Shown: piece after piece, positions 1-39,998 of the stretch
Layout of the letters: every line of letters begins with the position of its first letter
Position numbering within the stretch: the first letter of the stretch is position 1
DNA from: a virus
Direction: 5' to 3' (one strand)
Length of the DNA stretch: 39,998 bases
Virus record (IMG/VR): IMGVR_UViG_3300027908_000037
Coordinates: 1 to 39,998 of that record
Translations under genes and position numbers: made by a program
Notes under the pieces: generated by a model
Told to the model about the DNA's origin: nothing
The model's database searches: none
Seen by the model: only the letters and a program-made list of their open reading frames with translations

Positions 1-162
1 GCGGGCCAACCGTGTGCGGCTTGCGAACAGTACACGGAGCAGTCTGAGCAAGCACATCTCGACATGCGCACCGATGCGTTCAACGTGCTCCGGGGGATGC
101 GGAATGCGATTATCGCTGTCACGCCGTTCTGGGTGGCACTGGTCTGGTGGTTAAGCCGATGA
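1..162 (+). CDS. C-terminal part of a small membrane protein (5' truncated by window edge)
   Basis: The frame is open from base 1 and ends in TGA at 160-162. The visible 53 residues have a CAAC pair near the start, a polar stretch, and a C-terminal hydrophobic segment (AIIAVTPFWVALVWW) that is probably one membrane helix. The stop overlaps the next start as ATGA, so it is translationally coupled to the downstream gene. I recognise no family. Confidence 0.6.
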   Translation, partial: AGQPCAACEQYTEQSEQAHLDMRTDAFNVLRGMRNAIIAVTPFWVALVWWLSR

Positions 163-320
163 GGGAAATCAAACTTCGGATCGAGCGCAACATCAGACGC
201 AACGAGTTCGACGTGCAGGTCTATGAGGATGGCGAATGGCGGACGCAGACATTAACGCCTGAAAAGTTGCACAACCTGACTAGAACTCTGGTCAACGAAG
301 CTCTGGAGTCTTTGGAATAG
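159..320 (+). CDS. Small hypothetical protein, 53 aa
   Basis: The ATG overlaps the preceding stop (ATGA) and the frame ends in TAG. The product is charged and soluble, with a beta-like N-terminus (REIKLRIERN) and a helical C-terminus. The TAG is followed, 60 bases later and in the same frame, by the start of the exported protein gene. That gene has its own ribosome binding site, so I treat the TAG as a normal stop. No family recognised. Confidence 0.6.
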   Translation: MREIKLRIERNIRRNEFDVQVYEDGEWRTQTLTPEKLHNLTRTLVNEALESLE

Positions 321-380
321 GGGCCGAGTAGAAGCACAAGTACGAACACAATCACAAATTCAGTATCAAGGAGAATAGCG

Positions 381-1013
381 ATGAAGGCAGCGGGAGTGTC
401 AGCAGCGGTAGTAATTTTGGCTATGGCGATCTGTGCGTCGATGTACGGGCAGACACAGCAGCCGTTAAACTTTTTTCAGTACAACCAAGGCAGCACAGTC
501 GGGACGATTGTCGATGCCGACAACGCCGGGGATAGCAATTTGTTCGTGGTGCCGGTGCCGATTCAATTCCAGTACATGATCTACCATGTCAGTGTTGTCG
601 ATACCAGTGGGAATCCCTACGACATGGGCGTGGGGGACTGTCCGTATACCACGCCGGCGCATGACTGTTCACAGGCGGAGGCACAGATAGTGCTGGTATG
701 TAATACAGCCAGTCCGGGGCAGCCTGGGGCACTGATAGTCAACGTGATCGATACGCATAAAGTCCCGTGTGTGCAGGGGGTGGTGGTGCTGCAACCTGGG
801 ATATACATGCACCTGAGCGCTGCGGGTGCGACATCCAAGGCCAAGTGTCTGGGCACTGGGACGCCGCTGAGCCCGTTTCAGGGGTCACCGATTCAGACTT
901 ATTCGGTGCAAAATGGCTCGCTGGCACAATCAGTGTACCCGCTGATGACTGCCAAGAACCAAGGTGCGCATAGCAGTGTGAATGGTTGCGCGGTCGGGTT
1001 GTCGATGAGATGA
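381..1013 (+). CDS. Exported protein of unknown function, 210 aa
   Basis: A good ribosome binding site (AAGGAG) precedes the ATG. Residues 1-23 form a signal peptide: MK, a hydrophobic core (VSAAVVILAMAICASM), then a YGQ region for signal peptidase I. The mature part is rich in Val, Gly, Pro and Gln and has six or seven cysteines that could form disulfides. It should leave the cytoplasm and could be a moron or a virion decoration protein. I see no catalytic motif. The next gene follows 57 bases later. Confidence 0.75.
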   Translation: MKAAGVSAAVVILAMAICASMYGQTQQPLNFFQYNQGSTVGTIVDADNAGDSNLFVVPVPIQFQYMIYHVSVVDTSGNPYDMGVGDCPYTTPAHDCSQAEAQIVLVCNTASPGQPGALIVNVIDTHKVPCVQGVVVLQPGIYMHLSAAGATSKAKCLGTGTPLSPFQGSPIQTYSVQNGSLAQSVYPLMTAKNQGAHSSVNGCAVGLSMR

Positions 1014-1070
1014 AGGTGGCAGGCGAGGCAGAGGTAGTGGCAGAGATCGGAAGTCAAATCGAAATGGGGG

Positions 1071-1265
1071 GTGAGTGCAATGTTCGATGATCGCAATAAC
1101 AATCCAAGGAGCAATCGGGCAGAGCCAAAGTGCGATTGCCGTAAACCGAACTGTCCGAATCGCGGAGTGCGCATAGTGGACCGTCCAGTCAAAGGCCGGG
1201 CGGATAGTGTGATTCCGAAAGGGGGTGGGCCACGATACAAGCGGAAGACGACAACAGCAGCATAG
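1071..1265 (+). CDS. Small basic protein with a Cys cluster, 64 aa
   Basis: The frame can start at GTG 1071 or ATG 1080, just after a G-rich run that can act as a Shine-Dalgarno. It contains a compact C-x-C-x4-C pattern (CDCRKPNCPNRG), a likely metal-binding knuckle, and a Lys/Arg-rich C-terminus that could bind nucleic acid. Its leader closely matches the leader of the next gene. Function unknown. Confidence 0.55.
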   Translation: MSAMFDDRNNNPRSNRAEPKCDCRKPNCPNRGVRIVDRPVKGRADSVIPKGGGPRYKRKTTTAA

Positions 1266-1317
1266 GGATCGGAAGTCGGTAGTGGTCAAGTCAAATCAAA
1301 ATGGAGAGGTGGTCAAC

Positions 1318-1641
1318 ATGATCGACGATGACAGCAGCATCAACGATGAAGAGTACGAAGCACCAGAGGTCGAGGCCGAGGACGACGATGATCTCGGCGA
1401 GTGGGCGGACAAGCCCGATGAGCCTGTGCAGCCGGGGATACCGATGGAGCGGCCAGAAGTTGTTGCCCCACCAGTAACCGAGGCCGAGGTGCCGATGCCG
1501 ATGCCGGCACAGGTGAGTAGTGGCAAACCGAAGTCGAAGCACAACACAGGCAGCCGGGATAGTCACGTGCGCGCCGCGAAGAAAGGAGCGAAAAAGGCCA
1601 AACAGAAGGCCAGCAAGAAGAAGTCAGCGAAGAAGCGGTAA
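1318..1641 (+). CDS. Charge-segregated protein: acidic head, proline linker, lysine-rich tail (107 aa)
   Basis: I chose ATG 1318 because GGAGAGG lies just upstream; the frame is open further back (to 1225) but without a start signal. Residues 1-35 are very acidic (DDD and EDDDD clusters). The middle is proline-rich, with VPMPMP-like repeats. The last 25 residues are almost all Lys, Ala and Ser, like a histone H1 tail. The tail suggests DNA or RNA binding and the acidic part may mask it. Low sequence complexity prevents a family call. Confidence 0.6.
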   Translation: MIDDDSSINDEEYEAPEVEAEDDDDLGEWADKPDEPVQPGIPMERPEVVAPPVTEAEVPMPMPAQVSSGKPKSKHNTGSRDSHVRAAKKGAKKAKQKASKKKSAKKR

Positions 1642-1646
1642 CAGTT

Positions 1647-2852
1647 TCATTGCACCGTGACGGGCGGCGGATTCGTTCTGTCGCCCGCCTCACAGATATC
1701 TTCCAGTCTGGTTTTGCAATTCGGACATTGATTCGATTCCGGTTCCTTCGGCATAGCAACCATTTCCTGACTGGACCCAGCGAGCGCCAATCCATCCCGA
1801 GTCTCAGGTTCTACCTCTCCATCTGAGTGTTCTCGCTCGATCAGCAGGGATGGTTCCGGTTCGCTGGTGGTTTTGCTCGGGGCATACAGAGCACCACTGG
1901 CTGCCGTGAGCCGCCGCCCGCCATAGAGAGATTCAATTGCGTATGCGCGTTGCGGGGTGAGGTCTAGGATGTCCCGCGAGCTGCCGAGTACCCAGTTGAG
2001 ACTGGATCGAATACGGTCGAACACTATGCCAGCTTCGGCCACGGGCGAAACGCGCTTGCCGAGCAGGTAAACGCTGCGGACCACGCTAGGCTGCCAAGGG
2101 CTGGGACGGCCCCCGATACCGCCCTGAGGTTTTAGTACACTTGTTTCTAAGGGGGGGTCTAGGGTTTTAGTACACTTGTTTCTAACAGGGGGGGGTTTTA
2201 GTACACTTGTTTCAATATATATAGTCTTTATTGAAACAAGTGTACTAAAACCCCCTTCGGTGCCCTTAGAAACATCTGTACTAAAACTACCCTCTGCCAC
2301 TGGAGGCCCTAGGTACAGCCCTCGGATTTGTCCCCGGATGGGATCGAATGCCCTGAGCAGCATGCAGCGATCGGGCTCGATGCCCTGGGATGCGAGTTGC
2401 GCCCGCCATGTCTGTTTGATATACCGGCTGAACTTTTCCATGATCTGGCGGTCACGGGCAGAGGCTTCGGGGACTGGCCATTCCAGTTCCAGCATTGGGC
2501 CGAGGTGGAGACTGGTAGACGCCATTGCGCCACGGATCAGGCTCTCCCACTCGAATGCCTGTCGGCCTAGCCGCCATCCACAGCAGTCTATGCAATAGAA
2601 TCGCTTGCGGCAAAACTTCATGCGGATGAACTGGGTGTAATCTCCCTTGGGGCAGCGGCGCATCACACGGAGACGCTGACAGCCGAGGAATGCCAATTGC
2701 TCATCAGTAGTGGTGCGTTCGAGGCGCTTGATCTCTCGATAGACAGCGAGCTGGCGGGAGTTCTCGGGGGTGGGATCGGCGGCGAGCGCGTCCGCGAATC
2801 TGTCGATCATAGCGCGTTTCTGTACGACGGTGAGCTTGCGGATGGTGGCCAC
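1647..2852 (-). CDS. Cys-rich protein with iteron-like repeats inside the gene; possible replication initiator
   Basis: This 401-residue frame is the only minus-strand gene in the first 24 kb. It ends five bases from the convergent gene at 1641. The N-terminal half is helical with a cysteine cluster around residues 58-92 (C-P-K-G-D, then FCRKRFYCIDCCGWRLG), probably a zinc site. Residues about 195-250 are encoded by a set of 21-22 bp direct and inverted DNA repeats, so the peptide there (ETSVLKP repeated) is probably a linker dictated by DNA. The C-terminal 150 residues are polar and include a CPNC motif. A gene carrying its own iterons recalls lambda O, but I see no helicase or Rep catalytic motif, so the initiator role is inference. 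Confidence 0.6.
   Translation of the reverse strand: MATIRKLTVVQKRAMIDRFADALAADPTPENSRQLAVYREIKRLERTTTDEQLAFLGCQRLRVMRRCPKGDYTQFIRMKFCRKRFYCIDCCGWRLGRQAFEWESLIRGAMASTSLHLGPMLELEWPVPEASARDRQIMEKFSRYIKQTWRAQLASQGIEPDRCMLLRAFDPIRGQIRGLYLGPPVAEGSFSTDVSKGTEGGFSTLVSIKTIYIETSVLKPPPVRNKCTKTLDPPLETSVLKPQGGIGGRPSPWQPSVVRSVYLLGKRVSPVAEAGIVFDRIRSSLNWVLGSSRDILDLTPQRAYAIESLYGGRRLTAASGALYAPSKTTSEPEPSLLIEREHSDGEVEPETRDGLALAGSSQEMVAMPKEPESNQCPNCKTRLEDICEAGDRTNPPPVTVQ
2129..2287. repeat. Five iteron-like repeats, three direct and two inverted, around an AT-rich core
   Basis: Copies lie at 2129-2150, 2164-2185 and 2195-2215 (unit GTTTTAGTACACTTGTTTC plus TAA, or AA in the third). Copies at 2231-2251 and 2266-2287 are in the opposite orientation, and the last is diverged (CATCTG for CAAGTG). 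Copies 3 and 4 are a perfect 21-bp inverted repeat around a 15-base AT-rich spacer (2216-2230). G-runs separate the direct copies. The set lies inside the 1647-2852 gene. An origin, operator array or recombination site would fit; no other copy is visible in the window. Confidence 0.85.
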
Positions 2853-2907
2853 TATGGAAGTCTACTACTGATTTTACGGAATGCAAGTGGATGCGTGAAA
2901 ATAATCG

Positions 2908-2936
2908 TTGACAAAGTAATAGTAAACGTTTATGTT
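2908..2936 (+). promoter_or_regulatory. Sigma70-like promoter (TTGACA-17-TATGTT)
   Basis: A perfect -35 at 2908-2913 and a 4/6 -10 at 2931-2936 are separated by 17 bases. The expected start near 2943 is only about four bases before the ATG at 2947. It faces right, divergent from the 1647-2852 gene, and would drive the run of small genes from 2947. Confidence 0.7.
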
Positions 2937-2946
2937 GATTTCCGGC

Positions 2947-3096
2947 ATGAAGAAATCCAGAATATGCAGGCTTAAAGGATGCGTGAGGCGGTTTATCCCA
3001 GTGGTGCGGACGCAGCGGTATTGCAGTCCGGTGCACAAGAATCGGGATGCGCAGCGCAGGTTGAGACAGCGAGCCAAGATCGGTGATGTGGCGTGA
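2947..3096 (+). CDS. Small zinc-binding protein, 49 aa
   Basis: This is the first ATG after the promoter at 2908-2936. The pattern C-x4-C, about 14 residues, then C-x3-H (CRLKGC and YCSPVHKN) matches a short zinc-ribbon type common in phages; the gene at 9570 is a second member. The rest is strongly basic, suggesting nucleic acid contact. The stop overlaps the next GTG start (GTGA). Being first in the transcription unit suggests early expression. Confidence 0.6.
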   Translation: MKKSRICRLKGCVRRFIPVVRTQRYCSPVHKNRDAQRRLRQRAKIGDVA

Positions 3097-3305
3097 AGCA
3101 CGAACACAATGCGTTCCATACCTATCACGAGGGGTTGTGGGACTTGCGCGATTGGGTGATTGAATGGGATCGTGCGAGGAAGGCGTTGGCGAAAGCCCAC
3201 AAGGAATGCGATCACTCGAAAGCAGCAGGCAAGAAGATTTATCATGCGGGGCGCAGGGCGTATCTGGCACAGAAATACATGGTGAAAGCGGCGAGGAAGA
3301 AATGA
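3093..3305 (+). CDS. Small basic helical protein, 70 aa
   Basis: It starts at GTG 3093, overlapping the previous stop, and its own stop overlaps the next ATG. The sequence is His-, Lys- and Ala-rich and probably all helical. No known motif. It is one of a chain of coupled small genes from 2947 to 5095. Confidence 0.6.
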   Translation: MKHEHNAFHTYHEGLWDLRDWVIEWDRARKALAKAHKECDHSKAAGKKIYHAGRRAYLAQKYMVKAARKK

Positions 3306-3547
3306 GCGTCAAGTCAGCCGAACACGCAAGGACGCAGTTGACTTGGATGCTGCGAGGAAACGCCAAGAAAAAGGTGGATTCCCTGATCGATGCCGGTGTG
3401 ATTTTGTATAACGAAGGCGAATACAACGAGTTGCTGCTGTACCACGACGGGGAGTGCCCGGAATTGCAGGATGATAGCGAAGAGTGCACATGCGATCCGG
3501 ATGTGACAATGAATGGCATGCTTGTGAATTTGCCAAAGGTGCAATGA
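3302..3547 (+). CDS. Small acidic hypothetical protein, 81 aa
   Basis: I chose ATG 3302 because it overlaps the preceding stop (ATGA); the frame is open further upstream inside the previous gene. The N-terminal half is helical. The C-terminal half is acidic with three cysteines (GECPEL and ECTCDPD), perhaps a metal site. Function unknown. Confidence 0.6.
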   Translation: MSVKSAEHARTQLTWMLRGNAKKKVDSLIDAGVILYNEGEYNELLLYHDGECPELQDDSEECTCDPDVTMNGMLVNLPKVQ

Positions 3548-3849
3548 TCATGGCTAACGCTCGACAAGTCGCACGCTGGATCGTAGATGACATCTGCTAC
3601 GATTTGCACCTGCATGGGCATGAGTGCCCACCGATAGGAACAGTACTGCGATGGCTGGATATCGCGGAGGCAGGCGCGAAGAAGTATTCGTCTGAGGACG
3701 ACGAGGACATGCGGGCGTTGCATCACGTTAACGGTAATGTGTGTGACAACCGACCGGAGAATCTGCGAGTGGTGACGGTAAGCGAGAACATGCCGGTGCC
3801 GGTGCCGGTGCCGGTGAAGAAATCGAGACGCATAGGTAAGACAATATGA
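3544..3849 (+). CDS. Small HNH-like endonuclease-type protein, 101 aa
   Basis: ATG 3544 overlaps the preceding stop. Residues around 60-80 read HHVNGNVCDNRPENLRVVT, the core of the HNH motif of phage homing-type enzymes (His-His, then Asn-x3-Asp-Asn-Arg-x-Glu-Asn-Leu). The rest of a typical homing enzyme (zinc fingers, AP2 domain) is missing, so it may be a minimal nuclease or a domesticated remnant. The C-terminus carries a VPVPVPV repeat from tandem GGTGCC units. Confidence 0.6.
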   Translation: MIMANARQVARWIVDDICYDLHLHGHECPPIGTVLRWLDIAEAGAKKYSSEDDEDMRALHHVNGNVCDNRPENLRVVTVSENMPVPVPVPVKKSRRIGKTI

Positions 3850-3995
3850 CGCTCCGACTATACCCGGTGATCTACGGCGCGGTGTTTGGAGTATTGCTGG
3901 CGGTCTGTGGACTCCGCTGGGTCAAATGGAGGTTCTGGGTGTTGCTGGTAGGGTACGCGGTGCTGTCGAGCGTGGAGAAGCAAGTGGGACAATGA
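3846..3995 (+). CDS. Small membrane protein, 49 aa
   Basis: The ATG overlaps the previous stop. Two hydrophobic segments (residues about 6-23 and 28-42) flank a short basic loop (RWVKWR), giving a two-helix inner-membrane hairpin. The polar C-terminus ends on a stop that overlaps the next ATG. The gene context does not suggest a holin. Confidence 0.55.
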   Translation: MTLRLYPVIYGAVFGVLLAVCGLRWVKWRFWVLLVGYAVLSSVEKQVGQ

Positions 3996-4207
3996 TTACT
4001 CTCTCAGAGTTTCACCGATTTATGATCTCAGATCTAGGCGGGGATTTCCGCGCATTCTGTGACTCACCCGAGGAACTGTCGGCACTGGTAAATGCACTTG
4101 GGACGGAGAACGAGGATCGGCGGGTGATAGTGACGATTTGCAGTGGGTCGGAGTGGAATAAGGTTCAGGGCATCGTGGACAGACTGAATGAAAAATCGAA
4201 AGGATAA
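3992..4207 (+). CDS. Small hypothetical protein, 71 aa
   Basis: The ATG overlaps the preceding TGA. The sequence is mixed alpha/beta and acidic, and C-terminally helical. It overlaps an upstream extension of the next frame. No family recognised. Confidence 0.55.
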   Translation: MITLSEFHRFMISDLGGDFRAFCDSPEELSALVNALGTENEDRRVIVTICSGSEWNKVQGIVDRLNEKSKG

Positions 4208-4229
4208 GATTGATCGAGGAGCGAGCGGC

Positions 4230-4448
4230 ATGAGCGGACCAATCGCCAAGCGTCTTAAAATCGGTATCAACGTGGAGCACGCTAAGCGCCTGATAGCGGG
4301 GAAGCCGATTGCGATCAAGGTTCCGTCTGGCACAGAGATCGTGGAATTGAGTTTCAGTTTCCCAGTGGTGCATAGCGATAGTGGCAAGAGTCTATTCGAT
4401 GGCATCGCCAAGACGATGGATGTTTTCTTTAACGGGAGGTCGGCGTGA
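4230..4448 (+). CDS. Small hypothetical protein, 72 aa
   Basis: I chose ATG 4230 because GAGGAG lies eight bases upstream; the frame also allows ATG 4188. It is basic at the N-terminus, with a central beta-rich portion (PIAIKVPSGTEIVELSFSF). Its TGA overlaps the GTG start of the next gene. Function unknown. Confidence 0.55.
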   Translation: MSGPIAKRLKIGINVEHAKRLIAGKPIAIKVPSGTEIVELSFSFPVVHSDSGKSLFDGIAKTMDVFFNGRSA

Positions 4449-5095
4449 CATTCACCAGCACATTCAAACGTCTGGACACAGTGATCCTCCCGGAGTTCGC
4501 GGGAGTCCGCATACAACTTATGCCCGTACAGATGCGGGATGTGAACAGTCTGCCGTTTGGACTCCGCGACTGGGATCGATTATTCCATCGACTGTGCTCG
4601 TTTGTGCCGGGTGTCAATGGGATTGCATATCTCACTATCGACCAGAGATGGACACTGGCTGGGGAGACGCATCGCAGGCCAGGATTACATGTCGATGGTA
4701 TGGGCTCATGGGGTGGAGGCGGCGGCTGGGGCGGGAATGGAATGATCACGGTGAGCAGTCACAGTGGGTGTGTCGCGTACAACCGGGAATTCACTGGGGA
4801 GCCACGCAGAGGTGTTGATTGCGGCGATCCCGATGAGGGTGACTGCGGGCATCTATGGGGACAGTGCGAGGGCACTGGCACGATGCTGGAGCCGAATGTT
4901 GCGTACTTGTGCAATCCGATGTGCGTGCATGAGTCAGTGCCGGTTGAGCAGGATTGCTTCCGGACGTTTGTGAGGTTGTCGCTGCCGAATGATGGAGTGT
5001 GGCCGAGGAACTGTACGCCGAATCCAAGAGGGATTGTGCCGGAGCACATTGGGGAAGCACGTAGAGTCGTGGGTAAGTATTCATACGCGGAATAA
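4445..5095 (+). CDS. Hypothetical protein with a possible Fe(II)/2-oxoglutarate oxygenase-like core, 216 aa
   Basis: It starts at GTG 4445, coupled to the previous gene. A His-x-Asp in RPGLHVDGMG (about residues 79-88) is followed by a glycine-rich loop. Further on come a distal His in CVHESVPV and an Arg in FRTFVRLSLP, about ten residues after it. This spacing matches the HxD...H...R metal and cosubstrate pattern of 2OG oxygenases. Nine or so cysteines in the middle are unusual for that fold. The assignment is inference and needs a profile search. It closes the coupled chain begun at 2947. Confidence 0.5.
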   Translation: MTFTSTFKRLDTVILPEFAGVRIQLMPVQMRDVNSLPFGLRDWDRLFHRLCSFVPGVNGIAYLTIDQRWTLAGETHRRPGLHVDGMGSWGGGGGWGGNGMITVSSHSGCVAYNREFTGEPRRGVDCGDPDEGDCGHLWGQCEGTGTMLEPNVAYLCNPMCVHESVPVEQDCFRTFVRLSLPNDGVWPRNCTPNPRGIVPEHIGEARRVVGKYSYAE

Positions 5096-5118
5096 AATTC
5101 AGAAAGGTCAATCACACA

Positions 5119-5607
5119 ATGAAAATTAGCTATTGGCAGATAGTAGCAGTCACGTTTGTACTGGTGGGAGTGGCATTGATGCTGAGTGGCACTGGGCATG
5201 CACAACAGGATGAGCCGAAGCAGTCACCAGCAGCAGTGCCTGTGCCCGCTAAGTCCGCCGAGGCACCGAAAGCGGAACCGGTCCCGGTGAAAGAATCATC
5301 CAAGTTCACCGCAACAGCCGAGGAAGACAAAGATCTGCACGTGGATCAACTGGAGGCACAACTGGCGCAGACACAATTCAGCCAAGATTCCCAGCGCCTG
5401 CCATCGTTCGCGGCGTTCCAGAATAAGCTGAATGCATTGCAAGCCGAGTGTAACCGTGTGATCGCCAAGCACAAGTGGCCCAGTGGTACTGTATGCGACA
5501 TTCAGACCATTCCGATTAGGTTTTGCACGGTGCCGGCGGGGACGCAGAGTGGACCATCACCGTGCAGTGCGGCGGCCAGTGCATCGACACCTGCACCTGC
5601 CAAGTGA
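5119..5607 (+). CDS. Exported protein with coiled-coil segment, 162 aa
   Basis: AAAGG precedes the ATG. Residues 1-28 are a signal peptide (MKISYW, hydrophobic core VAVTFVLVGVALML, then GHAQQ). A Pro/Ala/Glu linker follows. Residues about 75-120 form a helical, coiled-coil-like stretch, and three cysteines lie near the C-terminus. It could be a periplasmic or cell-surface factor. It is the second exported protein in the left 6 kb, after 381-1013. Confidence 0.65.
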   Translation: MKISYWQIVAVTFVLVGVALMLSGTGHAQQDEPKQSPAAVPVPAKSAEAPKAEPVPVKESSKFTATAEEDKDLHVDQLEAQLAQTQFSQDSQRLPSFAAFQNKLNALQAECNRVIAKHKWPSGTVCDIQTIPIRFCTVPAGTQSGPSPCSAAASASTPAPAK

Positions 5608-5616
5608 GCGACCGTC

Positions 5617-6015
5617 ATGCCCGCAATCAAATCCATCTCCGACTGGAAAGACAAGTTCCGCTCGCACACGATGCGGTACAACTTTCACCTGGGATTGACT
5701 CGGCCTCAAATGGAGTTCCTGTGTGCAGTTGCCGATGATGTCCAGTGGGACCGATTCACATACGGCATGGGCAGTGGGCCTAACAACTTCATCGCCAGTT
5801 CCGGGGCGCTGGTCAAGCGCGGACTGATACTGGAAAAGTCAATCCACGACAAGTGGGAGGGCAAGAACGTGTACGAGATCCGCTCGCGGTACGATCTGAC
5901 AGACGCAGGATGGCTGGTGGTGGAGTTGCTGAAGATCACAGGGCTGTTTATCGAGTCCGACAATGCGATTGAACACAAGGCGGCAGGCAAAGTCGCAGCG
6001 ATGAAGAGGCGCTGA
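5617..6015 (+). CDS. Probable winged-helix-like small protein, 132 aa
   Basis: The ATG is nine bases after the previous stop. The pattern of helices followed by a beta hairpin (NVYEIRSRYDLTDAGWLVVELL) resembles a winged-helix DNA-binding domain: 'LVKRGLILEK ... YDLTDAGW' is typical of such folds. It directly precedes the helicase gene with no gap. Regulator or replication accessory factor are both possible. Confidence 0.5.
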   Translation: MPAIKSISDWKDKFRSHTMRYNFHLGLTRPQMEFLCAVADDVQWDRFTYGMGSGPNNFIASSGALVKRGLILEKSIHDKWEGKNVYEIRSRYDLTDAGWLVVELLKITGLFIESDNAIEHKAAGKVAAMKRR

Positions 6016-7743
6016 GTGCCATTCACGCGCTCAACTCCCGCTGCCACGATCAACCGCGATGCGGATGCACTGTCGCCGGCAGAGATGGGACTACCCAGTC
6101 GATACACCGAGTGGCGTCCACAACAGATTAACGCCATCGACCGTATACTCACCAGCGACAAGCGGTTCGTGACGATCTGTATGCCAACCGGCGGGGGCAA
6201 GAGCTTGGTAGCGCTCGGGGCGTCAGTGATGTCGGGGCGGCGCACAGTCATCCTCACGTCCACTAAGGGATTGCAGGACCAAATGAGCAGCGACTTCGGG
6301 GAATGCTTATCCGACATCCGTGGCATGGGGAATTACTTGTGTCCGATCGCGGATCAGCTAGGCATACCGGTCACAACCACTGTCAGTGATGCTCCGTGTC
6401 AATGCGGGTATGCATGTCGATTGCGAGGCCGGCGCACGATTACTATGACTGGGTGCCAGTACTACGATGCATACCGAGTGGCACAGCGCGCAGACGTGAC
6501 GGTCACGAACTATGCATGTTGGTTGTACGACGGTCGCAAGGACATTTCCGACGATGAGCGCGTAGACAATTTGCAACATGGACTCGGCACCGAGGACGAT
6601 AGGCCGGTTGGCATGCTCATCGCTGATGAAGCGCACATGGCAGCGTCTCACTTGAGCGACTTTATCGGGGAAGATATCTCCCGCCGTGAATGTCTGCAAT
6701 TGCATCTGCCGTGGCCGGACTCGGGTGGCACAGTAGACGATTGGCAGTGCTGGGCGATAGAGCAACTGGAAGGAGTCAGCGAAAGACTCAAAGACCTGGA
6801 TGCACAAGTCCGCAATGGCGGCGGCAAGGGCTGGACGCGGGAACTCAAGCATCTACGCGACATGAAGAGGAAGTTGGAGAGATTGAGCGCGATGCAATCG
6901 GTGGATGAGTGGATTATCAGTGAGGCAGACACGAATGCATCTGTCGGCACCATGAGCAGTGTGCGATTCGATCCACTGAGCCCAGCGAGATACGCGGAGC
7001 AGGCGCTGTTCCGGGGGATCGAAAAGGTAGTGCTGGTGAGCGCGACCGTCCGCCCGAAGACTGCTGCCATGCTCGGGATTGCCAGTAGTGAGCTTGAATT
7101 TGTCGAGTACCCGAGCACGTTTCCAGTTGAACGCCGACCAGTCATCCACACACCGAGTGAGCGTATCACTTACCATACCGAGCAGAACGACGATCTCATG
7201 CGCGGATGGTTGCGGATATTCGACGACATCTGCGAGCCGCGACTGGCACTCGGATGGAAAGGCGTGGTGCATTGCGTATCATACCGCAGGGCAAAATTCC
7301 TATCCGACAACTCTCGGCACGCGCGGCACATGATGATTCACAGCACATTCAATCGCGCACAGGTGATCGAGGAATTCAAGCGGAGCACCGGGCCAAGGCT
7401 CCTATTGAGTCCGTCAGTGGACACTGGGTATGACTTTGCCGATGACCTGTGCAGGTTTCAGCTCATTATCAAATTGCCGTTCGGCAGTGTAACCGATCCG
7501 GTTGTGAAAGCACGAAAGCAAAAAGATCCAGACTACGATCTGTACCAGACAGCGCAGACACTGATTCAGATGAGCGGACGTGCGGTCAGAAGTGAGACCG
7601 ATTGGTCTGAGACGTGGCTGCTCGATGATAGTTTGTCCTGGGCGCTGCCAAGGATGTTCGCCAAGGGGTTTATTCCTAAGTGGTGGAGGGCGAGTTTTCG
7701 GAGTGTCGATGTCGTGCCGGAGCCGGTGGAGTTTGCCGAGTGA
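6016..7743 (+). CDS. DinG/XPD-type superfamily 2 DNA helicase, 575 aa
   Basis: It starts at GTG immediately after the previous stop. Walker A is CMPTGGGKSL (about residues 55-64), followed by a motif Ia region. Cysteines at about 109, 128, 130, 134 and 147 fall where XPD/DinG enzymes hold a 4Fe-4S cluster. The DEAH box is at 204-207 (LIADEAHMAASH), SATVRP is motif III, and QMSGRAVRSETD near residue 525 is motif VI. These place it among ATP-dependent 5'-3' helicases that unwind forks, R-loops or recombination intermediates. It probably serves phage replication or repair. The next gene's start overlaps the stop. Confidence 0.85.
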   Translation: MPFTRSTPAATINRDADALSPAEMGLPSRYTEWRPQQINAIDRILTSDKRFVTICMPTGGGKSLVALGASVMSGRRTVILTSTKGLQDQMSSDFGECLSDIRGMGNYLCPIADQLGIPVTTTVSDAPCQCGYACRLRGRRTITMTGCQYYDAYRVAQRADVTVTNYACWLYDGRKDISDDERVDNLQHGLGTEDDRPVGMLIADEAHMAASHLSDFIGEDISRRECLQLHLPWPDSGGTVDDWQCWAIEQLEGVSERLKDLDAQVRNGGGKGWTRELKHLRDMKRKLERLSAMQSVDEWIISEADTNASVGTMSSVRFDPLSPARYAEQALFRGIEKVVLVSATVRPKTAAMLGIASSELEFVEYPSTFPVERRPVIHTPSERITYHTEQNDDLMRGWLRIFDDICEPRLALGWKGVVHCVSYRRAKFLSDNSRHARHMMIHSTFNRAQVIEEFKRSTGPRLLLSPSVDTGYDFADDLCRFQLIIKLPFGSVTDPVVKARKQKDPDYDLYQTAQTLIQMSGRAVRSETDWSETWLLDDSLSWALPRMFAKGFIPKWWRASFRSVDVVPEPVEFAE

Positions 7744-7841
7744 GTCTACTGGAGAAGATTCGTGACTGGTACTACATAGCCAAGGACTGGTTGACATTGG
7801 CTTGGGAATGGGTCGCTACTCGTGGAGGCATAACGAAATGA
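7740..7841 (+). CDS. Tiny Trp-rich protein, 33 aa
   Basis: It starts at GTG 7740 (GTGA overlap with the helicase) and ends overlapping the next ATG. It is an amphipathic, Trp-rich helix (DWYYIAKDWLTLAWEWVATR). Overlap at both ends argues that it is translated. Function unknown. Confidence 0.45.
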   Translation: MSLLEKIRDWYYIAKDWLTLAWEWVATRGGITK

Positions 7842-7909
7842 GCGGATATCGCGAGCATCGCGGTATCGGAGCGGCGAATCATCCGCAGGAGATCGCGCAG
7901 GTTGACTAG
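7838..7909 (+). CDS. Possible 23-aa microprotein
   Basis: ATG 7838 overlaps the previous stop and the frame ends in TAG. It is hydrophilic. The only support is the overlap pattern that neighbouring genes share. Confidence 0.3.
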   Translation: MSGYREHRGIGAANHPQEIAQVD

Positions 7910-7949
7910 TTAAGTGGGACCGTAGGCTGGTGGTGTGGAGGAAACCCTT

Positions 7950-8699
7950 ATGCCCAATGAAGACGAAATAGAGGGGAAGGACGAAATCTGCAAAGTGTGC
8001 GGACAGGTATTCGAGGAAGGAGTGTGCCATGTGGGCAAATCTGATGCGGCATCAAGTACTCAACCACAAACGGATTGCGCTGATTGCGAGTTTGAATCTG
8101 CGGTTCACGCCGCGCACGAACATCCTAAGCGAGACTGGCGCACAATGGGCATCGTGGAATTGGCCTGCGAAAACCAATCAGTAAGCGACTACATCGAACA
8201 CTGGGAGGGACGCGCGTTGAAAGCCGAGGCACAATTGGCGGCATCCCGTACTGTGGAACGACCGAGAGCGCACAAGTCTCGGATGTCAGACTCAAGCCTG
8301 TACGACGAGGTGTGCGTAGAGTGCGGGATGACTGACGCAATGCCAAACTGGAACGAGCCTTGCCCGAAGAACGGGGAACGAGAGGGAGCCTCACGCGAGA
8401 ATGCGGATCGTAGGGACTCTGCCGAACAGGAGCAGAATAAGGCAGACGTGGTATCGCCTAACACGCCCACGTTTGACAGTCCTTCGCTCAGAAATGAACG
8501 ATCCGCAGAAGTATTGGAACGAGAGGGAGCCGAGCGCGAGGCGTTCGAGAAGTGGGTGGGACACGCCCTGCCAGTCACTCAACTTAGATTCCGCAACGAT
8601 GGTCGCTACGCTGACGCCACAATCGAGATGCTGTGGCAGTCTTGGCAAGCCGCATACCGAGCGGGAGCCTCCCGAGTAGCGACTGGAAAGGAAAAGTAA
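7950..8699 (+). CDS. Phage protein with zinc ribbons and a C-terminal FEKW/WQAAY domain, 249 aa
   Basis: I chose ATG 7950 because GGAGG lies eight bases upstream. Residues about 14-50 hold CKVCG and paired CADC cysteines, and a second CVECG with a later Cys lies near residue 130, suggesting two zinc ribbons. The C-terminal 60 residues (AFEKWVGHALP, then MLWQSWQAAYRAG) match a short helical module seen repeatedly in small early proteins of siphoviruses, of unknown role. The middle is charged and helical. Confidence 0.6.
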   Translation: MPNEDEIEGKDEICKVCGQVFEEGVCHVGKSDAASSTQPQTDCADCEFESAVHAAHEHPKRDWRTMGIVELACENQSVSDYIEHWEGRALKAEAQLAASRTVERPRAHKSRMSDSSLYDEVCVECGMTDAMPNWNEPCPKNGEREGASRENADRRDSAEQEQNKADVVSPNTPTFDSPSLRNERSAEVLEREGAEREAFEKWVGHALPVTQLRFRNDGRYADATIEMLWQSWQAAYRAGASRVATGKEK

Positions 8700-8700
8700 G

Positions 8701-8793
8701 ATGCTTGACCTGAAGTTTCCAGCGGATATGCCATTCAAGCAAACTATGATCTTAGCGTGCATCAACTTCAGCAGAATGAAATGCCAGCCGTAA
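8701..8793 (+). CDS. Possible 30-aa protein
   Basis: A GGAAAG ribosome site lies just before the ATG, directly after the previous gene's stop. The sequence is short and Met-rich with two Cys. Its only support is position and ribosome site. Confidence 0.35.
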   Translation: MLDLKFPADMPFKQTMILACINFSRMKCQP

Positions 8794-8814
8794 TTTTGTG
8801 AGAGGAAGCCCTGA

Positions 8815-9306
8815 GTGGCCAATGAGATCAAGCCGGAGGACAGGAAAGCGGCGGCGATTATCGACAAGTCGGTACTGCGTTACGACACGCAAGAAATAGA
8901 AGCGGACCCCATCGGGTTCATGACCCAGATCATCGCCGACCATCGCCCGGTGGCCTCCGAAGGAAGCGCGGAGCTAACCGTAGACGAAGTTTTACGCGGA
9001 GCGGCACATCTCCGATCCGAATTGGAGAAAGCCGAGGCCGAACTCGCACAAGTAAAGGCCGCGCTGGATCGCCGCGAAGCCGACTACAAGGTCCACCTGA
9101 AACAATGCTGTATGGACATGGCACGTTGGGAGTCCGCGCTGGCGGCTTCCCAAAAGGAAGTCGAAGAGTTGAAAATCGTCATCGAAGAAATCGGGAGCAG
9201 TACGGGTCCGACAGGTGGCTGGCTCGATAGTCCGAAGGCGGTCTGTGCAGCAATCGTGGAACGTCTTAGGCTGGCTGGCTCTTCCTCAAGAAAGGGAAGG
9301 AAGTGA
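8815..9306 (+). CDS. Coiled-coil protein, 163 aa
   Basis: It starts at GTG 8815 after GAGAGGAAG. Residues 60-125 form a heptad-like coiled coil (SELEKAEAELAQVKAALDRR and onward). The N-terminus is charged; the C-terminus has a short helical segment and a basic tail. The stop overlaps the next GTG. It is probably an oligomeric early protein of unknown job. Confidence 0.6.
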   Translation: MANEIKPEDRKAAAIIDKSVLRYDTQEIEADPIGFMTQIIADHRPVASEGSAELTVDEVLRGAAHLRSELEKAEAELAQVKAALDRREADYKVHLKQCCMDMARWESALAASQKEVEELKIVIEEIGSSTGPTGGWLDSPKAVCAAIVERLRLAGSSSRKGRK

Positions 9307-9401
9307 CCGAGTGGCAACTGACAGCAATGATGCTGACCCACTTCGCAGTGGGGGTAGTGATTCTTCTTCGGGCGATTTACAGACGCAGAAAGGGAAAGTG
9401 A
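9303..9401 (+). CDS. Single-pass membrane microprotein, 32 aa
   Basis: It starts at GTG 9303, overlapping the previous stop. A hydrophobic helix (LTAMMLTHFAVGVVILL) is followed by RAIYRRRKGK, so the positive tail should be cytoplasmic. Function unknown. Confidence 0.45.
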   Translation: MTEWQLTAMMLTHFAVGVVILLRAIYRRRKGK

Positions 9402-9402
9402 G

Positions 9403-9498
9403 ATGGAGTATGAATATATCGTAACAACTGGGCCAATTGACCTGCTTATAGTGTCTACGAATCCACGGATGGTGTGGATCGTAATTACTTATGCGTAG
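9403..9498 (+). CDS. Possible 31-aa protein
   Basis: The ATG comes one base after the previous stop, with AAAGGGAAAG upstream as ribosome site. It is hydrophobic and beta-like. It ends in TAG, just before the promoter region at 9532-9560. Confidence 0.35.
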   Translation: MEYEYIVTTGPIDLLIVSTNPRMVWIVITYA

Positions 9499-9531
9499 GG
9501 GGAGGCGGGAGCCTGTGACAGACGATTTCCC

Positions 9532-9560
9532 TTGACAACCTTATGTAACGGCGGTATAAC
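9532..9560 (+). promoter_or_regulatory. Strong sigma70-like promoter (TTGACA-17-TATAAC)
   Basis: A perfect -35 at 9532-9537 and a 5/6 -10 at 9555-9560 are separated by 17 bases. The start is expected near 9567, about three bases before ATG 9570, so the transcript would be nearly leaderless. It drives the recombination/replication genes that follow. Confidence 0.8.
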
Positions 9561-9569
9561 GGTCAGGCA

Positions 9570-9731
9570 ATGAAGGCTACCCGTATCAAATATCCCCCAA
9601 GAATATGTTCTGCCGATGGCTGTAACCGCATTGTCAAGCCTACTCGCAAGGGTCATCGCTACTGCTCAGATGCGTGTGCGACATATATGCGGGTGAAGCG
9701 TCATAGAAACGGAAACGGCAGTAGCAAATAA
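9570..9731 (+). CDS. Small zinc-ribbon protein, 53 aa
   Basis: This is the first ATG after the 9532-9560 promoter. Four cysteines in the pattern C-x4-C, x13, C-x3-C (ICSADGC and YCSDAC) form a short zinc ribbon, with basic flanks. It resembles the 2947-3096 gene, which also sits first behind a promoter with a very short leader. A DNA-binding early regulator is a reasonable guess. Confidence 0.65.
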   Translation: MKATRIKYPPRICSADGCNRIVKPTRKGHRYCSDACATYMRVKRHRNGNGSSK

Positions 9732-9771
9732 TCGACATACCGGAATAACCGGACAAAAAGGAGTACCACAG

Positions 9772-10665
9772 ATGGCACTTGCAAAAGCACAATCGACAGC
9801 AACTCGCACCGCGCCACTCGCACCGCCGAAACCGACCAGGGTGAGCATGAACCCCGAAACCTTCACCGCCGGCGGTCTCATCAACGACATCGACATCACT
9901 ATCTCCGACGCCCAGACTACCACTTGGGACATGAATGGCGCGGTCTCATCGGATACGCCATTCCTGGCTGTCGAAATGACCGATGGCAACGGCACGTCTC
10001 ACGTCCAGTACTACAGTGCTGGCAAGCCGGAAGACTGGGCACCGGAGGAGAGTGGCGAGGGATTTGTCAGTCCGAGTGGTAAGACAGGTATCAACGGCAC
10101 TACCAACCTGGGTATGTTCCTCGCGTCACTGGTGGAAGCCGGGTTCCCCAAGGAGTCGTTTGACGACGGGAATCTCAAGGTGATCGTGGGCACGCATGCA
10201 CATGTGTTGCAGAAGCAGTTGGACAGGCAGGGACTGATCCGCACGGGCAAGAACGCGACACGACCCAGCAGTGTGTTGCTTATCAGCAAGATCCACGAAC
10301 TCCCCGGCGCATCATCGGCTAAACCGGTGGTCGCTGCGAAGCCCAATGGATCGGCTGGCAAATCGACTCCCGCTGCCAGTGCATCCACCGCTGCTGCCAA
10401 GCCTAATGGCAAGGCCGCCCCAGTTGCCGGCGACGATCTCGATGGCAACATCATCACGGCGCTCCAGCTCCACTTGGCCGAGACTGAAGGCGCATCCATT
10501 CCAAGCAAGGATATTGCCAAAGTAGTGTTCGCGTATTTCAAAGCGAACGGCATGGATGCACTGGCCAATAAAGCTGTGGCGAGGGCATCCAAGCAGGAGT
10601 TGCGGAGTGCACTGAATGACAGTGGATTCGTGTACGACGGAGCGACACTGGGACTGGCAGAATAA
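9772..10665 (+). CDS. Probable phage ssDNA-binding-like protein, 297 aa
   Basis: AAAGGAG precedes the ATG. Residues about 25-175 are beta-rich (GGLINDIDITISDAQ, FLAVEMTDGNG, then VIVGTHAHVLQKQLDRQG), compatible with an OB-like ssDNA-binding core. A low-complexity Ala/Lys/Pro/Gly linker (about 180-220) and a helical C-terminal domain follow. Its place just upstream of an exonuclease and a RecA-fold ATPase, and the linker, support a single-strand-binding role, but I cannot confirm the fold. Confidence 0.5.
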   Translation: MALAKAQSTATRTAPLAPPKPTRVSMNPETFTAGGLINDIDITISDAQTTTWDMNGAVSSDTPFLAVEMTDGNGTSHVQYYSAGKPEDWAPEESGEGFVSPSGKTGINGTTNLGMFLASLVEAGFPKESFDDGNLKVIVGTHAHVLQKQLDRQGLIRTGKNATRPSSVLLISKIHELPGASSAKPVVAAKPNGSAGKSTPAASASTAAAKPNGKAAPVAGDDLDGNIITALQLHLAETEGASIPSKDIAKVVFAYFKANGMDALANKAVARASKQELRSALNDSGFVYDGATLGLAE

Positions 10666-10772
10666 CTGATCGATTGTTTGACTTTCCGCGCATAGGCAGT
10701 CAGCAGCACAATCAGAGCGCGTAGCACTTGCGTTCAACCTGTGCGCGGATCAATCCAGCGGGGCCGGGAACG

Positions 10773-10853
10773 ATGCAGTGGGCAGGTGATGGGTCAACTG
10801 TCTGTCTGAGTGTTCATCGGTTCCGCTGGGTAAATTTTGCGAGTCACCTGTGA
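10773..10853 (+). CDS. Possible 26-aa protein in the 10666-10849 gap
   Basis: The ATG follows GGGAA, and the TGA overlaps the GTG start at 10850, the local coupling pattern. It is Trp-rich and short. Otherwise the gap (10666-10849) shows no promoter, repeat or RNA that I can support. Confidence 0.3.
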   Translation: MQWAGDGSTVCLSVHRFRWVNFASHL

Positions 10854-11452
10854 GCGTACACCCCTTGATCGTTACTCTATTCACTCCCGATCCGCCATAT
10901 CCGACACGCATTGTCGGGCCACAGAATGACACTGGCAGTGAACGTTCAGGCGGATTGCATCTGAGCACGGTGCTCAGAGACATCGCAGCGACCATCGGCA
11001 AGTCCAAGGACAGCGCGACAGACGATCAGCTTAACTGGTACGCATCTGGTGGCTGGCTCTGGGAGCATATCTGGGACATGGCGCATGCCAAGGCAATCGA
11101 GGACGGAACAATGACCAACCCCGGTGAGTTTTCGTGTGATGGAATCACTGGTACGCCGGACAGGATTGATTGGACTCGTCCTGCAGTCATCGAACTCAAA
11201 TGTCGCTGGCAGTCTATCCGCATGTTTGATTCCCTCGAAAAGAACTACTGGCAGGAGCTGATGCAGATCAAATCGTATTGCTGGATGACGGGAATCCATG
11301 AGGCCGATCTGATCATTTTCTATGTCGCGGGCGACTGGAGGCCACCGGTGCCGGGGGTACGCGCGGCAAATCTGCAATTTAGTGAACGAGAGTTGAGAGA
11401 GTCTTGGGAGCAAGTGATTGGACATGCGCGCAAACGGGGGTGGTTGCAATGA
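10850..11452 (+). CDS. PD-(D/E)XK nuclease, Cas4/YqaJ-like, 200 aa
   Basis: It starts at GTG 10850. The nuclease core is visible: GTPDRIDW gives the first acidic residue (D104) and AVIELKCRW the E-x-K pair (E115, K117), followed by the Gln motif in ELMQIKSYCWM. The size matches short phage recombination exonucleases of the RecB/Cas4 type, which resect ends for single-strand annealing. Neighbours (possible SSB upstream, Sak4-like ATPase downstream) fit a recombination module. The iron-sulfur Cys set of full Cas4 is not evident. Confidence 0.75.
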   Translation: MSVHPLIVTLFTPDPPYPTRIVGPQNDTGSERSGGLHLSTVLRDIAATIGKSKDSATDDQLNWYASGGWLWEHIWDMAHAKAIEDGTMTNPGEFSCDGITGTPDRIDWTRPAVIELKCRWQSIRMFDSLEKNYWQELMQIKSYCWMTGIHEADLIIFYVAGDWRPPVPGVRAANLQFSERELRESWEQVIGHARKRGWLQ

Positions 11453-11622
11453 GCGAATACTTTATCGACTTTAACACCGAGATCCAACCAGGCAAGATAC
11501 AAGCGGTGCGAGTGCGGATTGATCTCGTGACAATCACTGACATGAGCAAATCACTGAAGATCGACCTGTGCAATGATCCGCTGTATCTGGAACTGAAGCG
11601 GTACGTGGAGGCGAATAAGTAA
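11449..11622 (+). CDS. Small hypothetical protein, 57 aa
   Basis: I chose ATG 11449 for its ATGA overlap with the nuclease stop. It is a beta-rich, acidic protein. It lies between nuclease and ATPase genes, so may be an accessory of the recombination module. No family recognised. Confidence 0.55.
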   Translation: MSEYFIDFNTEIQPGKIQAVRVRIDLVTITDMSKSLKIDLCNDPLYLELKRYVEANK

Positions 11623-12087
11623 ATGATCTCCAGCATACTCATCGAAGCTCTGGCGCGCAGAGCAATGCAGGTGTACGCGAACTCGCCCAACGTCGAGCCG
11701 ACTGTGCCACTGTTGCGCAAAGCGTTCGAGGAAGAGCTAGAGAGATTCGCGATCTCATCGACAGCGCGGCCATTGGATGCACCCGCATCCGCACCTGTCA
11801 AGCGCGCGGCATTGCTGCCGTCTAGTCAACCATCACGCGGCAGTGGAATTGGCCAGCAGACAGGCGGCACCGCTGACAGTGACTCCGCTGAGGCCAAGCG
11901 CATACTCACCATGATCGCGGATGTCGATATCGACGTGATCGAAGGAGTCTGCGGTGATCGCGCCGCAACGTTCATCAAGGAAATGCGTGTGCGGCTGTCA
12001 TTCGGCGGGCCACTGTGTGTCACCGGGAAACAGATATTCTTTCTCAGAACGATAAAAGACGCACTAATCGACAGGGGGTATGTGTAA
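11623..12087 (+). CDS. Hypothetical protein, 154 aa, in the recombination module
   Basis: The ATG directly follows the previous stop. A helical N-terminus (about 1-45), a Pro/Ala/Ser/Gly linker, and a C-terminal helical domain (AKRILTMIADVDIDVIEG, then FFLRTIKDALIDRGYV) suggest an adaptor. The stop shares one base with the next start. Function unknown. Confidence 0.55.
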   Translation: MISSILIEALARRAMQVYANSPNVEPTVPLLRKAFEEELERFAISSTARPLDAPASAPVKRAALLPSSQPSRGSGIGQQTGGTADSDSAEAKRILTMIADVDIDVIEGVCGDRAATFIKEMRVRLSFGGPLCVTGKQIFFLRTIKDALIDRGYV

Positions 12088-12926
12088 TGGCACTGAATCT
12101 CAAGAAACCCACACCAAAAGCAGAAGGCACTGCCGAGACTCCGGCTCGTGCTCCTATGATCCATCGTAGTAATGGAAACCAGAAACTAACATCTACGTTC
12201 GCCCGCGCCAGTACCCCAGTCACCCATCGTTTAATCGTTAACGCAGAGGGAGAGGAGAAGTCTGGAAAAAATCATTTCAGTTTTTCTGCCCCTGGACCAA
12301 TTTTTCTGCACAGCTTCGATATCGGAAACGAGGGTGTCGTGCAGAAATTCCAAGATCAGAAAGAAATATACATCGCGGAATATGCATTGTCACTGCAACC
12401 GAATGAGGCCAGCGCTGGGGAAGTCGCCGAGGCCGCTGATAAAGTACTGCAACAATTTGTGTCGAATTACCGTGATGGGCTTGCCAGTTGCGGAAACGGC
12501 ACGACTGTATGTGATACGGCGACTGAACTGTGGGCGCTGGTTAGGCTTAGTCGCTTCGGGCGTCTCACACAGGTCATGCCCCACCATTATGGGCCTGTTA
12601 ACAAAGAGATGCAAGAGCTAGTTCGTGAGGGTTACAACCACGACTGCAATGTTATACTTATTCATCAACTCAAGGACGAATGGGAGAACTACCAAGGGTC
12701 CGATGGCAAGGAGAAAGGCCGCAAGACTGGACGCAAGACACGAGTCGGATTCGGTGACATTCCGTATCTCGTGCAATTAAACGTGCGGTGTGAGCGTATC
12801 GATCAGGATGGTGGGGGCAGTGAATTCCAGATCGCGATTGAGGATTGCCGACAGAATCCCGACTTGAACAATACGACATTGCCGAACGATTTTGAGATGC
12901 TGTTGAGCATGGTATTCGGGGGTTAA
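12087..12926 (+). CDS. RecA-fold ATPase of the Sak4/AAA_24 phage recombinase type, 279 aa
   Basis: ATG 12087 overlaps the previous TAA by one base. The Walker A region is AEGEEKSGKNHFSFSAP (G55 to N62): it keeps G-x4-G-K but has Asn in place of the usual Ser/Thr. The Walker B strand is CNVILIHQLKDEW. The fold order matches small phage nucleotide-binding proteins that promote annealing or strand exchange with SSB. The neighbours support this. The unusual residue after GK may weaken ATP binding. Confidence 0.7.
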   Translation: MALNLKKPTPKAEGTAETPARAPMIHRSNGNQKLTSTFARASTPVTHRLIVNAEGEEKSGKNHFSFSAPGPIFLHSFDIGNEGVVQKFQDQKEIYIAEYALSLQPNEASAGEVAEAADKVLQQFVSNYRDGLASCGNGTTVCDTATELWALVRLSRFGRLTQVMPHHYGPVNKEMQELVREGYNHDCNVILIHQLKDEWENYQGSDGKEKGRKTGRKTRVGFGDIPYLVQLNVRCERIDQDGGGSEFQIAIEDCRQNPDLNNTTLPNDFEMLLSMVFGG

Positions 12927-12930
12927 TCTA

Positions 12931-13704
12931 GTGCGTGCGAATCAATTAGACAAAGACTACGTGCGCGAGTACACCCGTGATGGTATAAGCAAACACCGAG
13001 GCCGTCGCGGGGAGTGCTGGTACTGGTACGGGGCGCTTGGAGCTTGTCGTAAATATCCGAAGATCATGTTCGGTGGAAAGTCGTATCTGGTGTCGTCGCT
13101 CATGGTGTGGCTGCGTGGCCGGATCGAAAAGCCTATTGCCGGTGAAAAGTGGAGAAAGTGTCACTGCCATACATGCGATAACGGGCGCTGTGTTAATCCG
13201 AAGCATATTTTCATCGACACACAGTTGGAGAACATGCACGACTCTATACGAAAAGGTCGCGCACGTGCGGCTAAGATGAGAGCACGTAAACGCTGCTCAA
13301 ATGGTCACCTTTACACCGATGACAATACTCGTATTCGAGGGAATCATCGTCGCTGCCGCATATGCAATAAAGAGGTGATGCGAAGAAGAGACGGTACTCG
13401 GCCAGAGGATTACCGAGAGCCTTACATTGTTCGAGCAAAAAGACTGGCTGCGATCAGCAAATATAAATTGGCATCCACGGTCGAGCGTTGTAGTGGGGAT
13501 AAGTTCAAAGCGGCGGCTCAACTCAAAATCAGTGTCGCTACGATTTACCGATTGTGGCACAAGTTCCACCTGCCGACTCGCGTAATGACGATGAACACGC
13601 CGCCAGAGGATAGATACAAGAATCGTTTGAAACTGGGTGTTGGTTCTTATGAGCATTACAATCGATCCTCGCGCGGGAAGCGCACAACTCGCACCGCTGC
13701 TTAA
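12931..13704 (+). CDS. HNH homing-type endonuclease, 257 aa
   Basis: It starts at GTG 12931, four bases after the ATPase stop. The HNH core is CHCHTCDNGRCVNPKH followed by IDTQLENMHDSIRKGR, typical of free-standing phage homing enzymes. A second zinc-ribbon (RCSNGHLY, then CRICNKE) and a C-terminal helix-turn-helix-like part (AAAQLKISVATIYRLWHKF) could read the DNA target. Its last 56 bases overlap the next gene. Such genes spread by cutting allelic sites without the insert. Confidence 0.85.
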   Translation: MRANQLDKDYVREYTRDGISKHRGRRGECWYWYGALGACRKYPKIMFGGKSYLVSSLMVWLRGRIEKPIAGEKWRKCHCHTCDNGRCVNPKHIFIDTQLENMHDSIRKGRARAAKMRARKRCSNGHLYTDDNTRIRGNHRRCRICNKEVMRRRDGTRPEDYREPYIVRAKRLAAISKYKLASTVERCSGDKFKAAAQLKISVATIYRLWHKFHLPTRVMTMNTPPEDRYKNRLKLGVGSYEHYNRSSRGKRTTRTAA

Positions 13705-14428
13705 ACAGCGAGGGTATCCAGTCGAACTGGGCCGCATGGAGTATGGTGACGCCTCCTTCATGGGTGTCGGCCCAGATGGCTCACCTATCAGCGTTTCAGC
13801 AGAGGTAAAGTCGCTTGACGACCTGACAAAGTGCCTAACCGATGGTCGATTCAGCGGACATCAACTCCCTGGATTAGTGATGTCCTATGATCAGGTTTGG
13901 CTACTGCTCGTTGGGGTGTGGAGGGCACGATCGGATGGCTCGCTCGAATATCAGCAGCAACGAGGCAGTGGAACTGGCTACTGGCGTGTACTGGAGATTG
14001 GCCGACGCAGGTTCATGTGGCGGGATCTCGAAGCGTTTCTGCTTACGTTGCAGTTGAAAGGTGGCATCCGGGTGATGCGCGTAGACGACTACCCGATGGC
14101 AGCGATGTTTCTGGGGACGTTGTATGCGTGGTGGGCTAAAGGGTGGTCGGAGCACGAGTCACATTTGCAGATTCACGATTCGATGCGCGGTGAATTATTC
14201 GACCGCGCACTGTTAACGCGACCATCACTCACTCGGTGCATAGCGGCTCAATTGCCATCAGTCGGCAAGACCAAGAGTGCGGCGGTGGCGGCGCGATTCA
14301 AGTCAATCAAAGATATGTGCGAGGCGACCGAGAAGGATTGGGAGTCGATCGAGGGCATCGGCAAGGGAATAGCACACAAGGTGTACACTGCGCTGCGTGG
14401 AGGGAGCAATGGCAATGGCGGGCACTGA
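13649..14428 (+). CDS. ERCC4-type nuclease with helix-hairpin-helix, 259 aa
   Basis: I chose ATG 13649 (MSITIDPRAG); the frame is open slightly upstream. The N-terminal domain shows the ERCC4/XPF core: an early Asp (IDPRAG), YGDASF, and the E-x-K of SAEVKSLDDL. The C-terminal 50 residues form a HhH pair (LPSVGKTKSA and IEGIGKGIAHKV). XPF/Mus81-type proteins cleave branched DNA, so this one likely resolves recombination or fork intermediates. It overlaps the HNH gene by 56 bases. Confidence 0.8.
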   Translation: MSITIDPRAGSAQLAPLLKQRGYPVELGRMEYGDASFMGVGPDGSPISVSAEVKSLDDLTKCLTDGRFSGHQLPGLVMSYDQVWLLLVGVWRARSDGSLEYQQQRGSGTGYWRVLEIGRRRFMWRDLEAFLLTLQLKGGIRVMRVDDYPMAAMFLGTLYAWWAKGWSEHESHLQIHDSMRGELFDRALLTRPSLTRCIAAQLPSVGKTKSAAVAARFKSIKDMCEATEKDWESIEGIGKGIAHKVYTALRGGSNGNGGH

Positions 14429-14606
14429 GACTACTACCTCTTTCACGCGCACCTACCCGTTCGAGTGTGAACTCTGCCATACGCAGATTGAATCCGAGGA
14501 TGATCAAATGTGGTGGCATGGATACGGGAATTGCGTAGAGATCCCGGATGGGACTGTGAAAATGTATAACTCTGACGACGAACTGGTACAGGAGTGTAGG
14601 CTATGA
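14409..14606 (+). CDS. Small protein with CxxC motif, 65 aa
   Basis: GGAGGG lies just before ATG 14409, which is why I prefer it over ATG 14397. One CELC pair and two later Cys suggest a zinc ribbon. The stop overlaps the next ATG. Function unknown. Confidence 0.5.
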   Translation: MAMAGTETTTSFTRTYPFECELCHTQIESEDDQMWWHGYGNCVEIPDGTVKMYNSDDELVQECRL

Positions 14607-14644
14607 GTGATCGCACCGAGCCTGAGTCATCGTCGATCCCCTGA
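14603..14644 (+). CDS. Possible 13-aa leader peptide
   Basis: ATG 14603 overlaps the previous stop, and its TGA overlaps ATG 14644. It may only hand ribosomes on to the next gene. Support is the double overlap alone. Confidence 0.25.
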   Translation: MSDRTEPESSSIP

Positions 14645-14817
14645 TGCCGAAGGGCGAGGTGTGGATGATCACGCAGGGCAAGAGTATGACAGTCCACGTT
14701 CACGAAGGCCCACAGGCAGGTGAGGACATCGAAGTATGGCTGAAGCAACCGAGAGTGCATCGGATTATGAATCTGGGCGATTGGACGAAGATTCCAAAAG
14801 TGGAGTTTAAGTTGTGA
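14644..14817 (+). CDS. Small hypothetical protein, 57 aa
   Basis: The ATG overlaps a TGA (TGATG), and the stop overlaps the next GTG. It is compact, basic and probably beta-rich (VWMITQGKSMTVHVHEG). No family recognised. Confidence 0.5.
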   Translation: MPKGEVWMITQGKSMTVHVHEGPQAGEDIEVWLKQPRVHRIMNLGDWTKIPKVEFKL

Positions 14818-14987
14818 TACGCAAATGGCTTCCAGTTCGATTCATTCGAGCTATGTGCATCATGGTGCCTTACGTGTGGAGAGCGCATATGATCTGGGGA
14901 ATCACGACACCGAAAGAACTCCGCGAATCCGGCATGTATGCGAAGGAAAGAGAACATGCAATACGGGTACTGATGGGAGAGGAATGA
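14814..14987 (+). CDS. Small basic protein, 57 aa
   Basis: It starts at GTG 14814 with GTGA coupling. The N-terminal part is hydrophobic and basic (WLPVRFIRAMCIMVPYVW), possibly membrane associated; the C-terminus is helical and charged. It ends on the ATG of the MazG-like gene. Confidence 0.45.
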   Translation: MIRKWLPVRFIRAMCIMVPYVWRAHMIWGITTPKELRESGMYAKEREHAIRVLMGEE

Positions 14988-15319
14988 GCGACGACACTAT
15001 GAGCTATCTCGACGGCAAGGAAGATCAATCGTCCATTGCTCTCTGGGCGGAGCAGACATTCGGATTGTCAACTCAACTCCGCGCTGCCACTCGCATGAAC
15101 GAAGAGATAGCAGAACTCCTGGCCAAATTGAGCAATCCCAGTGTGAGCAACGCGGCTATCGTCGAGGAAGTCGCGGATATTCAAATCGTGCTGTACGTGT
15201 TGGCATCCAGACTGCATATGGATTTGCAGGCCGAGGTAGAGCGCAAGATGAAAGTGAATCGCGCGCGCAAATGGCAACTGGATGGCAGTGGCTGCGGGCA
15301 GCACGTGGAGGGCGAATAG
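14984..15319 (+). CDS. MazG-like nucleotide pyrophosphohydrolase, 111 aa
   Basis: ATG 14984 overlaps the previous stop. The all-helical core keeps the family pattern: MNEEIAELLAKL, then VEEVADIQIVLYVLA and a final KMKVNRARKW. The E-E-x-x-E and E-x-x-D sets bind magnesium. Such enzymes hydrolyse NTPs or dNTPs to monophosphates. In phages they clear non-canonical nucleotides or affect the alarmone response. Placement near the UDG-polymerase gene fits nucleotide-pool sanitation. Confidence 0.75.
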   Translation: MSDDTMSYLDGKEDQSSIALWAEQTFGLSTQLRAATRMNEEIAELLAKLSNPSVSNAAIVEEVADIQIVLYVLASRLHMDLQAEVERKMKVNRARKWQLDGSGCGQHVEGE

Positions 15320-15321
15320 TC

Positions 15322-15423
15322 ATGGGTGATCCTGTTCCGTACCGTGATGCTTCCGACATGCGATCTGCTCCTCCGAGTTACGCAACGCGGAAGCCAAAGA
15401 AGAAGAAGAAGAAGCGGAAATGA
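15322..15423 (+). CDS. Tiny lysine-tailed protein, 33 aa
   Basis: ATG 15322 is two bases after the preceding stop, and the stop overlaps the next ATG. The last ten residues are almost all Lys/Arg. Probably nucleic-acid binding; function unknown. Confidence 0.4.
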   Translation: MGDPVPYRDASDMRSAPPSYATRKPKKKKKKRK

Positions 15424-15605
15424 GCTACAAATCTGAAGCCCGCGAGTTCCTAGAGAAATCCGGCATCGACCCGGATATCTTCGACTGGGACATTGCTGAG
15501 ATCATGGCAGACTTCGCACATGTCAAAGTCGGAGAAGCTACGAATACGCAAGTCTGCCCGATATGCTATGGCGAAGATAAACATTGCAAGCGATGTAGCC
15601 AGTGA
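15420..15605 (+). CDS. Small zinc-ribbon-tailed protein, 61 aa
   Basis: ATGA overlap at the start. The first 40 residues are helical and acidic. The C-terminus VCPICYGEDKHCKRCS is a CxxC...CxxC zinc ribbon. Function unknown. Confidence 0.55.
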   Translation: MSYKSEAREFLEKSGIDPDIFDWDIAEIMADFAHVKVGEATNTQVCPICYGEDKHCKRCSQ

Positions 15606-15999
15606 ATGCCAGTCCACTCACACTATCATCGTCACCGGCGACCGCTACTGGACTGACTATGCATTTATTTTCGGTATTCTGCGCGATTGGCATAGTGAGT
15701 ATCATGTTGCTCTGCTGGTTCATGGTGCGTGCCGGGGTGCAGACGAAATCTGTGACCTTGCGGCCAGTGCGCTTTATATACCACGTAAGCCATACCCGGC
15801 AGAGTGGGACCGATTGGGTCTGGGCGCAGGACCGCAGCGGAATCGACTCATGCTGCATCAGCATCCCGAAGCACGAGTTGTACTGGCATTTCACGATCAT
15901 ATTGTGGCGAGCAAGGGCACAGCGGACATGGTGAGGGTGAGTGTCAGAATGGGAAAGCAAGTGGTGGTGTACTCGCATAATGGAGTCGAGTTCCTGTGA
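15568..15999 (+). CDS. DUF2493 (YspA/cpYpsA-related SLOG) family protein, 143 aa
   Basis: The first plausible start is ATG 15568, overlapping the preceding gene. Family hallmarks: IIVTGDRYWTD at the first strand, HGACRGADEICDLAA, KPYPAEWDRLGLGAGPQRNR, and a final strand VVVY after SKGTADMV. SLOG domains bind nucleotides or nucleotide-derived ligands; the exact ligand of this subfamily is not known to me. It is common in phages beside replication genes. The stop overlaps the polymerase GTG. Confidence 0.8.
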   Translation: MAKINIASDVASECQSTHTIIVTGDRYWTDYAFIFGILRDWHSEYHVALLVHGACRGADEICDLAASALYIPRKPYPAEWDRLGLGAGPQRNRLMLHQHPEARVVLAFHDHIVASKGTADMVRVSVRMGKQVVVYSHNGVEFL

Positions 16000-18900
16000 G
16001 CACCCAGCCGAACAGTCGTCCGAATAGTCGTCAGCCATCGTTTCGTCGGTACGATCCATTCGCGGGGCGTCCACTCAAATCCGTTCCCCCTGTCGGCCCT
16101 ATTCCGGCACGAGTGTACTTGATCGGGGAACGCCCCGGTGAAAATGAAGCGCGTAGGGGCTTGCCATTCATAGGTCCCGCTGGAAAATATCTGGACATTT
16201 GTTTAGCTGCTGCCAATATCGAGCGATCTCAGTGCAGAATAAATAATTTGGTCTCTACTTTTGCTGGGTACGGGAAACCGACGAAAGCAGAAATTGACCG
16301 CGACCATGATGCACTTGTAGCTGACATTTTGGAGTGCGATCCAGAAGTGATCGGATTAGTTGGCGGATGGTCGGTAGAGCATGTGCTTGGCGTCGAGCAC
16401 GCCGAGATGGAGAAGGTCCATGGAGTCCCACAGAGAGTCCCGGCACTGTTCGGTGGGGAATTGCCGCGTGACGGCGGGTGGACGGTGCTGCCACTATTGC
16501 ATCCGGCGGGAGCGACTCACTCACCAGACAGCCTCCCACTTATTCTTGACGATATCCTTCAGCTTGGCCGATTACTCGACCACGAGATCGCCGTGCGTGA
16601 GTCCGATCCATTCGCAGGCCGCGAGGACTACCGCGATTATCCTGTGAGCGGGCGCGGGGTGATCGTCCATAAGCCAGCCGGAGTCGATACCGAAGGCAGC
16701 CGTGTGCATCCATGGTGTATGACTGTATCGACTCGCCCCGGCACTGGGATGCTGTTCAAACCGGGCCAGCGAGTCACGTTCAAAGGCAAAGTTTACCTCT
16801 GGAATGCACTGCACGATCTCGGTGTGCTCAAAAATCTAGGTATCGAACTCGCCGACGACCAGTATGTCGATCTGATGATATTGGCATATAACCTGTGTGT
16901 TCATCCGCAGGGTCTCAAGCCATCTGCATACCGCAACTGTGGCATGCACCAAGACGACTACGACGATATCGTCCGCGAGGCTCGGCTCACCAAAGCCATG
17001 GATTACCTGCTGGCGGCGGCAGACAGAGACTGGCCGAAAGCCGAACCCCAGGTAATCGAGGATGCTGGCAAATATCGCGTGTACAAGCCGAAGTCGGTCA
17101 ACTTTCGGATTAAAAAGATTCTCGACGACTGGACGAAATGGCAGGTAGGCGGGAGAGAAGAAGAAGTCGATCTCAGGAAGAGATGGAGAGACATCGACGA
17201 CGTGATCAAAGCGCCAGTGATCGAGGCAATGGGAGAGCTACCCGATGCCACTTTGGATGATGTCCCGTATGAGCGGGCGAAGTTCTATGCGATCCGAGAC
17301 GCGGATGCCACGTTGCGCATGGCACCGATATTGGAGCAGAAGATCAAGGACATGGGACTGGAAGAGATAGCCGCCATCGACCACGCGATACTCCCGATGC
17401 TGGATTCAGCGCAGCAGAACGGAATCAGACTGGATGGACCGGAGTTTTGGAATGGCATCGAGTCTCAGTGTGAGTCGCAGATGTCACAGGCACAGTATCA
17501 GGTGTTCAAGCTGACTGGCGAGGATATCAATCCCGGATCGGGGGATCAGGTCGCGGCACTACTCTACGGTAAATTGGGACTGACGCCGCCGAAATATACA
17601 GACAGTGGTGAACGTGGCTCAGTCAACGCTGTGTGTCTGGAAGCGTTGCTCGGTCAGAATCCCGTCATCCAGCACATCATGGATTACACGGAAGCGTCGA
17701 AAATCCGAGGCACGTATGTGCTGCCACTGCGGAAATTGTGCATGCTCGGGGATCGCAGAGTACGGTCCACAATACGCAGCACACGCACCACCACTGGCCG
17801 ACTCGCTATGGCTGACCCTCCTCTCCACCAGATCCCGATTATGACTGACCTTGGCAAGCAGTTGCGTGGAGGATTTATCGCGGAATCAGGCCATGTACTC
17901 TACGACATCGACGTGAATCAGTTAGAAATGCGTATCATGGCGCATGACTCCCGTGATGAGGAGTTGTGCCGTCTGTTTTTTGAGAATAGAGATATTCATG
18001 CAGAGACGGCCTGTAGCATATTTTCGGTGCCCATGAATGCTTTGAATGTCGGTCCCACTGGAAAGGTTAACGATTACCGTCGTACGGTAGCAAAGCACTG
18101 CATTGCTGAAAATGAGCTAGTGCTCACAGATCAAGGTTTGATTCCAATTCAAAACATAACTGTACAACATAAACTATGGGATGGTGTAGAATGGGTGACA
18201 CACGGTGGCCTGATTGATCAAGGCATCCGAGAGGTGATCACTTATGAAGGACTCACAGCAACACCAGACCACGAAGTCGTCACGGAAACTGGCACCATCC
18301 GAACGTTTGGGGAAGTTGCATCCTCGCTGGATAGGCTCCATACAACCGGGGATGAAAGGGAGGCGCTTCGGACTCGCTATCGTAGTCTCCTCGAAAGTTC
18401 GGCGCAGGAACGGATACATAGAGCTGAAAGTGAAATGCACGAAGTGTGGCCGGATTTGGTGGATCATCAAGTCGAACCTAGTCAAGCCAGAGTTTCGCGG
18501 TTGCAAAAAGTGCAGTATGACGAAATCCAAACATCAATGGGTTTTAGGCAGAAGATACGATGCCATATTCCAACGCTGCAACACCCCTCACTATCGAGGC
18601 TACAAGAACTATGGGGCTCGCGGCATCAAGTGCCTGTTCAAATCACGCGCGGAGTTTGTGAAGTGGGTGGAGAAGAATTTGCCGCATCCCGATTACAAGG
18701 GCACAACGATAGGCCGGATCAACAACGATGGTCACTACAAGCCCGGCAATCTTCGACTCGAAACGACAGCAGAGCAGAATCTAAACAAGCGTACAACTTT
18801 GTGGATGACATACCATGGAGAGCGCATTCTGTTCCACGACTTCGACAGTCCGTACGAGGCGTCGTGGACATCTCGACTAGTGCATCGCGGAATGACCGGA

Positions 18901-19610
18901 GAGCAAATCATCACCGATGCGATAGCTCATACCAAAAAAGGGCATCGATCGAAAACGTGGCGGAAGTTGGCCGTATGGCTCAATTCGCACGGGTATACGA
19001 CATAGTGAACGCTGGACCTAGGCGATGTTTCACAGCGTCGGGAAAGCTGGTGCTTAACTGCGCTTTCGGCATAATCAATGGAATCACGGAACACGGCCTT
19101 GTCAACTACATGATTCTCAATCGATGCCGCAGGCCGGATGGGGAACCTTGGAACATTGACGACTGTTTGCAAATGAGAGAAGCGTGGTTTCAGAAGTATT
19201 CGGGTGTCAGGCGTTTTCAGAACGAATGTATCGATGAGACGAGGCAGACTGGGCTGGCACGGGAGACAATCGGTGGACGGATTATTTATTTGCCGCAGGT
19301 ATGGTCTCCGGATAAGCGAGTCCGAGAAAGTGCTGAGAGGATGAGTTACGTGATGCACACTCAGGCCGGCGGCCAGACATTGATCAAAAAGTGCATGGCG
19401 ATGGTCTGGCGGGAAGTGTGCAAAGTGCACCGAGAGGTGAAATTTCTCCTGCAAATGCATGATGAATTGTTGTTCGAGCTGCCTGACGATGAGAACTTGA
19501 AACGAGAAGTAGACCAGAGATGTGTCGATATCCTGTGCAATGAGGTGAAATTAAGAGTCCCGGTGCTGGCAGATGGCGGGTTTGGAAATTCTTGGCTCCA
19601 TGCGCACTGA
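15996..19610 (+). CDS. UDG / 3'-5' exonuclease / family A DNA polymerase with an intein, 1204 aa precursor
   Basis: It starts at GTG 15996. Residues about 35-190 are a family-4-like uracil-DNA glycosylase (IGERPGENEARRGLPFIGPAG, then LLHPAGATH). Residues 225-440 are a proofreading exonuclease with D231-T-E, N270-x3-D274 and Y431-x3-D435. The polymerase follows: motif A DVNQLEMRIMAH, the O-helix RRTVAKH at 695-701, then the intein at 702-1021, then CAFGIING, and motif C LLQMHDELLFE. The O-helix Tyr of FGxxYG is Asn here. Ligated exteins would give about 884 residues. A UDG-like domain on a PolA enzyme is known in phage SPO1. It is the likely replicase. Confidence 0.9.
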   Translation: MSTQPNSRPNSRQPSFRRYDPFAGRPLKSVPPVGPIPARVYLIGERPGENEARRGLPFIGPAGKYLDICLAAANIERSQCRINNLVSTFAGYGKPTKAEIDRDHDALVADILECDPEVIGLVGGWSVEHVLGVEHAEMEKVHGVPQRVPALFGGELPRDGGWTVLPLLHPAGATHSPDSLPLILDDILQLGRLLDHEIAVRESDPFAGREDYRDYPVSGRGVIVHKPAGVDTEGSRVHPWCMTVSTRPGTGMLFKPGQRVTFKGKVYLWNALHDLGVLKNLGIELADDQYVDLMILAYNLCVHPQGLKPSAYRNCGMHQDDYDDIVREARLTKAMDYLLAAADRDWPKAEPQVIEDAGKYRVYKPKSVNFRIKKILDDWTKWQVGGREEEVDLRKRWRDIDDVIKAPVIEAMGELPDATLDDVPYERAKFYAIRDADATLRMAPILEQKIKDMGLEEIAAIDHAILPMLDSAQQNGIRLDGPEFWNGIESQCESQMSQAQYQVFKLTGEDINPGSGDQVAALLYGKLGLTPPKYTDSGERGSVNAVCLEALLGQNPVIQHIMDYTEASKIRGTYVLPLRKLCMLGDRRVRSTIRSTRTTTGRLAMADPPLHQIPIMTDLGKQLRGGFIAESGHVLYDIDVNQLEMRIMAHDSRDEELCRLFFENRDIHAETACSIFSVPMNALNVGPTGKVNDYRRTVAKHCIAENELVLTDQGLIPIQNITVQHKLWDGVEWVTHGGLIDQGIREVITYEGLTATPDHEVVTETGTIRTFGEVASSLDRLHTTGDEREALRTRYRSLLESSAQERIHRAESEMHEVWPDLVDHQVEPSQARVSRLQKVQYDEIQTSMGFRQKIRCHIPTLQHPSLSRLQELWGSRHQVPVQITRGVCEVGGEEFAASRLQGHNDRPDQQRWSLQARQSSTRNDSRAESKQAYNFVDDIPWRAHSVPRLRQSVRGVVDISTSASRNDRRANHHRCDSSYQKRASIENVAEVGRMAQFARVYDIVNAGPRRCFTASGKLVLNCAFGIINGITEHGLVNYMILNRCRRPDGEPWNIDDCLQMREAWFQKYSGVRRFQNECIDETRQTGLARETIGGRIIYLPQVWSPDKRVRESAERMSYVMHTQAGGQTLIKKCMAMVWREVCKVHREVKFLLQMHDELLFELPDDENLKREVDQRCVDILCNEVKLRVPVLADGGFGNSWLHAH
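18099..19058 (+). mobile_element. Intein in the polymerase O-helix, with an out-of-frame endonuclease gene inside (320 aa)
   Basis: It begins at Cys (CIAENELVLTDQG, block A), has block B GLTATPDHEVV with the T-x-x-H motif, and ends with VYDIVNAGP (block F) and LVLN before the +1 Cys (block G). The penultimate His usual in block G is Leu. Insertion lies between RRTVAKH and CAFG, the most conserved part of the polymerase. Between about residue 80 and 285 the intein frame is open but reads Ser/Arg/Gln-rich filler; the real endonuclease is in the +1 frame. It should self-splice, unless the missing His slows asparagine cyclisation. Confidence 0.88.
18244..19005 (+). CDS. HNH homing endonuclease nested out of frame inside the intein, 253 aa
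   Basis: The frame is +1 relative to the polymerase. ATG 18244 is preceded by GAGGTGATC at 18231-18239, which matches the 16S anti-Shine-Dalgarno well. After an N-terminus that overlaps intein block B comes a phage zinc domain (GRRFGLAIVV, then KCTKCGRIWW and CKKC). The nuclease part follows: RCNTPHYRGYKNYGARGIKC and the HNH core IGRINNDGHYKPGNLRLET with AEQNLNKR. The usual Asp before RIN is Gly. It ends in TAG at 19003-19005 inside intein block F. ATG 18352 is an alternative start. Confidence 0.82.
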   Translation: MKDSQQHQTTKSSRKLAPSERLGKLHPRWIGSIQPGMKGRRFGLAIVVSSKVRRRNGYIELKVKCTKCGRIWWIIKSNLVKPEFRGCKKCSMTKSKHQWVLGRRYDAIFQRCNTPHYRGYKNYGARGIKCLFKSRAEFVKWVEKNLPHPDYKGTTIGRINNDGHYKPGNLRLETTAEQNLNKRTTLWMTYHGERILFHDFDSPYEASWTSRLVHRGMTGEQIITDAIAHTKKGHRSKTWRKLAVWLNSHGYTT

Positions 19611-20067
19611 CGCTTATTTCTCCCCCGACCGCGTATACCGCTACTGGCTGATCCGCGTTTGGGATGACTCGCTGCCAGTGAACTGCACATGCGGAGTGAA
19701 TCCGAGCACGGCAGATGAGAAGGAAAATGATCCTACCATTCGTAAAGACATCGGATTCTCCGAGCGGCAGGGATTCGGTGGGCTGCTCAAAGTGAATGTA
19801 TCAGCGTTCAGAAGCACTGATCCGCGTCCAGCCAGAGTCCATGCGATCGGCGCTGAGAACTCAGCGACCGACATACGCGCGTACTATGAATTGTTTGAGT
19901 GCCAACAGTTCATCGCCTGTTGGGGACGGAACGGCAGATACTTGCAATGGTACGTGGATATGCTGTTGCTGGAATTTACAGAGGCTGTGTGTTTTGGTCG
20001 GAACAGTGATGGCACGCCGAGGCACACGCTCATGTTGCCGTATACGACGCAACTGGAGGCGATGTAG
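19600..20067 (+). CDS. DUF1643-like protein, 155 aa
   Basis: I chose ATG 19600, overlapping the end of the polymerase gene; ATG 19573 is also possible. The pattern CGVNPSTADEKENDPTIRK, a 'GLLKVNVSAFRSTDP' region, and a later CWGRNGR match the DUF1643 family, often found in phages and of unknown chemistry. It ends in TAG, which overlaps the next GTG. Confidence 0.65.
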   Translation: MRTDAYFSPDRVYRYWLIRVWDDSLPVNCTCGVNPSTADEKENDPTIRKDIGFSERQGFGGLLKVNVSAFRSTDPRPARVHAIGAENSATDIRAYYELFECQQFIACWGRNGRYLQWYVDMLLLEFTEAVCFGRNSDGTPRHTLMLPYTTQLEAM

Positions 20068-20399
20068 TGGCCACTGCCATCATCCCCCGTCATCTCCTCC
20101 CCGAGCGCATCGAGTACGTCAACCAATGGAAGCGCCGGGCATGGCGGGATCGGCGGGAAGAGTATTTAGCCGATAAATGTTGCGCGCACTGCGGGGCGGC
20201 GAGTTTCTTGGAGTTACATCACCGCGATCCGAATACCAAAGTGTCCCATCGGGATATCTGGCGCTGGTGCAGGGAGCGCAGAGAAGTAGAGTTAGCGAAA
20301 TGCGTCGTGCTGTGCGATGCCTGTCACAACCGGCTGTCGGAGTTCACCAAGATGCTGAAGCGGGGCTGGATCGGCTGGCGGGCGCAGGGGGTGGCGTGA
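20067..20399 (+). CDS. HNH nuclease-like protein, 110 aa
   Basis: It starts at GTG 20067, coupled to the DUF1643 gene. CAHCG and CDACH frame an HNH region with LELHHRDP in between, the layout of small zinc-HNH nucleases. The short length and lack of a targeting domain suggest a recombination or packaging-type nuclease rather than a homing enzyme. The regulatory palindrome follows 25 bases later. Confidence 0.7.
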   Translation: MATAIIPRHLLPERIEYVNQWKRRAWRDRREEYLADKCCAHCGAASFLELHHRDPNTKVSHRDIWRWCRERREVELAKCVVLCDACHNRLSEFTKMLKRGWIGWRAQGVA

Positions 20400-20423
20400 G
20401 CGGCGCAAAATAATCCATCGTCT

Positions 20424-20466
20424 GTTAACGATTCCACTTGACAATCGTTAACAAATCCATCATAGT
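20424..20466 (+). promoter_or_regulatory. Promoter with a perfect operator-like inverted repeat
   Basis: GTTAACGATT (20424-20433) and AATCGTTAAC (20443-20452) are perfect 10-bp arms nine bases apart. A -35 TTGACA (20438-20443) lies in the spacer and a weak -10 CATAGT at 20461-20466 is 17 bases away. A repressor on the palindrome would block the -35. The same 10-mer also occurs at 12233-12242 and 18066-18075. Confidence 0.7.
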
Positions 20467-20503
20467 GTCGGTAGAGAGTAATAGCGATAGAGATACACTG
20501 AAA

Positions 20504-20716
20504 ATGCCGATCCCGATGCCGATTATCACTAAATCCGAGATTACCGTCACCAGAAAGTCTTCCGTGTGGCAGGCGAGCTATAAGAACAGATGCTTGCTGA
20601 TGTCGGTGCCGGAGGATGTAGCGGAGTTGGTGGGGATCAGGGCAGGTGATAAGTTGCTTGTCACTGGCAACGCCGATGGGACTGTGCGCATGGTCAAAGC
20701 GGACAAGGTAGGGTAG
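20504..20716 (+). CDS. AbrB/SpoVT-like transcription regulator, 70 aa
   Basis: The frame is open through the operator from 20438, but the first ATG after the promoter is 20504. Residues ITVTRKSSVW and LLMSVPEDVAELVGIRAGDKLLVTG match the swapped-hairpin DNA-binding fold of AbrB-type regulators (about 45-50 residues). The N-terminus has a PIPMPI run. It may bind the palindrome at 20424-20452 and autoregulate; that is inference from position. Confidence 0.65.
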   Translation: MPIPMPIITKSEITVTRKSSVWQASYKNRCLLMSVPEDVAELVGIRAGDKLLVTGNADGTVRMVKADKVG

Positions 20717-20726
20717 GCGGACACTC

Positions 20727-20999
20727 TTGGCATCATTCATCAAGTTCGTCGAAGTTGATCTCCGCGATGGTCGCAAGACCAAAGTGTGGGCGGTGCTGAC
20801 ACTCGACGGGGGACACTGCCTCGGTCGCATCGGCTGGTACGCGCAGTGGCGGAAATATGCGTATGTCATATCCCCGGTGAATGAGCAAGTGATATTGGAA
20901 GAGACGTGTCTGGCAGATATCGCGGATTTCGTCAAGATGCAAACATTCAATCGCAGGCAGATGAGAAAAGTCGAATTGAAAGGTAGAGGCACACTATGA
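20727..20999 (+). CDS. Small hypothetical protein, 90 aa
   Basis: The start appears to be TTG 20727; the frame has no ATG nearby. The sequence is a beta-rich barrel-like fold (FVEVDLRDGRKTKVWAVL, then LGRIGWYAQWRKYAYV) with a basic helical tail. The stop overlaps the next ATG. Function unknown. Confidence 0.55.
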   Translation: MASFIKFVEVDLRDGRKTKVWAVLTLDGGHCLGRIGWYAQWRKYAYVISPVNEQVILEETCLADIADFVKMQTFNRRQMRKVELKGRGTL

Positions 21000-21373
21000 G
21001 GCTGTCAGACGCAATGATGCTGGGCAGCACACTGGTTAAACTTAACGCCGATGCATGGAACACCTGTTTGCTGGGGGTGAGTGTGGTAGCAACAGGCGGC
21101 AAGGACAACTGGTGTAACAGTGAGTGCAGAGCGCGGTGGCCGTGGATTGAGATTGAATTTGTGCCCCCACCGATGATCGACGCCGGGATAACGCCGCGCT
21201 GCGCTTCCGCTATTATCAGCTTGTTGACCGTGCTGGTAGAGAAAGGCGCTATCACACTGGAGCAGGCGGTGGACTGGGTGCGGTCGGTGGAGCCCGCCGA
21301 GGACGCGCCAAGTGAAGTAAGCACAAACAGTTTTGTCAACGAATCAGGAAAGATACAGGTGGGATCACTATGA
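20996..21373 (+). CDS. Hypothetical protein, 125 aa
   Basis: ATGA overlap at the start and the end. Contains two Cys near residue 40 (WCNSEC) and a helical C-terminal half. No recognised family. Probably co-expressed with the next gene. Confidence 0.5.
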   Translation: MRLSDAMMLGSTLVKLNADAWNTCLLGVSVVATGGKDNWCNSECRARWPWIEIEFVPPPMIDAGITPRCASAIISLLTVLVEKGAITLEQAVDWVRSVEPAEDAPSEVSTNSFVNESGKIQVGSL

Positions 21374-21795
21374 ATCGCGCGCAAATCGCAACATTGGCAA
21401 CTGAAATCGAGCAGTCGAGGCCGACACCGGAATGGGATAGCATCGGTGAACTCAAAAAGTTTCGCACCCAGATCGAAATCAAGGGCGGCGAGAAAAAGAC
21501 CGTGAAGTTCGATGACCTTGTGGTCTTGTACAAGACTTTGAAAGCGGAAGTAGAATTCCGTGAGAACCGCCTGAAGGATATCCGCGAGGCGCTGGAGACG
21601 GCGATGCTTTTGGCGGACGAAAAGCAGGTCGTCTGCGAGGGTTATCCGGTAAACTACATCACCAAAAAGGGCAGCCGGAGAATTGTTGCCGAAAAACTGC
21701 TGGCGAACGGCGTGTCGGCGGATACGATTGCAAAATCCACCGAGATTTCAGCGGACTCGTCTTACGTGATGGTTGGTAAGCCGAAGAAAGATTAA
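21370..21795 (+). CDS. Gp157-like or similar helical phage protein, 141 aa
   Basis: ATGA overlap with the previous gene. A long helical region (LKAEVEFRENRLKDIREALETAM) is followed by a beta tail ending SSYVMVGKPKKD. This helix-plus-tail shape recalls siphovirus Gp157-type proteins, but the likeness is weak. Its stop is five bases before the pentamer-periodic tract. Confidence 0.45.
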   Translation: MNRAQIATLATEIEQSRPTPEWDSIGELKKFRTQIEIKGGEKKTVKFDDLVVLYKTLKAEVEFRENRLKDIREALETAMLLADEKQVVCEGYPVNYITKKGSRRIVAEKLLANGVSADTIAKSTEISADSSYVMVGKPKKD

Positions 21796-21799
21796 CTGT

Positions 21800-21874
21800 G
21801 CTCCGCTGAGCCTTGTCAAGCTAAGCCTTGCCAAGTCCAGCTGAGCTTTGTTGTGCTGAGTTACGTCGAGCGAT
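21800..21874. repeat. Pentamer-periodic tract, 15 units of G-pyrimidine-N-N-N
   Basis: From 21800 every fifth base is G and the next is C or T, for 15 units in a row; 14 also have a pyrimidine at position three. Examples are GCTGA, GCCTT, GTCAA, GCTAA. It starts right after a stop codon and is not an exact repeat, so only the phase is kept. No gene overlaps it. Function unknown; half a helical turn per unit puts the G-Y steps on alternating faces. Confidence 0.75.
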
Positions 21875-22007
21875 AGTTAAGTGTCACCGGGCGGCCACTC
21901 ATACGGCTTCCGCCACATGCTGGGATGCAGGGAGTCTCAGTGGATGCAATCGGCAGCCGCCCGGAACGCAAATTGGCCGCTCAATTCATGTCAGAGGGAC
22001 AGATAGT

Positions 22008-22064
22008 ATGGACCGGAAACCATTTGCACCCGGCCAAGTCTGGGCTATCAACGGCTCACGGTGA
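22008..22064 (+). CDS. Possible 18-aa microprotein in the 21796-22179 gap
   Basis: GAGGGA precedes ATG 22008. The sequence (MDRKPFAPGQVWAINGSR) looks protein-like and the stop overlaps GTG 22061. With the next frame it might be one gene broken by a frameshift. Confidence 0.3.
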   Translation: MDRKPFAPGQVWAINGSR

Positions 22065-22165
22065 AAATCCGCAGAGGGGCGGCCAATAATTTTATAAAAA
22101 TGGGGACCGAGTGGTACATGCATCTCCGCCCGGTAGTTGTATTGCAATTGTCGATTGCAGGTTGA
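22061..22165 (+). CDS. Possible 34-aa protein
   Basis: It starts at GTG 22061, overlapping the previous stop. Basic N-terminus and hydrophobic C-terminus (RPVVVLQLSIAG). Apart from this, the pentamer tract and the small frame before it, 21875-22007 holds nothing I can name. Confidence 0.3.
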   Translation: MKIRRGAANNFIKMGTEWYMHLRPVVVLQLSIAG

Positions 22166-22179
22166 GGTACTGAACTGAC

Positions 22180-22389
22180 ATGAGCTTAATCGATCCTTGG
22201 GACGGCAAATACTCGTTCGCTCTTGATGATATAACCCGCGATGATCTGTTGCGGCAGCGCATAACGAGAGCGCTGGAGAAAGCGCAAGAGGATGGAGTGC
22301 GGTTCAACAACGAGTGGGAAGTGCAGACATTGGCAGATCGTTTGTTCGACAAAATAATTCTCTACTTCTATCCGCAGCGACTACCATGA
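22180..22389 (+). CDS. Small acidic protein, 69 aa
   Basis: ATG 22180, stop overlapping the next ATG. Helical, with DDLLRQRITRALEKAQEDG in the middle. Function unknown. Confidence 0.55.
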   Translation: MSLIDPWDGKYSFALDDITRDDLLRQRITRALEKAQEDGVRFNNEWEVQTLADRLFDKIILYFYPQRLP

Positions 22390-22610
22390 GCCCATCACCG
22401 AAATCCGCGACGACCACTCCCCGTATCATTCCTCGACAGTTTGCCTCACTCCGCCATGACGACATGGCCGAGCGCGTATCCACTGAACATGGCCGCGCGT
22501 ACCGGTGTATCGAATGGCGATGCGAAGGTATGGTGGAATGTGGTGGGAATGTCCATCATGCGCACAAGCAGAGACCTTACCTGATATTCAGGCGCGAGGG
22601 TGTACGCTGA
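22386..22610 (+). CDS. Small basic protein with Cys/His pairs, 74 aa
   Basis: I chose ATG 22386 for the ATGA overlap. CIEWRCEGMVECGGNVHHAHK holds three Cys and three His, perhaps a zinc site or a degenerate HNH. The N-terminus is Ser/Thr/Pro-rich. Function unknown. Confidence 0.5.
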   Translation: MSPSPKSATTTPRIIPRQFASLRHDDMAERVSTEHGRAYRCIEWRCEGMVECGGNVHHAHKQRPYLIFRREGVR

Positions 22611-22805
22611 ATGCTCCCCCGCATCGTCAAATCCGAGTTGACCACGCCCGCTCGCTGGTATGTCGTGACTCGATACATCGAGAAACGCGGCATCAGCACT
22701 GTGACCGGCGAGGAGCATGCGTATATCGTTGCCAGCAAGAAGTACGATGTCACAGATCAGATGGAAGCGATATTGGCGCAGGCGCAGGCCAAGGAGTCCC
22801 GCTGA
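22611..22805 (+). CDS. Small hypothetical protein, 64 aa
   Basis: The ATG directly follows the previous stop. Beta-rich N-terminal half, helical C-terminus (TDQMEAILAQAQAKES). The stop overlaps the next start by one base. No family recognised. Confidence 0.5.
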   Translation: MLPRIVKSELTTPARWYVVTRYIEKRGISTVTGEEHAYIVASKKYDVTDQMEAILAQAQAKESR

Positions 22806-23053
22806 TGGCTTGGGATAGCGTATTCCGGTGCGATGTCTGCGGCACCGTGAAAAAAGACGCGAACAAGTGGCTGTTGGCGAAGAATGGTTACACCGCTGAG
22901 GCTATTCCCTGTTTCCGTATCTATCACTGGGACGACTATATTGCCAAAGACCCGAGCACCAAGATTGTTTGCAGTGAGCACTGTTTGAATCGCCTGTTGC
23001 AGCCGTTTTTGAGCCAGCGTACAATTCCCACGACGGAGGAAATACCCAAATGA
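22805..23053 (+). CDS. Small zinc-binding protein, 82 aa
   Basis: ATG 22805 shares a base with the previous stop. CDVCG near the N-terminus and VCSEHC later form a likely four-ligand zinc site around a short domain. The stop overlaps the next ATG. Function unknown. Confidence 0.6.
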   Translation: MAWDSVFRCDVCGTVKKDANKWLLAKNGYTAEAIPCFRIYHWDDYIAKDPSTKIVCSEHCLNRLLQPFLSQRTIPTTEEIPK

Positions 23054-23727
23054 TATCTCGCATACGACCCTACACTTTGGCCCTCAACGCCGCCATGGAA
23101 GCCTTCGGCTACGAAATACGCCCGTTCTGGCGCAAGTTCAACTGGACACGTTTCCTGTTCACCGCAATCATCATCGACTGCCTATTACTGTTGGTCGGCT
23201 GCGCCAGTTCATGGATAGGCGAGTTTCAATCCATTCTCGCTGTCATCGGTTCCGCCGTGGCCATCGCAGTCGAGATACTCAAATCCGCCGGCGTGAATAC
23301 TCCCGCGACAGTGGCAGCAGCAATCGTGGCATGGGGCGATGACGTGAGCACCGCGATTACCCAGATCGACGCATTGATCGCTCAATACGAGCAGGCAGAA
23401 GCGAGTGCGCAGCCTGGGATTCTGGGCCAGATCACGAGCATCCTGACGACTCTCAGCGATAACTTGGCAGCGCTACTCCCGACTATTCACATCACTGACC
23501 CGGCGACACAGGCGAAAGTGATCGCGATATTCGATACCATTGCTGACGAGATCGAGGCACTGATCAATTTGCTACCGACTGTCACCAGTGCTAGCAAGAT
23601 GCTGGATCACAACGAAGCACTGTTGCAGGTGGCGACGGCGGCGAAACAGTTCCATGTGTTGTCGGCTCGCGCCTTCAAGTCCAAGCTCAACGATGAGTTC
23701 AAGCCGTTCGGCAAGAAGGTCGCATAA
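23050..23727 (+). CDS. Membrane-anchored or lipoprotein-like protein, 225 aa
   Basis: ATGA overlap with the previous gene. After a basic N-terminus, residues about 36-52 form a hydrophobic helix (FLFTAIIIDCLLLLVG) followed by CASS, which resembles a lipobox but lies deep for a lipoprotein. The rest is alternating helices rich in Ala and Ile, with a basic tail. Possibly a structural or envelope-associated phage protein. Confidence 0.55.
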   Translation: MISRIRPYTLALNAAMEAFGYEIRPFWRKFNWTRFLFTAIIIDCLLLLVGCASSWIGEFQSILAVIGSAVAIAVEILKSAGVNTPATVAAAIVAWGDDVSTAITQIDALIAQYEQAEASAQPGILGQITSILTTLSDNLAALLPTIHITDPATQAKVIAIFDTIADEIEALINLLPTVTSASKMLDHNEALLQVATAAKQFHVLSARAFKSKLNDEFKPFGKKVA

Positions 23728-23737
23728 GCGCATCGTC

Positions 23738-24019
23738 ATGCCAATCGCACTCATCCTCGCGCTCATTCCGGTGGTGCCCCACGTTGTGGTATCCATTGAG
23801 CACGTCTTTAAGCACTCGACGGGGCCTGCCAAGAAAGTTGCGGCCACCTCGGCGATAGCAGATATCTTAAACGTGCTGGCGGGCGTTGAAGGCACGACTG
23901 GTGCAGATTCACCTACCATGTCGGCAATCGAGGGGATGATCGAAGTGTTTGTAAAACTGTACAACGACACTGGCACGTTTTCGCATGCTGGTGGCGGCAT
24001 CACGTTGCCGAACGCATAA
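23738..24019 (+). CDS. Small membrane protein, 93 aa
   Basis: I chose ATG 23738, ten bases after the previous stop. Hydrophobic N-terminus (PIALILALIPVVPHVVV) then a helical soluble part with two amphipathic helices. It could be exported or inner-membrane bound. It lies just upstream of the tmRNA gene. Confidence 0.55.
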   Translation: MPIALILALIPVVPHVVVSIEHVFKHSTGPAKKVAATSAIADILNVLAGVEGTTGADSPTMSAIEGMIEVFVKLYNDTGTFSHAGGGITLPNA

Positions 24020-24230
24020 TCGGCTGGTGGAGGAGCGGTACGGAGCGTTCTGTGCCGCCCCCAGTTTCAATCTCGCTCAGATGAAGCATTGCAAATCAGT
24101 ATCGGACTCGGGTTCGATTCCCGACACCTCCACCAATAACACTAACGGGGGTGCCAAGGTTTCGACGGTGCTGGTGACCGATGTGGATGGGTAGGGCTGG
24201 CGTGGCACCTTACGACACGCAAATGCAACC

Positions 24231-24299
24231 GCCAATAAAATGGCAAAGCTGTTCGTCATCCCGGCTCCGGCCCTGATGGTGACGGCTGCTGCGGCCTAA
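24231..24299 (+). other. tmRNA tag-peptide frame (ANKMAKLFVIPAPALMVTAAAA)
   Basis: The resume codon is probably GCC 24231; GCA 24225 is in frame and possible. The 22-residue tag is long but ends in hydrophobic residues and Ala-Ala, the form recognised by ClpXP-type proteases. The stop is TAA. Tagging stalled products would rescue ribosomes on broken messages during infection. Confidence 0.75.
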
Positions 24300-24319
24300 C
24301 GGTCAAAGCTCTGGGAGTG

Positions 24320-24347
24320 GCCCCGTCCCTAGTGAAATAAACGGGGC
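24320..24347 (+). terminator. Hairpin at the end of the tmRNA gene
   Basis: GCCCCGT (24320-24326) and ACGGGGC (24341-24347) form a 7-bp GC-rich stem with a 14-base loop, followed by AAATTATTCT. It may be a weak intrinsic terminator or a terminal helix of the tmRNA precursor. Confidence 0.5.
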
Positions 24348-24362
24348 AAATTATTCTCCCAC

Positions 24363-24821
24363 ATGCAAGTCGCCTCCGCATTGGCAGCAGTGCCGGTAAT
24401 CGCCCCGCGCAAGTCCTCTCGATGCCCGCATTGCAGACTGAATCAATTTGAACTGGCGAGCGGACTATGCCGGAGATGCCATGTGGAGATGCACGCCCCG
24501 GTCGAACCACTGCCAATCGTTGCGTTCGCGCCTGACCCTATACCTCTACCTGTACCTCTACCTCTATCTCCACCTGTCCTTCCATCCCATCCACTATCAT
24601 TCTGGGTTCCCGCAACACTGCTATTCTTGCGCTTGCGCTCCGGACAGTCCCAGAATCAGATCGCCAAACGCATCCCTACGCCGCGCACGTATATCAGCAA
24701 AGTCGAGAATGGCTGCCTGGATATAACATTGGTGTCGCTTGTGAGATACGCGGAGGCGCTGAATACAACGCCTTGGGATGTGCTTAGATTATGCGAGTGG
24801 TTGATGCAAGAGAGCGAGTAG
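24363..24821 (+). CDS. Zinc-ribbon plus XRE-type HTH regulator, 152 aa
   Basis: ATG 24363 follows the tmRNA hairpin. CPHC and CRRC near residues 21-41 form a zinc ribbon. A proline linker comes next, encoded by CTACCT-like tandem repeats (24538-24590). Residues about 90-145 are an XRE helix-turn-helix (GQSQNQIAKRIPTPRTYISK, then LVRYAEAL and PWDVLRL). It is the last plus-strand gene before the convergent late block, two bases from its neighbour. Confidence 0.7.
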   Translation: MQVASALAAVPVIAPRKSSRCPHCRLNQFELASGLCRRCHVEMHAPVEPLPIVAFAPDPIPLPVPLPLSPPVLPSHPLSFWVPATLLFLRLRSGQSQNQIAKRIPTPRTYISKVENGCLDITLVSLVRYAEALNTTPWDVLRLCEWLMQESE

Positions 24822-24823
24822 CG

Positions 24824-25474
24824 TCAGATTATGGTTACAGGGTCTCTCACGGAGTCATAAAACTGCGCTCGGGGCATGACGTACTGACAGTACGTACACA
24901 TTGGGCAGCATACAATGGCCACGTCCTGGCTGTCGATCGCCAGTGCATGCGCGGTCTCCAGTGCTCCGTTGCTCGCTTGGATTCCATACAATCCGCCATT
25001 CGGGGATTGCACCAGGAGTTGATTTTGCCCTCCGCCGCCACCGACAGGAGTCAATTGCAAATCCACGAGTGGGCCGTTCGGTATGACGGTCAACTGATAA
25101 GTCTGCGATGTGGTCTGGTCTGTCAGCAATACAATAGAGTTGGCCGTGAATGACACTTGTGTAGCCGTGATGTCGATGCCGCCGTTAGTGACTCCGATCT
25201 GCCACACGCGCCCGAGGCTGTCTTGCAGATACGGAATCGTGATGACAAAAGCATCGGGGTCGAAAAAAATCATAGGCTCGTTCACGAAATGCGAGCAGCC
25301 ACATACCCAAAGTCCCGAATTTTCTGCCCAGATCATTCCCTGCACGGGGTAGGCGGCAAAAGGTATGTTGATCTGCTCTTGCGGGTAGACAGTCGTATAC
25401 GGACCTCCCGGTTGACTCCATGGGATATTGCCCCAGTTCTGCTCGTACAGCGTGCCGATAACGATTACGCCCAT
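24824..25474 (-). CDS. Late structural-type protein, 216 aa
   Basis: The start is ATG 25474 (GTG 25489 possible). Beta-rich throughout, with glycine runs and motifs such as YLQDSLGRVWQIGVTNGG and VQSPNGGLYGIQ, typical of tail-tip or appendage proteins with repeated beta strands. It is last in the minus-strand late operon. Function inferred only from context. Confidence 0.5.
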   Translation of the reverse strand: MGVIVIGTLYEQNWGNIPWSQPGGPYTTVYPQEQINIPFAAYPVQGMIWAENSGLWVCGCSHFVNEPMIFFDPDAFVITIPYLQDSLGRVWQIGVTNGGIDITATQVSFTANSIVLLTDQTTSQTYQLTVIPNGPLVDLQLTPVGGGGGQNQLLVQSPNGGLYGIQASNGALETAHALAIDSQDVAIVCCPMCTYCQYVMPRAQFYDSVRDPVTII

Positions 25475-25500
25475 GCGATCAGTCCCCACTCATTCACTCA

Positions 25501-26247
25501 TCACGGCGTACACGGTGGTCCGTTCGCCGCCACAGTCCCGGTCAGAGTCCCGTTGAGCACATTCCCGGATAGATCGGGCTCGGTACTCGCTCCACTTGCA
25601 CCGTACAAAGGCCATGCCCCAACAATCGACTGCGGACGAATCTTTTTCGAGTTCGCGCATACCGTTCCCAGTGCCGCTCGTTCTCCCGGCGAGAGAATAT
25701 CATTCCAGATCACTACATCTGCCACGTATCCCGCGAATGGGTGGATTGTGTCTTGCACGCCAATCGTGAGTGGCGCACAGCAGGATCGTGAGGCCGTTGT
25801 CGCACTGATAAAGTTAGAACATGAGGTCCCACCAGACACAAGAATACCGCTGGCACTACCCGAGGAATACTTGCCGGCGGTGTCGATCCAGATCACGACC
25901 TGATACCACTTGTTGACGGTGATTGTGCCACATGAAGTGTACGACGGCCCGAACGCCCCGCAGCAACCGAAAATGTAAGCCATAGAGTTGGTCGCGGAAC
26001 TTGGTGCCGCACCCAATCCGACTGTGAACTGAGATCCCGAAGAGGTTCCATTTAAGATAGCCGCTGCGATCCGGATATTCGAGTCCACGGTGGTCGGGTA
26101 CATCCAGAGGGAAATGGTCTCCGGCCCTGAAACAATCGCAATCGGCGTGCTGGTGCCATTCATGGTGATTACGTCAGTCGAGCCGTTGAACGAGCGGGAT
26201 GCGAGCAGCAAAGGGCATAGCGCGAAGATGAGTGCGAGTTTCTTCAT
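25501..26247 (-). CDS. Exported LamG/concanavalin-type lectin-like protein, 248 aa
   Basis: ATG 26247 overlaps the previous stop. Residues 1-16 are a short signal peptide (MKKLALIFALCPLLLA). The mature part reads like a LamG jelly roll: RSFNGSTDVITM, ETISLWMYPTT, KWYQVVIWID and FAGYVADVVIWNDILSPGE. Such domains bind sugars and are common on phage fibres. Paired Cys suggest disulfides, fitting an exported product. Confidence 0.7.
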   Translation of the reverse strand: MKKLALIFALCPLLLASRSFNGSTDVITMNGTSTPIAIVSGPETISLWMYPTTVDSNIRIAAAILNGTSSGSQFTVGLGAAPSSATNSMAYIFGCCGAFGPSYTSCGTITVNKWYQVVIWIDTAGKYSSGSASGILVSGGTSCSNFISATTASRSCCAPLTIGVQDTIHPFAGYVADVVIWNDILSPGERAALGTVCANSKKIRPQSIVGAWPLYGASGASTEPDLSGNVLNGTLTGTVAANGPPCTP

Positions 26248-27383
26248 AGAATAAGGTGGGCGTAGACGTTCAAGTTAGCCGTGGGTGGTGTCCCGGTCGG
26301 AGATGTGCCAATCTTGACCGCCAGAATCGATCCACTGCTCAGTGTCGATTGGACGTTGAATGTCAGCGTCACCCGGTTGTTTGCTGTCGAAGTCGTGGTA
26401 AACGTCTGGCCCGCTGCCGAGGTCAATGAGCCGATATTTACCGTGCCGGAGTTGATCACGCCGTCAGCATAAGTGATCGTGGCTGTATGCCCGGAGGTAG
26501 AGTCCGCGCTCCACACATCGACTACCACTGTTGCGCCCGTCGCCGCACTGGGAATATACACGGTGCAGTTGATATAGGTAGTGGTGTTGAATATGAACTG
26601 CCAGCCTGCTTGGAAATATGCCGTGAGCGCATTGACGCTGTAGAAACTGTTTCCCGTCTCATCCGGGGTGCAGTTGTCGAGAGTCGGATTACCACTCCCA
26701 CTGGGACATGTCGAGCCCGATGCACATGTCAATGTTCCGCCGCTTTGGATTGTTAGCGTTGCCCCGGTTGGAACATTGGTGGTGGTGGAAAGAGTAAGTG
26801 GACTTGGCAGCGACAACGTAAACGCCCCAGAGGTGGTGATCGGACTTGATCCCGTAACCGCGATCTCATTGGCGGTGCCGGCGAGTCCCACACTGGTTAC
26901 CGTGCCGAGACTGGAACTCACAGTTGTGCAGGCCCACGCAGAGCCATTCCATACCCATGTTTGGTTCGTGGCGCAGGCTGTCAGCCCGATTGATCCCGAT
27001 GCAGTGATCGTGCCACCAGACAGCGGAGTCGTGGCAGTGATCGATGTGACCGTGCCTACGCCGCCGCTGCCGCCGCAGCTCCATTGATTGTTAACGTACA
27101 CCGCGAGAGCGCCTGTGCCACCAGACGTGCACGGATTAGACCCAGGAGTGGCATTGGAGACTATTACAGTAGTCGATAGCCCGGTGAGCCCGGAGAGTTG
27201 CGAGACTGTCACTGGGCCGAGTGTGACGCCGTTGGTGAACTGGTTGCTGCCAGTCCATACGTTGGGATTGCCAGCGAGCGGACCAAACACACTGATGACC
27301 TGGGCATGGGCGGAGACTGACAATGCGGGCAGGTAGACCAACAAGCTGGCGATGGCAAACAGTAGCACTCTCAGTCGTCGCAT
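26244..27383 (-). CDS. Tail-fibre-like protein with signal peptide, 379 aa
   Basis: Residues 1-28 are a signal peptide ending AHAQ. Low-complexity Ser/Thr/Gly beta-repeats follow (GTVTSITATTPLSGGTITASG and similar), then a domain with NPTLDNCTPDETGNSFYSVN. Repeats of 'GTVTSVGL' kind occur in phage fibre shafts and also appear in the 31671-33917 gene. A signal peptide on a fibre is unusual for classical phages. Confidence 0.65.
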   Translation of the reverse strand: MRRLRVLLFAIASLLVYLPALSVSAHAQVISVFGPLAGNPNVWTGSNQFTNGVTLGPVTVSQLSGLTGLSTTVIVSNATPGSNPCTSGGTGALAVYVNNQWSCGGSGGVGTVTSITATTPLSGGTITASGSIGLTACATNQTWVWNGSAWACTTVSSSLGTVTSVGLAGTANEIAVTGSSPITTSGAFTLSLPSPLTLSTTTNVPTGATLTIQSGGTLTCASGSTCPSGSGNPTLDNCTPDETGNSFYSVNALTAYFQAGWQFIFNTTTYINCTVYIPSAATGATVVVDVWSADSTSGHTATITYADGVINSGTVNIGSLTSAAGQTFTTTSTANNRVTLTFNVQSTLSSGSILAVKIGTSPTGTPPTANLNVYAHLIL

Positions 27384-27430
27384 ACCGGAATGATACCCGA
27401 TGGCGGGGGTGATGAGAATCGGATTTCAGA

Positions 27431-27976
27431 TTACGGTGCGACGGTGATGGTGGTCGCTGCCGCTGTCTCCGTCGCCGTCTGTTGCTGTTGCATCGCAACC
27501 GCGCCCCAATCTTGATAGCAGTACGCGATGAGGCTGTCGGCAGCAACCTTCCGGATGAAGTCAACCAGCGACTCCCCGGCGCTCTCCGCCCATTCTCGAA
27601 AAGGCTCGATGACCTGCTCGGGCACCTCAACTTCGATAATCAAACCACCGCCGGGGCCTTTGCGGGGTCCGGTGGCAATACCCTGCGCCGAGGCCAGTGA
27701 TCTCAGCCTGTCACGCTGTTCCTGTGTCAGATTTGACACAAATGCGGCCAAGTCCGGTGTCGGCGGCGGTGTGCTGGGCGGATTAGCGCTCAGACTGCCC
27801 TGTTGTGCCGCCAAATCGCCCGATTCAGGGGGGGTTAAGACGGGATCTGTGGTCTGGGGGGTATCCATGTTTGCCTTGCTAGGATTGGCGCTAATCGCAT
27901 TCTCTGGCTGATATGGCTGATCCGGGTTGCCAGCCGTATTCCGGTGATCCTGCCACTGTCCCTTGTTTTTGCCCAT
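27431..27976 (-). CDS. Proline/glutamine-rich hypothetical protein, 181 aa
   Basis: GGAGG lies upstream of ATG 27976; GTG 27997 is an alternative. The N-terminal half is disordered and Pro/Ser/Asn-rich. Residues about 90-160 look folded (LIIEVEVPEQVIEPFREWAE, then DFIRKVAADSLIAYC). The tail is Gln/Thr/Ala low complexity. No family recognised. Confidence 0.5.
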   Translation of the reverse strand: MGKNKGQWQDHRNTAGNPDQPYQPENAISANPSKANMDTPQTTDPVLTPPESGDLAAQQGSLSANPPSTPPPTPDLAAFVSNLTQEQRDRLRSLASAQGIATGPRKGPGGGLIIEVEVPEQVIEPFREWAESAGESLVDFIRKVAADSLIAYCYQDWGAVAMQQQQTATETAAATTITVAP

Positions 27977-28003
27977 GGTCGGTGAAGCCTCCGTCACACG
28001 CGA

Positions 28004-28034
28004 ATACTATACCACTATCGCTAGATCGCTAGCG
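28004..28034 (-). promoter_or_regulatory. Operator-like palindrome and -10-like box upstream of 27431-27976
   Basis: CGCTAG and CTAGCG (28019-28024 and 28029-28034) form an inverted repeat around ATCG. A TATAGT box on the minus strand lies at 28006-28011, but no good -35 is seen. Tandem CACTGCCACT units follow at 28038-28060. Regulatory role is a guess. Confidence 0.35.
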
Positions 28035-28047
28035 CCCTCACTGCCAC

Positions 28048-28512
28048 TCACTGCCACTCACCCGTGACGATCTGTGTTGCCAGTCTCTGCGCGCGTGCTG
28101 GTGATTGCACTTTCGCCCACTTCGAGTCCAGCATCTGTACTGACGCTTCTGGCCAGTTCTCATCCTGCATCGCGGCGAGTGCCTGCTTGAACTGAGCCAG
28201 CCCCTCGATTCCGAGTTGATAACACATATTCATCAGCACGCCGAACCGCACGCCATCCATTGTGCTCGTCCACGGGAATTGCACACGGATATCGGCAGCG
28301 GCCAGTGTAATGCGATTGACTGCCAGATACTCCATCTCGGCGTCAGTTAGTCCGCATCCACGACTAGCATCAATGCAGGTGCCGATGCCGACTGTGACGA
28401 ATCCCTTGACCATAGTCCCAGCGGAAATCGGAGCGCCATCGGCGTCATCGTATGCAGAGGATTTTTCGCCTTCATCTCGCTTGAGCTGATCGATGATATT
28501 GGTGATCGGCAT
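28048..28512 (-). CDS. T4-type lysozyme (GH24 endolysin), 154 aa
   Basis: ATG 28512 immediately follows a TAG that ends the previous frame, in the same reading frame. The catalytic arrangement Glu (KRDEGEKSSAYDDADG) then Gly-Thr (VTVGIGTCIDASRG) matches GH24 lysozymes, and MDGVRFGVLMNMCYQLG is the conserved middle helix. It cleaves peptidoglycan for release. No signal peptide, so a holin or the upstream domain must deliver it. Confidence 0.8.
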   Translation of the reverse strand: MPITNIIDQLKRDEGEKSSAYDDADGAPISAGTMVKGFVTVGIGTCIDASRGCGLTDAEMEYLAVNRITLAAADIRVQFPWTSTMDGVRFGVLMNMCYQLGIEGLAQFKQALAAMQDENWPEASVQMLDSKWAKVQSPARAQRLATQIVTGEWQ

Positions 28513-29421
28513 CTACTTCCCCAGCCTCGTTCCCGATAAGACAGAAATGATGTGCTCGAATCCCGTTCCCTCGTCGTAGTCGTTCCACGTCGGAATCGCC
28601 ACGTACTTGATGCTCGGCGGGATTGTTGCCACTTGGTCAAAGAACCAGTTGCCAGCTTGGTGATCCAGCCACCGTGTGGGGGTGGTTCCCGGCCAAGCCG
28701 ACAACAGCCAGTTACGGAGACCCTTCCATGCAGATTGCAGCGCCCCAGTCGGCGTAGGCTGTCCGCCATCGCAGAACATGATGTTCGCGCTGGCAATCTT
28801 CATCGTGGGCTTGGCGTGGTCGGCTTTGAGATCAGCCAATGCCAACGCAGGATTCGACGGATTATCACCTGTAACGATATTCGGCCACGAGTATCCCGTG
28901 TGCCATGAGAGGATGGGAATTGTCGGCACTGCTGCTTGCACCGTGGCCACATCGACTCCCGCCGAGGCGTTCATATCGAATTCCAGCACGTATTTCTCGG
29001 GCAGGTACGCCGGGGAGTTCAACACGCGCTGGCAGTCGGAATTCAACAACGCGCTGATAGTCGCTTGGGTGGGATTCGTCTGCTTCTCCGCGATCCACGG
29101 ATCGAGCATCAACCCGAACAGCAACTCGTGTTCCATGCAGCCTTCCCATATGTTCATCATCGCGTCGTGAAGGAATGGGTTTACAGTCGGCCCTTCCCAA
29201 TCCACAATGCAGCCCTTGATGCCAATGGCTTCCATGAAGTTGAGTTGATTGTTGATGACCACAGGATCATTGGACAGGTAGCGGTCGATGCGGTGCACTG
29301 TGGTGCCGTTGTTTTCGCCAAACCAGCCCTGCATGTGCGCGAGAGGTACGCCATTCCAGCCGACGATGTTCTTTTGCAGGGACTTTCCGAGATCGAGTGT
29401 TACTGGCGCGGTCATGGTCAT
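28513..29421 (-). CDS. Glycoside-hydrolase-like TIM barrel (GH71/GH99 type), 302 aa
   Basis: ATG 29421 overlaps the preceding stop. HMQGWFGENN near the start, KGCIVDWEGP in the middle and AIPTWNDYDEGTGFEH near the end match the barrel seen in GH71/GH99-type enzymes. It ends in TAG (28513-28515), directly followed in frame by the lysozyme ATG, so amber readthrough would give a 457-residue two-domain lysin. It probably degrades a cell-surface polysaccharide. Confidence 0.65.
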   Translation of the reverse strand: MTMTAPVTLDLGKSLQKNIVGWNGVPLAHMQGWFGENNGTTVHRIDRYLSNDPVVINNQLNFMEAIGIKGCIVDWEGPTVNPFLHDAMMNIWEGCMEHELLFGLMLDPWIAEKQTNPTQATISALLNSDCQRVLNSPAYLPEKYVLEFDMNASAGVDVATVQAAVPTIPILSWHTGYSWPNIVTGDNPSNPALALADLKADHAKPTMKIASANIMFCDGGQPTPTGALQSAWKGLRNWLLSAWPGTTPTRWLDHQAGNWFFDQVATIPPSIKYVAIPTWNDYDEGTGFEHIISVLSGTRLGK

Positions 29422-29600
29422 TTCAGCTTCTCCAGTTTCTTCCGCAAATCCCTAATGTACGCATCGAAGGCCGCTTGCAGTACAGGCCCACTCTGTGCCC
29501 GTTGCGCTTCGAGATCGTCGATGTAGTCGAGTATCTCCTTGCGCGTGGTAGGCTCAGGGCGAATCTTGAGCGGCGGGGTGTACTTGCGCGATGCAGTCAT
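29418..29600 (-). CDS. Small coiled-coil protein, 60 aa
   Basis: ATG 29600 and stop are both coupled to neighbours by ATGA overlaps. Helical and charged (TRKEILDYIDDLEAQRAQSG). It sits in the lysis cluster; a spanin-like or chaperone role is possible but unsupported. Confidence 0.5.
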   Translation of the reverse strand: MTASRKYTPPLKIRPEPTTRKEILDYIDDLEAQRAQSGPVLQAAFDAYIRDLRKKLEKLK

Positions 29601-29992
29601 CGGTGCCCCGCATCCACCTTTGCCTGTCTGACTAGGTGTTCCTGATATACAGCCTGCTGTTCTTTCACTACCACATCAGCCGCGAGAGCCGCCGCGACAT
29701 CCCCTTCTTCTTTGGTCACAATCGCCAGCCGATGAGCCTGCACGGATATTCTTTCGGCGAACTCCACGTTGAGTTTCAATTGCGATCCCATTGCGGAGTT
29801 CGTCAGAGTATGGATGTCCTTCACCACTCGATCATTCTTGCTGGCTCGCCAAGTGTTCCACGCCACCAGCGCCGCAGTAGTCAAGGCAATCACTTCCGGC
29901 GAGGTTGGTACAGACCAGCCTGTGACTGCTGCCGCTGCCATGACATTAGCGGTGACGGCTACTTTGAGAGTGCTGATGGAAGCGGCAGTCAC
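29597..29992 (-). CDS. Holin-like membrane protein, 131 aa
   Basis: It starts at GTG 29992. Two hydrophobic helices (about 8-24 and 34-46) precede a long helical cytoplasmic part with coiled-coil character. Position next to lysozyme suggests a holin. Five codons upstream in the same frame is the TAG of the 55-aa membrane protein, so readthrough would add that protein at the N-terminus. Confidence 0.5.
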   Translation of the reverse strand: MTAASISTLKVAVTANVMAAAAVTGWSVPTSPEVIALTTAALVAWNTWRASKNDRVVKDIHTLTNSAMGSQLKLNVEFAERISVQAHRLAIVTKEEGDVAAALAADVVVKEQQAVYQEHLVRQAKVDAGHR

Positions 29993-30004
29993 AAGGTTAC
30001 GACG

Positions 30005-30172
30005 CTATTTAAAGAGAAGCGATCCTACCCAGCAGGCCAGCCCGGCCCAGCCAAAGTGAAATCCGATGCGTCCTGCGTACCACGGCGAGCCTGCCGCTGG
30101 CGCAGGACCGCCAAGGTTGATAAACGTTGCGATCACGAAGAACACGAATGCGAAAACTAACAATACGTTCAT
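30005..30172 (-). CDS. Small membrane protein, 55 aa, ending in TAG
   Basis: A strong AAGGAG precedes ATG 30172. Two hydrophobic segments (MNVLLVFAFVFFVIATFI and GWAGLACWVGSLLF) flank a glycine/proline loop. TAG at 30005-30007 is followed in frame, five codons on, by the GTG of the holin-like gene. It may be the true holin, or a module joined to its neighbour by readthrough. Confidence 0.6.
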   Translation of the reverse strand: MNVLLVFAFVFFVIATFINLGGPAPAAGSPWYAGRIGFHFGWAGLACWVGSLLFK

Positions 30173-30181
30173 AAATTCTCC

Positions 30182-30379
30182 TTAGTTTTTGTACAGCCCG
30201 AGAAACACGAACGTGCCGTCGATGCATCTCAGCACGAACACGCCCGCGACCGGGTAAATGTTTAGCCAGCCTAGAACTGTATCGCTACTCACCGCGCGCT
30301 CGTCGGCGTCGGTCGAAACTTTCAGCTTGTACCACTTATCGGGCGGTGGATTCGGCGGTCCAGGTGGTGCGCTTCCCAT
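30182..30379 (-). CDS. Small hypothetical protein, 65 aa
   Basis: GGAGG lies seven bases before ATG 30379. A Pro/Gly-rich head (MGSAPPGPPNPPPDKW) precedes a beta-rich domain ending FVLRCIDGTFVFLGLYKN. Overlaps the end of the 30336-30689 gene by 44 bases. Function unknown. Confidence 0.5.
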   Translation of the reverse strand: MGSAPPGPPNPPPDKWYKLKVSTDADERAVSSDTVLGWLNIYPVAGVFVLRCIDGTFVFLGLYKN

Positions 30380-30689
30380 TGATAACCTCCATGAACGTTC
30401 CGTCTTTACTCTTAAACCAAAAACCCAGTCCAGTAGCACGGATACTGCGACATGCTCCCCGTTCTTCCCATGTAGCATGATCTGCTACCCATCCCGGCTG
30501 GATGACTGTGTCGTTCGGGAAATCATCGCAGCCTTTGTATCGAAAATCGCCTTGCTCGTCGTCCTGCATGTCCCATTCGTTGGTCGCAGTCTGACGTAGA
30601 ATAGCAACGTGATGCTCCGTGCTGGTGGGAAATTTGGGTTCCCGCGCTACTGCCAATCCCATCAGCCCGCAGCACAGTCCCGCGAACAC
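30336..30689 (-). CDS. Membrane-anchored or exported small protein, 117 aa
   Basis: The frame is open back to 31022, but the first half overlaps the better-supported 30715-31026 gene, so I start at GTG 30689. An N-terminal hydrophobic segment (FAGLCCGLMGLAVA) suggests export; then a soluble domain with several Trp and two Cys. No clear ribosome site, so the start is uncertain. Confidence 0.45.
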   Translation of the reverse strand: MFAGLCCGLMGLAVAREPKFPTSTEHHVAILRQTATNEWDMQDDEQGDFRYKGCDDFPNDTVIQPGWVADHATWEERGACRSIRATGLGFWFKSKDGTFMEVINGKRTTWTAESTAR

Positions 30690-30714
30690 AATCGGATAAT
30701 ACCGTGCCCACCCG

Positions 30715-31026
30715 CTACCTGCTCGGGTAATTGGGTGGCTCGATTCCTGCTTTGATAAAGAGGGGGACAATTTTGAGCCGGATATCTCCGAGCTCGCTGC
30801 CATGCCTGCGGTCGTTGGAGTCAACCCGTTCTTCAATCGCTGTAACTTTGAGGTCCATTTTGCAGGCATCATCATCCCGGCGTTTAAGATCGCGACGCAA
30901 AAGCCAAGTAAGAACACTAGAGAAAATGCCAATTCCCCCCACAACAGCCAGGAATGCCAAGTGGACGATCTCGTTCCTAAACTGATCATCAACCCCATCG
31001 AGAACAAGCCCAGATATGACATTCAC
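30715..31026 (-). CDS. Membrane/coiled-coil protein, 103 aa
   Basis: It starts at GTG 31026, after AGGATAGGA. One hydrophobic helix (LAFLAVVGGIGIFSSVLTWLL) is followed by RRDLKRR and a charged helical segment. The shape matches small phage lysis-associated or anchor proteins. It ends in TAG; the frame after it overlaps another gene, so this TAG looks like a true stop. Confidence 0.55.
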   Translation of the reverse strand: MNVISGLVLDGVDDQFRNEIVHLAFLAVVGGIGIFSSVLTWLLRRDLKRRDDDACKMDLKVTAIEERVDSNDRRHGSELGDIRLKIVPLFIKAGIEPPNYPSR

Positions 31027-31097
31027 GATTCCTATCCTAACTTTATCCCTGAACTTGCCGAACGACTGAGCTATATTTTACAGAATTCGTAAATACC

Positions 31098-31586
31098 CTA
31101 ATTGCCGTGTGGAACAGTTGTAGTCGTGGTTTCGAGTGCAGTCACCTTGGTCTGCACAATTGCCGCCTGCACCACTGCCTGCTGCGGCAACGGATGTGGC
31201 ATTTGTGGCAGCACCCCAGTGAGAAATGGTATCTTGCTGCCCACGGTGCTGATAATGAAATCCAGCAGCGAATCCGCAGTGTGCCCGAACAGCGCCGCGC
31301 ATGGCGCGAACTTTGTAATCGTCCCAATCACCCCGCTCATGCTGCTCCAGCCGAGGTACTCAAGTCCACCCGACAGGAACTGCGGAGTGAAGCACAACCA
31401 GAACATGATGCTGTCGAGGAACGCGCGCACAATCAGCGGAATCCAGCATCTCCGGATGAAATCGGAATAATTATTGGCAACAGGATTAGGCCCGGTGACG
31501 AGGAAGTAGGCTCGTTTCAGCCAGTACATGAACACGCCGATGCCGAACCACGCCCAGAGCCATAACAAATGCCATTGCACGTTCAT
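31098..31586 (-). CDS. Multi-pass membrane protein, 162 aa
   Basis: ATG 31586 has no clear ribosome site. Hydrophobic segments at about 5-22, 52-70 and 75-100 (LWLWAWFGIGVFMYWL and others) suggest three helices. The tail is a Gln/Val/Thr-rich helix. Ends in TAG. Possibly part of the lysis group; function unknown. Confidence 0.55.
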   Translation of the reverse strand: MNVQWHLLWLWAWFGIGVFMYWLKRAYFLVTGPNPVANNYSDFIRRCWIPLIVRAFLDSIMFWLCFTPQFLSGGLEYLGWSSMSGVIGTITKFAPCAALFGHTADSLLDFIISTVGSKIPFLTGVLPQMPHPLPQQAVVQAAIVQTKVTALETTTTTVPHGN

Positions 31587-31644
31587 GCGGGTATTGTGGC
31601 TGATTACAGGTGCATTAGCAACCGGATTGGCACGAAATCTGCTT

Positions 31645-31677
31645 CACCTTCCTCACCTTCCTCACCTTCCTCACCTC
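31645..31677. repeat. 9-bp tandem repeat at the end of the tail gene
   Basis: Three and a half copies of CACCTTCCT (AGGAAGGTG on the minus strand). They run from the last codons of the 31671-33917 gene into the 31587-31670 gap. The minus-strand unit resembles a Shine-Dalgarno, but no start codon lies close enough to use it. Confidence 0.7.
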
Positions 31678-33917
31678 GGGTTGCCAATCGCGATCCAATC
31701 GAACGCATCACTCGCCCCCGAGCAAGCCACAGTGAATCCAGTATTGGCCTTGGAACTCAGTGTCGCTCCCCCGCCAGTGGTCTCGTCGAACACCACGATC
31801 ACCGGGGTGGCGTTATACGGAATGCTGAACGCAATGTTCTTGGTGCTCGATATACACGCGGACGTGCCCGCGAACTGCCCCGCTGATGTCTGGTTGATAT
31901 TCGGCAGATACGTGCGGCCTTGATTCGTCCCAGTGGTTGCATCCGTGTATGTGTAGTGCGCGATCCGGGCGTCGGTCAGGTTCTGGGAGTTGACCGTGTT
32001 CTGAATTGAGTTCGTCCAGGCGTCGAAATTGATCAGGTTATCGATGGTGACCATGGTAGTGGAGCCACCGGAGTTCGATATCTTGACGCAGGCAGCCCCA
32101 GCATTAGTATCAGAGGTGAACGTGGCATCGACAATGTGCACACCGGAACAGTTCACACAGCCCACACCAATATCTCCGGTGTTGATCGACTCAAACTGCG
32201 TCCCGTAAAAGTTAACCCCGTTGATCAGCGCGCTGGCGGATGGTCCTTCAATATCGACAATGGCTATTCCACCGGGACCGGGGTGTGAGAGTGACCCCCC
32301 GAAAAAGTTGATATTTGTGAGCGCGCCGGGACCGCTGCTGGTGATTTTGACAGGCCGCGCACCAGTGTTGCCATAGGCGTTGATCGTGATGTTCTGGAAG
32401 TTCAGCGGGCCAAGCGCATCAGTGCTGGACGTGCGGATGTTCAGGCCGACCGTGTTGTAGAAGTCGTAAATCACGATGTCTGAGATCGTGGTCTGGTCGG
32501 TGACATTATTGATGTCGAGGATACCGTTGGTGACGGTGGCGGCGGAGTTACCCTGCAATGTGATCCCGTGGATGCCGCAGATAGGCTCGGGAGCCACACC
32601 GGGGACGCACGCGAGTACCGAGGCTACATTGGCACCGGCAGCGAGATTGAATCCACCGGGGCCGCTGGAGGTAATCGGATTGGCTGAGTCCGAGTCCGCC
32701 CAAATCGAGGATGAGCTGTACAAAGATACCGCTGGAGTGCCAGTGTTAACCGTGATGTTCCAGTTCGTGCAGCGGTCAACGATAAACGTGATCTGCTGGG
32801 ATACTGAGCCGATATTGATCGGATTCGCAATGGTCACTGTGGTGCAACCATACCCGCGAGCGTCGATAGTCCCACCGATGGATGGGAGTGCGGCTTCGGC
32901 GGCGGCGATCTGGATGTCGGCAGTGGACCCGGGGAATTGATTCGGATACTGAATGCCGTTGAGGGATCGCACAGTGGTGGTGATCGCGCTGAGTCCATTG
33001 AGAGTGGATGAATTAGTGACACCGAGTGTGTTCAGCGCGGTCGGACCTGAAACGCTGAGAGAGCCGCCAATGTTGGCTGTGCTCGATACGCCGAGAGTGC
33101 TACTCAGTGTGGTCGCACCTGCCACGCTAAGAGTGTTATTCAGAGTGGTAGCGCCAGTCACCCCCAGAGTGCTATTGAGAGTAGTGACACCTGTGACCCC
33201 GAATGTGCCACCGACACTGGTATTGCCGGTAAGAGTGGATGTCCCTGTGACTGATAATGTGCCTGCCACTCCGACGTTGCCAGTGAATGACGTGGGACCG
33301 AGGGTGGTTGGCACATCAGCGGCAACTAGGCTGCGGAATAATGGTGTGCCGGTGGAGCCATTCGGGGAGGCGAGGATTAAGTTGGGTGACTCAGACGCGA
33401 ATGTAACCGCGATGGAGCCCGAGCCGGAGACTGGACTGTTAGAGACGTTGAATATGTTCGGCATGGTGAGTCCGACAGAGGTGACGGTGCCGGCGACTGC
33501 CTGTTCGAGATACGAGTATAGGATTCCGTTGACAGGCGTAACCTGCACGATGACAGCTCCAGGAGACACCCACAATGACACGTTTCCATACTGATCACTC
33601 GTAGCGGGGTTGCTGGTAGGCACTGTCAGCCCCGGATCAAGAAACAAATTCGATAAAGGCGAACAAGGAGTACCAGAGGCGGTGTAAGGACAGACACGTA
33701 CTGTTGCATATGGAGCAGGCCCACCAGTTCCAGCAGGCGGCGGAGGTTGAATTATTTGGAGAGAAACAGACCCACCCTGAGCAAAAGAAACACTCGTCAA
33801 CAGGGCAATGTAGAGGTAAAATAAAATTACGTTGCGGCCAAGTGCCGCACGAATCCTATTAGAGGTAGGACCATGACACGCTCTCGTGAAGCGCAAAGCA
33901 CTCAGCCGCAAGATCAT
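31671..33917 (-). CDS. Large tail-fibre/spike-like protein, about 748 aa
   Basis: A hydrophobic export-type segment (NVILFYLYIALLTSVSFAQGG) lies near the N-terminus. After PPPPAG comes a domain with YATVRVCPYTASGTPCSPL and DQYGNVSLWVSPG, then tandem repeats of about eight residues (TLNSTLGVTGATTLNNTL type, about 13 copies), then a right-handed beta-helix-like region with many Asn and Gly. That order fits a receptor-binding fibre or spike. The start is unclear: ATG 33917 lies inside the opposing HNH gene, and no ATG, GTG or TTG lies between it and the hydrophobic segment. Confidence 0.7.
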   Translation of the reverse strand: MILRLSALRFTRACHGPTSNRIRAALGRNVILFYLYIALLTSVSFAQGGSVSLQIIQPPPPAGTGGPAPYATVRVCPYTASGTPCSPLSNLFLDPGLTVPTSNPATSDQYGNVSLWVSPGAVIVQVTPVNGILYSYLEQAVAGTVTSVGLTMPNIFNVSNSPVSGSGSIAVTFASESPNLILASPNGSTGTPLFRSLVAADVPTTLGPTSFTGNVGVAGTLSVTGTSTLTGNTSVGGTFGVTGVTTLNSTLGVTGATTLNNTLSVAGATTLSSTLGVSSTANIGGSLSVSGPTALNTLGVTNSSTLNGLSAITTTVRSLNGIQYPNQFPGSTADIQIAAAEAALPSIGGTIDARGYGCTTVTIANPINIGSVSQQITFIVDRCTNWNITVNTGTPAVSLYSSSSIWADSDSANPITSSGPGGFNLAAGANVASVLACVPGVAPEPICGIHGITLQGNSAATVTNGILDINNVTDQTTISDIVIYDFYNTVGLNIRTSSTDALGPLNFQNITINAYGNTGARPVKITSSGPGALTNINFFGGSLSHPGPGGIAIVDIEGPSASALINGVNFYGTQFESINTGDIGVGCVNCSGVHIVDATFTSDTNAGAACVKISNSGGSTTMVTIDNLINFDAWTNSIQNTVNSQNLTDARIAHYTYTDATTGTNQGRTYLPNINQTSAGQFAGTSACISSTKNIAFSIPYNATPVIVVFDETTGGGATLSSKANTGFTVACSGASDAFDWIAIGNPR

Positions 33918-34550
33918 AGTATCAAACCCGCCTTCCCTAAAGGTTACAACTCCTGCCCGAAATGCGGAAACCAAAAAAGTAAACGCTCTAAACAGTGTTT
34001 TTTATGTTGGGTTGGCGAAAAAAAGCCTCCCGTCATCGAGACCATTTTCATTATTGATGGGGAACGTTGTCGTAAAGTTCCTCTTACACAAGGACAGTAC
34101 GCCACTATATGGGAGATTGATTTCGACCGCGTGATCTCGATCAATTGGTTCGCCCAGTGGTCGGTGCTGACGAGAAGCTACTACGCGGCACACACGGAAT
34201 GGACGCTTGCTGATGGATTTAAGCGGATTTATATGGCTTCCATGATTATGGGGAGTGTCAATACTATGCACTGCGATCACAAAAACCATGACACCCTCGA
34301 CAACCGTCGCAGCAATCTCAGGATTTGCACTCTGAGGCAGAGCCTTTACAATAGACGCATGCGAACGACAAACATCTACGGTTATAAAGGCATCTTCTTC
34401 AGAAGTAATTCGTGGAGATCTCGTATTACCGTTGACGGGAAACGGATGGATTTGGGTAATTTCGCTTCCGCCAAAGACGCGGCTGTAGCCTATGACGAGG
34501 CCGCTATCAAGTACCACGGGGAGTTCGCTTGCATAAACTTTCCCAAGTGA
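33873..34550 (+). CDS. HNH-AP2 homing endonuclease, 225 aa
   Basis: GAGGTAGG precedes ATG 33873. N-terminal zinc ribbon (SCPKCGNQKSKRSKQCFLCW), an HNH core (CDHKNHDTLDNRRSNLRICT) and a C-terminal AP2 DNA-binding domain (GYKGIFFRSNSWRSRITVDG and ASAKDAAVAYDEAA). This is the standard layout of free-standing phage homing enzymes. It runs against the surrounding minus-strand genes and sits where the fibre gene should begin. Confidence 0.9.
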   Translation: MTRSREAQSTQPQDHSIKPAFPKGYNSCPKCGNQKSKRSKQCFLCWVGEKKPPVIETIFIIDGERCRKVPLTQGQYATIWEIDFDRVISINWFAQWSVLTRSYYAAHTEWTLADGFKRIYMASMIMGSVNTMHCDHKNHDTLDNRRSNLRICTLRQSLYNRRMRTTNIYGYKGIFFRSNSWRSRITVDGKRMDLGNFASAKDAAVAYDEAAIKYHGEFACINFPK

Positions 34551-34703
34551 TTTGTTTTGTGCCTGTGCAACATTGGAGCCGCCCAGTAGCAGCATTCCGA
34601 ACACAACGAGGTGAAACGCTGCCACTCCCCATCGCGCGGCGGCCCCAATCTCTGTAAATTTACGTACACTTTTTCCTGTGAATCGCAACATTGATGACTC
34701 CAT
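34551..34703 (-). pseudogene. Signal-peptide fragment, possibly the cut-off start of a gene interrupted by the HNH-AP2 insertion
   Basis: GGGAG lies eight bases before ATG 34703. The product begins MESSMLRFTGKSV, has a hydrophobic core (AFHLVVFGMLLLGG) and a cleavage-like NVAQAQ, then runs into sequence antisense to the HNH gene. It may be the original start of the fibre gene or an independent short gene. Confidence 0.4.
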
Positions 34704-34932
34704 CGGCGCACTCCCGGTATTTGAACCTGCACTCACCCCACGGTAGAAATTGTCCGCACTCGGCACAGTTTGAGTCTTGTCGCCGACGCTGTTCGGCCAA
34801 TGCCTCTTTCATAGCTGCGCGGCCACTCGCATTATTCATAAATCTCGCGGTCGAGGTGCCATCGCCGACTGGCGTGCGACGGACAGACCGAACGACTTTT
34901 GCGCGCGTGAAACGTTTCCTCGAAGCTCTCAA
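34660..34932 (-). CDS. Small Cys-containing protein, up to 90 aa
   Basis: TTG 34932 has GGAG upstream; ATG 34839 gives a 59-residue form. The C-terminal part has NCAECGQFLPWGEC, then YRECADG and a final Cys, a probable zinc ribbon. Overlaps the next minus-strand start by 44 bases. Confidence 0.5.
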   Translation of the reverse strand: MRASRKRFTRAKVVRSVRRTPVGDGTSTARFMNNASGRAAMKEALAEQRRRQDSNCAECGQFLPWGECRFKYRECADGVINVAIHRKKCT

Positions 34933-34943
34933 GTCCGGCGCTC

Positions 34944-35126
34944 CTAGCGTTCCCGTACCGATTCCCCGGTGGAGGCAAATGTGAATGGACAGGTGAAACT
35001 TGGATAGACAGAAGTGGTTGTGATACTGAGTCGAATAGCAGGGCCGTCCAGATAATTGTGTGGCGATGACAGGTCCGCCGGGGATGCGGGTATGGCAGTG
35101 CTCATGCGAAAGAGTCTATCACTCAA
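34944..35126 (-). CDS. Hypothetical protein, 60 aa
   Basis: It starts at TTG 35126 (TTGA overlap with the KTSC gene stop) or ATG 35105. Ser/Thr/Pro-rich, beta-like. Ends in TAG, 11 bases before the next start. Support is position and length only. Confidence 0.4.
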   Translation of the reverse strand: MSDRLFRMSTAIPASPADLSSPHNYLDGPAIRLSITTTSVYPSFTCPFTFASTGESVRER

Positions 35127-35365
35127 GCGATTCGTTCACCAACGGATATTGGCAGGATGGCGGATTTCAGGTAGTCGGTAGCGCTAAGGGCTTGGCCGAA
35201 TCCGTTTGCCGTGTCACCGTCGATGCCGTGATAGATGTACGTGGCGTTCTGATATTTGAACTGGACGTATAGCGACTGAGAGTCCGCGTCATAGGCGATG
35301 CTGATGATATTTCCGCTGGCAGGTGCACTGATGATCTCGATGGCCATATGCAGATTGTCTCGCAT
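35123..35365 (-). CDS. KTSC-domain protein, 80 aa
   Basis: ATG 35365 or ATG 35347. ISIAYDADSQSLYVQFKYQ, ATYIYHGI and ALSATDYLKSAI match the KTSC domain, a small beta-rich module that also occurs near lysyl-tRNA synthetases and in phages; its role is unsettled. Lies just downstream of the VWA gene. Confidence 0.65.
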   Translation of the reverse strand: MRDNLHMAIEIISAPASGNIISIAYDADSQSLYVQFKYQNATYIYHGIDGDTANGFGQALSATDYLKSAILPISVGERIA

Positions 35366-35400
35366 ACAGCCATTGAGAGGCAACAATAGCGCGACGGGGA

Positions 35401-36537
35401 TTACTTGTTCTTCCTCTGGGGATTCCAACCTTTGCGTGTGCCGCGATTCCATGCCTGCGGTTTATTTGGGGGAGTGGTGTGGGTGATGGTGACCCCTGAA
35501 CCACCACTGACTGCGCTGCCGCTGAAGGGGTCGCCAGAAATCGAATCGGAACCAATATTAAGATTGGCACTTTTCAACATCACATCGGGATTGGCAGAGA
35601 AACACGCATTCATAGGAGCAGCGCCGGACGAAGCCGATGCCGTCGCGTGCGCCATATTCGAGAACGTACCCCGATAATGTCCCTGATCATACTGTGCGAC
35701 GTTTGCAGCGGCGATCCCGTAACTCGCACCCTGCTGGAAGGCATTCAGTGATGCGCCCAGAAAGATAAACGCCCAGCCAGCTTTTTCTTTTGCCTGAATG
35801 AGCACCTTCACGGCATCAGTAGAGTACTCGTGCGAGGAATTCTCTTCGCCATCGGTCATAATCACCGTGATGATCTTGTCGGCATTGCGGCTGTCTCCCT
35901 CGATCAACTTGATGGTACGGCCAACAGCATCGTTGAGAGCAGTCCCGCCGCTCGGCTGATAGGATTTATCGTCCAAATCGGCGATTGCGCTCAATGGTTC
36001 TGCCAGATACTTCTCGGCGAAATCCGTGTCGAACAGCGTGAGCGTAAACAGGTAGTCGCTAACGTCATCCTTTTTGAGTTCGGCGATGTAGGTATTGAAT
36101 CCACCGATCACGTCCGCGATTTTGGTGGACATCGATCCGGACTTGTCGAGAATGACATTGACCAGCGTGGTTTGTTTGGCGTTGGAGGACTTTTTGGGGC
36201 GGCGTAGTTTGTCCGAATGTTGTTTGCTGGCGTGATCGAGCAATTCTTGGTCAGTGTTGAATTCCTCACTGCAATGAGCACACCCGATTTTGGCGATTGA
36301 GGTTGTAGACATTTTCCTATTCTCCTTTTGAACTTTAACAAACTGTGGCGTATCGTCGCGCTCGTATCCGAAGTTCCGCAGCAGGCGTGTGCTGGGCGCA
36401 CAGTTACCGTTAAACACGTTGCTGAGGTACTGCTTGGAGACTCCGAGTTCGTCCGCGAAGTCCGTCAGTGATTTTGCACCCTGACCGTCTTTCAGCAGGT
36501 GCACGACTTCATCGAGGGACCATTTCGGGTATGCCAT
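35401..36537 (-). CDS. HTH - C2H2 zinc finger - VWA domain protein, 378 aa, with an internal start
   Basis: ATG 36537 lies at the expected transcript 5' end. Residues 1-60 are an XRE-type HTH (FADELGVSKQYLSNVFNG). Residues 85-107 are a classical C2H2 finger (CAHCSEEFNTDQELLDHASK then QH). Residues about 125-300 are a von Willebrand A domain with the MIDAS D-x-S-x-S (LDKSGSM), a Thr (GGTALND) and Asp (MTDGEEN). An excellent AAAGGAG lies before an in-frame ATG at 36312, so a shorter finger-VWA protein (303 aa) should also be made. The HTH may autoregulate. Confidence 0.75.
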   Translation of the reverse strand: MAYPKWSLDEVVHLLKDGQGAKSLTDFADELGVSKQYLSNVFNGNCAPSTRLLRNFGYERDDTPQFVKVQKENRKMSTTSIAKIGCAHCSEEFNTDQELLDHASKQHSDKLRRPKKSSNAKQTTLVNVILDKSGSMSTKIADVIGGFNTYIAELKKDDVSDYLFTLTLFDTDFAEKYLAEPLSAIADLDDKSYQPSGGTALNDAVGRTIKLIEGDSRNADKIITVIMTDGEENSSHEYSTDAVKVLIQAKEKAGWAFIFLGASLNAFQQGASYGIAAANVAQYDQGHYRGTFSNMAHATASASSGAAPMNACFSANPDVMLKSANLNIGSDSISGDPFSGSAVSGGSGVTITHTTPPNKPQAWNRGTRKGWNPQRKNK

Positions 36538-36544
36538 GTGTAGG

Positions 36545-36586
36545 AGTATCGTGCTTTTGTTGACAGTTGTCAAGGGGTATTATACT
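36545..36586. promoter_or_regulatory. Divergent promoter region with a TTGACA-TGTCAA palindrome
   Basis: TTGACA (36560-36565) and TGTCAA (36568-36573) form an inverted repeat. Leftward: TTGACA, 17 bases, GATACT (36550-36545), with the ATG at 36537 only seven bases on. Rightward: TATACT at 36581-36586, 15 bases from the -35, with ATG 36597 ten bases on. GTTAACGAT at 36588-36596 repeats the arm of the 20424 palindrome. Confidence 0.65.
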
Positions 36587-36596
36587 TGTTAACGAT

Positions 36597-37157
36597 ATGC
36601 CCGTGCCATCCGAGCGTCCACTCCCAACTGTCATCCTCGATCGACCACTGATCCGGTTATACGAAATCTCTCTACTCCTTGGCATCGACGACTACCCGAC
36701 GAATGTTCTACTGAGGCTCTGCGCGACACTCGATCCTCCAGTCACCCCGATCACGTATCAGTACACGTCTAAGGCTGAGAAAGGTGAATACGACGACCTG
36801 ATATCGCCCAGAGACGCGCATCGACTGATGAAGATTATCGCGGAGAAACACAATAAACAGTTCAGGCGCAAGCCCGCCGCGCTCGATCGCGTGAGCCTGC
36901 TGCTGTGGGCATGCGGATTGCACACGTTTGTTATGAAACGGCCACCACCGTATTCGTTTACAGTCGAGCAGGAGATCAAGAGGATTAGGAAGTTGAAAGA
37001 GCCGCAGAGGACGATTCGCGCGATCGATCTGCTTAATCGATACGTGGATGCCAAAGTGATCGCAGAGAACTGGCCGTGGAATCAGCCGAAGGCGATGGAG
37101 GCGATTGAGAGGAAGCTGAATAAGTTATGCGGGGTGTTAGAAGAGGAAGATGAATGA
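36597..37157 (+). CDS. Hypothetical protein, 186 aa, divergent from the VWA gene
   Basis: The first ATG after the divergent promoter; the frame is open upstream through the operator. N-terminus MPVPSERPLP then a helical basic protein with YEISLLLGIDDYPTNVLLRL and a C-terminal charged helix. Divergent position next to an HTH gene suggests a regulatory partner, but no DNA-binding motif is clear. Confidence 0.55.
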   Translation: MPVPSERPLPTVILDRPLIRLYEISLLLGIDDYPTNVLLRLCATLDPPVTPITYQYTSKAEKGEYDDLISPRDAHRLMKIIAEKHNKQFRRKPAALDRVSLLLWACGLHTFVMKRPPPYSFTVEQEIKRIRKLKEPQRTIRAIDLLNRYVDAKVIAENWPWNQPKAMEAIERKLNKLCGVLEEEDE

Positions 37158-37234
37158 TGGAGCACCGTGCGGGACTCGAACCCGCGACCGTTGGAATTAG
37201 AATCCACTGCTCTGCCAGTCTGAGCTAACGGTGC
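37158..37234 (-). tRNA. tRNA with anticodon CUA (amber suppressor type)
   Basis: Full cloverleaf on the minus strand: acceptor GCACCGT/ACGGTGC, D stem GCTC/GAGC with GG in the loop, anticodon stem GTGGA/TCCAA (one G-A mismatch at the outer pair), loop TTCTAAT giving CTA, variable CGGTC, T-arm GCGGG-TTCGAGT-CCCGC, discriminator T, encoded CCA. It should read UAG. The charged amino acid is unknown. Confidence 0.85.
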
Positions 37235-37245
37235 CCGTCATAAAA

Positions 37246-37321
37246 TGGAGCCGAGGGATGGAATTGAACCACCGACCTCTCTGCTAAAAGCAGAGTGCTC
37301 TGGCAACTGAGCTACCTCGGC
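37246..37321 (-). tRNA. tRNA-Lys (anticodon UUU)
   Basis: Acceptor GCCGAGG/CCTCGGC, D stem GCTC/GAGC, anticodon stem CTCTG/CAGAG with loop CTTTTAG, T-arm GGTGG-TTCAATT-CCATC, encoded CCA. Discriminator is T rather than the A usual for lysine tRNA, and the D-loop lacks the GG pair, so charging may be altered. Confidence 0.88.
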
Positions 37322-37322
37322 T

Positions 37323-37396
37323 TGGCACTCGCGGCTGGCAGTGAGCCAGCATCTCCGGCTTTAGAGGCCGATGCTCTCCGATTGAGCTACGCGAGT
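37323..37396 (-). tRNA. Second tRNA with anticodon CUA (amber suppressor type)
   Basis: Acceptor ACTCGCG/CGCGAGT, D stem GCTC/GAGC with loop AATCGGA, anticodon stem TCGGC/GCCGG, loop CTCTAAA giving CTA (the loop also found in supF), four-base variable region, T-stem GCTGG/CCAGC with an unusual loop CTCACTG in place of the TTC-type loop, discriminator G, encoded CCA. The odd T-loop may affect stability. Confidence 0.78.
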
Positions 37397-37771
37397 ATTG
37401 GTGAGAGGACCAGGTGTGACCCCCGAGGCCGTTTGACCGGCTGTCCCCTCATGTGACCACAGTCGATAATGCCGCAGCACCTGTTTCTGTCCTTCCCCAA
37501 CAGCAGCCGTGGCAATCGCCGTGAACCCCATATCGTTGTCAGGCTCAGTCCAGCAGTAATGCGGAATTTGCGCAGCCTGCAACTTCGCAAGCACGCGATT
37601 GAGCGCATTCACGTCTGGAACGCCGATGAGAACGATGTTGGGGATCCCCTCACCCTGCGGATAGCATGTGGAAATGCCTCGCGTGGCGTGGTTCGATTGG
37701 ACCATTTGATGCTGTATGGGAAGGTCTTGCCGGATGAACAGGTAGGCGTGGCGGTTGTCGATCTATGTCAT
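37361..37771 (-). CDS. Peptidyl-tRNA hydrolase 2-like protein with TAG as third codon
   Basis: The conserved body reads IPNIVLIGVPDVNALNRVLA, IPHYCWTEPDNDMG and FTAIATAAVG, typical of phage PTH2-like proteins that cleave peptidyl-tRNA. The family N-terminus RHAYLFIRQDLPIQHQMVQS is present in frame but has no ATG, GTG or TTG except ATG 37771, and codon three after it is TAG (37763-37765). An M within the body (37705) would lose the first strand. So full-length product needs amber readthrough. The 3' end overlaps the second CUA tRNA. Confidence 0.7.
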
Positions 37772-37780
37772 AATGTCGAT

Positions 37781-37809
37781 AATATAGCGCGGTGCGATTC
37801 CGCTGTCAA
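37781..37809 (-). promoter_or_regulatory. Strong sigma70-like promoter (TTGACA-17-TATATT)
   Basis: On the minus strand: TTGACA at 37809-37804, 17 bases, TATATT at 37786-37781 (5/6). The start near 37774 leaves about three bases before ATG 37771. It drives the PTH2-like gene and probably the three tRNAs behind it. Confidence 0.8.
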
Positions 37810-38072
37810 GAACTTTCTGCTTCGACTTCCAATCCCACTTCCACTGTCTCCCCGGCTTCGATCTCTTCAAGCAATTGCCGGGCGAGTTCATGGCGCTGGA
37901 TCACTTGCAGGCGCTCGATCACGTCCTCGACTGGCAGATCAATCAGATGTCCAGCAGAGGCCGCGTCCTGCCCAGACGTGAATATCACAGTCTGATCGGA
38001 ATTGAGTCCGGATGCGCGGACCACCGCTACCAGAGTGGTCTCAACCCAGCAATTGTCTAATTCTATCAACAT
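37806..38072 (-). CDS. Hypothetical protein, 88 aa
   Basis: ATG 38072. LIELDNCWVETTLVAVVRAS, then QTVIFTSGQDAAS and HLIDLPVEDVIERLQ; compact alpha/beta with an acidic tail. I recognise it as a recurrent small phage protein without a known role. Its stop lies in the -35 of the PTH2-like gene promoter. Confidence 0.55.
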   Translation of the reverse strand: MLIELDNCWVETTLVAVVRASGLNSDQTVIFTSGQDAASAGHLIDLPVEDVIERLQVIQRHELARQLLEEIEAGETVEVGLEVEAESS

Positions 38073-38095
38073 GGGATTTTAGTTGCCTTTTGTCA

Positions 38096-38194
38096 TTACT
38101 CACTCGGAGGCATAGCCGAGATCAGAGCGGGAGTCGTTATAGGCGACTGCACCGTCCTCTGCCCAAGGCGCGCCCTCAAGGACAGAGATATCAT
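38096..38194 (-). CDS. Possible 32-aa protein
   Basis: ATG 38194 overlaps the stop of the upstream structural gene (ATGA). Another frame over the same bases also reads plausibly but lacks a start. Otherwise 38073-38190 shows nothing. Confidence 0.25.
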   Translation of the reverse strand: MISLSLRARLGQRTVQSPITTPALISAMPPSE

Positions 38195-39699
38195 TGTGTC
38201 GATGCCGATGGCGCTTTCTCATCCGGTATGGGCTTAACCAGTGTACTTACAGGCAGAGCCAATATCACTGCCCGTCGCATTCTTGCTGCGTCAGTCGGTC
38301 CAAATGCCGACTCTACAGCTTTGTTGGCGTGCGACAACGGACCCTTGCGCAACAGTTCCGTCACGTGAATCCTTGGCGTCACAATCGCACCACTCGGATG
38401 GGCGCTGGTCGATATCCCAGCTTTCTCACTCCATGGTGCGCCTGCGCGTTTTGCCTGCGCGGCTTCCAACTTCCGGATGTGATCCTTGAACTTTCCCTGC
38501 ATCTCCAGCACCGATGATTGCTTGCGTTTCAACTCTCTGAATCCCTGACCGGGGTGCTGCTTCTCCATTTCATCGTATAGCACATCCCGAGCTGAATCCG
38601 CGACAATCTCATCGACCATGGTGTCGGCGTTGGCTCGGAGTGCTGCCATTTGACCAACATCGCTCTTATTGTAAAACGCCTGCGCGTTGGCATTGCGGAA
38701 CATGCGCTCAGAGTTGAGTTCTTGTGCAGTCCATGTTCGACCGCGATACTCGCTGGCGTGAGTGAGGAGTTGATTTGCGATTCCCTGACCTTCGGATGTA
38801 GGCGGTAGTGTTCGCGCCTTGGCTTCGAGAGCATCGGCAATCGGTGACGCATTCACGTAGCCCTTGGTGGTTGCCAGTCCCTTGTTGAACTGCTGGTCAT
38901 ACTTCTCCATCGTCTTCTGGATCACATTTCCCAGATCGTTAACAGTCTTGGGCTTACCTACTTGCTTGACAGTCTCCTCGATATCAGGCATCACATGCAT
39001 CAGAGGACGAATCGAATCGGCGTTAGTCGCGTAGGCTAGTTTATTGACCACCATCCCCGGCTCTTCGATAGTCCCAATGGTTGGTTCACGTCCAATGCGA
39101 CTGCCGATCAACATGGTAAGAGCATCAAACGTCCCAGCTCCGATCGCCTCGCGGTTCTTGCCTTCGTCCTCTAGTTTATTGATATTGGTCACCGATCCAG
39201 TCGCAAACGGATCAGCCATGGACGCAGCAGTTGTGCCAGCGCGGGCATACGCCAATGCTTTTTGCACCGGATCGCCCTTGGTATCGTGCGCGGCCTTAAC
39301 CTGTTCCTTGACCTGCCCTGCGGCCTGCTTCTCACCTTCGACAAAGCCACGCCCCACCCGTCCAGCTACCAGTGCTGGGCGTTGCAGAATCTCGCCAGCC
39401 GTGTCATCAGTGAGTGCTCCACGCTTTTGTTCCTCGGCGGTCGGTGGTGCGACGACTGTTTGCACCATTCCGCGAATAACATCCCGTCCGCGTTTGAAAG
39501 CTCCGCTGACAGTCGAGGAATCATCGCGGTCGATCATTCCCTTGGGAACTGTGATCCCAGTAGACGTGGTCTCAGTGGATGCACTCTTTAGCCCGTCCAG
39601 TAATGCCTGCTTGGCTTCCGAGGACATCTTGCCCAATGCGGCCCGCTGTTTGTCTTCAGGGAGTTTCTTGAAAAAATCAATTGTTGCTGGACTGGCCAC
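38191..39699 (-). CDS. Virion-associated or internal structural protein, 502 aa
   Basis: It starts at GTG 39699, overlapping the upstream gene. Soluble, Ala/Lys/Glu-rich, long helices, with a central Gly/Ala segment (ARAGTTAASMADPFATGS). The composition and place among late genes fit a head-tail or ejection-type protein. C-terminal EKAGISTSAHPSGAIVTPRI may be a folded tip. No catalytic motif seen. Confidence 0.5.
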   Translation of the reverse strand: MASPATIDFFKKLPEDKQRAALGKMSSEAKQALLDGLKSASTETTSTGITVPKGMIDRDDSSTVSGAFKRGRDVIRGMVQTVVAPPTAEEQKRGALTDDTAGEILQRPALVAGRVGRGFVEGEKQAAGQVKEQVKAAHDTKGDPVQKALAYARAGTTAASMADPFATGSVTNINKLEDEGKNREAIGAGTFDALTMLIGSRIGREPTIGTIEEPGMVVNKLAYATNADSIRPLMHVMPDIEETVKQVGKPKTVNDLGNVIQKTMEKYDQQFNKGLATTKGYVNASPIADALEAKARTLPPTSEGQGIANQLLTHASEYRGRTWTAQELNSERMFRNANAQAFYNKSDVGQMAALRANADTMVDEIVADSARDVLYDEMEKQHPGQGFRELKRKQSSVLEMQGKFKDHIRKLEAAQAKRAGAPWSEKAGISTSAHPSGAIVTPRIHVTELLRKGPLSHANKAVESAFGPTDAARMRRAVILALPVSTLVKPIPDEKAPSASTQ

Positions 39700-39998
39700 G
39701 GGCGGCCTCCATGATCTGTTCGTCTATGGATTTGCTACCAGTGGTAGGCGCGGATGATGCAGGCGTGGCAGTAGCATTATCCGCTGGAGCGTTTGCATTC
39801 GGATTGCGTCTTGCTCCGGACTCAAACGTACCCTTTTGCTTAGCCACGTCGATTTCTTTCATCAGGCGTTGAATGCGCTTTTTGGCGTCGGCTGAATCTT
39901 TGGTGGTGAGAGGATTCGGTAACTCGGCTTTCAGACGCTCGATGGTGGCCTCTGTGGCACGACCGCTGCGCACCAGTTGCGACATACCGGATACCGTA
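39677..39998 (-). CDS. Late protein, possibly truncated by the window edge
   Basis: The frame is open to the end of the window; ATG 39985 could also be the start (102 aa). N-terminus helical and basic (RATEATIERLKAELP), then KKRIQRLMKEIDVAKQKG, a low-complexity Ala/Pro/Asn/Thr linker and a short helical end (SIDEQIMEAARG). Probably structural. Confidence 0.5.
   Translation of the reverse strand, partial: TVSGMSQLVRSGRATEATIERLKAELPNPLTTKDSADAKKRIQRLMKEIDVAKQKGTFESGARRNPNANAPADNATATPASSAPTTGSKSIDEQIMEAARGQSSNN

Follow-up and report, generated by a model that had tools for sequence, protein, structure and literature searches.

A DNA polymerase intein with an HNH endonuclease-like gene nested out of frame, and its relatives in phages and prophages

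In textbook inteins, such as the PI-SceI VMA intein, the endonuclease is an in-frame domain of the intein. A viral locus in IMG/VR record IMGVR_UViG_3300027908_000037 raises the question of how a splicing element and a nuclease can instead share the same DNA in two reading frames, and which of the two frames selection acts on. The window, that is, the whole stretch of 39,998 nucleotides that was analysed, encodes on its plus strand a DNA polymerase I-type precursor (PolA; positions 15996 to 19610; 1204 amino acids; PF00476, E 3.3e-72), whose open frame is interrupted by an intein and begins with a UDG-like domain (PF03167, E 4.3e-19). The reading preferred here, to which a probability of about 0.85 is assigned, is that of a mobile intein in which two genes overprint each other, one for the splicing intein and one for a separately initiated HNH endonuclease that would home both parts.

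The intein spans 320 amino acids of the polymerase frame on the plus strand (18099 to 19058), exactly the interval in which the initial annotation had placed the intein blocks. The codon for Cys1 (18099-18101), that for the terminal Asn320 (19056-19058) and that for the Cys+1 nucleophile (19059-19061) all lie in the PolA frame, as expected for a class 1 intein. The N-terminal part of the splicing domain, with blocks A and B (18099 to 18338), includes the TxxH motif T55..H58 (18261-18272). C1, T55 and H58 are invariant across 40 relatives, and Cys1 is present in all 116 relatives that were scored. The C-terminal part, with blocks F and G (18984 to 19058), ends in VLN/C and has Arg in place of the assisting block F His and Leu in place of the penultimate His. 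Both residues are also missing from the relative L001. Relatives of the L006 and L009 types retain the two His, and the penultimate His is present in 77 of 116 relatives. Neither His strictly defines an intein, and inteins lacking them are known; their absence here means that splicing of the window intein could be slow or be helped by compensating residues.

An AlphaFold2 model of the intein-frame reading has the Hint fold of a splicing domain, with pLDDT values of 96-98 for residues 1-80, 86 for residues 291-300 and 96 for residues 301-320, and values mostly of 40-60 between. The top Foldseek matches of this model are the DnaX, DnaE, DnaB and RecA inteins; in addition, a profile of 40 inteins matched almost exclusively inteins among PDB sequences (best E 0.0032). 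On the strength of these motifs and models, the insert probably self-splices. The low-confidence stretch between the two halves (18345 to 18968, plus strand) is open, nearly unconstrained and predicted to be disordered, and it contains no stops in any relative. Its earlier description as about 200 codons of compositional filler agrees with this model and with its hydropathy, which is discussed below.

An intein-free allele is available for comparison. In the IMG/VR relative L002, whose polymerase is 79% identical to that of the window over the best segment, an empty site reading VAKHAAFG lies exactly at the insertion point; once the 960-nt insert is taken out, the joined flanks of the window align to L002 without gaps over 800 nt. 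No co-conversion trace, sought as raised identity around the insertion between the window and L002, was found. Among the relatives, insertions occupy several registers of polymerase motif B and also the motif-C region, and the flanks of some other sites look like helicase motifs, for example QIVGRGTR..CLVLDYGDN.

The second gene lies in the +1 frame on the same strand (18244 to 19005; 253 amino acids; stop codon TAG followed directly by TGA), at the position and in the frame first proposed for it. A Shine-Dalgarno-like GAGGTGA (18231 to 18237, plus strand) falls within the intein codons for REVI and is separated by six bases from the ATG at 18244; it occurs at the same place in the relatives L004, L006 and L009. 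Two PHROG profiles for HNH endonucleases match the product, phrog_3377 at E 5.5e-24 and phrog_374 at E 1.3e-18, so that the objection foreseen in the initial annotation, a +1 frame with no homologue by profile search, fails. The core of the product (18349 to 18813, plus strand), itself matched by a profile, contains a four-Cys zinc motif (C65, C68, C87 and C90), conserved in at least 90% of relatives, and the HNH-type motif YGARGI..IGRINNDGHYKPGN. The AlphaFold2 model has a mean pLDDT of 88.7, with low confidence in the first 30 residues, and its matches among viral models are mostly phage HNH-type proteins, named HNH endonuclease. No HNH match was found in Pfam, and PDB sequence searches returned nothing with a 5-sequence HNH alignment and nothing relevant with a 49-sequence alignment; by fold, no PDB entry matched the HNH model at E<=0.001. 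As Pfam and the PDB give no HNH match, nuclease catalysis rests on the PHROG annotation and the motif, and the nested gene is best described as HNH-endonuclease-like, encoding a putative homing endonuclease.

Two tRNAs with CTA anticodons are also encoded in the window. Amber recoding was considered as a cause of the open frames and rejected, since the standard code already leaves both the polymerase frame and the nested frame open; reading TAG as Q lengthens the nested ORF by one codon.

The arrangement is not confined to this contig. Scans with the intein and HNH alignments yielded 80 intein loci and 80 HNH loci in viral contigs and 43 intein loci in genome contigs. The viral list comprises the best 80 of 346, so that rarer layouts could be missed there, and the complete genome-contig list of 43 gives the same picture. 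With profiles of the N block, the C block and the HNH core, 131 distinct inteins were classified: the HNH gene is at +1 in 115, one of them interrupted (L112), at +2 in one (L132) and in the intein frame in none. A further 14 have an open frame with no detected HNH gene, and one pairing of HNH gene and intein is probably spurious (L102). Overall, the intein frame is open in 130 of the 131. Host records with a named phylum cover eight bacterial phyla, seven of which have nested forms. Named phages with a +1 nested HNH gene are Gardnerella vB_Gva_AB1, Streptococcus Javan phages, Shewanella SFCi1, APSE-1, APSE-2 and Caulobacter GB2A, and those with a +2 nested gene are a Salmonella phage (L010), Pseudomonas MR14, Vibrio 97.13 and EBPR siphovirus 2. 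The out-of-step layout of HNH gene and intein is thus a conserved design in more than 100 related phage and prophage sequences, mostly missed by annotation.

Selection on the two frames was examined by permuting synonymous codons within each nested HNH core, keeping the protein and its codon usage. The window copy has no intein-frame stops where 9.2 are expected, and none of 300 permutations was open. Across 29 nested HNH clusters (<50% identity) there are again no intein-frame stops, against 252 +/- 11 expected, and across 88 clusters at 95% identity none against 753 +/- 19. The third frame is near expectation, with 325 stops in the 29 clusters (310 expected) and 1005 in the 88 clusters (946 expected). 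In 55 control HNH genes for which no intein was detected nearby, 775 stops fall in the corresponding frame, and not one of these genes has it open. The +2 class and the APSE, SFCi1 and Caulobacter set likewise have no stops, against 1.0-7.1 expected per gene. The suggestion that an endonuclease gene is nested out of frame in an intein, with selection holding both frames open, is strongly supported.

Substitutions reveal where each frame is constrained. In 42 independent pairs, changes at HNH codon positions 1, 2 and 3 number 1408, 1030 and 2719, and in 39 of the 42 the same bases are better conserved when translated as HNH than when translated as intein. Counted instead at intein codon positions 1/2/3, substitutions are 315/215/689 upstream of the nested ATG, 79/68/187 in the block B overlap, 165/103/172 between that overlap and the HNH core, 2579/1355/1028 in the core, 154/130/133, with no clear preference, in the ten codons preceding block F, and 126/82/257 in blocks F and G. 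These counts show that the constraint switches frame at the block boundaries. Within the core it is the HNH frame that is under purifying selection, and within the splicing blocks it is the intein frame, so that each protein is constrained where it folds. The N-terminal tail of the nested protein, overprinted on block B (18244 to 18345, plus strand), is predicted to be disordered (pLDDT 48-56), and its substitutions follow the intein frame. The initial annotation had called the overlaps with blocks B and F true dual coding. This claim is not supported: substitutions accumulate at intein third positions in both blocks, the ten codons before block F have no clear preference, and about the first 30 nested residues are predicted to be disordered.

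The mean hydropathy of the filler is that of stop-free synonymous permutations (p 0.68), and its proline and hydrophobic content is only slightly shifted; selection on filler composition was accordingly rejected. In combination, the absence of stops and this hydropathy indicate that the intein frame is kept open and is otherwise nearly free. The two genes thus overprint each other, and in any given stretch one of them is filler.

These data bear on how the pair arose. In an HNH tree from a quick search with one support measure, a main +1 clade unites 35 nested rows with one row lacking a detected intein (support 99), a second +1 clade of eight rows (APSE, SFCi1 and Caulobacter GB2A among them; support 99) lies among HNH genes without detectable inteins, and the +2 genes form a clade of five rows (support 98). 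Given the starred branches of this tree, the +1 label must have changed at least twice. In the tree of splicing domains, inteins without HNH are scattered, and some adjoin nested ones (L118 beside L009), suggesting that at least some of them are losses. Of the earlier proposal that an endonuclease gene invaded a mini-intein, the out-of-frame nesting holds; a pre-existing mini-intein is plausible as the target, with some HNH-less inteins, such as L118, looking like deletion derivatives. Furthermore, distances between HNH genes are correlated with those between splicing domains (Mantel r 0.62, 0 of 2000 permutations), supporting co-inheritance of the two parts and, with it, the view that they move together. 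The ATG and Shine-Dalgarno sequence of the nested gene coincide with codons for the intein motif REVI.Y[ED]G, and inteins that lack an HNH gene have them too. An initiation signal already present in the intein may thus have made it easier for an HNH gene to become established.

From the observed reading frames, their offset, stop avoidance, selection, the empty site and recurrence, a mechanism can be proposed whose inferred steps are splicing, separate initiation, cleavage and homing. The polymerase frame would encode a splicing domain (blocks A-B and F-G) whose halves are separated by unstructured filler of about 200 codons. Translation would cover the polymerase ORF from end to end, and the 320-residue insert would excise itself, joining VAKH to CAFGII and restoring the polymerase. 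On the same mRNA, ribosomes may also begin at the internal ATG beside block B and make a free zinc-ribbon/HNH endonuclease from the +1 frame; synthesis of both proteins from one mRNA is the most likely arrangement. A start preceded by a Shine-Dalgarno sequence of at least five bases was found in the HNH frame of 59 of 85 clusters, 37 of them at the position seen in the window, versus 10 of 85 for the third frame. The endonuclease would then cut polymerase alleles that lack the intein, at the point where it inserts, and repair templated by a copy with the intein would spread the splicing domain and the endonuclease together. Such cleavage of empty alleles and homing are consistent with the empty site in one relative and with the patchy occurrence of the element.

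Several other explanations of the locus can be weighed against this proposal. The window is a single metagenomic contig, and long overlapping ORFs arise by chance in GC-balanced DNA, where many were listed, so that the HNH sequence might truly belong to the intein frame or the second open frame might be a compositional accident. However, the same offset recurs in the 115 inteins with a +1 gene, including those of genome-sequenced isolates and named phages, and the missing stops and closed control frames described above leave chance next to no room. As the offset is conserved across independent assemblies at more than 100 distinct loci, a frameshift or sequencing error near 18340 or 18970 was rejected. 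The insert might also be a group I type intron removed as RNA, with no intein involved. HNH genes are frequent in phage group I introns (PMC11855218), in which the endonuclease gene is likewise independent of the host frame within a self-splicing element, and the ShiLan insert discussed below combines an out-of-frame HNH with no intein. Yet an intron needs no open host frame, and here stops are absent; the splicing residues are in frame and the model has an intein fold, and covariance models from Rfam gave no match at E<=1 in 17500-19700. An intron origin is extremely unlikely.

The remaining alternatives accept the intein and concern the nested ORF. Homing endonucleases usually decay once fixed, and the HNH frame of one relative (L007) has a stop, as might be expected if the ORF were an unexpressed, decaying relic and only the intein mattered now. 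Against this, most changes fall at the third position of HNH codons, only one of 88 nested cores is broken, and the window and L001 are 98% identical in the HNH protein versus 93% in the intein frame, making a relic very unlikely. Translation of the nuclease as a frameshift fusion to the N-extein and N-intein, rather than from its own ATG, is also unlikely. Frameshifting is common in phages, and about one third of clusters have no start with a strong Shine-Dalgarno sequence in the HNH frame, so that other initiation must occur there. On the other hand, the signal and ATG lie at the same place in distant relatives, starts of this kind are enriched in the HNH frame, and a search of the polymerase frame for heptamer signals only found no X_XXY_YYZ between 18099 and 18400. 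The two-gene intein with separate initiation is therefore preferred.

Among the closest described counterparts of this intein are the ShiLan domain and the Pacc40 gp60 insert of actinophage DNA methylases; the ShiLan domain is an HNH gene out of frame in a methylase without an intein or intron (Arsenault et al., 2025, PMC11855218). These inserts share with the window intein the out-of-frame HNH, the open host frame and a patchy distribution. In contrast to the window, they have a methylase host and no intein motifs or splicing domain, and the authors found no Shine-Dalgarno sequence (PMC11855218); the window has a complete set of splicing blocks around the nested gene. The same authors cite a preprint by Gosselin et al. 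(bioRxiv 10.1101/2025.01.02.630785) on actinobacteriophage inteins with non-canonical architecture (PMC11855218). Canonical homing inteins, such as the dCTP deaminase intein of cyanophage CL131 with HintN plus HNH_3 (PMC6293099), likewise unite a splicing domain and an endonuclease in a single mobile element that occupies a conserved motif of its host. In these, however, the endonuclease forms part of the intein polypeptide, whereas the window encodes it in a different frame, as a gene of its own, and the intein polypeptide carries filler. No description of an out-of-frame endonuclease within an intein was found in the literature searched, which covers few subscription journals and preprints and is no proof of novelty. 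Judging by its title and by the way in which it is cited, the Gosselin et al. preprint may describe related arrangements.

On balance, we lean towards regarding out-of-frame nested endonuclease genes as a recurrent architectural class of inteins that has mostly been overlooked so far and that arose by more than one acquisition, at two offsets. Along the nested gene, the intein frame would be selected for little other than freedom from stops, and the nuclease would be made from the host mRNA as a separate protein, its yield uncoupled from that of the host protein. Homing inteins would thus have an additional means of hosting a nuclease, one that is coupled neither to host-protein synthesis nor to intein folding. 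Additionally, two genes that share DNA and are constrained in alternation, where the overprinted protein need only stay open, provide more than 100 natural loci for studying the origin and persistence of overlapping genes.

Nesting also explains conflicting annotation. The nested gene is unannotated in the annotated records that were examined, with the exception of APSE-1. There, the P45 polymerase contains an annotated ORF, P46, which spans a C-terminal portion of the HNH frame. Such genes are easily lost when a gene caller penalises complete overlap, and more of them therefore probably await recognition. The record of Salmonella phage LPSE1 lists no polymerase CDS and contains LPSE_00001, an ORF of 247 aa that matches the window HNH protein by predicted fold; judged from its length and fold match, LPSE_00001 is probably a nested gene. 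The APSE-1 and LPSE1 entries were deposited without being named as intein-nested endonuclease genes, and the window HNH protein is matched by 145 Salmonella records.

Two annotated open reading frames in related phages look like the nested HNH gene: P46 of APSE-1, which lies within the P45 polymerase gene (3431-3853 of locus L216), and LPSE_00001 of Salmonella phage LPSE1 (450-1193 of locus L225). The records of these phages do not identify either frame as a nested HNH gene. In Streptococcus phage PhiSdyV1524 (locus L007), a stop codon at 4586-4588 interrupts the nested HNH frame while the intein frame is uninterrupted, which is the pattern predicted for a nuclease that degenerates earlier than its intein. 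Five further related loci (L018, L052, L054, L141 and L132) each carry two inteins of the same family as that in the window; the polymerase sites of the paired inteins differ in several cases, and some members of the pairs lack the HNH.

At its start (15996-16530, plus strand), the window polymerase frame encodes a domain resembling family-4 uracil-DNA glycosylases, matched by PF03167 at residues 31-177 (E 4.3e-19), and the polymerase of the relative L004 appears to have such a domain likewise.

On the minus strand, at 37158-37396, ARAGORN found a cluster in which a tRNA-Lys(TTT) gene is flanked on each side by a tRNA gene with the anticodon CTA, labeled tRNA-Pyl. These two tRNAs are possible amber suppressors. 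Few long frames in the window gain length when TAG is read as Q; under this reading, the minus-strand frames 28048-28512 and 28513-29421 would become one. The viral contig also encodes a permuted tmRNA (24043-24390, plus strand), detected by Rfam (RF04321, tmRNA_permuted, 24075-24299, 85.8 bits, E 3e-15) and called by ARAGORN as tmRNA* with the tag peptide ATANKMAKLFVIPAPALMVTAAAA.

Follow-up and report, generated by a model that had tools for sequence, protein, structure and literature searches.

A phased tract of GYYNN pentamers in a phage genome fragment is very likely an orphan vrRNA-type array

The phased pentamer tract of the DNA stretch analysed here (the window: the 39,998 nucleotides of IMG/VR virus record IMGVR_UViG_3300027908_000037) is very likely an orphan guide RNA of a GYY/NN variant of VIPR, with its Vipr protein provided in trans or encoded on a missing part of the genome. 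VIPR systems are composed of a mostly phage-encoded RAMP protein (Vipr) and guide RNAs (vrRNAs) of 9-16 YNNGG units, where a conserved GGY alternates with a variable NN, and the vrRNA reads double-stranded DNA with a one-base skip (PMC13142463). A literature search on vrRNA and VIPR returned this paper alone, the accessible text of which distinguishes seven VIPR types and speaks of 'GGY/NN motifs, or a related consensus' (PMC13142463). The tract shows the repeat organization of a vrRNA, that is, between 9 and 16 pentamers made of a GGY-related triplet plus NN, the triplet here being GYY and not the canonical GGY. Other traits of a vrRNA are an invariable 3' tail of conserved structure and expression as an RNA of ~100 nt that co-purifies with Vipr. 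No vipr gene was recognised in the fragment, and we therefore class the tract as a vrRNA-type orphan array but stop short of calling the window a VIPR system. The features considered are given in Table 1.

Table 1. Location of the repeat tract, its neighbours and the VIPR locus of the relative L128
Feature	Sequence	Position	Strand	Remarks
vrRNA-like repeat tract	window	21800-21874	+	15 GYYNN units, 14 with full GYY; NN (unit positions 4-5) variable
Possible 3' tail	window	21881-21969	+	long-looped stem immediately 3' of the tract; weak, RNA fold z -1.77
141-aa ORF	window	21370-21795	+	precedes the tract; anchor conserved in L128 (57% identity); in no known VIPR locus
GYYNN arrays	L128	8289-8374, 8679-8823, 9509-9728		flank Vipr on both sides
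Vipr	L128	8852-9505		217 aa, between the arrays

The units of the tract are, in order, GCTCC, GCTGA, GCCTT, GTCAA, GCTAA, GCCTT, GCCAA, GTCCA, GCTGA, GCTTT, GTTGT, GCTGA, GTTAC, GTCGA and GCGAT. All 15 have G at position 1 and C or T at position 2, and 14 of them have C or T at position 3, in agreement with the count given in a first-pass annotation made from the letters of the window. Position 4 is mixed (G in five units, A in five, T in three and C in two). Position 5 is A in eight units, T in five and C in two, and the absence of G from all 15 implies that it is less free than expected of a hypervariable position. In 30 dinucleotide-preserving shuffles of the window the longest G-Y runs reached 4-7 units, against 15 in the tract; the annotation had held this phase to be beyond chance unless runs of similar length were common in shuffled sequence, and none longer than seven units appeared. 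No other G-Y run of at least six units was detected on either strand of the whole window, and the best constraint of one base plus a two-base set at periods of 4, 6, 7 or 8 extended over only 7-9 units within it. The lag-5 identity of the tract is 0.49 with a perfect G-Y phase, confirming that the units follow each other without exact repetition, and Tandem Repeats Finder gave no entry at the tract because the units differ to this degree. Imperfect tandem repeats of about 35-36 bp occur elsewhere in the window (2128-2213 and 33094-33200).

The tract starts 4 bases past the TAA of the 141-aa ORF and has the same direction as this gene, so that its placement right after a stop codon is correct. 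The annotation also stated that no gene covers it; a mechanical ORF from a TTG start (21828-22064, 78 aa) does overlap the second part of the tract, and we regard this ORF as spurious. Searches with blastn using either the tract or window positions 15000-39998 retrieved no match among 50,697 phage records, and no Rfam family was assigned at the tract or at its possible 3' tail. The fold of the downstream segment was equalled by 9 of 200 shuffles, and the window, with its single array, offers no second one for comparison; by comparison, strong folding (z -3.26 and -3.95) is seen in the stretches behind two of the arrays of L128. The 3' tail of the window tract is not convincing. Further downstream, positions 24075-24299 (plus strand) matched the Rfam family tmRNA_permuted (RF04321) with a score of 85.8 bits, the gathering score being 47, and ARAGORN placed a tmRNA at 24043-24390; the permuted form of this RNA is unusual for a phage fragment.

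Using the PolA of the window as query we found two relatives, L127 (93% identical) and L128 (79%). L127 is a contig of 8.3 kb that stops short of the tract. Among long records, L128 (IMGVR_UViG_3300031823_000003; 86 kb) is the one closest to the window phage, and its synteny with the window extends to the 141-aa ORF and to genes to the right. Searched alone, this ORF had no relative among phages or IMG/VR, and an alignment of it with its L128 homologue retrieved the L128 contig again and nothing else. The window PolA also contains an intein-like insert (18143-19056), missing from the L128 PolA, which leaves the frame open and harbors a nested ORF (18244-19005), presumably a homing endonuclease.

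L128 carries GYYNN arrays around a Vipr gene, so the GYY/NN form of vrRNA exists in a phage closely related to that of the window. An exact search for seven consecutive GYYNN units in the whole L128 record gave 11 overlapping matches, all of them in the first two arrays, and the reversed pattern gave zero; the third array is long and interrupted. These arrays do not coincide with the tract, which stands where L128 has none: the VIPR locus of L128 lies between the homologues of the genes at window positions 25253-25456 and 27497-27850, where the window has other genes.

The assignment of the L128 protein as a Vipr is based on sequence, predicted structure and phylogeny. As a reference, size and location were used to pick out the Vipr of Escherichia phage SUSP1 in KT454805, where the adjoining gaps contain GGY arrays, and the PDB chain 36pp ('SUSP1 Vipr protein') matches our profile A2, whose first row is the KT454805 Vipr, with an E-value of 2.3e-53. 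The L128 protein matches phrog_4652 (E 1.8e-13) and the 36pp chain (E 0.003). Its AlphaFold2 model (mean pLDDT of 79) resembles RAMPs of the Csm3/Cas7 kind from type III and type VII complexes, with 90 matches at E-values up to 0.001 and TM-scores normalized by the query of 0.30-0.53 for the best 50 of these 90. In the phylogeny it falls within a clade of nine Vipr proteins with an SH-aLRT support of 100, which includes GGY and GYY arrays and where L074 is the other member of the GYY type.

Given that the annotation had proposed to look for long GYNNN runs in phage genomes and for the genes that flank them, it is relevant that degenerate arrays of this kind mostly accompany a Vipr homologue. 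When IMG/VR was scanned for runs of 14 GY pentamers in phase, at least 120 stretches were obtained; among the matches listed, some are microsatellites or coding repeats and many are degenerate arrays, often several per phage and some of them neatly contained in intergenic gaps. Homologues of Vipr were obtained by searches grown from the SUSP1 protein and counted with profile A2; among the matches listed for the GY pattern, 87 of 120 loci encode one, and so do 85 of the 102 whose arrays are degenerate. The backward control, 14 units of YGNNN, was not plainly negative, with Vipr in 40 of 105 YG-only loci (L177-L281) and in 36 of the 47 YG-only loci with degenerate arrays, both among the matches listed. 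The presence of Vipr beside degenerate YG arrays as well implies that VIPR is marked by degenerate period 5 in general and not by GY only, and the guide repeat probably has additional consensus forms. A cleaner negative than the YG pattern is provided by the unrelated loci fetched with the target patterns described below, where Vipr was found in 0 of 44 (4 viral and 40 bacterial or archaeal).

No vipr gene was detected in the 39,998 bp of the window with three profiles under the standard and altered genetic codes, and neither a cryptic Vipr under amber or opal recoding nor a relic with its stops read through was found there. The window record is viral and has linear ends, which often mean a fragment; considering also that the L128 contig is more than twice as long, a vipr gene elsewhere in the genome of the window phage is possible. 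With regard to codon usage in the window, a minus-strand ORF (28513-29421) is closed by TAG, beyond which the frame stays open through 28048-28512; with TAG read as Q the two form a single frame of 501 aa, for which amber readthrough or recoding is possible (28048-29421), and three tRNAs are present, two of them with a CTA anticodon (37158-37396, minus strand).

Candidate arrays without a recognised Vipr gene occur in other records as well. Among the matches listed, 17 of the 102 loci with degenerate GY arrays had no Vipr in the fetched stretch; a search of the whole records of all 17 recovered it in three, leaving 14 of the 102 without it. Six of the Vipr-less records are 35-105 kb long (L009, L017, L018, L041, L076 and L121) and are candidates for orphan guide arrays, of which the window would be the seventh. 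A tentative extension, which we consider possible but doubtful, is that guide-only phages exist, where the window phage would encode a GYY/NN vrRNA without a Vipr of its own and would either hijack the Vipr of a co-resident relative for its own target or titrate it.

If the tract acts as a vrRNA, it would be transcribed co-directionally with the genes around it, and each pentamer of the RNA would be bound at its conserved GYY by one of a row of Vipr (RAMP) subunits. The NN pairs, left exposed from unit to unit, would then jointly read a DNA target as NN-x-NN-x, leading to repression of the target gene, with the Vipr coming in trans from a co-infecting relative or a prophage, or from a gene beyond the fragment. 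By analogy with the published one-base skip, the target predicted for this variant would be CCxGAxTTxAAxAAxTTxAAxCAxGAxTTxGTxGAxACxGAxAT, and if each skip is placed at the wobble position of a codon, no stop would be forced. Among the NN pairs of 97 strand-unambiguous GGY arrays from 37 loci, TA is depleted (52 of 1359, with 87.7 expected), as expected if NN corresponds to codon positions 1-2; for the window (0 against 1.6 expected) and L128 (5 against 5.9) the samples are too small to tell.

The search for a natural target gave matches at chance level only, in the window, the scan loci, viral_contigs (two patterns) and genome_contigs (one pattern), the scans of the last two being made with exact sub-patterns. 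The four viral matches represent one locus in four near-identical contigs, agree in 22 of 30 letters and do not lie in a reading frame that would put the skip at the wobble base. Shuffled units were exceeded in one case only (14 versus 1), and this excess includes the four viral contigs fetched by the same pattern. In the 40 genome matches, between 1 and 7 of the 12 letters outside the pattern agree, the best reaching 25 of 30 letters (L175).

Among the other explanations for the tract, it could be a decaying remnant of a former VIPR locus that lost its vipr gene and was left with a non-working array, in agreement with a fragment that has no vipr, a single array and no clear tail. We consider this unlikely, considering that decay should erode the phase and the 15 units are unbroken, with G-Y in every one, and that no vipr relic was found even with stops read through. 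A decayed microsatellite or a functionless low-complexity stretch arisen by chance is very improbable: plain microsatellites and coding repeats do appear among the loci that match the same pattern, but the tract combines a lag-5 identity of only 0.49 with a perfect G-Y phase, is absent from the Tandem Repeats Finder output and exceeds the seven units that shuffled sequence attains at most.

The annotation had suggested a protein-loading site for a recombinase or SSB and a packaging or origin element next to an RNA-binding array. Of these, a phased DNA loading site for a RecT-type annealing protein, which would occupy 5 bp per monomer, finds a parallel in LiRecT, reported to bind 5 bp per monomer, but the accessible text on that protein makes no mention of sequence specificity (PMC9772228). 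Moreover, the degenerate arrays adjoin Vipr genes (the 85 of 102 listed loci described above) and the scanned subset of window proteins contained no match of the RecT/Red-beta type. Loading by a recombinase or SSB received no support, the arrays being found beside Vipr instead; the recombinase reading, which had been considered through LiRecT (PMC9772228), was dropped once the Vipr association appeared, and we judge it extremely improbable. A packaging or origin element found no support either. The suggestion of an RNA-binding array went in the right direction: the evidence favours a vrRNA, an RNA with five-base repeats to which a RAMP-type protein binds.

The reading of the tract as an orphan vrRNA concerns a mode of RNA-guided DNA recognition that was described only in April 2026 and has been proposed to be older than CRISPR. 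Here the class was recovered independently, from raw sequence, the GYY/NN form of the code is displayed by a relative whose Vipr belongs to a well-supported clade, and an instance is added of a guide array that stands without its protein. If orphan guides work in trans, phages could redirect the RNA-guided weapons of each other.

Compared with known systems, the tract shares with the SUSP1 vrRNAs its noncoding tandem pentamers made of a conserved triplet and a variable pair, a number of units within 9-16 and a phage-borne location, and its relative L128 has arrays adjoining a Vipr gene; it differs in its GYY triplet instead of GGY, and the window in its single array, without a clear tail and with neither vipr nor vap recognised among the genes of the fragment. 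The VIPR loci of L128 and L074 have the same GYY/NN unit form, L128 being also syntenic with the window, but they include the Vipr gene, their arrays are several or longer and their location in the genome is another. With the crRNA of class 1 CRISPR systems, which have a Cas7-type RAMP backbone, the likeness resides in RAMP subunits that coat a guide RNA at a fixed step (PMC13142463) and in the match of the L128 Vipr model to Csm3/Cas7; instead of a repeat-spacer array and cas genes, neither of which the window has, the tract interleaves conserved and guide positions within each of its units.

Follow-up and report, generated by a model that had tools for sequence, protein, structure and literature searches.

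The DNA analysed here, a linear stretch of 39,998 bases that constitutes a whole IMG/VR virus record and is referred to as the window, carries a PTH2-like gene whose third codon is an in-frame UAG and which adjoins two tRNAs with the amber-reading anticodon CTA. Homology to other PTH2 proteins starts right after the UAG, the stretch from the UAG to the first beta strand of the domain contains no usual start codon, and the arrangement recurs in unrelated phages as an ATG, zero to three codons, a TAG and a PTH2 domain that share their strand with nearby CTA tRNAs. We consider it probable, at about three chances in four, that the suppressor tRNAs gate the synthesis of a phage peptidyl-tRNA hydrolase, a reading derived from sequence comparison. 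Under this reading, the UAG would be read through in the cell, the phage tRNAs would be responsible and the stop codon would serve as a regulatory gate.

The PTH2-like gene and the adjoining tRNAs

The frame, found by listing TAG-dependent frames in the gaps between genes, reads ATG ACA TAG ATC GAC AAC CGC CAC GCC TAC and continues for 133 open codons after the TAG (Table 1). Its 3′ end overlaps one of the CTA tRNAs, t3, by 36 bases, placing the TAA inside the tRNA. The first usual in-frame start codon past the TAG lies at 37705, inside the conserved domain, and initiation there would therefore entail the loss of the first strand. Nine bases separate the best promoter candidate from the ATG, four promoter sites having been found in the region against 1.9 expected by shuffling, and the TAG lies 369 bases from the nearest CTA tRNA, on the same strand. 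The window thus displays every element proposed for a UAG-gated PTH2 gene, namely an ATG, zero to three codons, an in-frame TAG and the domain, with no usual start between.

Table 1. Principal features of the window
Feature	Position	Strand	Details
Candidate UAG-gated PTH2-like gene	37361-37771	minus	ATG ACA TAG at 37771-37763; TAA at 37363-37361
In-frame TAG, codon 3	37763-37765	minus	adjoins the tRNA cluster on its upstream side
PTH2-like domain after the UAG	37454-37762	minus	initial beta strand spans post-UAG residues 5-11
Sigma-70-like promoter TTGACA-17-TATATT (11/12)	37781-37809	minus	transcription predicted to begin near 37774, practically at the ATG
Amber suppressor tRNA t1	37158-37234	minus	anticodon CTA; G1-C72, U73, loop TTCTAAT, CCA encoded; ARAGORN, Rfam
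tRNA with anticodon TTT (called Lys)	37246-37321	minus	U73, GCC acceptor end Thr-like; ARAGORN, Rfam, identity table in excerpt of PMC9976931
Amber suppressor tRNA t3	37323-37396	minus	anticodon CTA; A1-U72, G73, Trp-like loop CTCTAAA, T loop CTCACTG
Permuted (two-piece) tmRNA gene	24043-24390	plus	RF04321, 85.8 bits (cut-off 47); ARAGORN structure and tag
TAG-ended genes with TAA- or TGA-ended homologues	14825-15319, 19573-20067, 24363-24821, 28513-29421, 31098-31586		

The window protein matches PHROG 34073 with an E-value of 1.8e-6, and its match to the Pfam PTH2 family (PF01981) is weak, at 13.7 bits against a cut-off of 23. When a profile was built from 18 gated sequences, its best seven matches were solved PTH2-type chains with E-values from 3.8e-9 to 0.036, including 24bt (3.8e-9), 2zv3 (6.2e-8), 1rzw (5.1e-6) and four more; homologues in mycobacteriophages are annotated as peptidyl tRNA hydrolase. 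AlphaFold predicts a confident fold for the window domain (mean pLDDT 88.7), including the first strand, and the protein extends about 26 residues beyond the domain, into t3. Six residues are invariant in the alignment (R11, D13, Q22, H25, E73 and T81 in post-UAG numbering). Under the gating reading, the product would be an active hydrolase.

A preliminary description of this DNA had recognized two non-identical CTA cloverleaves with encoded CCA beside a tRNA-Lys, but had overlooked the in-frame TAG at 37763-37765. Two programs bear out the tRNAs, ARAGORN calling CTA, TTT and CTA across 37158-37396 and Rfam (RF00005) giving 60.9, 62.9 and 58.2 bits. Since these scores are about twice the cut-off of 29, with E-values of at most 3.5e-10, chance is excluded for all three tRNAs, each of which has its 3′ CCA encoded. 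The two CTA tRNAs are no duplicates of each other, their alignment comprising 50 identities, 21 mismatches and 9 gaps, and the T loop of t3 is unusual in lacking T54 and A58. ARAGORN labels them tRNA-Pyl, which is its name for any CTA tRNA. A genuine tRNA-Pyl is marked by a short variable loop and an accompanying PylRS; t1 and t3 depart from that type, with variable loops 4 and 5 bases long and an ordinary D arm, and no PylRS occurs among the window proteins scanned.

The acceptor ends make it plausible that t1 and t3 carry different amino acids. According to excerpts of PMC9976931, G73 with A1-U72 fits Trp in bacteria, charging of an amber tRNA-Trp with Gln is known, and U73, together with G1-C72 and C2-G71, is compatible with Gly or Thr. 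The tRNA with anticodon TTT has U73 where A73 is usual and may be charged other than as Lys. A nearest-neighbour comparison of all three with E. coli and viral tRNAs gave mixed charging signals, and a scan for further tRNAs of the t1 type returned no match.

Recurrence of the arrangement in other phages

A tblastn search of phages with the post-TAG protein returned 19 records, several of them jumbo phages of enterobacteria and Acinetobacter, with alignments beginning at residues 1-7. Nine of these homologues were examined, and eight have an ATG followed by one or two codons, a TAG and the PTH2 domain: ATG CTG TAG in Arash, ATG ACT TAG in ME3, ATG GCA CAA TAG in CBB and GAP32, ATG ACG CAC TAG in SNUABM_19, ATG ACT CAC TAG in LR756511 and ATG GCT CAC TAG in XbC2 and Kaldavass. 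The ninth, in Hallingskeid, has no TAG and a normal start. The annotated gene starts downstream of the TAG in Arash, CBB, GAP32, ME3, XbC2 and Kaldavass, no gene is annotated at the locus in SNUABM_19, and the LR756511 record is wholly without annotation; if the gate is real, hydrolase genes of this kind are being misannotated or missed in isolate genomes. In ME3, a CTA tRNA is annotated at 418 bases from the TAG. The same genome has a CTA tRNA in the case of the window, ME3 and 21 gated loci. PTH2 gave no match in phAss-1.

A broader comparison came from pattern scans of IMG/VR that had yielded at least 120 loci with Trp-loop CTA tRNAs and at least 120 with Trp(CCA) tRNAs, both sets having been assembled with a different question in mind, when the gate had yet to be noticed. 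They comprise 1.03 and 1.04 Mb of DNA, the CTA loci coming from larger genomes; among the matches listed, ARAGORN confirms 118 of 120 tRNAs in each set, and two CTA tRNAs are present in 14 of the 118 CTA loci. A PTH2-like domain was found in 47 of 120 CTA loci and in 1 of 120 Trp(CCA) loci, again among the matches listed (Fisher 1.5e-15, ignoring relatedness). An in-frame TAG precedes the domain in 18 of these 47, with an ATG within six codons before it in 16; the other two have an ATG nine codons before and a GTG four before, respectively. The remaining genes among the matches listed start normally (25) or are cut off (4), and TAA or TGA in place of the gating TAG was seen in none of the 47.

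With the window included, 27 gated sequences were collected, giving 20 clusters when grouped at 70% identity and 12 when grouped at 50%. The TAG stands at codon 3 or codon 4 in ten sequences each, at codon 5 in three, at codon 2 in two and at codon 10 in one, with one unassigned, and the codon after it varies (AAC, AAT, ATT, ATC, GTT, GTA, ACT, AGC, GGC or GAA). Twenty-one gated loci show a CTA tRNA, and in each of them the closest one shares the strand of the gene, at a distance of 26-2647 bases from the TAG. The gate is nevertheless one use of CTA tRNAs and not a rule, because 25 of the 47 PTH2-like genes and that of Hallingskeid start normally and, among the matches listed, no PTH2 domain lies within the sampled stretch of 73 of the 120 CTA loci. 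Adjacent pairs of CTA tRNAs of differing type also occur in a 102.6-kb record (L080:5423-5578) and in a 452.8-kb virus record (L081:5423-5578); the larger genome (G022) possesses a permuted tmRNA and had no PTH2 match in the 400 kb covered.

UAG in the rest of the genome and the permuted tmRNA

Outside the candidate gene there is no general recoding in the window, and TAG ends ordinary genes. Reading TAG as sense raises the density of open reading frames from 0.843 to 0.870, whereas TGA read as sense gives 0.900; in the control phAss-1, the identical script shows a rise from 0.683 to 0.875 with TAG read, exceeding the TGA and TAA controls of that genome. The clear rise expected of code 15 is thus lacking in the window, from which the late genes are largely missing. 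At least five TAG-ended genes (Table 1) have homologues whose TAA or TGA stop falls at the same residue or a few residues away. Of the TAG gene ends named in the preliminary description, those at 318, 15317, 20065 and 20714 stand, but the frame tested at 9496 has three internal stops. Its proposal of a partial use of UAG is supported insofar as the use would be gene-specific, with the difference that the candidate target is the neighbouring peptidyl-tRNA hydrolase gene, neither a structural nor a lysis gene.

Among long relatives, the nearest is G005 (86.3 kb), which runs collinear with the window from 16 kb to the end, and because its leftward block of capsid and terminase genes starts at the point where the window ends, most late genes of the window phage are placed outside the record. 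G005 has neither a tRNA nor a permuted tmRNA, and a gap of about 130 bases occupies the site of the tRNA cluster. The capsid protein led to 15 other records, of which 14 are devoid of tRNAs and one, G014 (98 kb; L059:11779-18935), has 23 according to ARAGORN, none of them CTA and several with odd loops and acceptor ends. No close relative carrying the gated PTH2 gene of the window was found. In the late loci of 15 relatives, located by tblastn from G005, no in-frame TAG was seen, in records that also have no CTA tRNA, and the only stops were two TGA in one doubtful reading frame. A tblastn search of all TAG-read frames of the window against relatives gave no true-frame alignment across a TAG in its other genes, the TAG-crossing matches being antisense or shadow frames only.

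Other candidates for readthrough or for a response to suppression were considered and rejected. At 28048-29421 on the minus strand, a GH71/99-like protein directly abuts a phage lysozyme that follows it, with an in-frame TAG (28515) between; relatives end there with other stops and have no lysozyme following, and the pair looks like ordinary stop-start coupling. Readthrough of the TAG at 318 into the frame 381-1013 was discarded, the second gene having its own Shine-Dalgarno-like sequence and a signal-peptide-like start. Crude reading frames end in TAG in 6 of 45 cases in the window and 27 of 80 in G005 (Fisher 0.019), but the reading of this as TAG avoidance was dropped because orthologous pairs show no purge of TAG.

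Several further observations were made on the window and its relatives. The gene for a family A DNA polymerase with an N-terminal UDG domain contains about 319 codons (18098-19056, plus strand) that are absent from G005 and are probably an intein, and L005 carries another insertion, about 1 kb long, close to the 5′ end. An AT-rich stretch at 2166-2285 has a long inverted repeat, runs of G and C and a spurious Rfam miRNA match, and a scan with the VWA protein returned only generic relatives.

The window also encodes a permuted tmRNA, recognizable by a tRNA-like part with CCA and the tag frame ATANKMAKLFVIPAPALMVTAAAA, which is absent from the close relatives tested. It is possible that this RNA is a helper of the suppressor system, readthrough of ordinary stops being able to yield non-stop complexes that tmRNA rescues (excerpt of PMC3985003, citing Ueda 2002). 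The comparison drew on listed loci of at least 40 kb (47 CTA, 38 Trp) and 23 larger records picked by size, with the known CTA tRNA carriers L072 and L081 excluded from the background. Among records of at least 110 kb, any tmRNA was present in 18 of 29 with CTA tRNAs and 14 of 32 in the background (p 0.20), leaving the expected enrichment unsupported; permuted tmRNA alone was present in 13 of 29 large records with Trp-loop CTA tRNAs and 2 of 32 (p 0.0007, ignoring relatedness), an enrichment that one-piece tmRNAs do not share. No link between suppressors and tmRNA is claimed, since CTA tRNAs and tmRNAs in general are unassociated in these samples. In genome contigs, the tmRNA motif matched only in Campylobacterota and Hepatoplasma, and those seen by ARAGORN have ordinary tmRNAs. 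Separately, ARAGORN detected an unannotated permuted tmRNA in the Tunturiibacter phage Tunturi_4 (PP885687.1; L158:43441-43975), overlapping the end of a gene for an RF-1 domain (ArfB-like) protein at 43946-44293; the two possibly form a ribosome-rescue module in this acidobacterial phage.

A possible gate, its alternatives and known systems

The PTH2 frame and the three tRNAs would form one leftward unit, transcribed from the near-consensus promoter as an RNA that begins almost at the AUG and comprises AUG-ACA-UAG, the PTH2 frame and the tRNAs. Without an amber suppressor, the ribosome would halt after two residues; once the phage CUA tRNAs had been made and charged, an amino acid would be inserted at the UAG and the hydrolase produced, releasing tRNAs from peptidyl-tRNAs dropped off ribosomes. 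Such drop-off is frequent early in translation (excerpt of PMC10192219), and two-codon phage minigenes lead to toxic peptidyl-tRNA (excerpt of PMC12487901). The stub before the UAG resembles such a minigene, and failed gating could itself supply the substrate of the enzyme, so that a hydrolase gene starting in this way could sense its own need. In the widest form of this idea, the dedicated job of non-recoding phage amber suppressors is to unlock a phage peptidyl-tRNA hydrolase whose UAG lock lies at codons 2-5, the lock being a self-sensing circuit in which failed suppression makes substrate from the two-residue minigene and success makes enzyme, while maturation of the tRNA removes, in this phage, the mRNA stop inside the suppressor tRNA and leaves work for the phage tmRNA. 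This wider proposal is speculative, and we advance it only tentatively.

One alternative, already published as a proposal for suppressors without recoding (excerpts of PMC7886860 and PMC12386605), is that the tRNAs chiefly harm the host by extending its UAG-ended proteins; the gated gene would then be incidental. The many CTA loci without PTH2 in the sampled stretch accord with it, yet it leaves unexplained a UAG conserved at codons 2-5 of one gene family across 12 sequence clusters, and the TAG-ended genes of the phage itself would be extended too; we regard it as rather unlikely. If the tRNAs instead let late structural and lysis genes use UAG as sense, in the manner of code-15 phages, the precedent would be late recoding in crAss-like phages (excerpt of PMC7886860) and the three CTA tRNAs of phAss-1, two of them adjacent, and the genes concerned would mostly lie beyond the end of the record. 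Against this stand the small change in coding density beside that of phAss-1, the TAG-ended genes whose homologues end alike with other stops and the TAG-free late regions of 15 relatives, in whose records no CTA tRNA occurs either, and the probability of such recoding appears low.

Two further accounts were weighed. Ribosomes might end at the UAG and restart at once on a non-AUG codon, making a suppressor needless, and stop-restart coupling over very short distances, such as separates start and stop here, does exist. The codon after the TAG, however, varies and is often no known start, TAA or TGA would be equally serviceable and yet is never used among the matches listed, and PTH2 genes accompany CTA tRNAs, all of which makes immediate restart very unlikely. 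The TAG of the window might also be a mutation or an assembly error in a dying hydrolase gene, as a single metagenomic record, a long C-terminal tail into t3 and a weak Pfam score could suggest; its repetition in separately deposited isolate genomes, the long open frame that follows and, among the matches listed, the constant choice of TAG over the other stops render decay or error more improbable still. Gating by the suppressor tRNAs is the reading that we favour.

The pair of CTA tRNAs is in itself of a known kind, because non-recoding suppressors and adjacent CTA pairs, as in phAss-1, have already been published. In crAss-like phages, excerpts of PMC7886860 and PMC12386605 describe apparently unused suppressors without recoding. 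The presence of suppressor tRNAs in the absence of recoded genes has been described as puzzling, and a gated hydrolase offers these orphan suppressors a specific candidate target. Among the papers listed, titles, the beginnings of abstracts and parts of PMC5852040, PMC6102473 and PMC12487901 describe no UAG in a phage hydrolase, and the gated phage hydrolase appears to be new.

Several known systems share elements with it. CrAss-like phages and phAss-1 (code 15) likewise have phage CTA tRNAs, adjacent in phAss-1, that read UAG as an amino acid, but in many, mostly late, genes, whereas in the window one hydrolase gene carries UAG at codon 3 and the remainder uses the standard code. The Xanthomonas phage XacN1 has two CUA suppressors, many tRNAs and a peptidyl-tRNA hydrolase; in the part of PMC5852040 consulted, in silico readthrough gave its authors no target and the hydrolase is not tied to the suppressors. 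PTH2 peptidyl-tRNA hydrolases, those of phages such as mycobacteriophages included, share the fold and profile of the window protein, although no in-frame UAG is described for them in excerpts of PMC12487901. The lambda minigenes also combine a two-codon frame and a stop with a link to peptidyl-tRNA hydrolase (same excerpts), with the difference that in the window the minigene is the beginning of the hydrolase gene itself. If the gate operates as proposed, phages regulate tRNA recycling via the genetic code. A suppressor tRNA that gates a gene and thereby lowers its leak has been engineered as a feedforward loop (PMC7969014); that loop is synthetic, and the system of the window would be its natural counterpart.

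Follow-up and report, generated by a model that had tools for sequence, protein, structure and literature searches.

How a phage gene whose third codon is an amber stop can be expressed, and whether the phage itself supplies the tRNA that reads this codon, are the questions raised by one locus in a 39,998-nucleotide stretch of viral DNA (IMG/VR record IMGVR_UViG_3300027908_000037, positions 1 to 39,998; hereafter, the window). On its minus strand, ATG (37771–37769), ACA, and TAG (37765–37763) are followed by ATC GAC AAC CGC CAC and a frame that stays open to the stop at 37361 (Table 1). No ATG, GTG, or TTG occurs in frame in the 19 codons that separate the TAG from the internal ATG at 37705, and the arrangement given in a preliminary description, a start codon, ACA, TAG, and then a PTH2 frame with no other start nearby, was thus confirmed. 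The strong near-leaderless promoter proposed there also held: its −35 hexamer starts at 37809, its −10 hexamer ends at 37781, and ATG 37771 lies about 9–10 nt past the latter, with the predicted transcript start approximately 2–3 nt 5′ of the ATG. For a looser promoter class, 0.7 chance sites are expected across the 1.2 kb in question. Within the clade to which the window belongs (n = 7), a TTGACA-like promoter occurs immediately 5′ of the ATG in all seven members, ATG-(ACA or TCA)-TAG-AT is found in six, the seventh (L257) having its TAG at codon 6, and the CUA tRNA overlaps the ORF in five (the window, L042, L043, L257, and L259), as had been noted for the window. All three tRNAs of the window cluster score above the Rfam tRNA threshold. 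The tRNA at 37323–37396 gave the first impression of a tRNA-Trp with an altered anticodon, which alignment did not support; the suppressor tRNAs near the hydrolase genes are highly diverse, and their sequences do not reveal their amino acid.

Table 1. Features of the window, with positions counted from its first nucleotide.
Feature	Position	Strand	Remarks
Sigma70-like promoter, TTGACA-17-TATATT	37781–37809	−	11/12 consensus positions; near-leaderless
Gate, ATG ACA TAG	37763–37771	−	start codon, codon 2, amber codon 3
PTH2-like ORF	37361–37771	−	136 aa with TAG read; conserved domain at about residues 7–105
Internal ATG (residue 23)	37703–37705	−	unlikely to be the real start; initiation there drops strand 1 (residues 8–14)
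tRNA, CUA anticodon	37323–37396	−	ARAGORN; Rfam tRNA, 58 bits; overlaps the final 36 nt of the ORF
tRNA-Lys (UUU)	37246–37321	−	same cluster as the CUA tRNAs
Second tRNA, CUA anticodon	37158–37234	−	same cluster
ORF upstream of the lysozyme frame (region 28048–29421)	28513–29421	−	TAG followed immediately by the in-frame lysozyme ATG (TAGATG)
Permuted tmRNA gene	24043–24390	+	Rfam RF04321, 85.8 bits
DNA polymerase gene	15996–19610	+	intein-like insertion of roughly 350 residues separating two polymerase parts

In terms of its predicted fold, the product of the gene is a PTH2-type protein, with peptidyl-tRNA hydrolysis as its putative activity, which agrees with its earlier description as PTH2-like. 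The AlphaFold model has a pLDDT of 90.3, and its best Foldseek matches in the PDB are Bit1, MJ0051, and the Pth of S. solfataricus (TM about 0.67–0.74, best E-value 1e-5); the TM score against the homologue from phage RaK2 is 0.87–0.92. The window protein alone scores 13.6 bits against PF01981 (PTH2), below the curated cut-off of 23, whereas 15 of 28 relatives match this family (best 6e-11), and a profile built from the relatives retrieves PTH2 structures at 7e-8. As a group, the phage proteins have the fold of the PTH2/Bit1 family and broadly its sequence profile, with the window member falling short of the Pfam cut-off, but differ from it in the KGK-type motif after R-x-D-L, where the lysines are replaced (x-x-Q) in the alignment with PTH2 structures. 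Since these lysines carry weight for catalysis in PTH2, the exact reaction is uncertain. A second PTH2 gene, which more closely resembles the canonical type that Atu_ph07 represents, is present in several gated phages: XacN1 (174045), Myrna (16412), RAS14 (158442), and LR756511 (219221). Searching IMG/VR directly with the window protein on its own returned no matches, so that a profile was required to reach the relatives; a scan of host genomes found no relatives.

The early stop, which we call the gate, is widespread among these relatives. Among 131 distinct viral contigs obtained from three scans, an in-frame stop lies inside the PTH2-like gene in 66, in a count that treats close contigs singly, ignores phylogeny, and draws on metagenomic contigs of unequal completeness. 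An early TAG at codons 3–5 occurs in 57 contigs, two of which have an additional mid-gene TAG; in the 55 with the early TAG only, it stands at codon 3 (33), codon 4 (20), or codon 5 (2). Only a mid-gene stop is present in nine cases, TAG in eight contigs and TGA in one. The eight (L050, L058, L059, L080, L090, L096, L105, and L126) each have a single TAG, at varying positions, and a CUA tRNA nearby. The remaining 65 contigs have no gate, one of them holding a chance ATG-N-N-TAA, and some of these assignments may be wrong, a few incomplete or frame-disturbed loci probably being misclassed. The choice of stop codon is not random: under a strict criterion, the stops preceding PTH2-like frames were TAG, TAA, and TGA in 36, 0, and 0 cases, compared with 22, 19, and 17 for the remaining frames at these loci (Fisher p = 7e-11).

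The first six distant homologues inspected all began with ATG, one or two codons, and TAG, and those with a deposited coding sequence have it annotated from a later position; this start recurs in relatives with about 30–50% protein identity. No fewer than 16 cultured or complete phages have the device, with gates such as ATG CTG TAG in Arash, ATG ACT TAG in ME3, ATG GCA CAA TAG in GAP32, and ATG ACT CAC TAG in LR756511. In XacN1 and RAS14, ATG AAG TAG precedes an HD-domain fusion with an unrelated N-terminus, indicating that the stop tracks the function of the protein rather than its N-terminal sequence. The mycobacteriophages Alice and Pleione have ATG TAG GTG and Myrna has GTG TAG GTG, each beside a CUA tRNA; here the GTG after the TAG could itself be a start codon. 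From these sequences, the gated hydrolase gene appears to be common to phages of proteobacteria, and perhaps of mycobacteria. Three contigs (L138 at 2104, L139 at 3772, and L140 at 4181) also contain an additional PTH2-like start, truncated and itself gated (ATG ACG TAG or ATG ACA CAC TAG), which runs into another ORF, perhaps through insertion of a homing endonuclease.

The stop codon and the anticodon change together. Phage Atu_ph07 has been reported to encode one suppressor tRNA, with the anticodon UCA, as well as peptidyl-tRNA hydrolases (PMC6102473). The TGA gate predicted on this basis was borne out: its gene begins ATG ATT GGC GAA CAC TTT TGA, and no start codon was seen between this TGA and the domain. 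The Phosso orthologue, which is 73% identical to the Atu_ph07 copy, reads AGGAG...ATG AAG TAT TAG, in a genome with two CUA tRNAs and, among the 55 tRNAs inspected, none with UCA. In L057, a TGA lies in the gene and two UCA tRNAs are present, in a genome where genome-wide reassignment of TGA is possible. The cognate suppressor tRNA in the same genome therefore switches with the stop, CUA accompanying TAG, and UCA accompanying TGA in Atu_ph07 and L057.

Suppressor tRNAs were found in the flanking DNA examined of 62 of the 66 gated contigs, and all 120 of those near the gene lie on its strand. At loci with three or more tRNAs (n = 68), the CUA tRNA was the one nearest to the gene in 45, with 12.7 expected. 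Among named phages, a CUA tRNA occurs in 15/15 gated genomes, and none was found in five ungated ones (RaK2, RCIP0023, phiKp_21, Hallingskeid, and AS-zj; the phiKp_21 record is partial), an association with p = 6e-5, not corrected for phylogeny. Fifty of the 65 ungated relatives also have a CUA tRNA nearby, which means that the tRNA must have another role there; in these relatives, the suppressor tRNA often begins no more than 15 nt from the stop codon of the hydrolase gene, a proximity suggesting a functional link between tRNA and hydrolase beyond gating. When 16 CUA tRNAs were collected irrespective of the gene, five had it in the surrounding DNA examined, and three of these were gated, with identical sequences. 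Phage DLP_5 (L235 50270; 86% related to Summit) has a CUA tRNA, but our search found no PTH2-like gene in it. tRNAs with the anticodon UUA, possible ochre suppressors, were observed in L170 (RAS14), L036, and L187 (Lak-A1).

The sequence around the gate differs from that around ordinary terminators. The base following the gate TAG (n = 54) is A in 46 cases and a purine in 53, whereas of the 81 TAG terminators at these loci only 22 are followed by A (p = 2e-11). A purine at +4, above all A, promotes amber suppression, and a change from C to A at this position increased suppression by SupE 10-fold (PMC6266110). The codon after the gate is also relevant to reinitiation, in which AUG-X-UAG would act as a two-codon minigene and the ribosome would stop and restart just past the UAG at a non-AUG codon (AUU, AUC). 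ATT, ATC, and ATG follow 21, 4, and 2 of the 54 gates, respectively, and reinitiation is possible in L017, L042, and the mycobacteriophages because an ATG or GTG stands directly after the TAG. However, many gates continue with AAT, AAC, ACN, GTA, or GAA, the mid-gene TAG and TGA codons (residues 26–59) are left unexplained, and reinitiation does not predict the pairing of TGA with UCA and TAG with CUA, so that we consider it improbable.

Initiation at an internal Met (37705 in the window), the frame upstream of it being untranslated, is how the deposited coding sequences of GAP32, CBB, Arash, Atu_ph07, and Phosso are drawn. Homologues beginning at this later Met had been thought capable of overturning the gate, but the first four of these drop a conserved strand of the fold core, and in the predicted structure an internal start loses strand 1 and half of helix 1. 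In most relatives, that position holds no start codon. Furthermore, the segment from the gate to the earliest codon that could serve as a start has a pN/pS of 0.28 (pooled over 191 pairs that are not independent), indicating protein-level selection just 3′ of the gate, which makes an internal start very unlikely.

The presence of a CUA tRNA, and of a relative in the Lak phages, which are known for genetic code 15, might suggest that TAG has been reassigned throughout the genome and that the gate is an ordinary sense codon. However, TAG is the terminator of 81 among the 735 long frames at these loci and of 5 among the 35 ORFs listed for the window, so it has not been abandoned as a terminator, as code 15 demands, and the genome is not recoded. 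Reading TAG as sense also adds less coding coverage than does reading TGA or TAA as sense, and the Lak-A1 copy is ungated; there is little chance that reassignment accounts for the gate. Suppression at the TAGATG listed in Table 1 would join the ORF at 28513–29421 and the lysozyme into a protein of 457 aa, a possible second target. A nonsense mutation, pseudogene, or sequencing error, plausible when one sequence is viewed in isolation, can be dismissed almost entirely, as the same device recurs in more than 60 contigs and in no fewer than 16 phages that are cultured or complete, and the protein sequence downstream of it is conserved.

The conserved gate, the match between stop and anticodon, the protein-level selection downstream, and the PTH2 fold together make it very probable, on comparative grounds, that synthesis of the hydrolase requires the phage's own suppressor tRNA, as the preliminary description had proposed. 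With an early stop and a tRNA able to read it, the enzyme is probably not made unless the suppressor tRNA works. In this mechanism, a ribosome would initiate at ATG 37771 of the near-leaderless transcript, incorporate Thr, and reach the UAG at codon 3, which is followed by A, a context favouring suppression. If only host tRNAs were available, release factor 1 would terminate translation after fMet-Thr; once the phage CUA tRNA was transcribed, matured, and charged, it would decode the UAG, and the full PTH2-fold enzyme would be produced. Because gene and tRNA share a strand and overlap, with the tRNA downstream, a single transcript could hold both, forming an autogenous circuit, in which tRNA processing and translation may compete where the two overlap.

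We infer that the UAG is decoded by the phage tRNA in its charged form, and that the enzyme hydrolyses peptidyl-tRNA, presumably to clear peptidyl-tRNA arising from early or slow decoding or else to limit the suppressor. One study (PMC10192219) describes short peptidyl-tRNAs as frequently dropping off in early elongation and being recycled by Pth, and a weak suppressor at codon 3 would be a situation prone to such drop-off. The enzyme could then release trapped tRNAs, including the suppressor (a positive loop), or could instead inactivate the suppressor (a negative loop). A more elaborate negative scheme, in which the suppressor tRNA turns on a hydrolase that attacks that tRNA's own peptidyl- or aminoacyl-form and a second negative loop in the same transcript arises wherever the tRNA is embedded in the gene, translation and tRNA maturation each disrupting the other, is conceivable but rather doubtful. 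Of the feedback suggested previously, the production of hydrolase when the suppressor is active follows from the gate; the substrate and the reason are conjecture, and about half of the relatives are ungated.

If the gene is gated by the phage's own tRNA, phage suppressor tRNAs would have a concrete target, one whose stop codon varies in step with their anticodon. The target of the CUA tRNA could not be identified by the XacN1 authors; it was sought in Summit, and none was identified; and the RsoM2USA and Atu_ph07 (PMC6102473) authors limited themselves to suggesting several genes as possible targets. The gated HD-PTH2 gene is a candidate target of the XacN1 CUA tRNA. We did not find the device described in the open-access papers searched. 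Current annotations shorten or overlook gated hydrolase genes, and the role of phage suppressor tRNAs becomes directly testable in phages that can be handled in the laboratory, Alice, ME3, and Arash among them.

The locus is consistent with a natural single-gene amber gate within standard-code genomes, and the nearest known systems include none of this kind. Bacterial RF2 (prfB) is controlled by an autogenous programmed frameshift at an early in-frame stop; both are translation factors whose synthesis hinges on the decoding of such a stop, but RF2 relies on frameshifting and on the factor itself, whereas the phage gene would rely on a separate, cognate suppressor tRNA. In the code-15 phages with suppressor tRNAs, crAss-like and Lak (PMC9523058, PMC10879173), a phage-encoded CUA tRNA likewise decodes in-frame TAG, but many genes are recoded, whereas here TAG still terminates genes, and the gate sits close to the start of a single small gene from one family. 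The lambda bar-type minigenes, tied to peptidyl-tRNA drop-off and host Pth (cited in PMC12487901), have the same AUG-codon-stop at their start, and in the phages studied here such a minigene forms the opening of the gene for the hydrolase. A further parallel is a synthetic suppressor-tRNA feedforward "leak dampener," in which an amber codon directly follows the start codon and supP tRNA is co-controlled (PMC7969014); that circuit was engineered, whereas the phage version is natural and lies in a putative tRNA-recycling enzyme.
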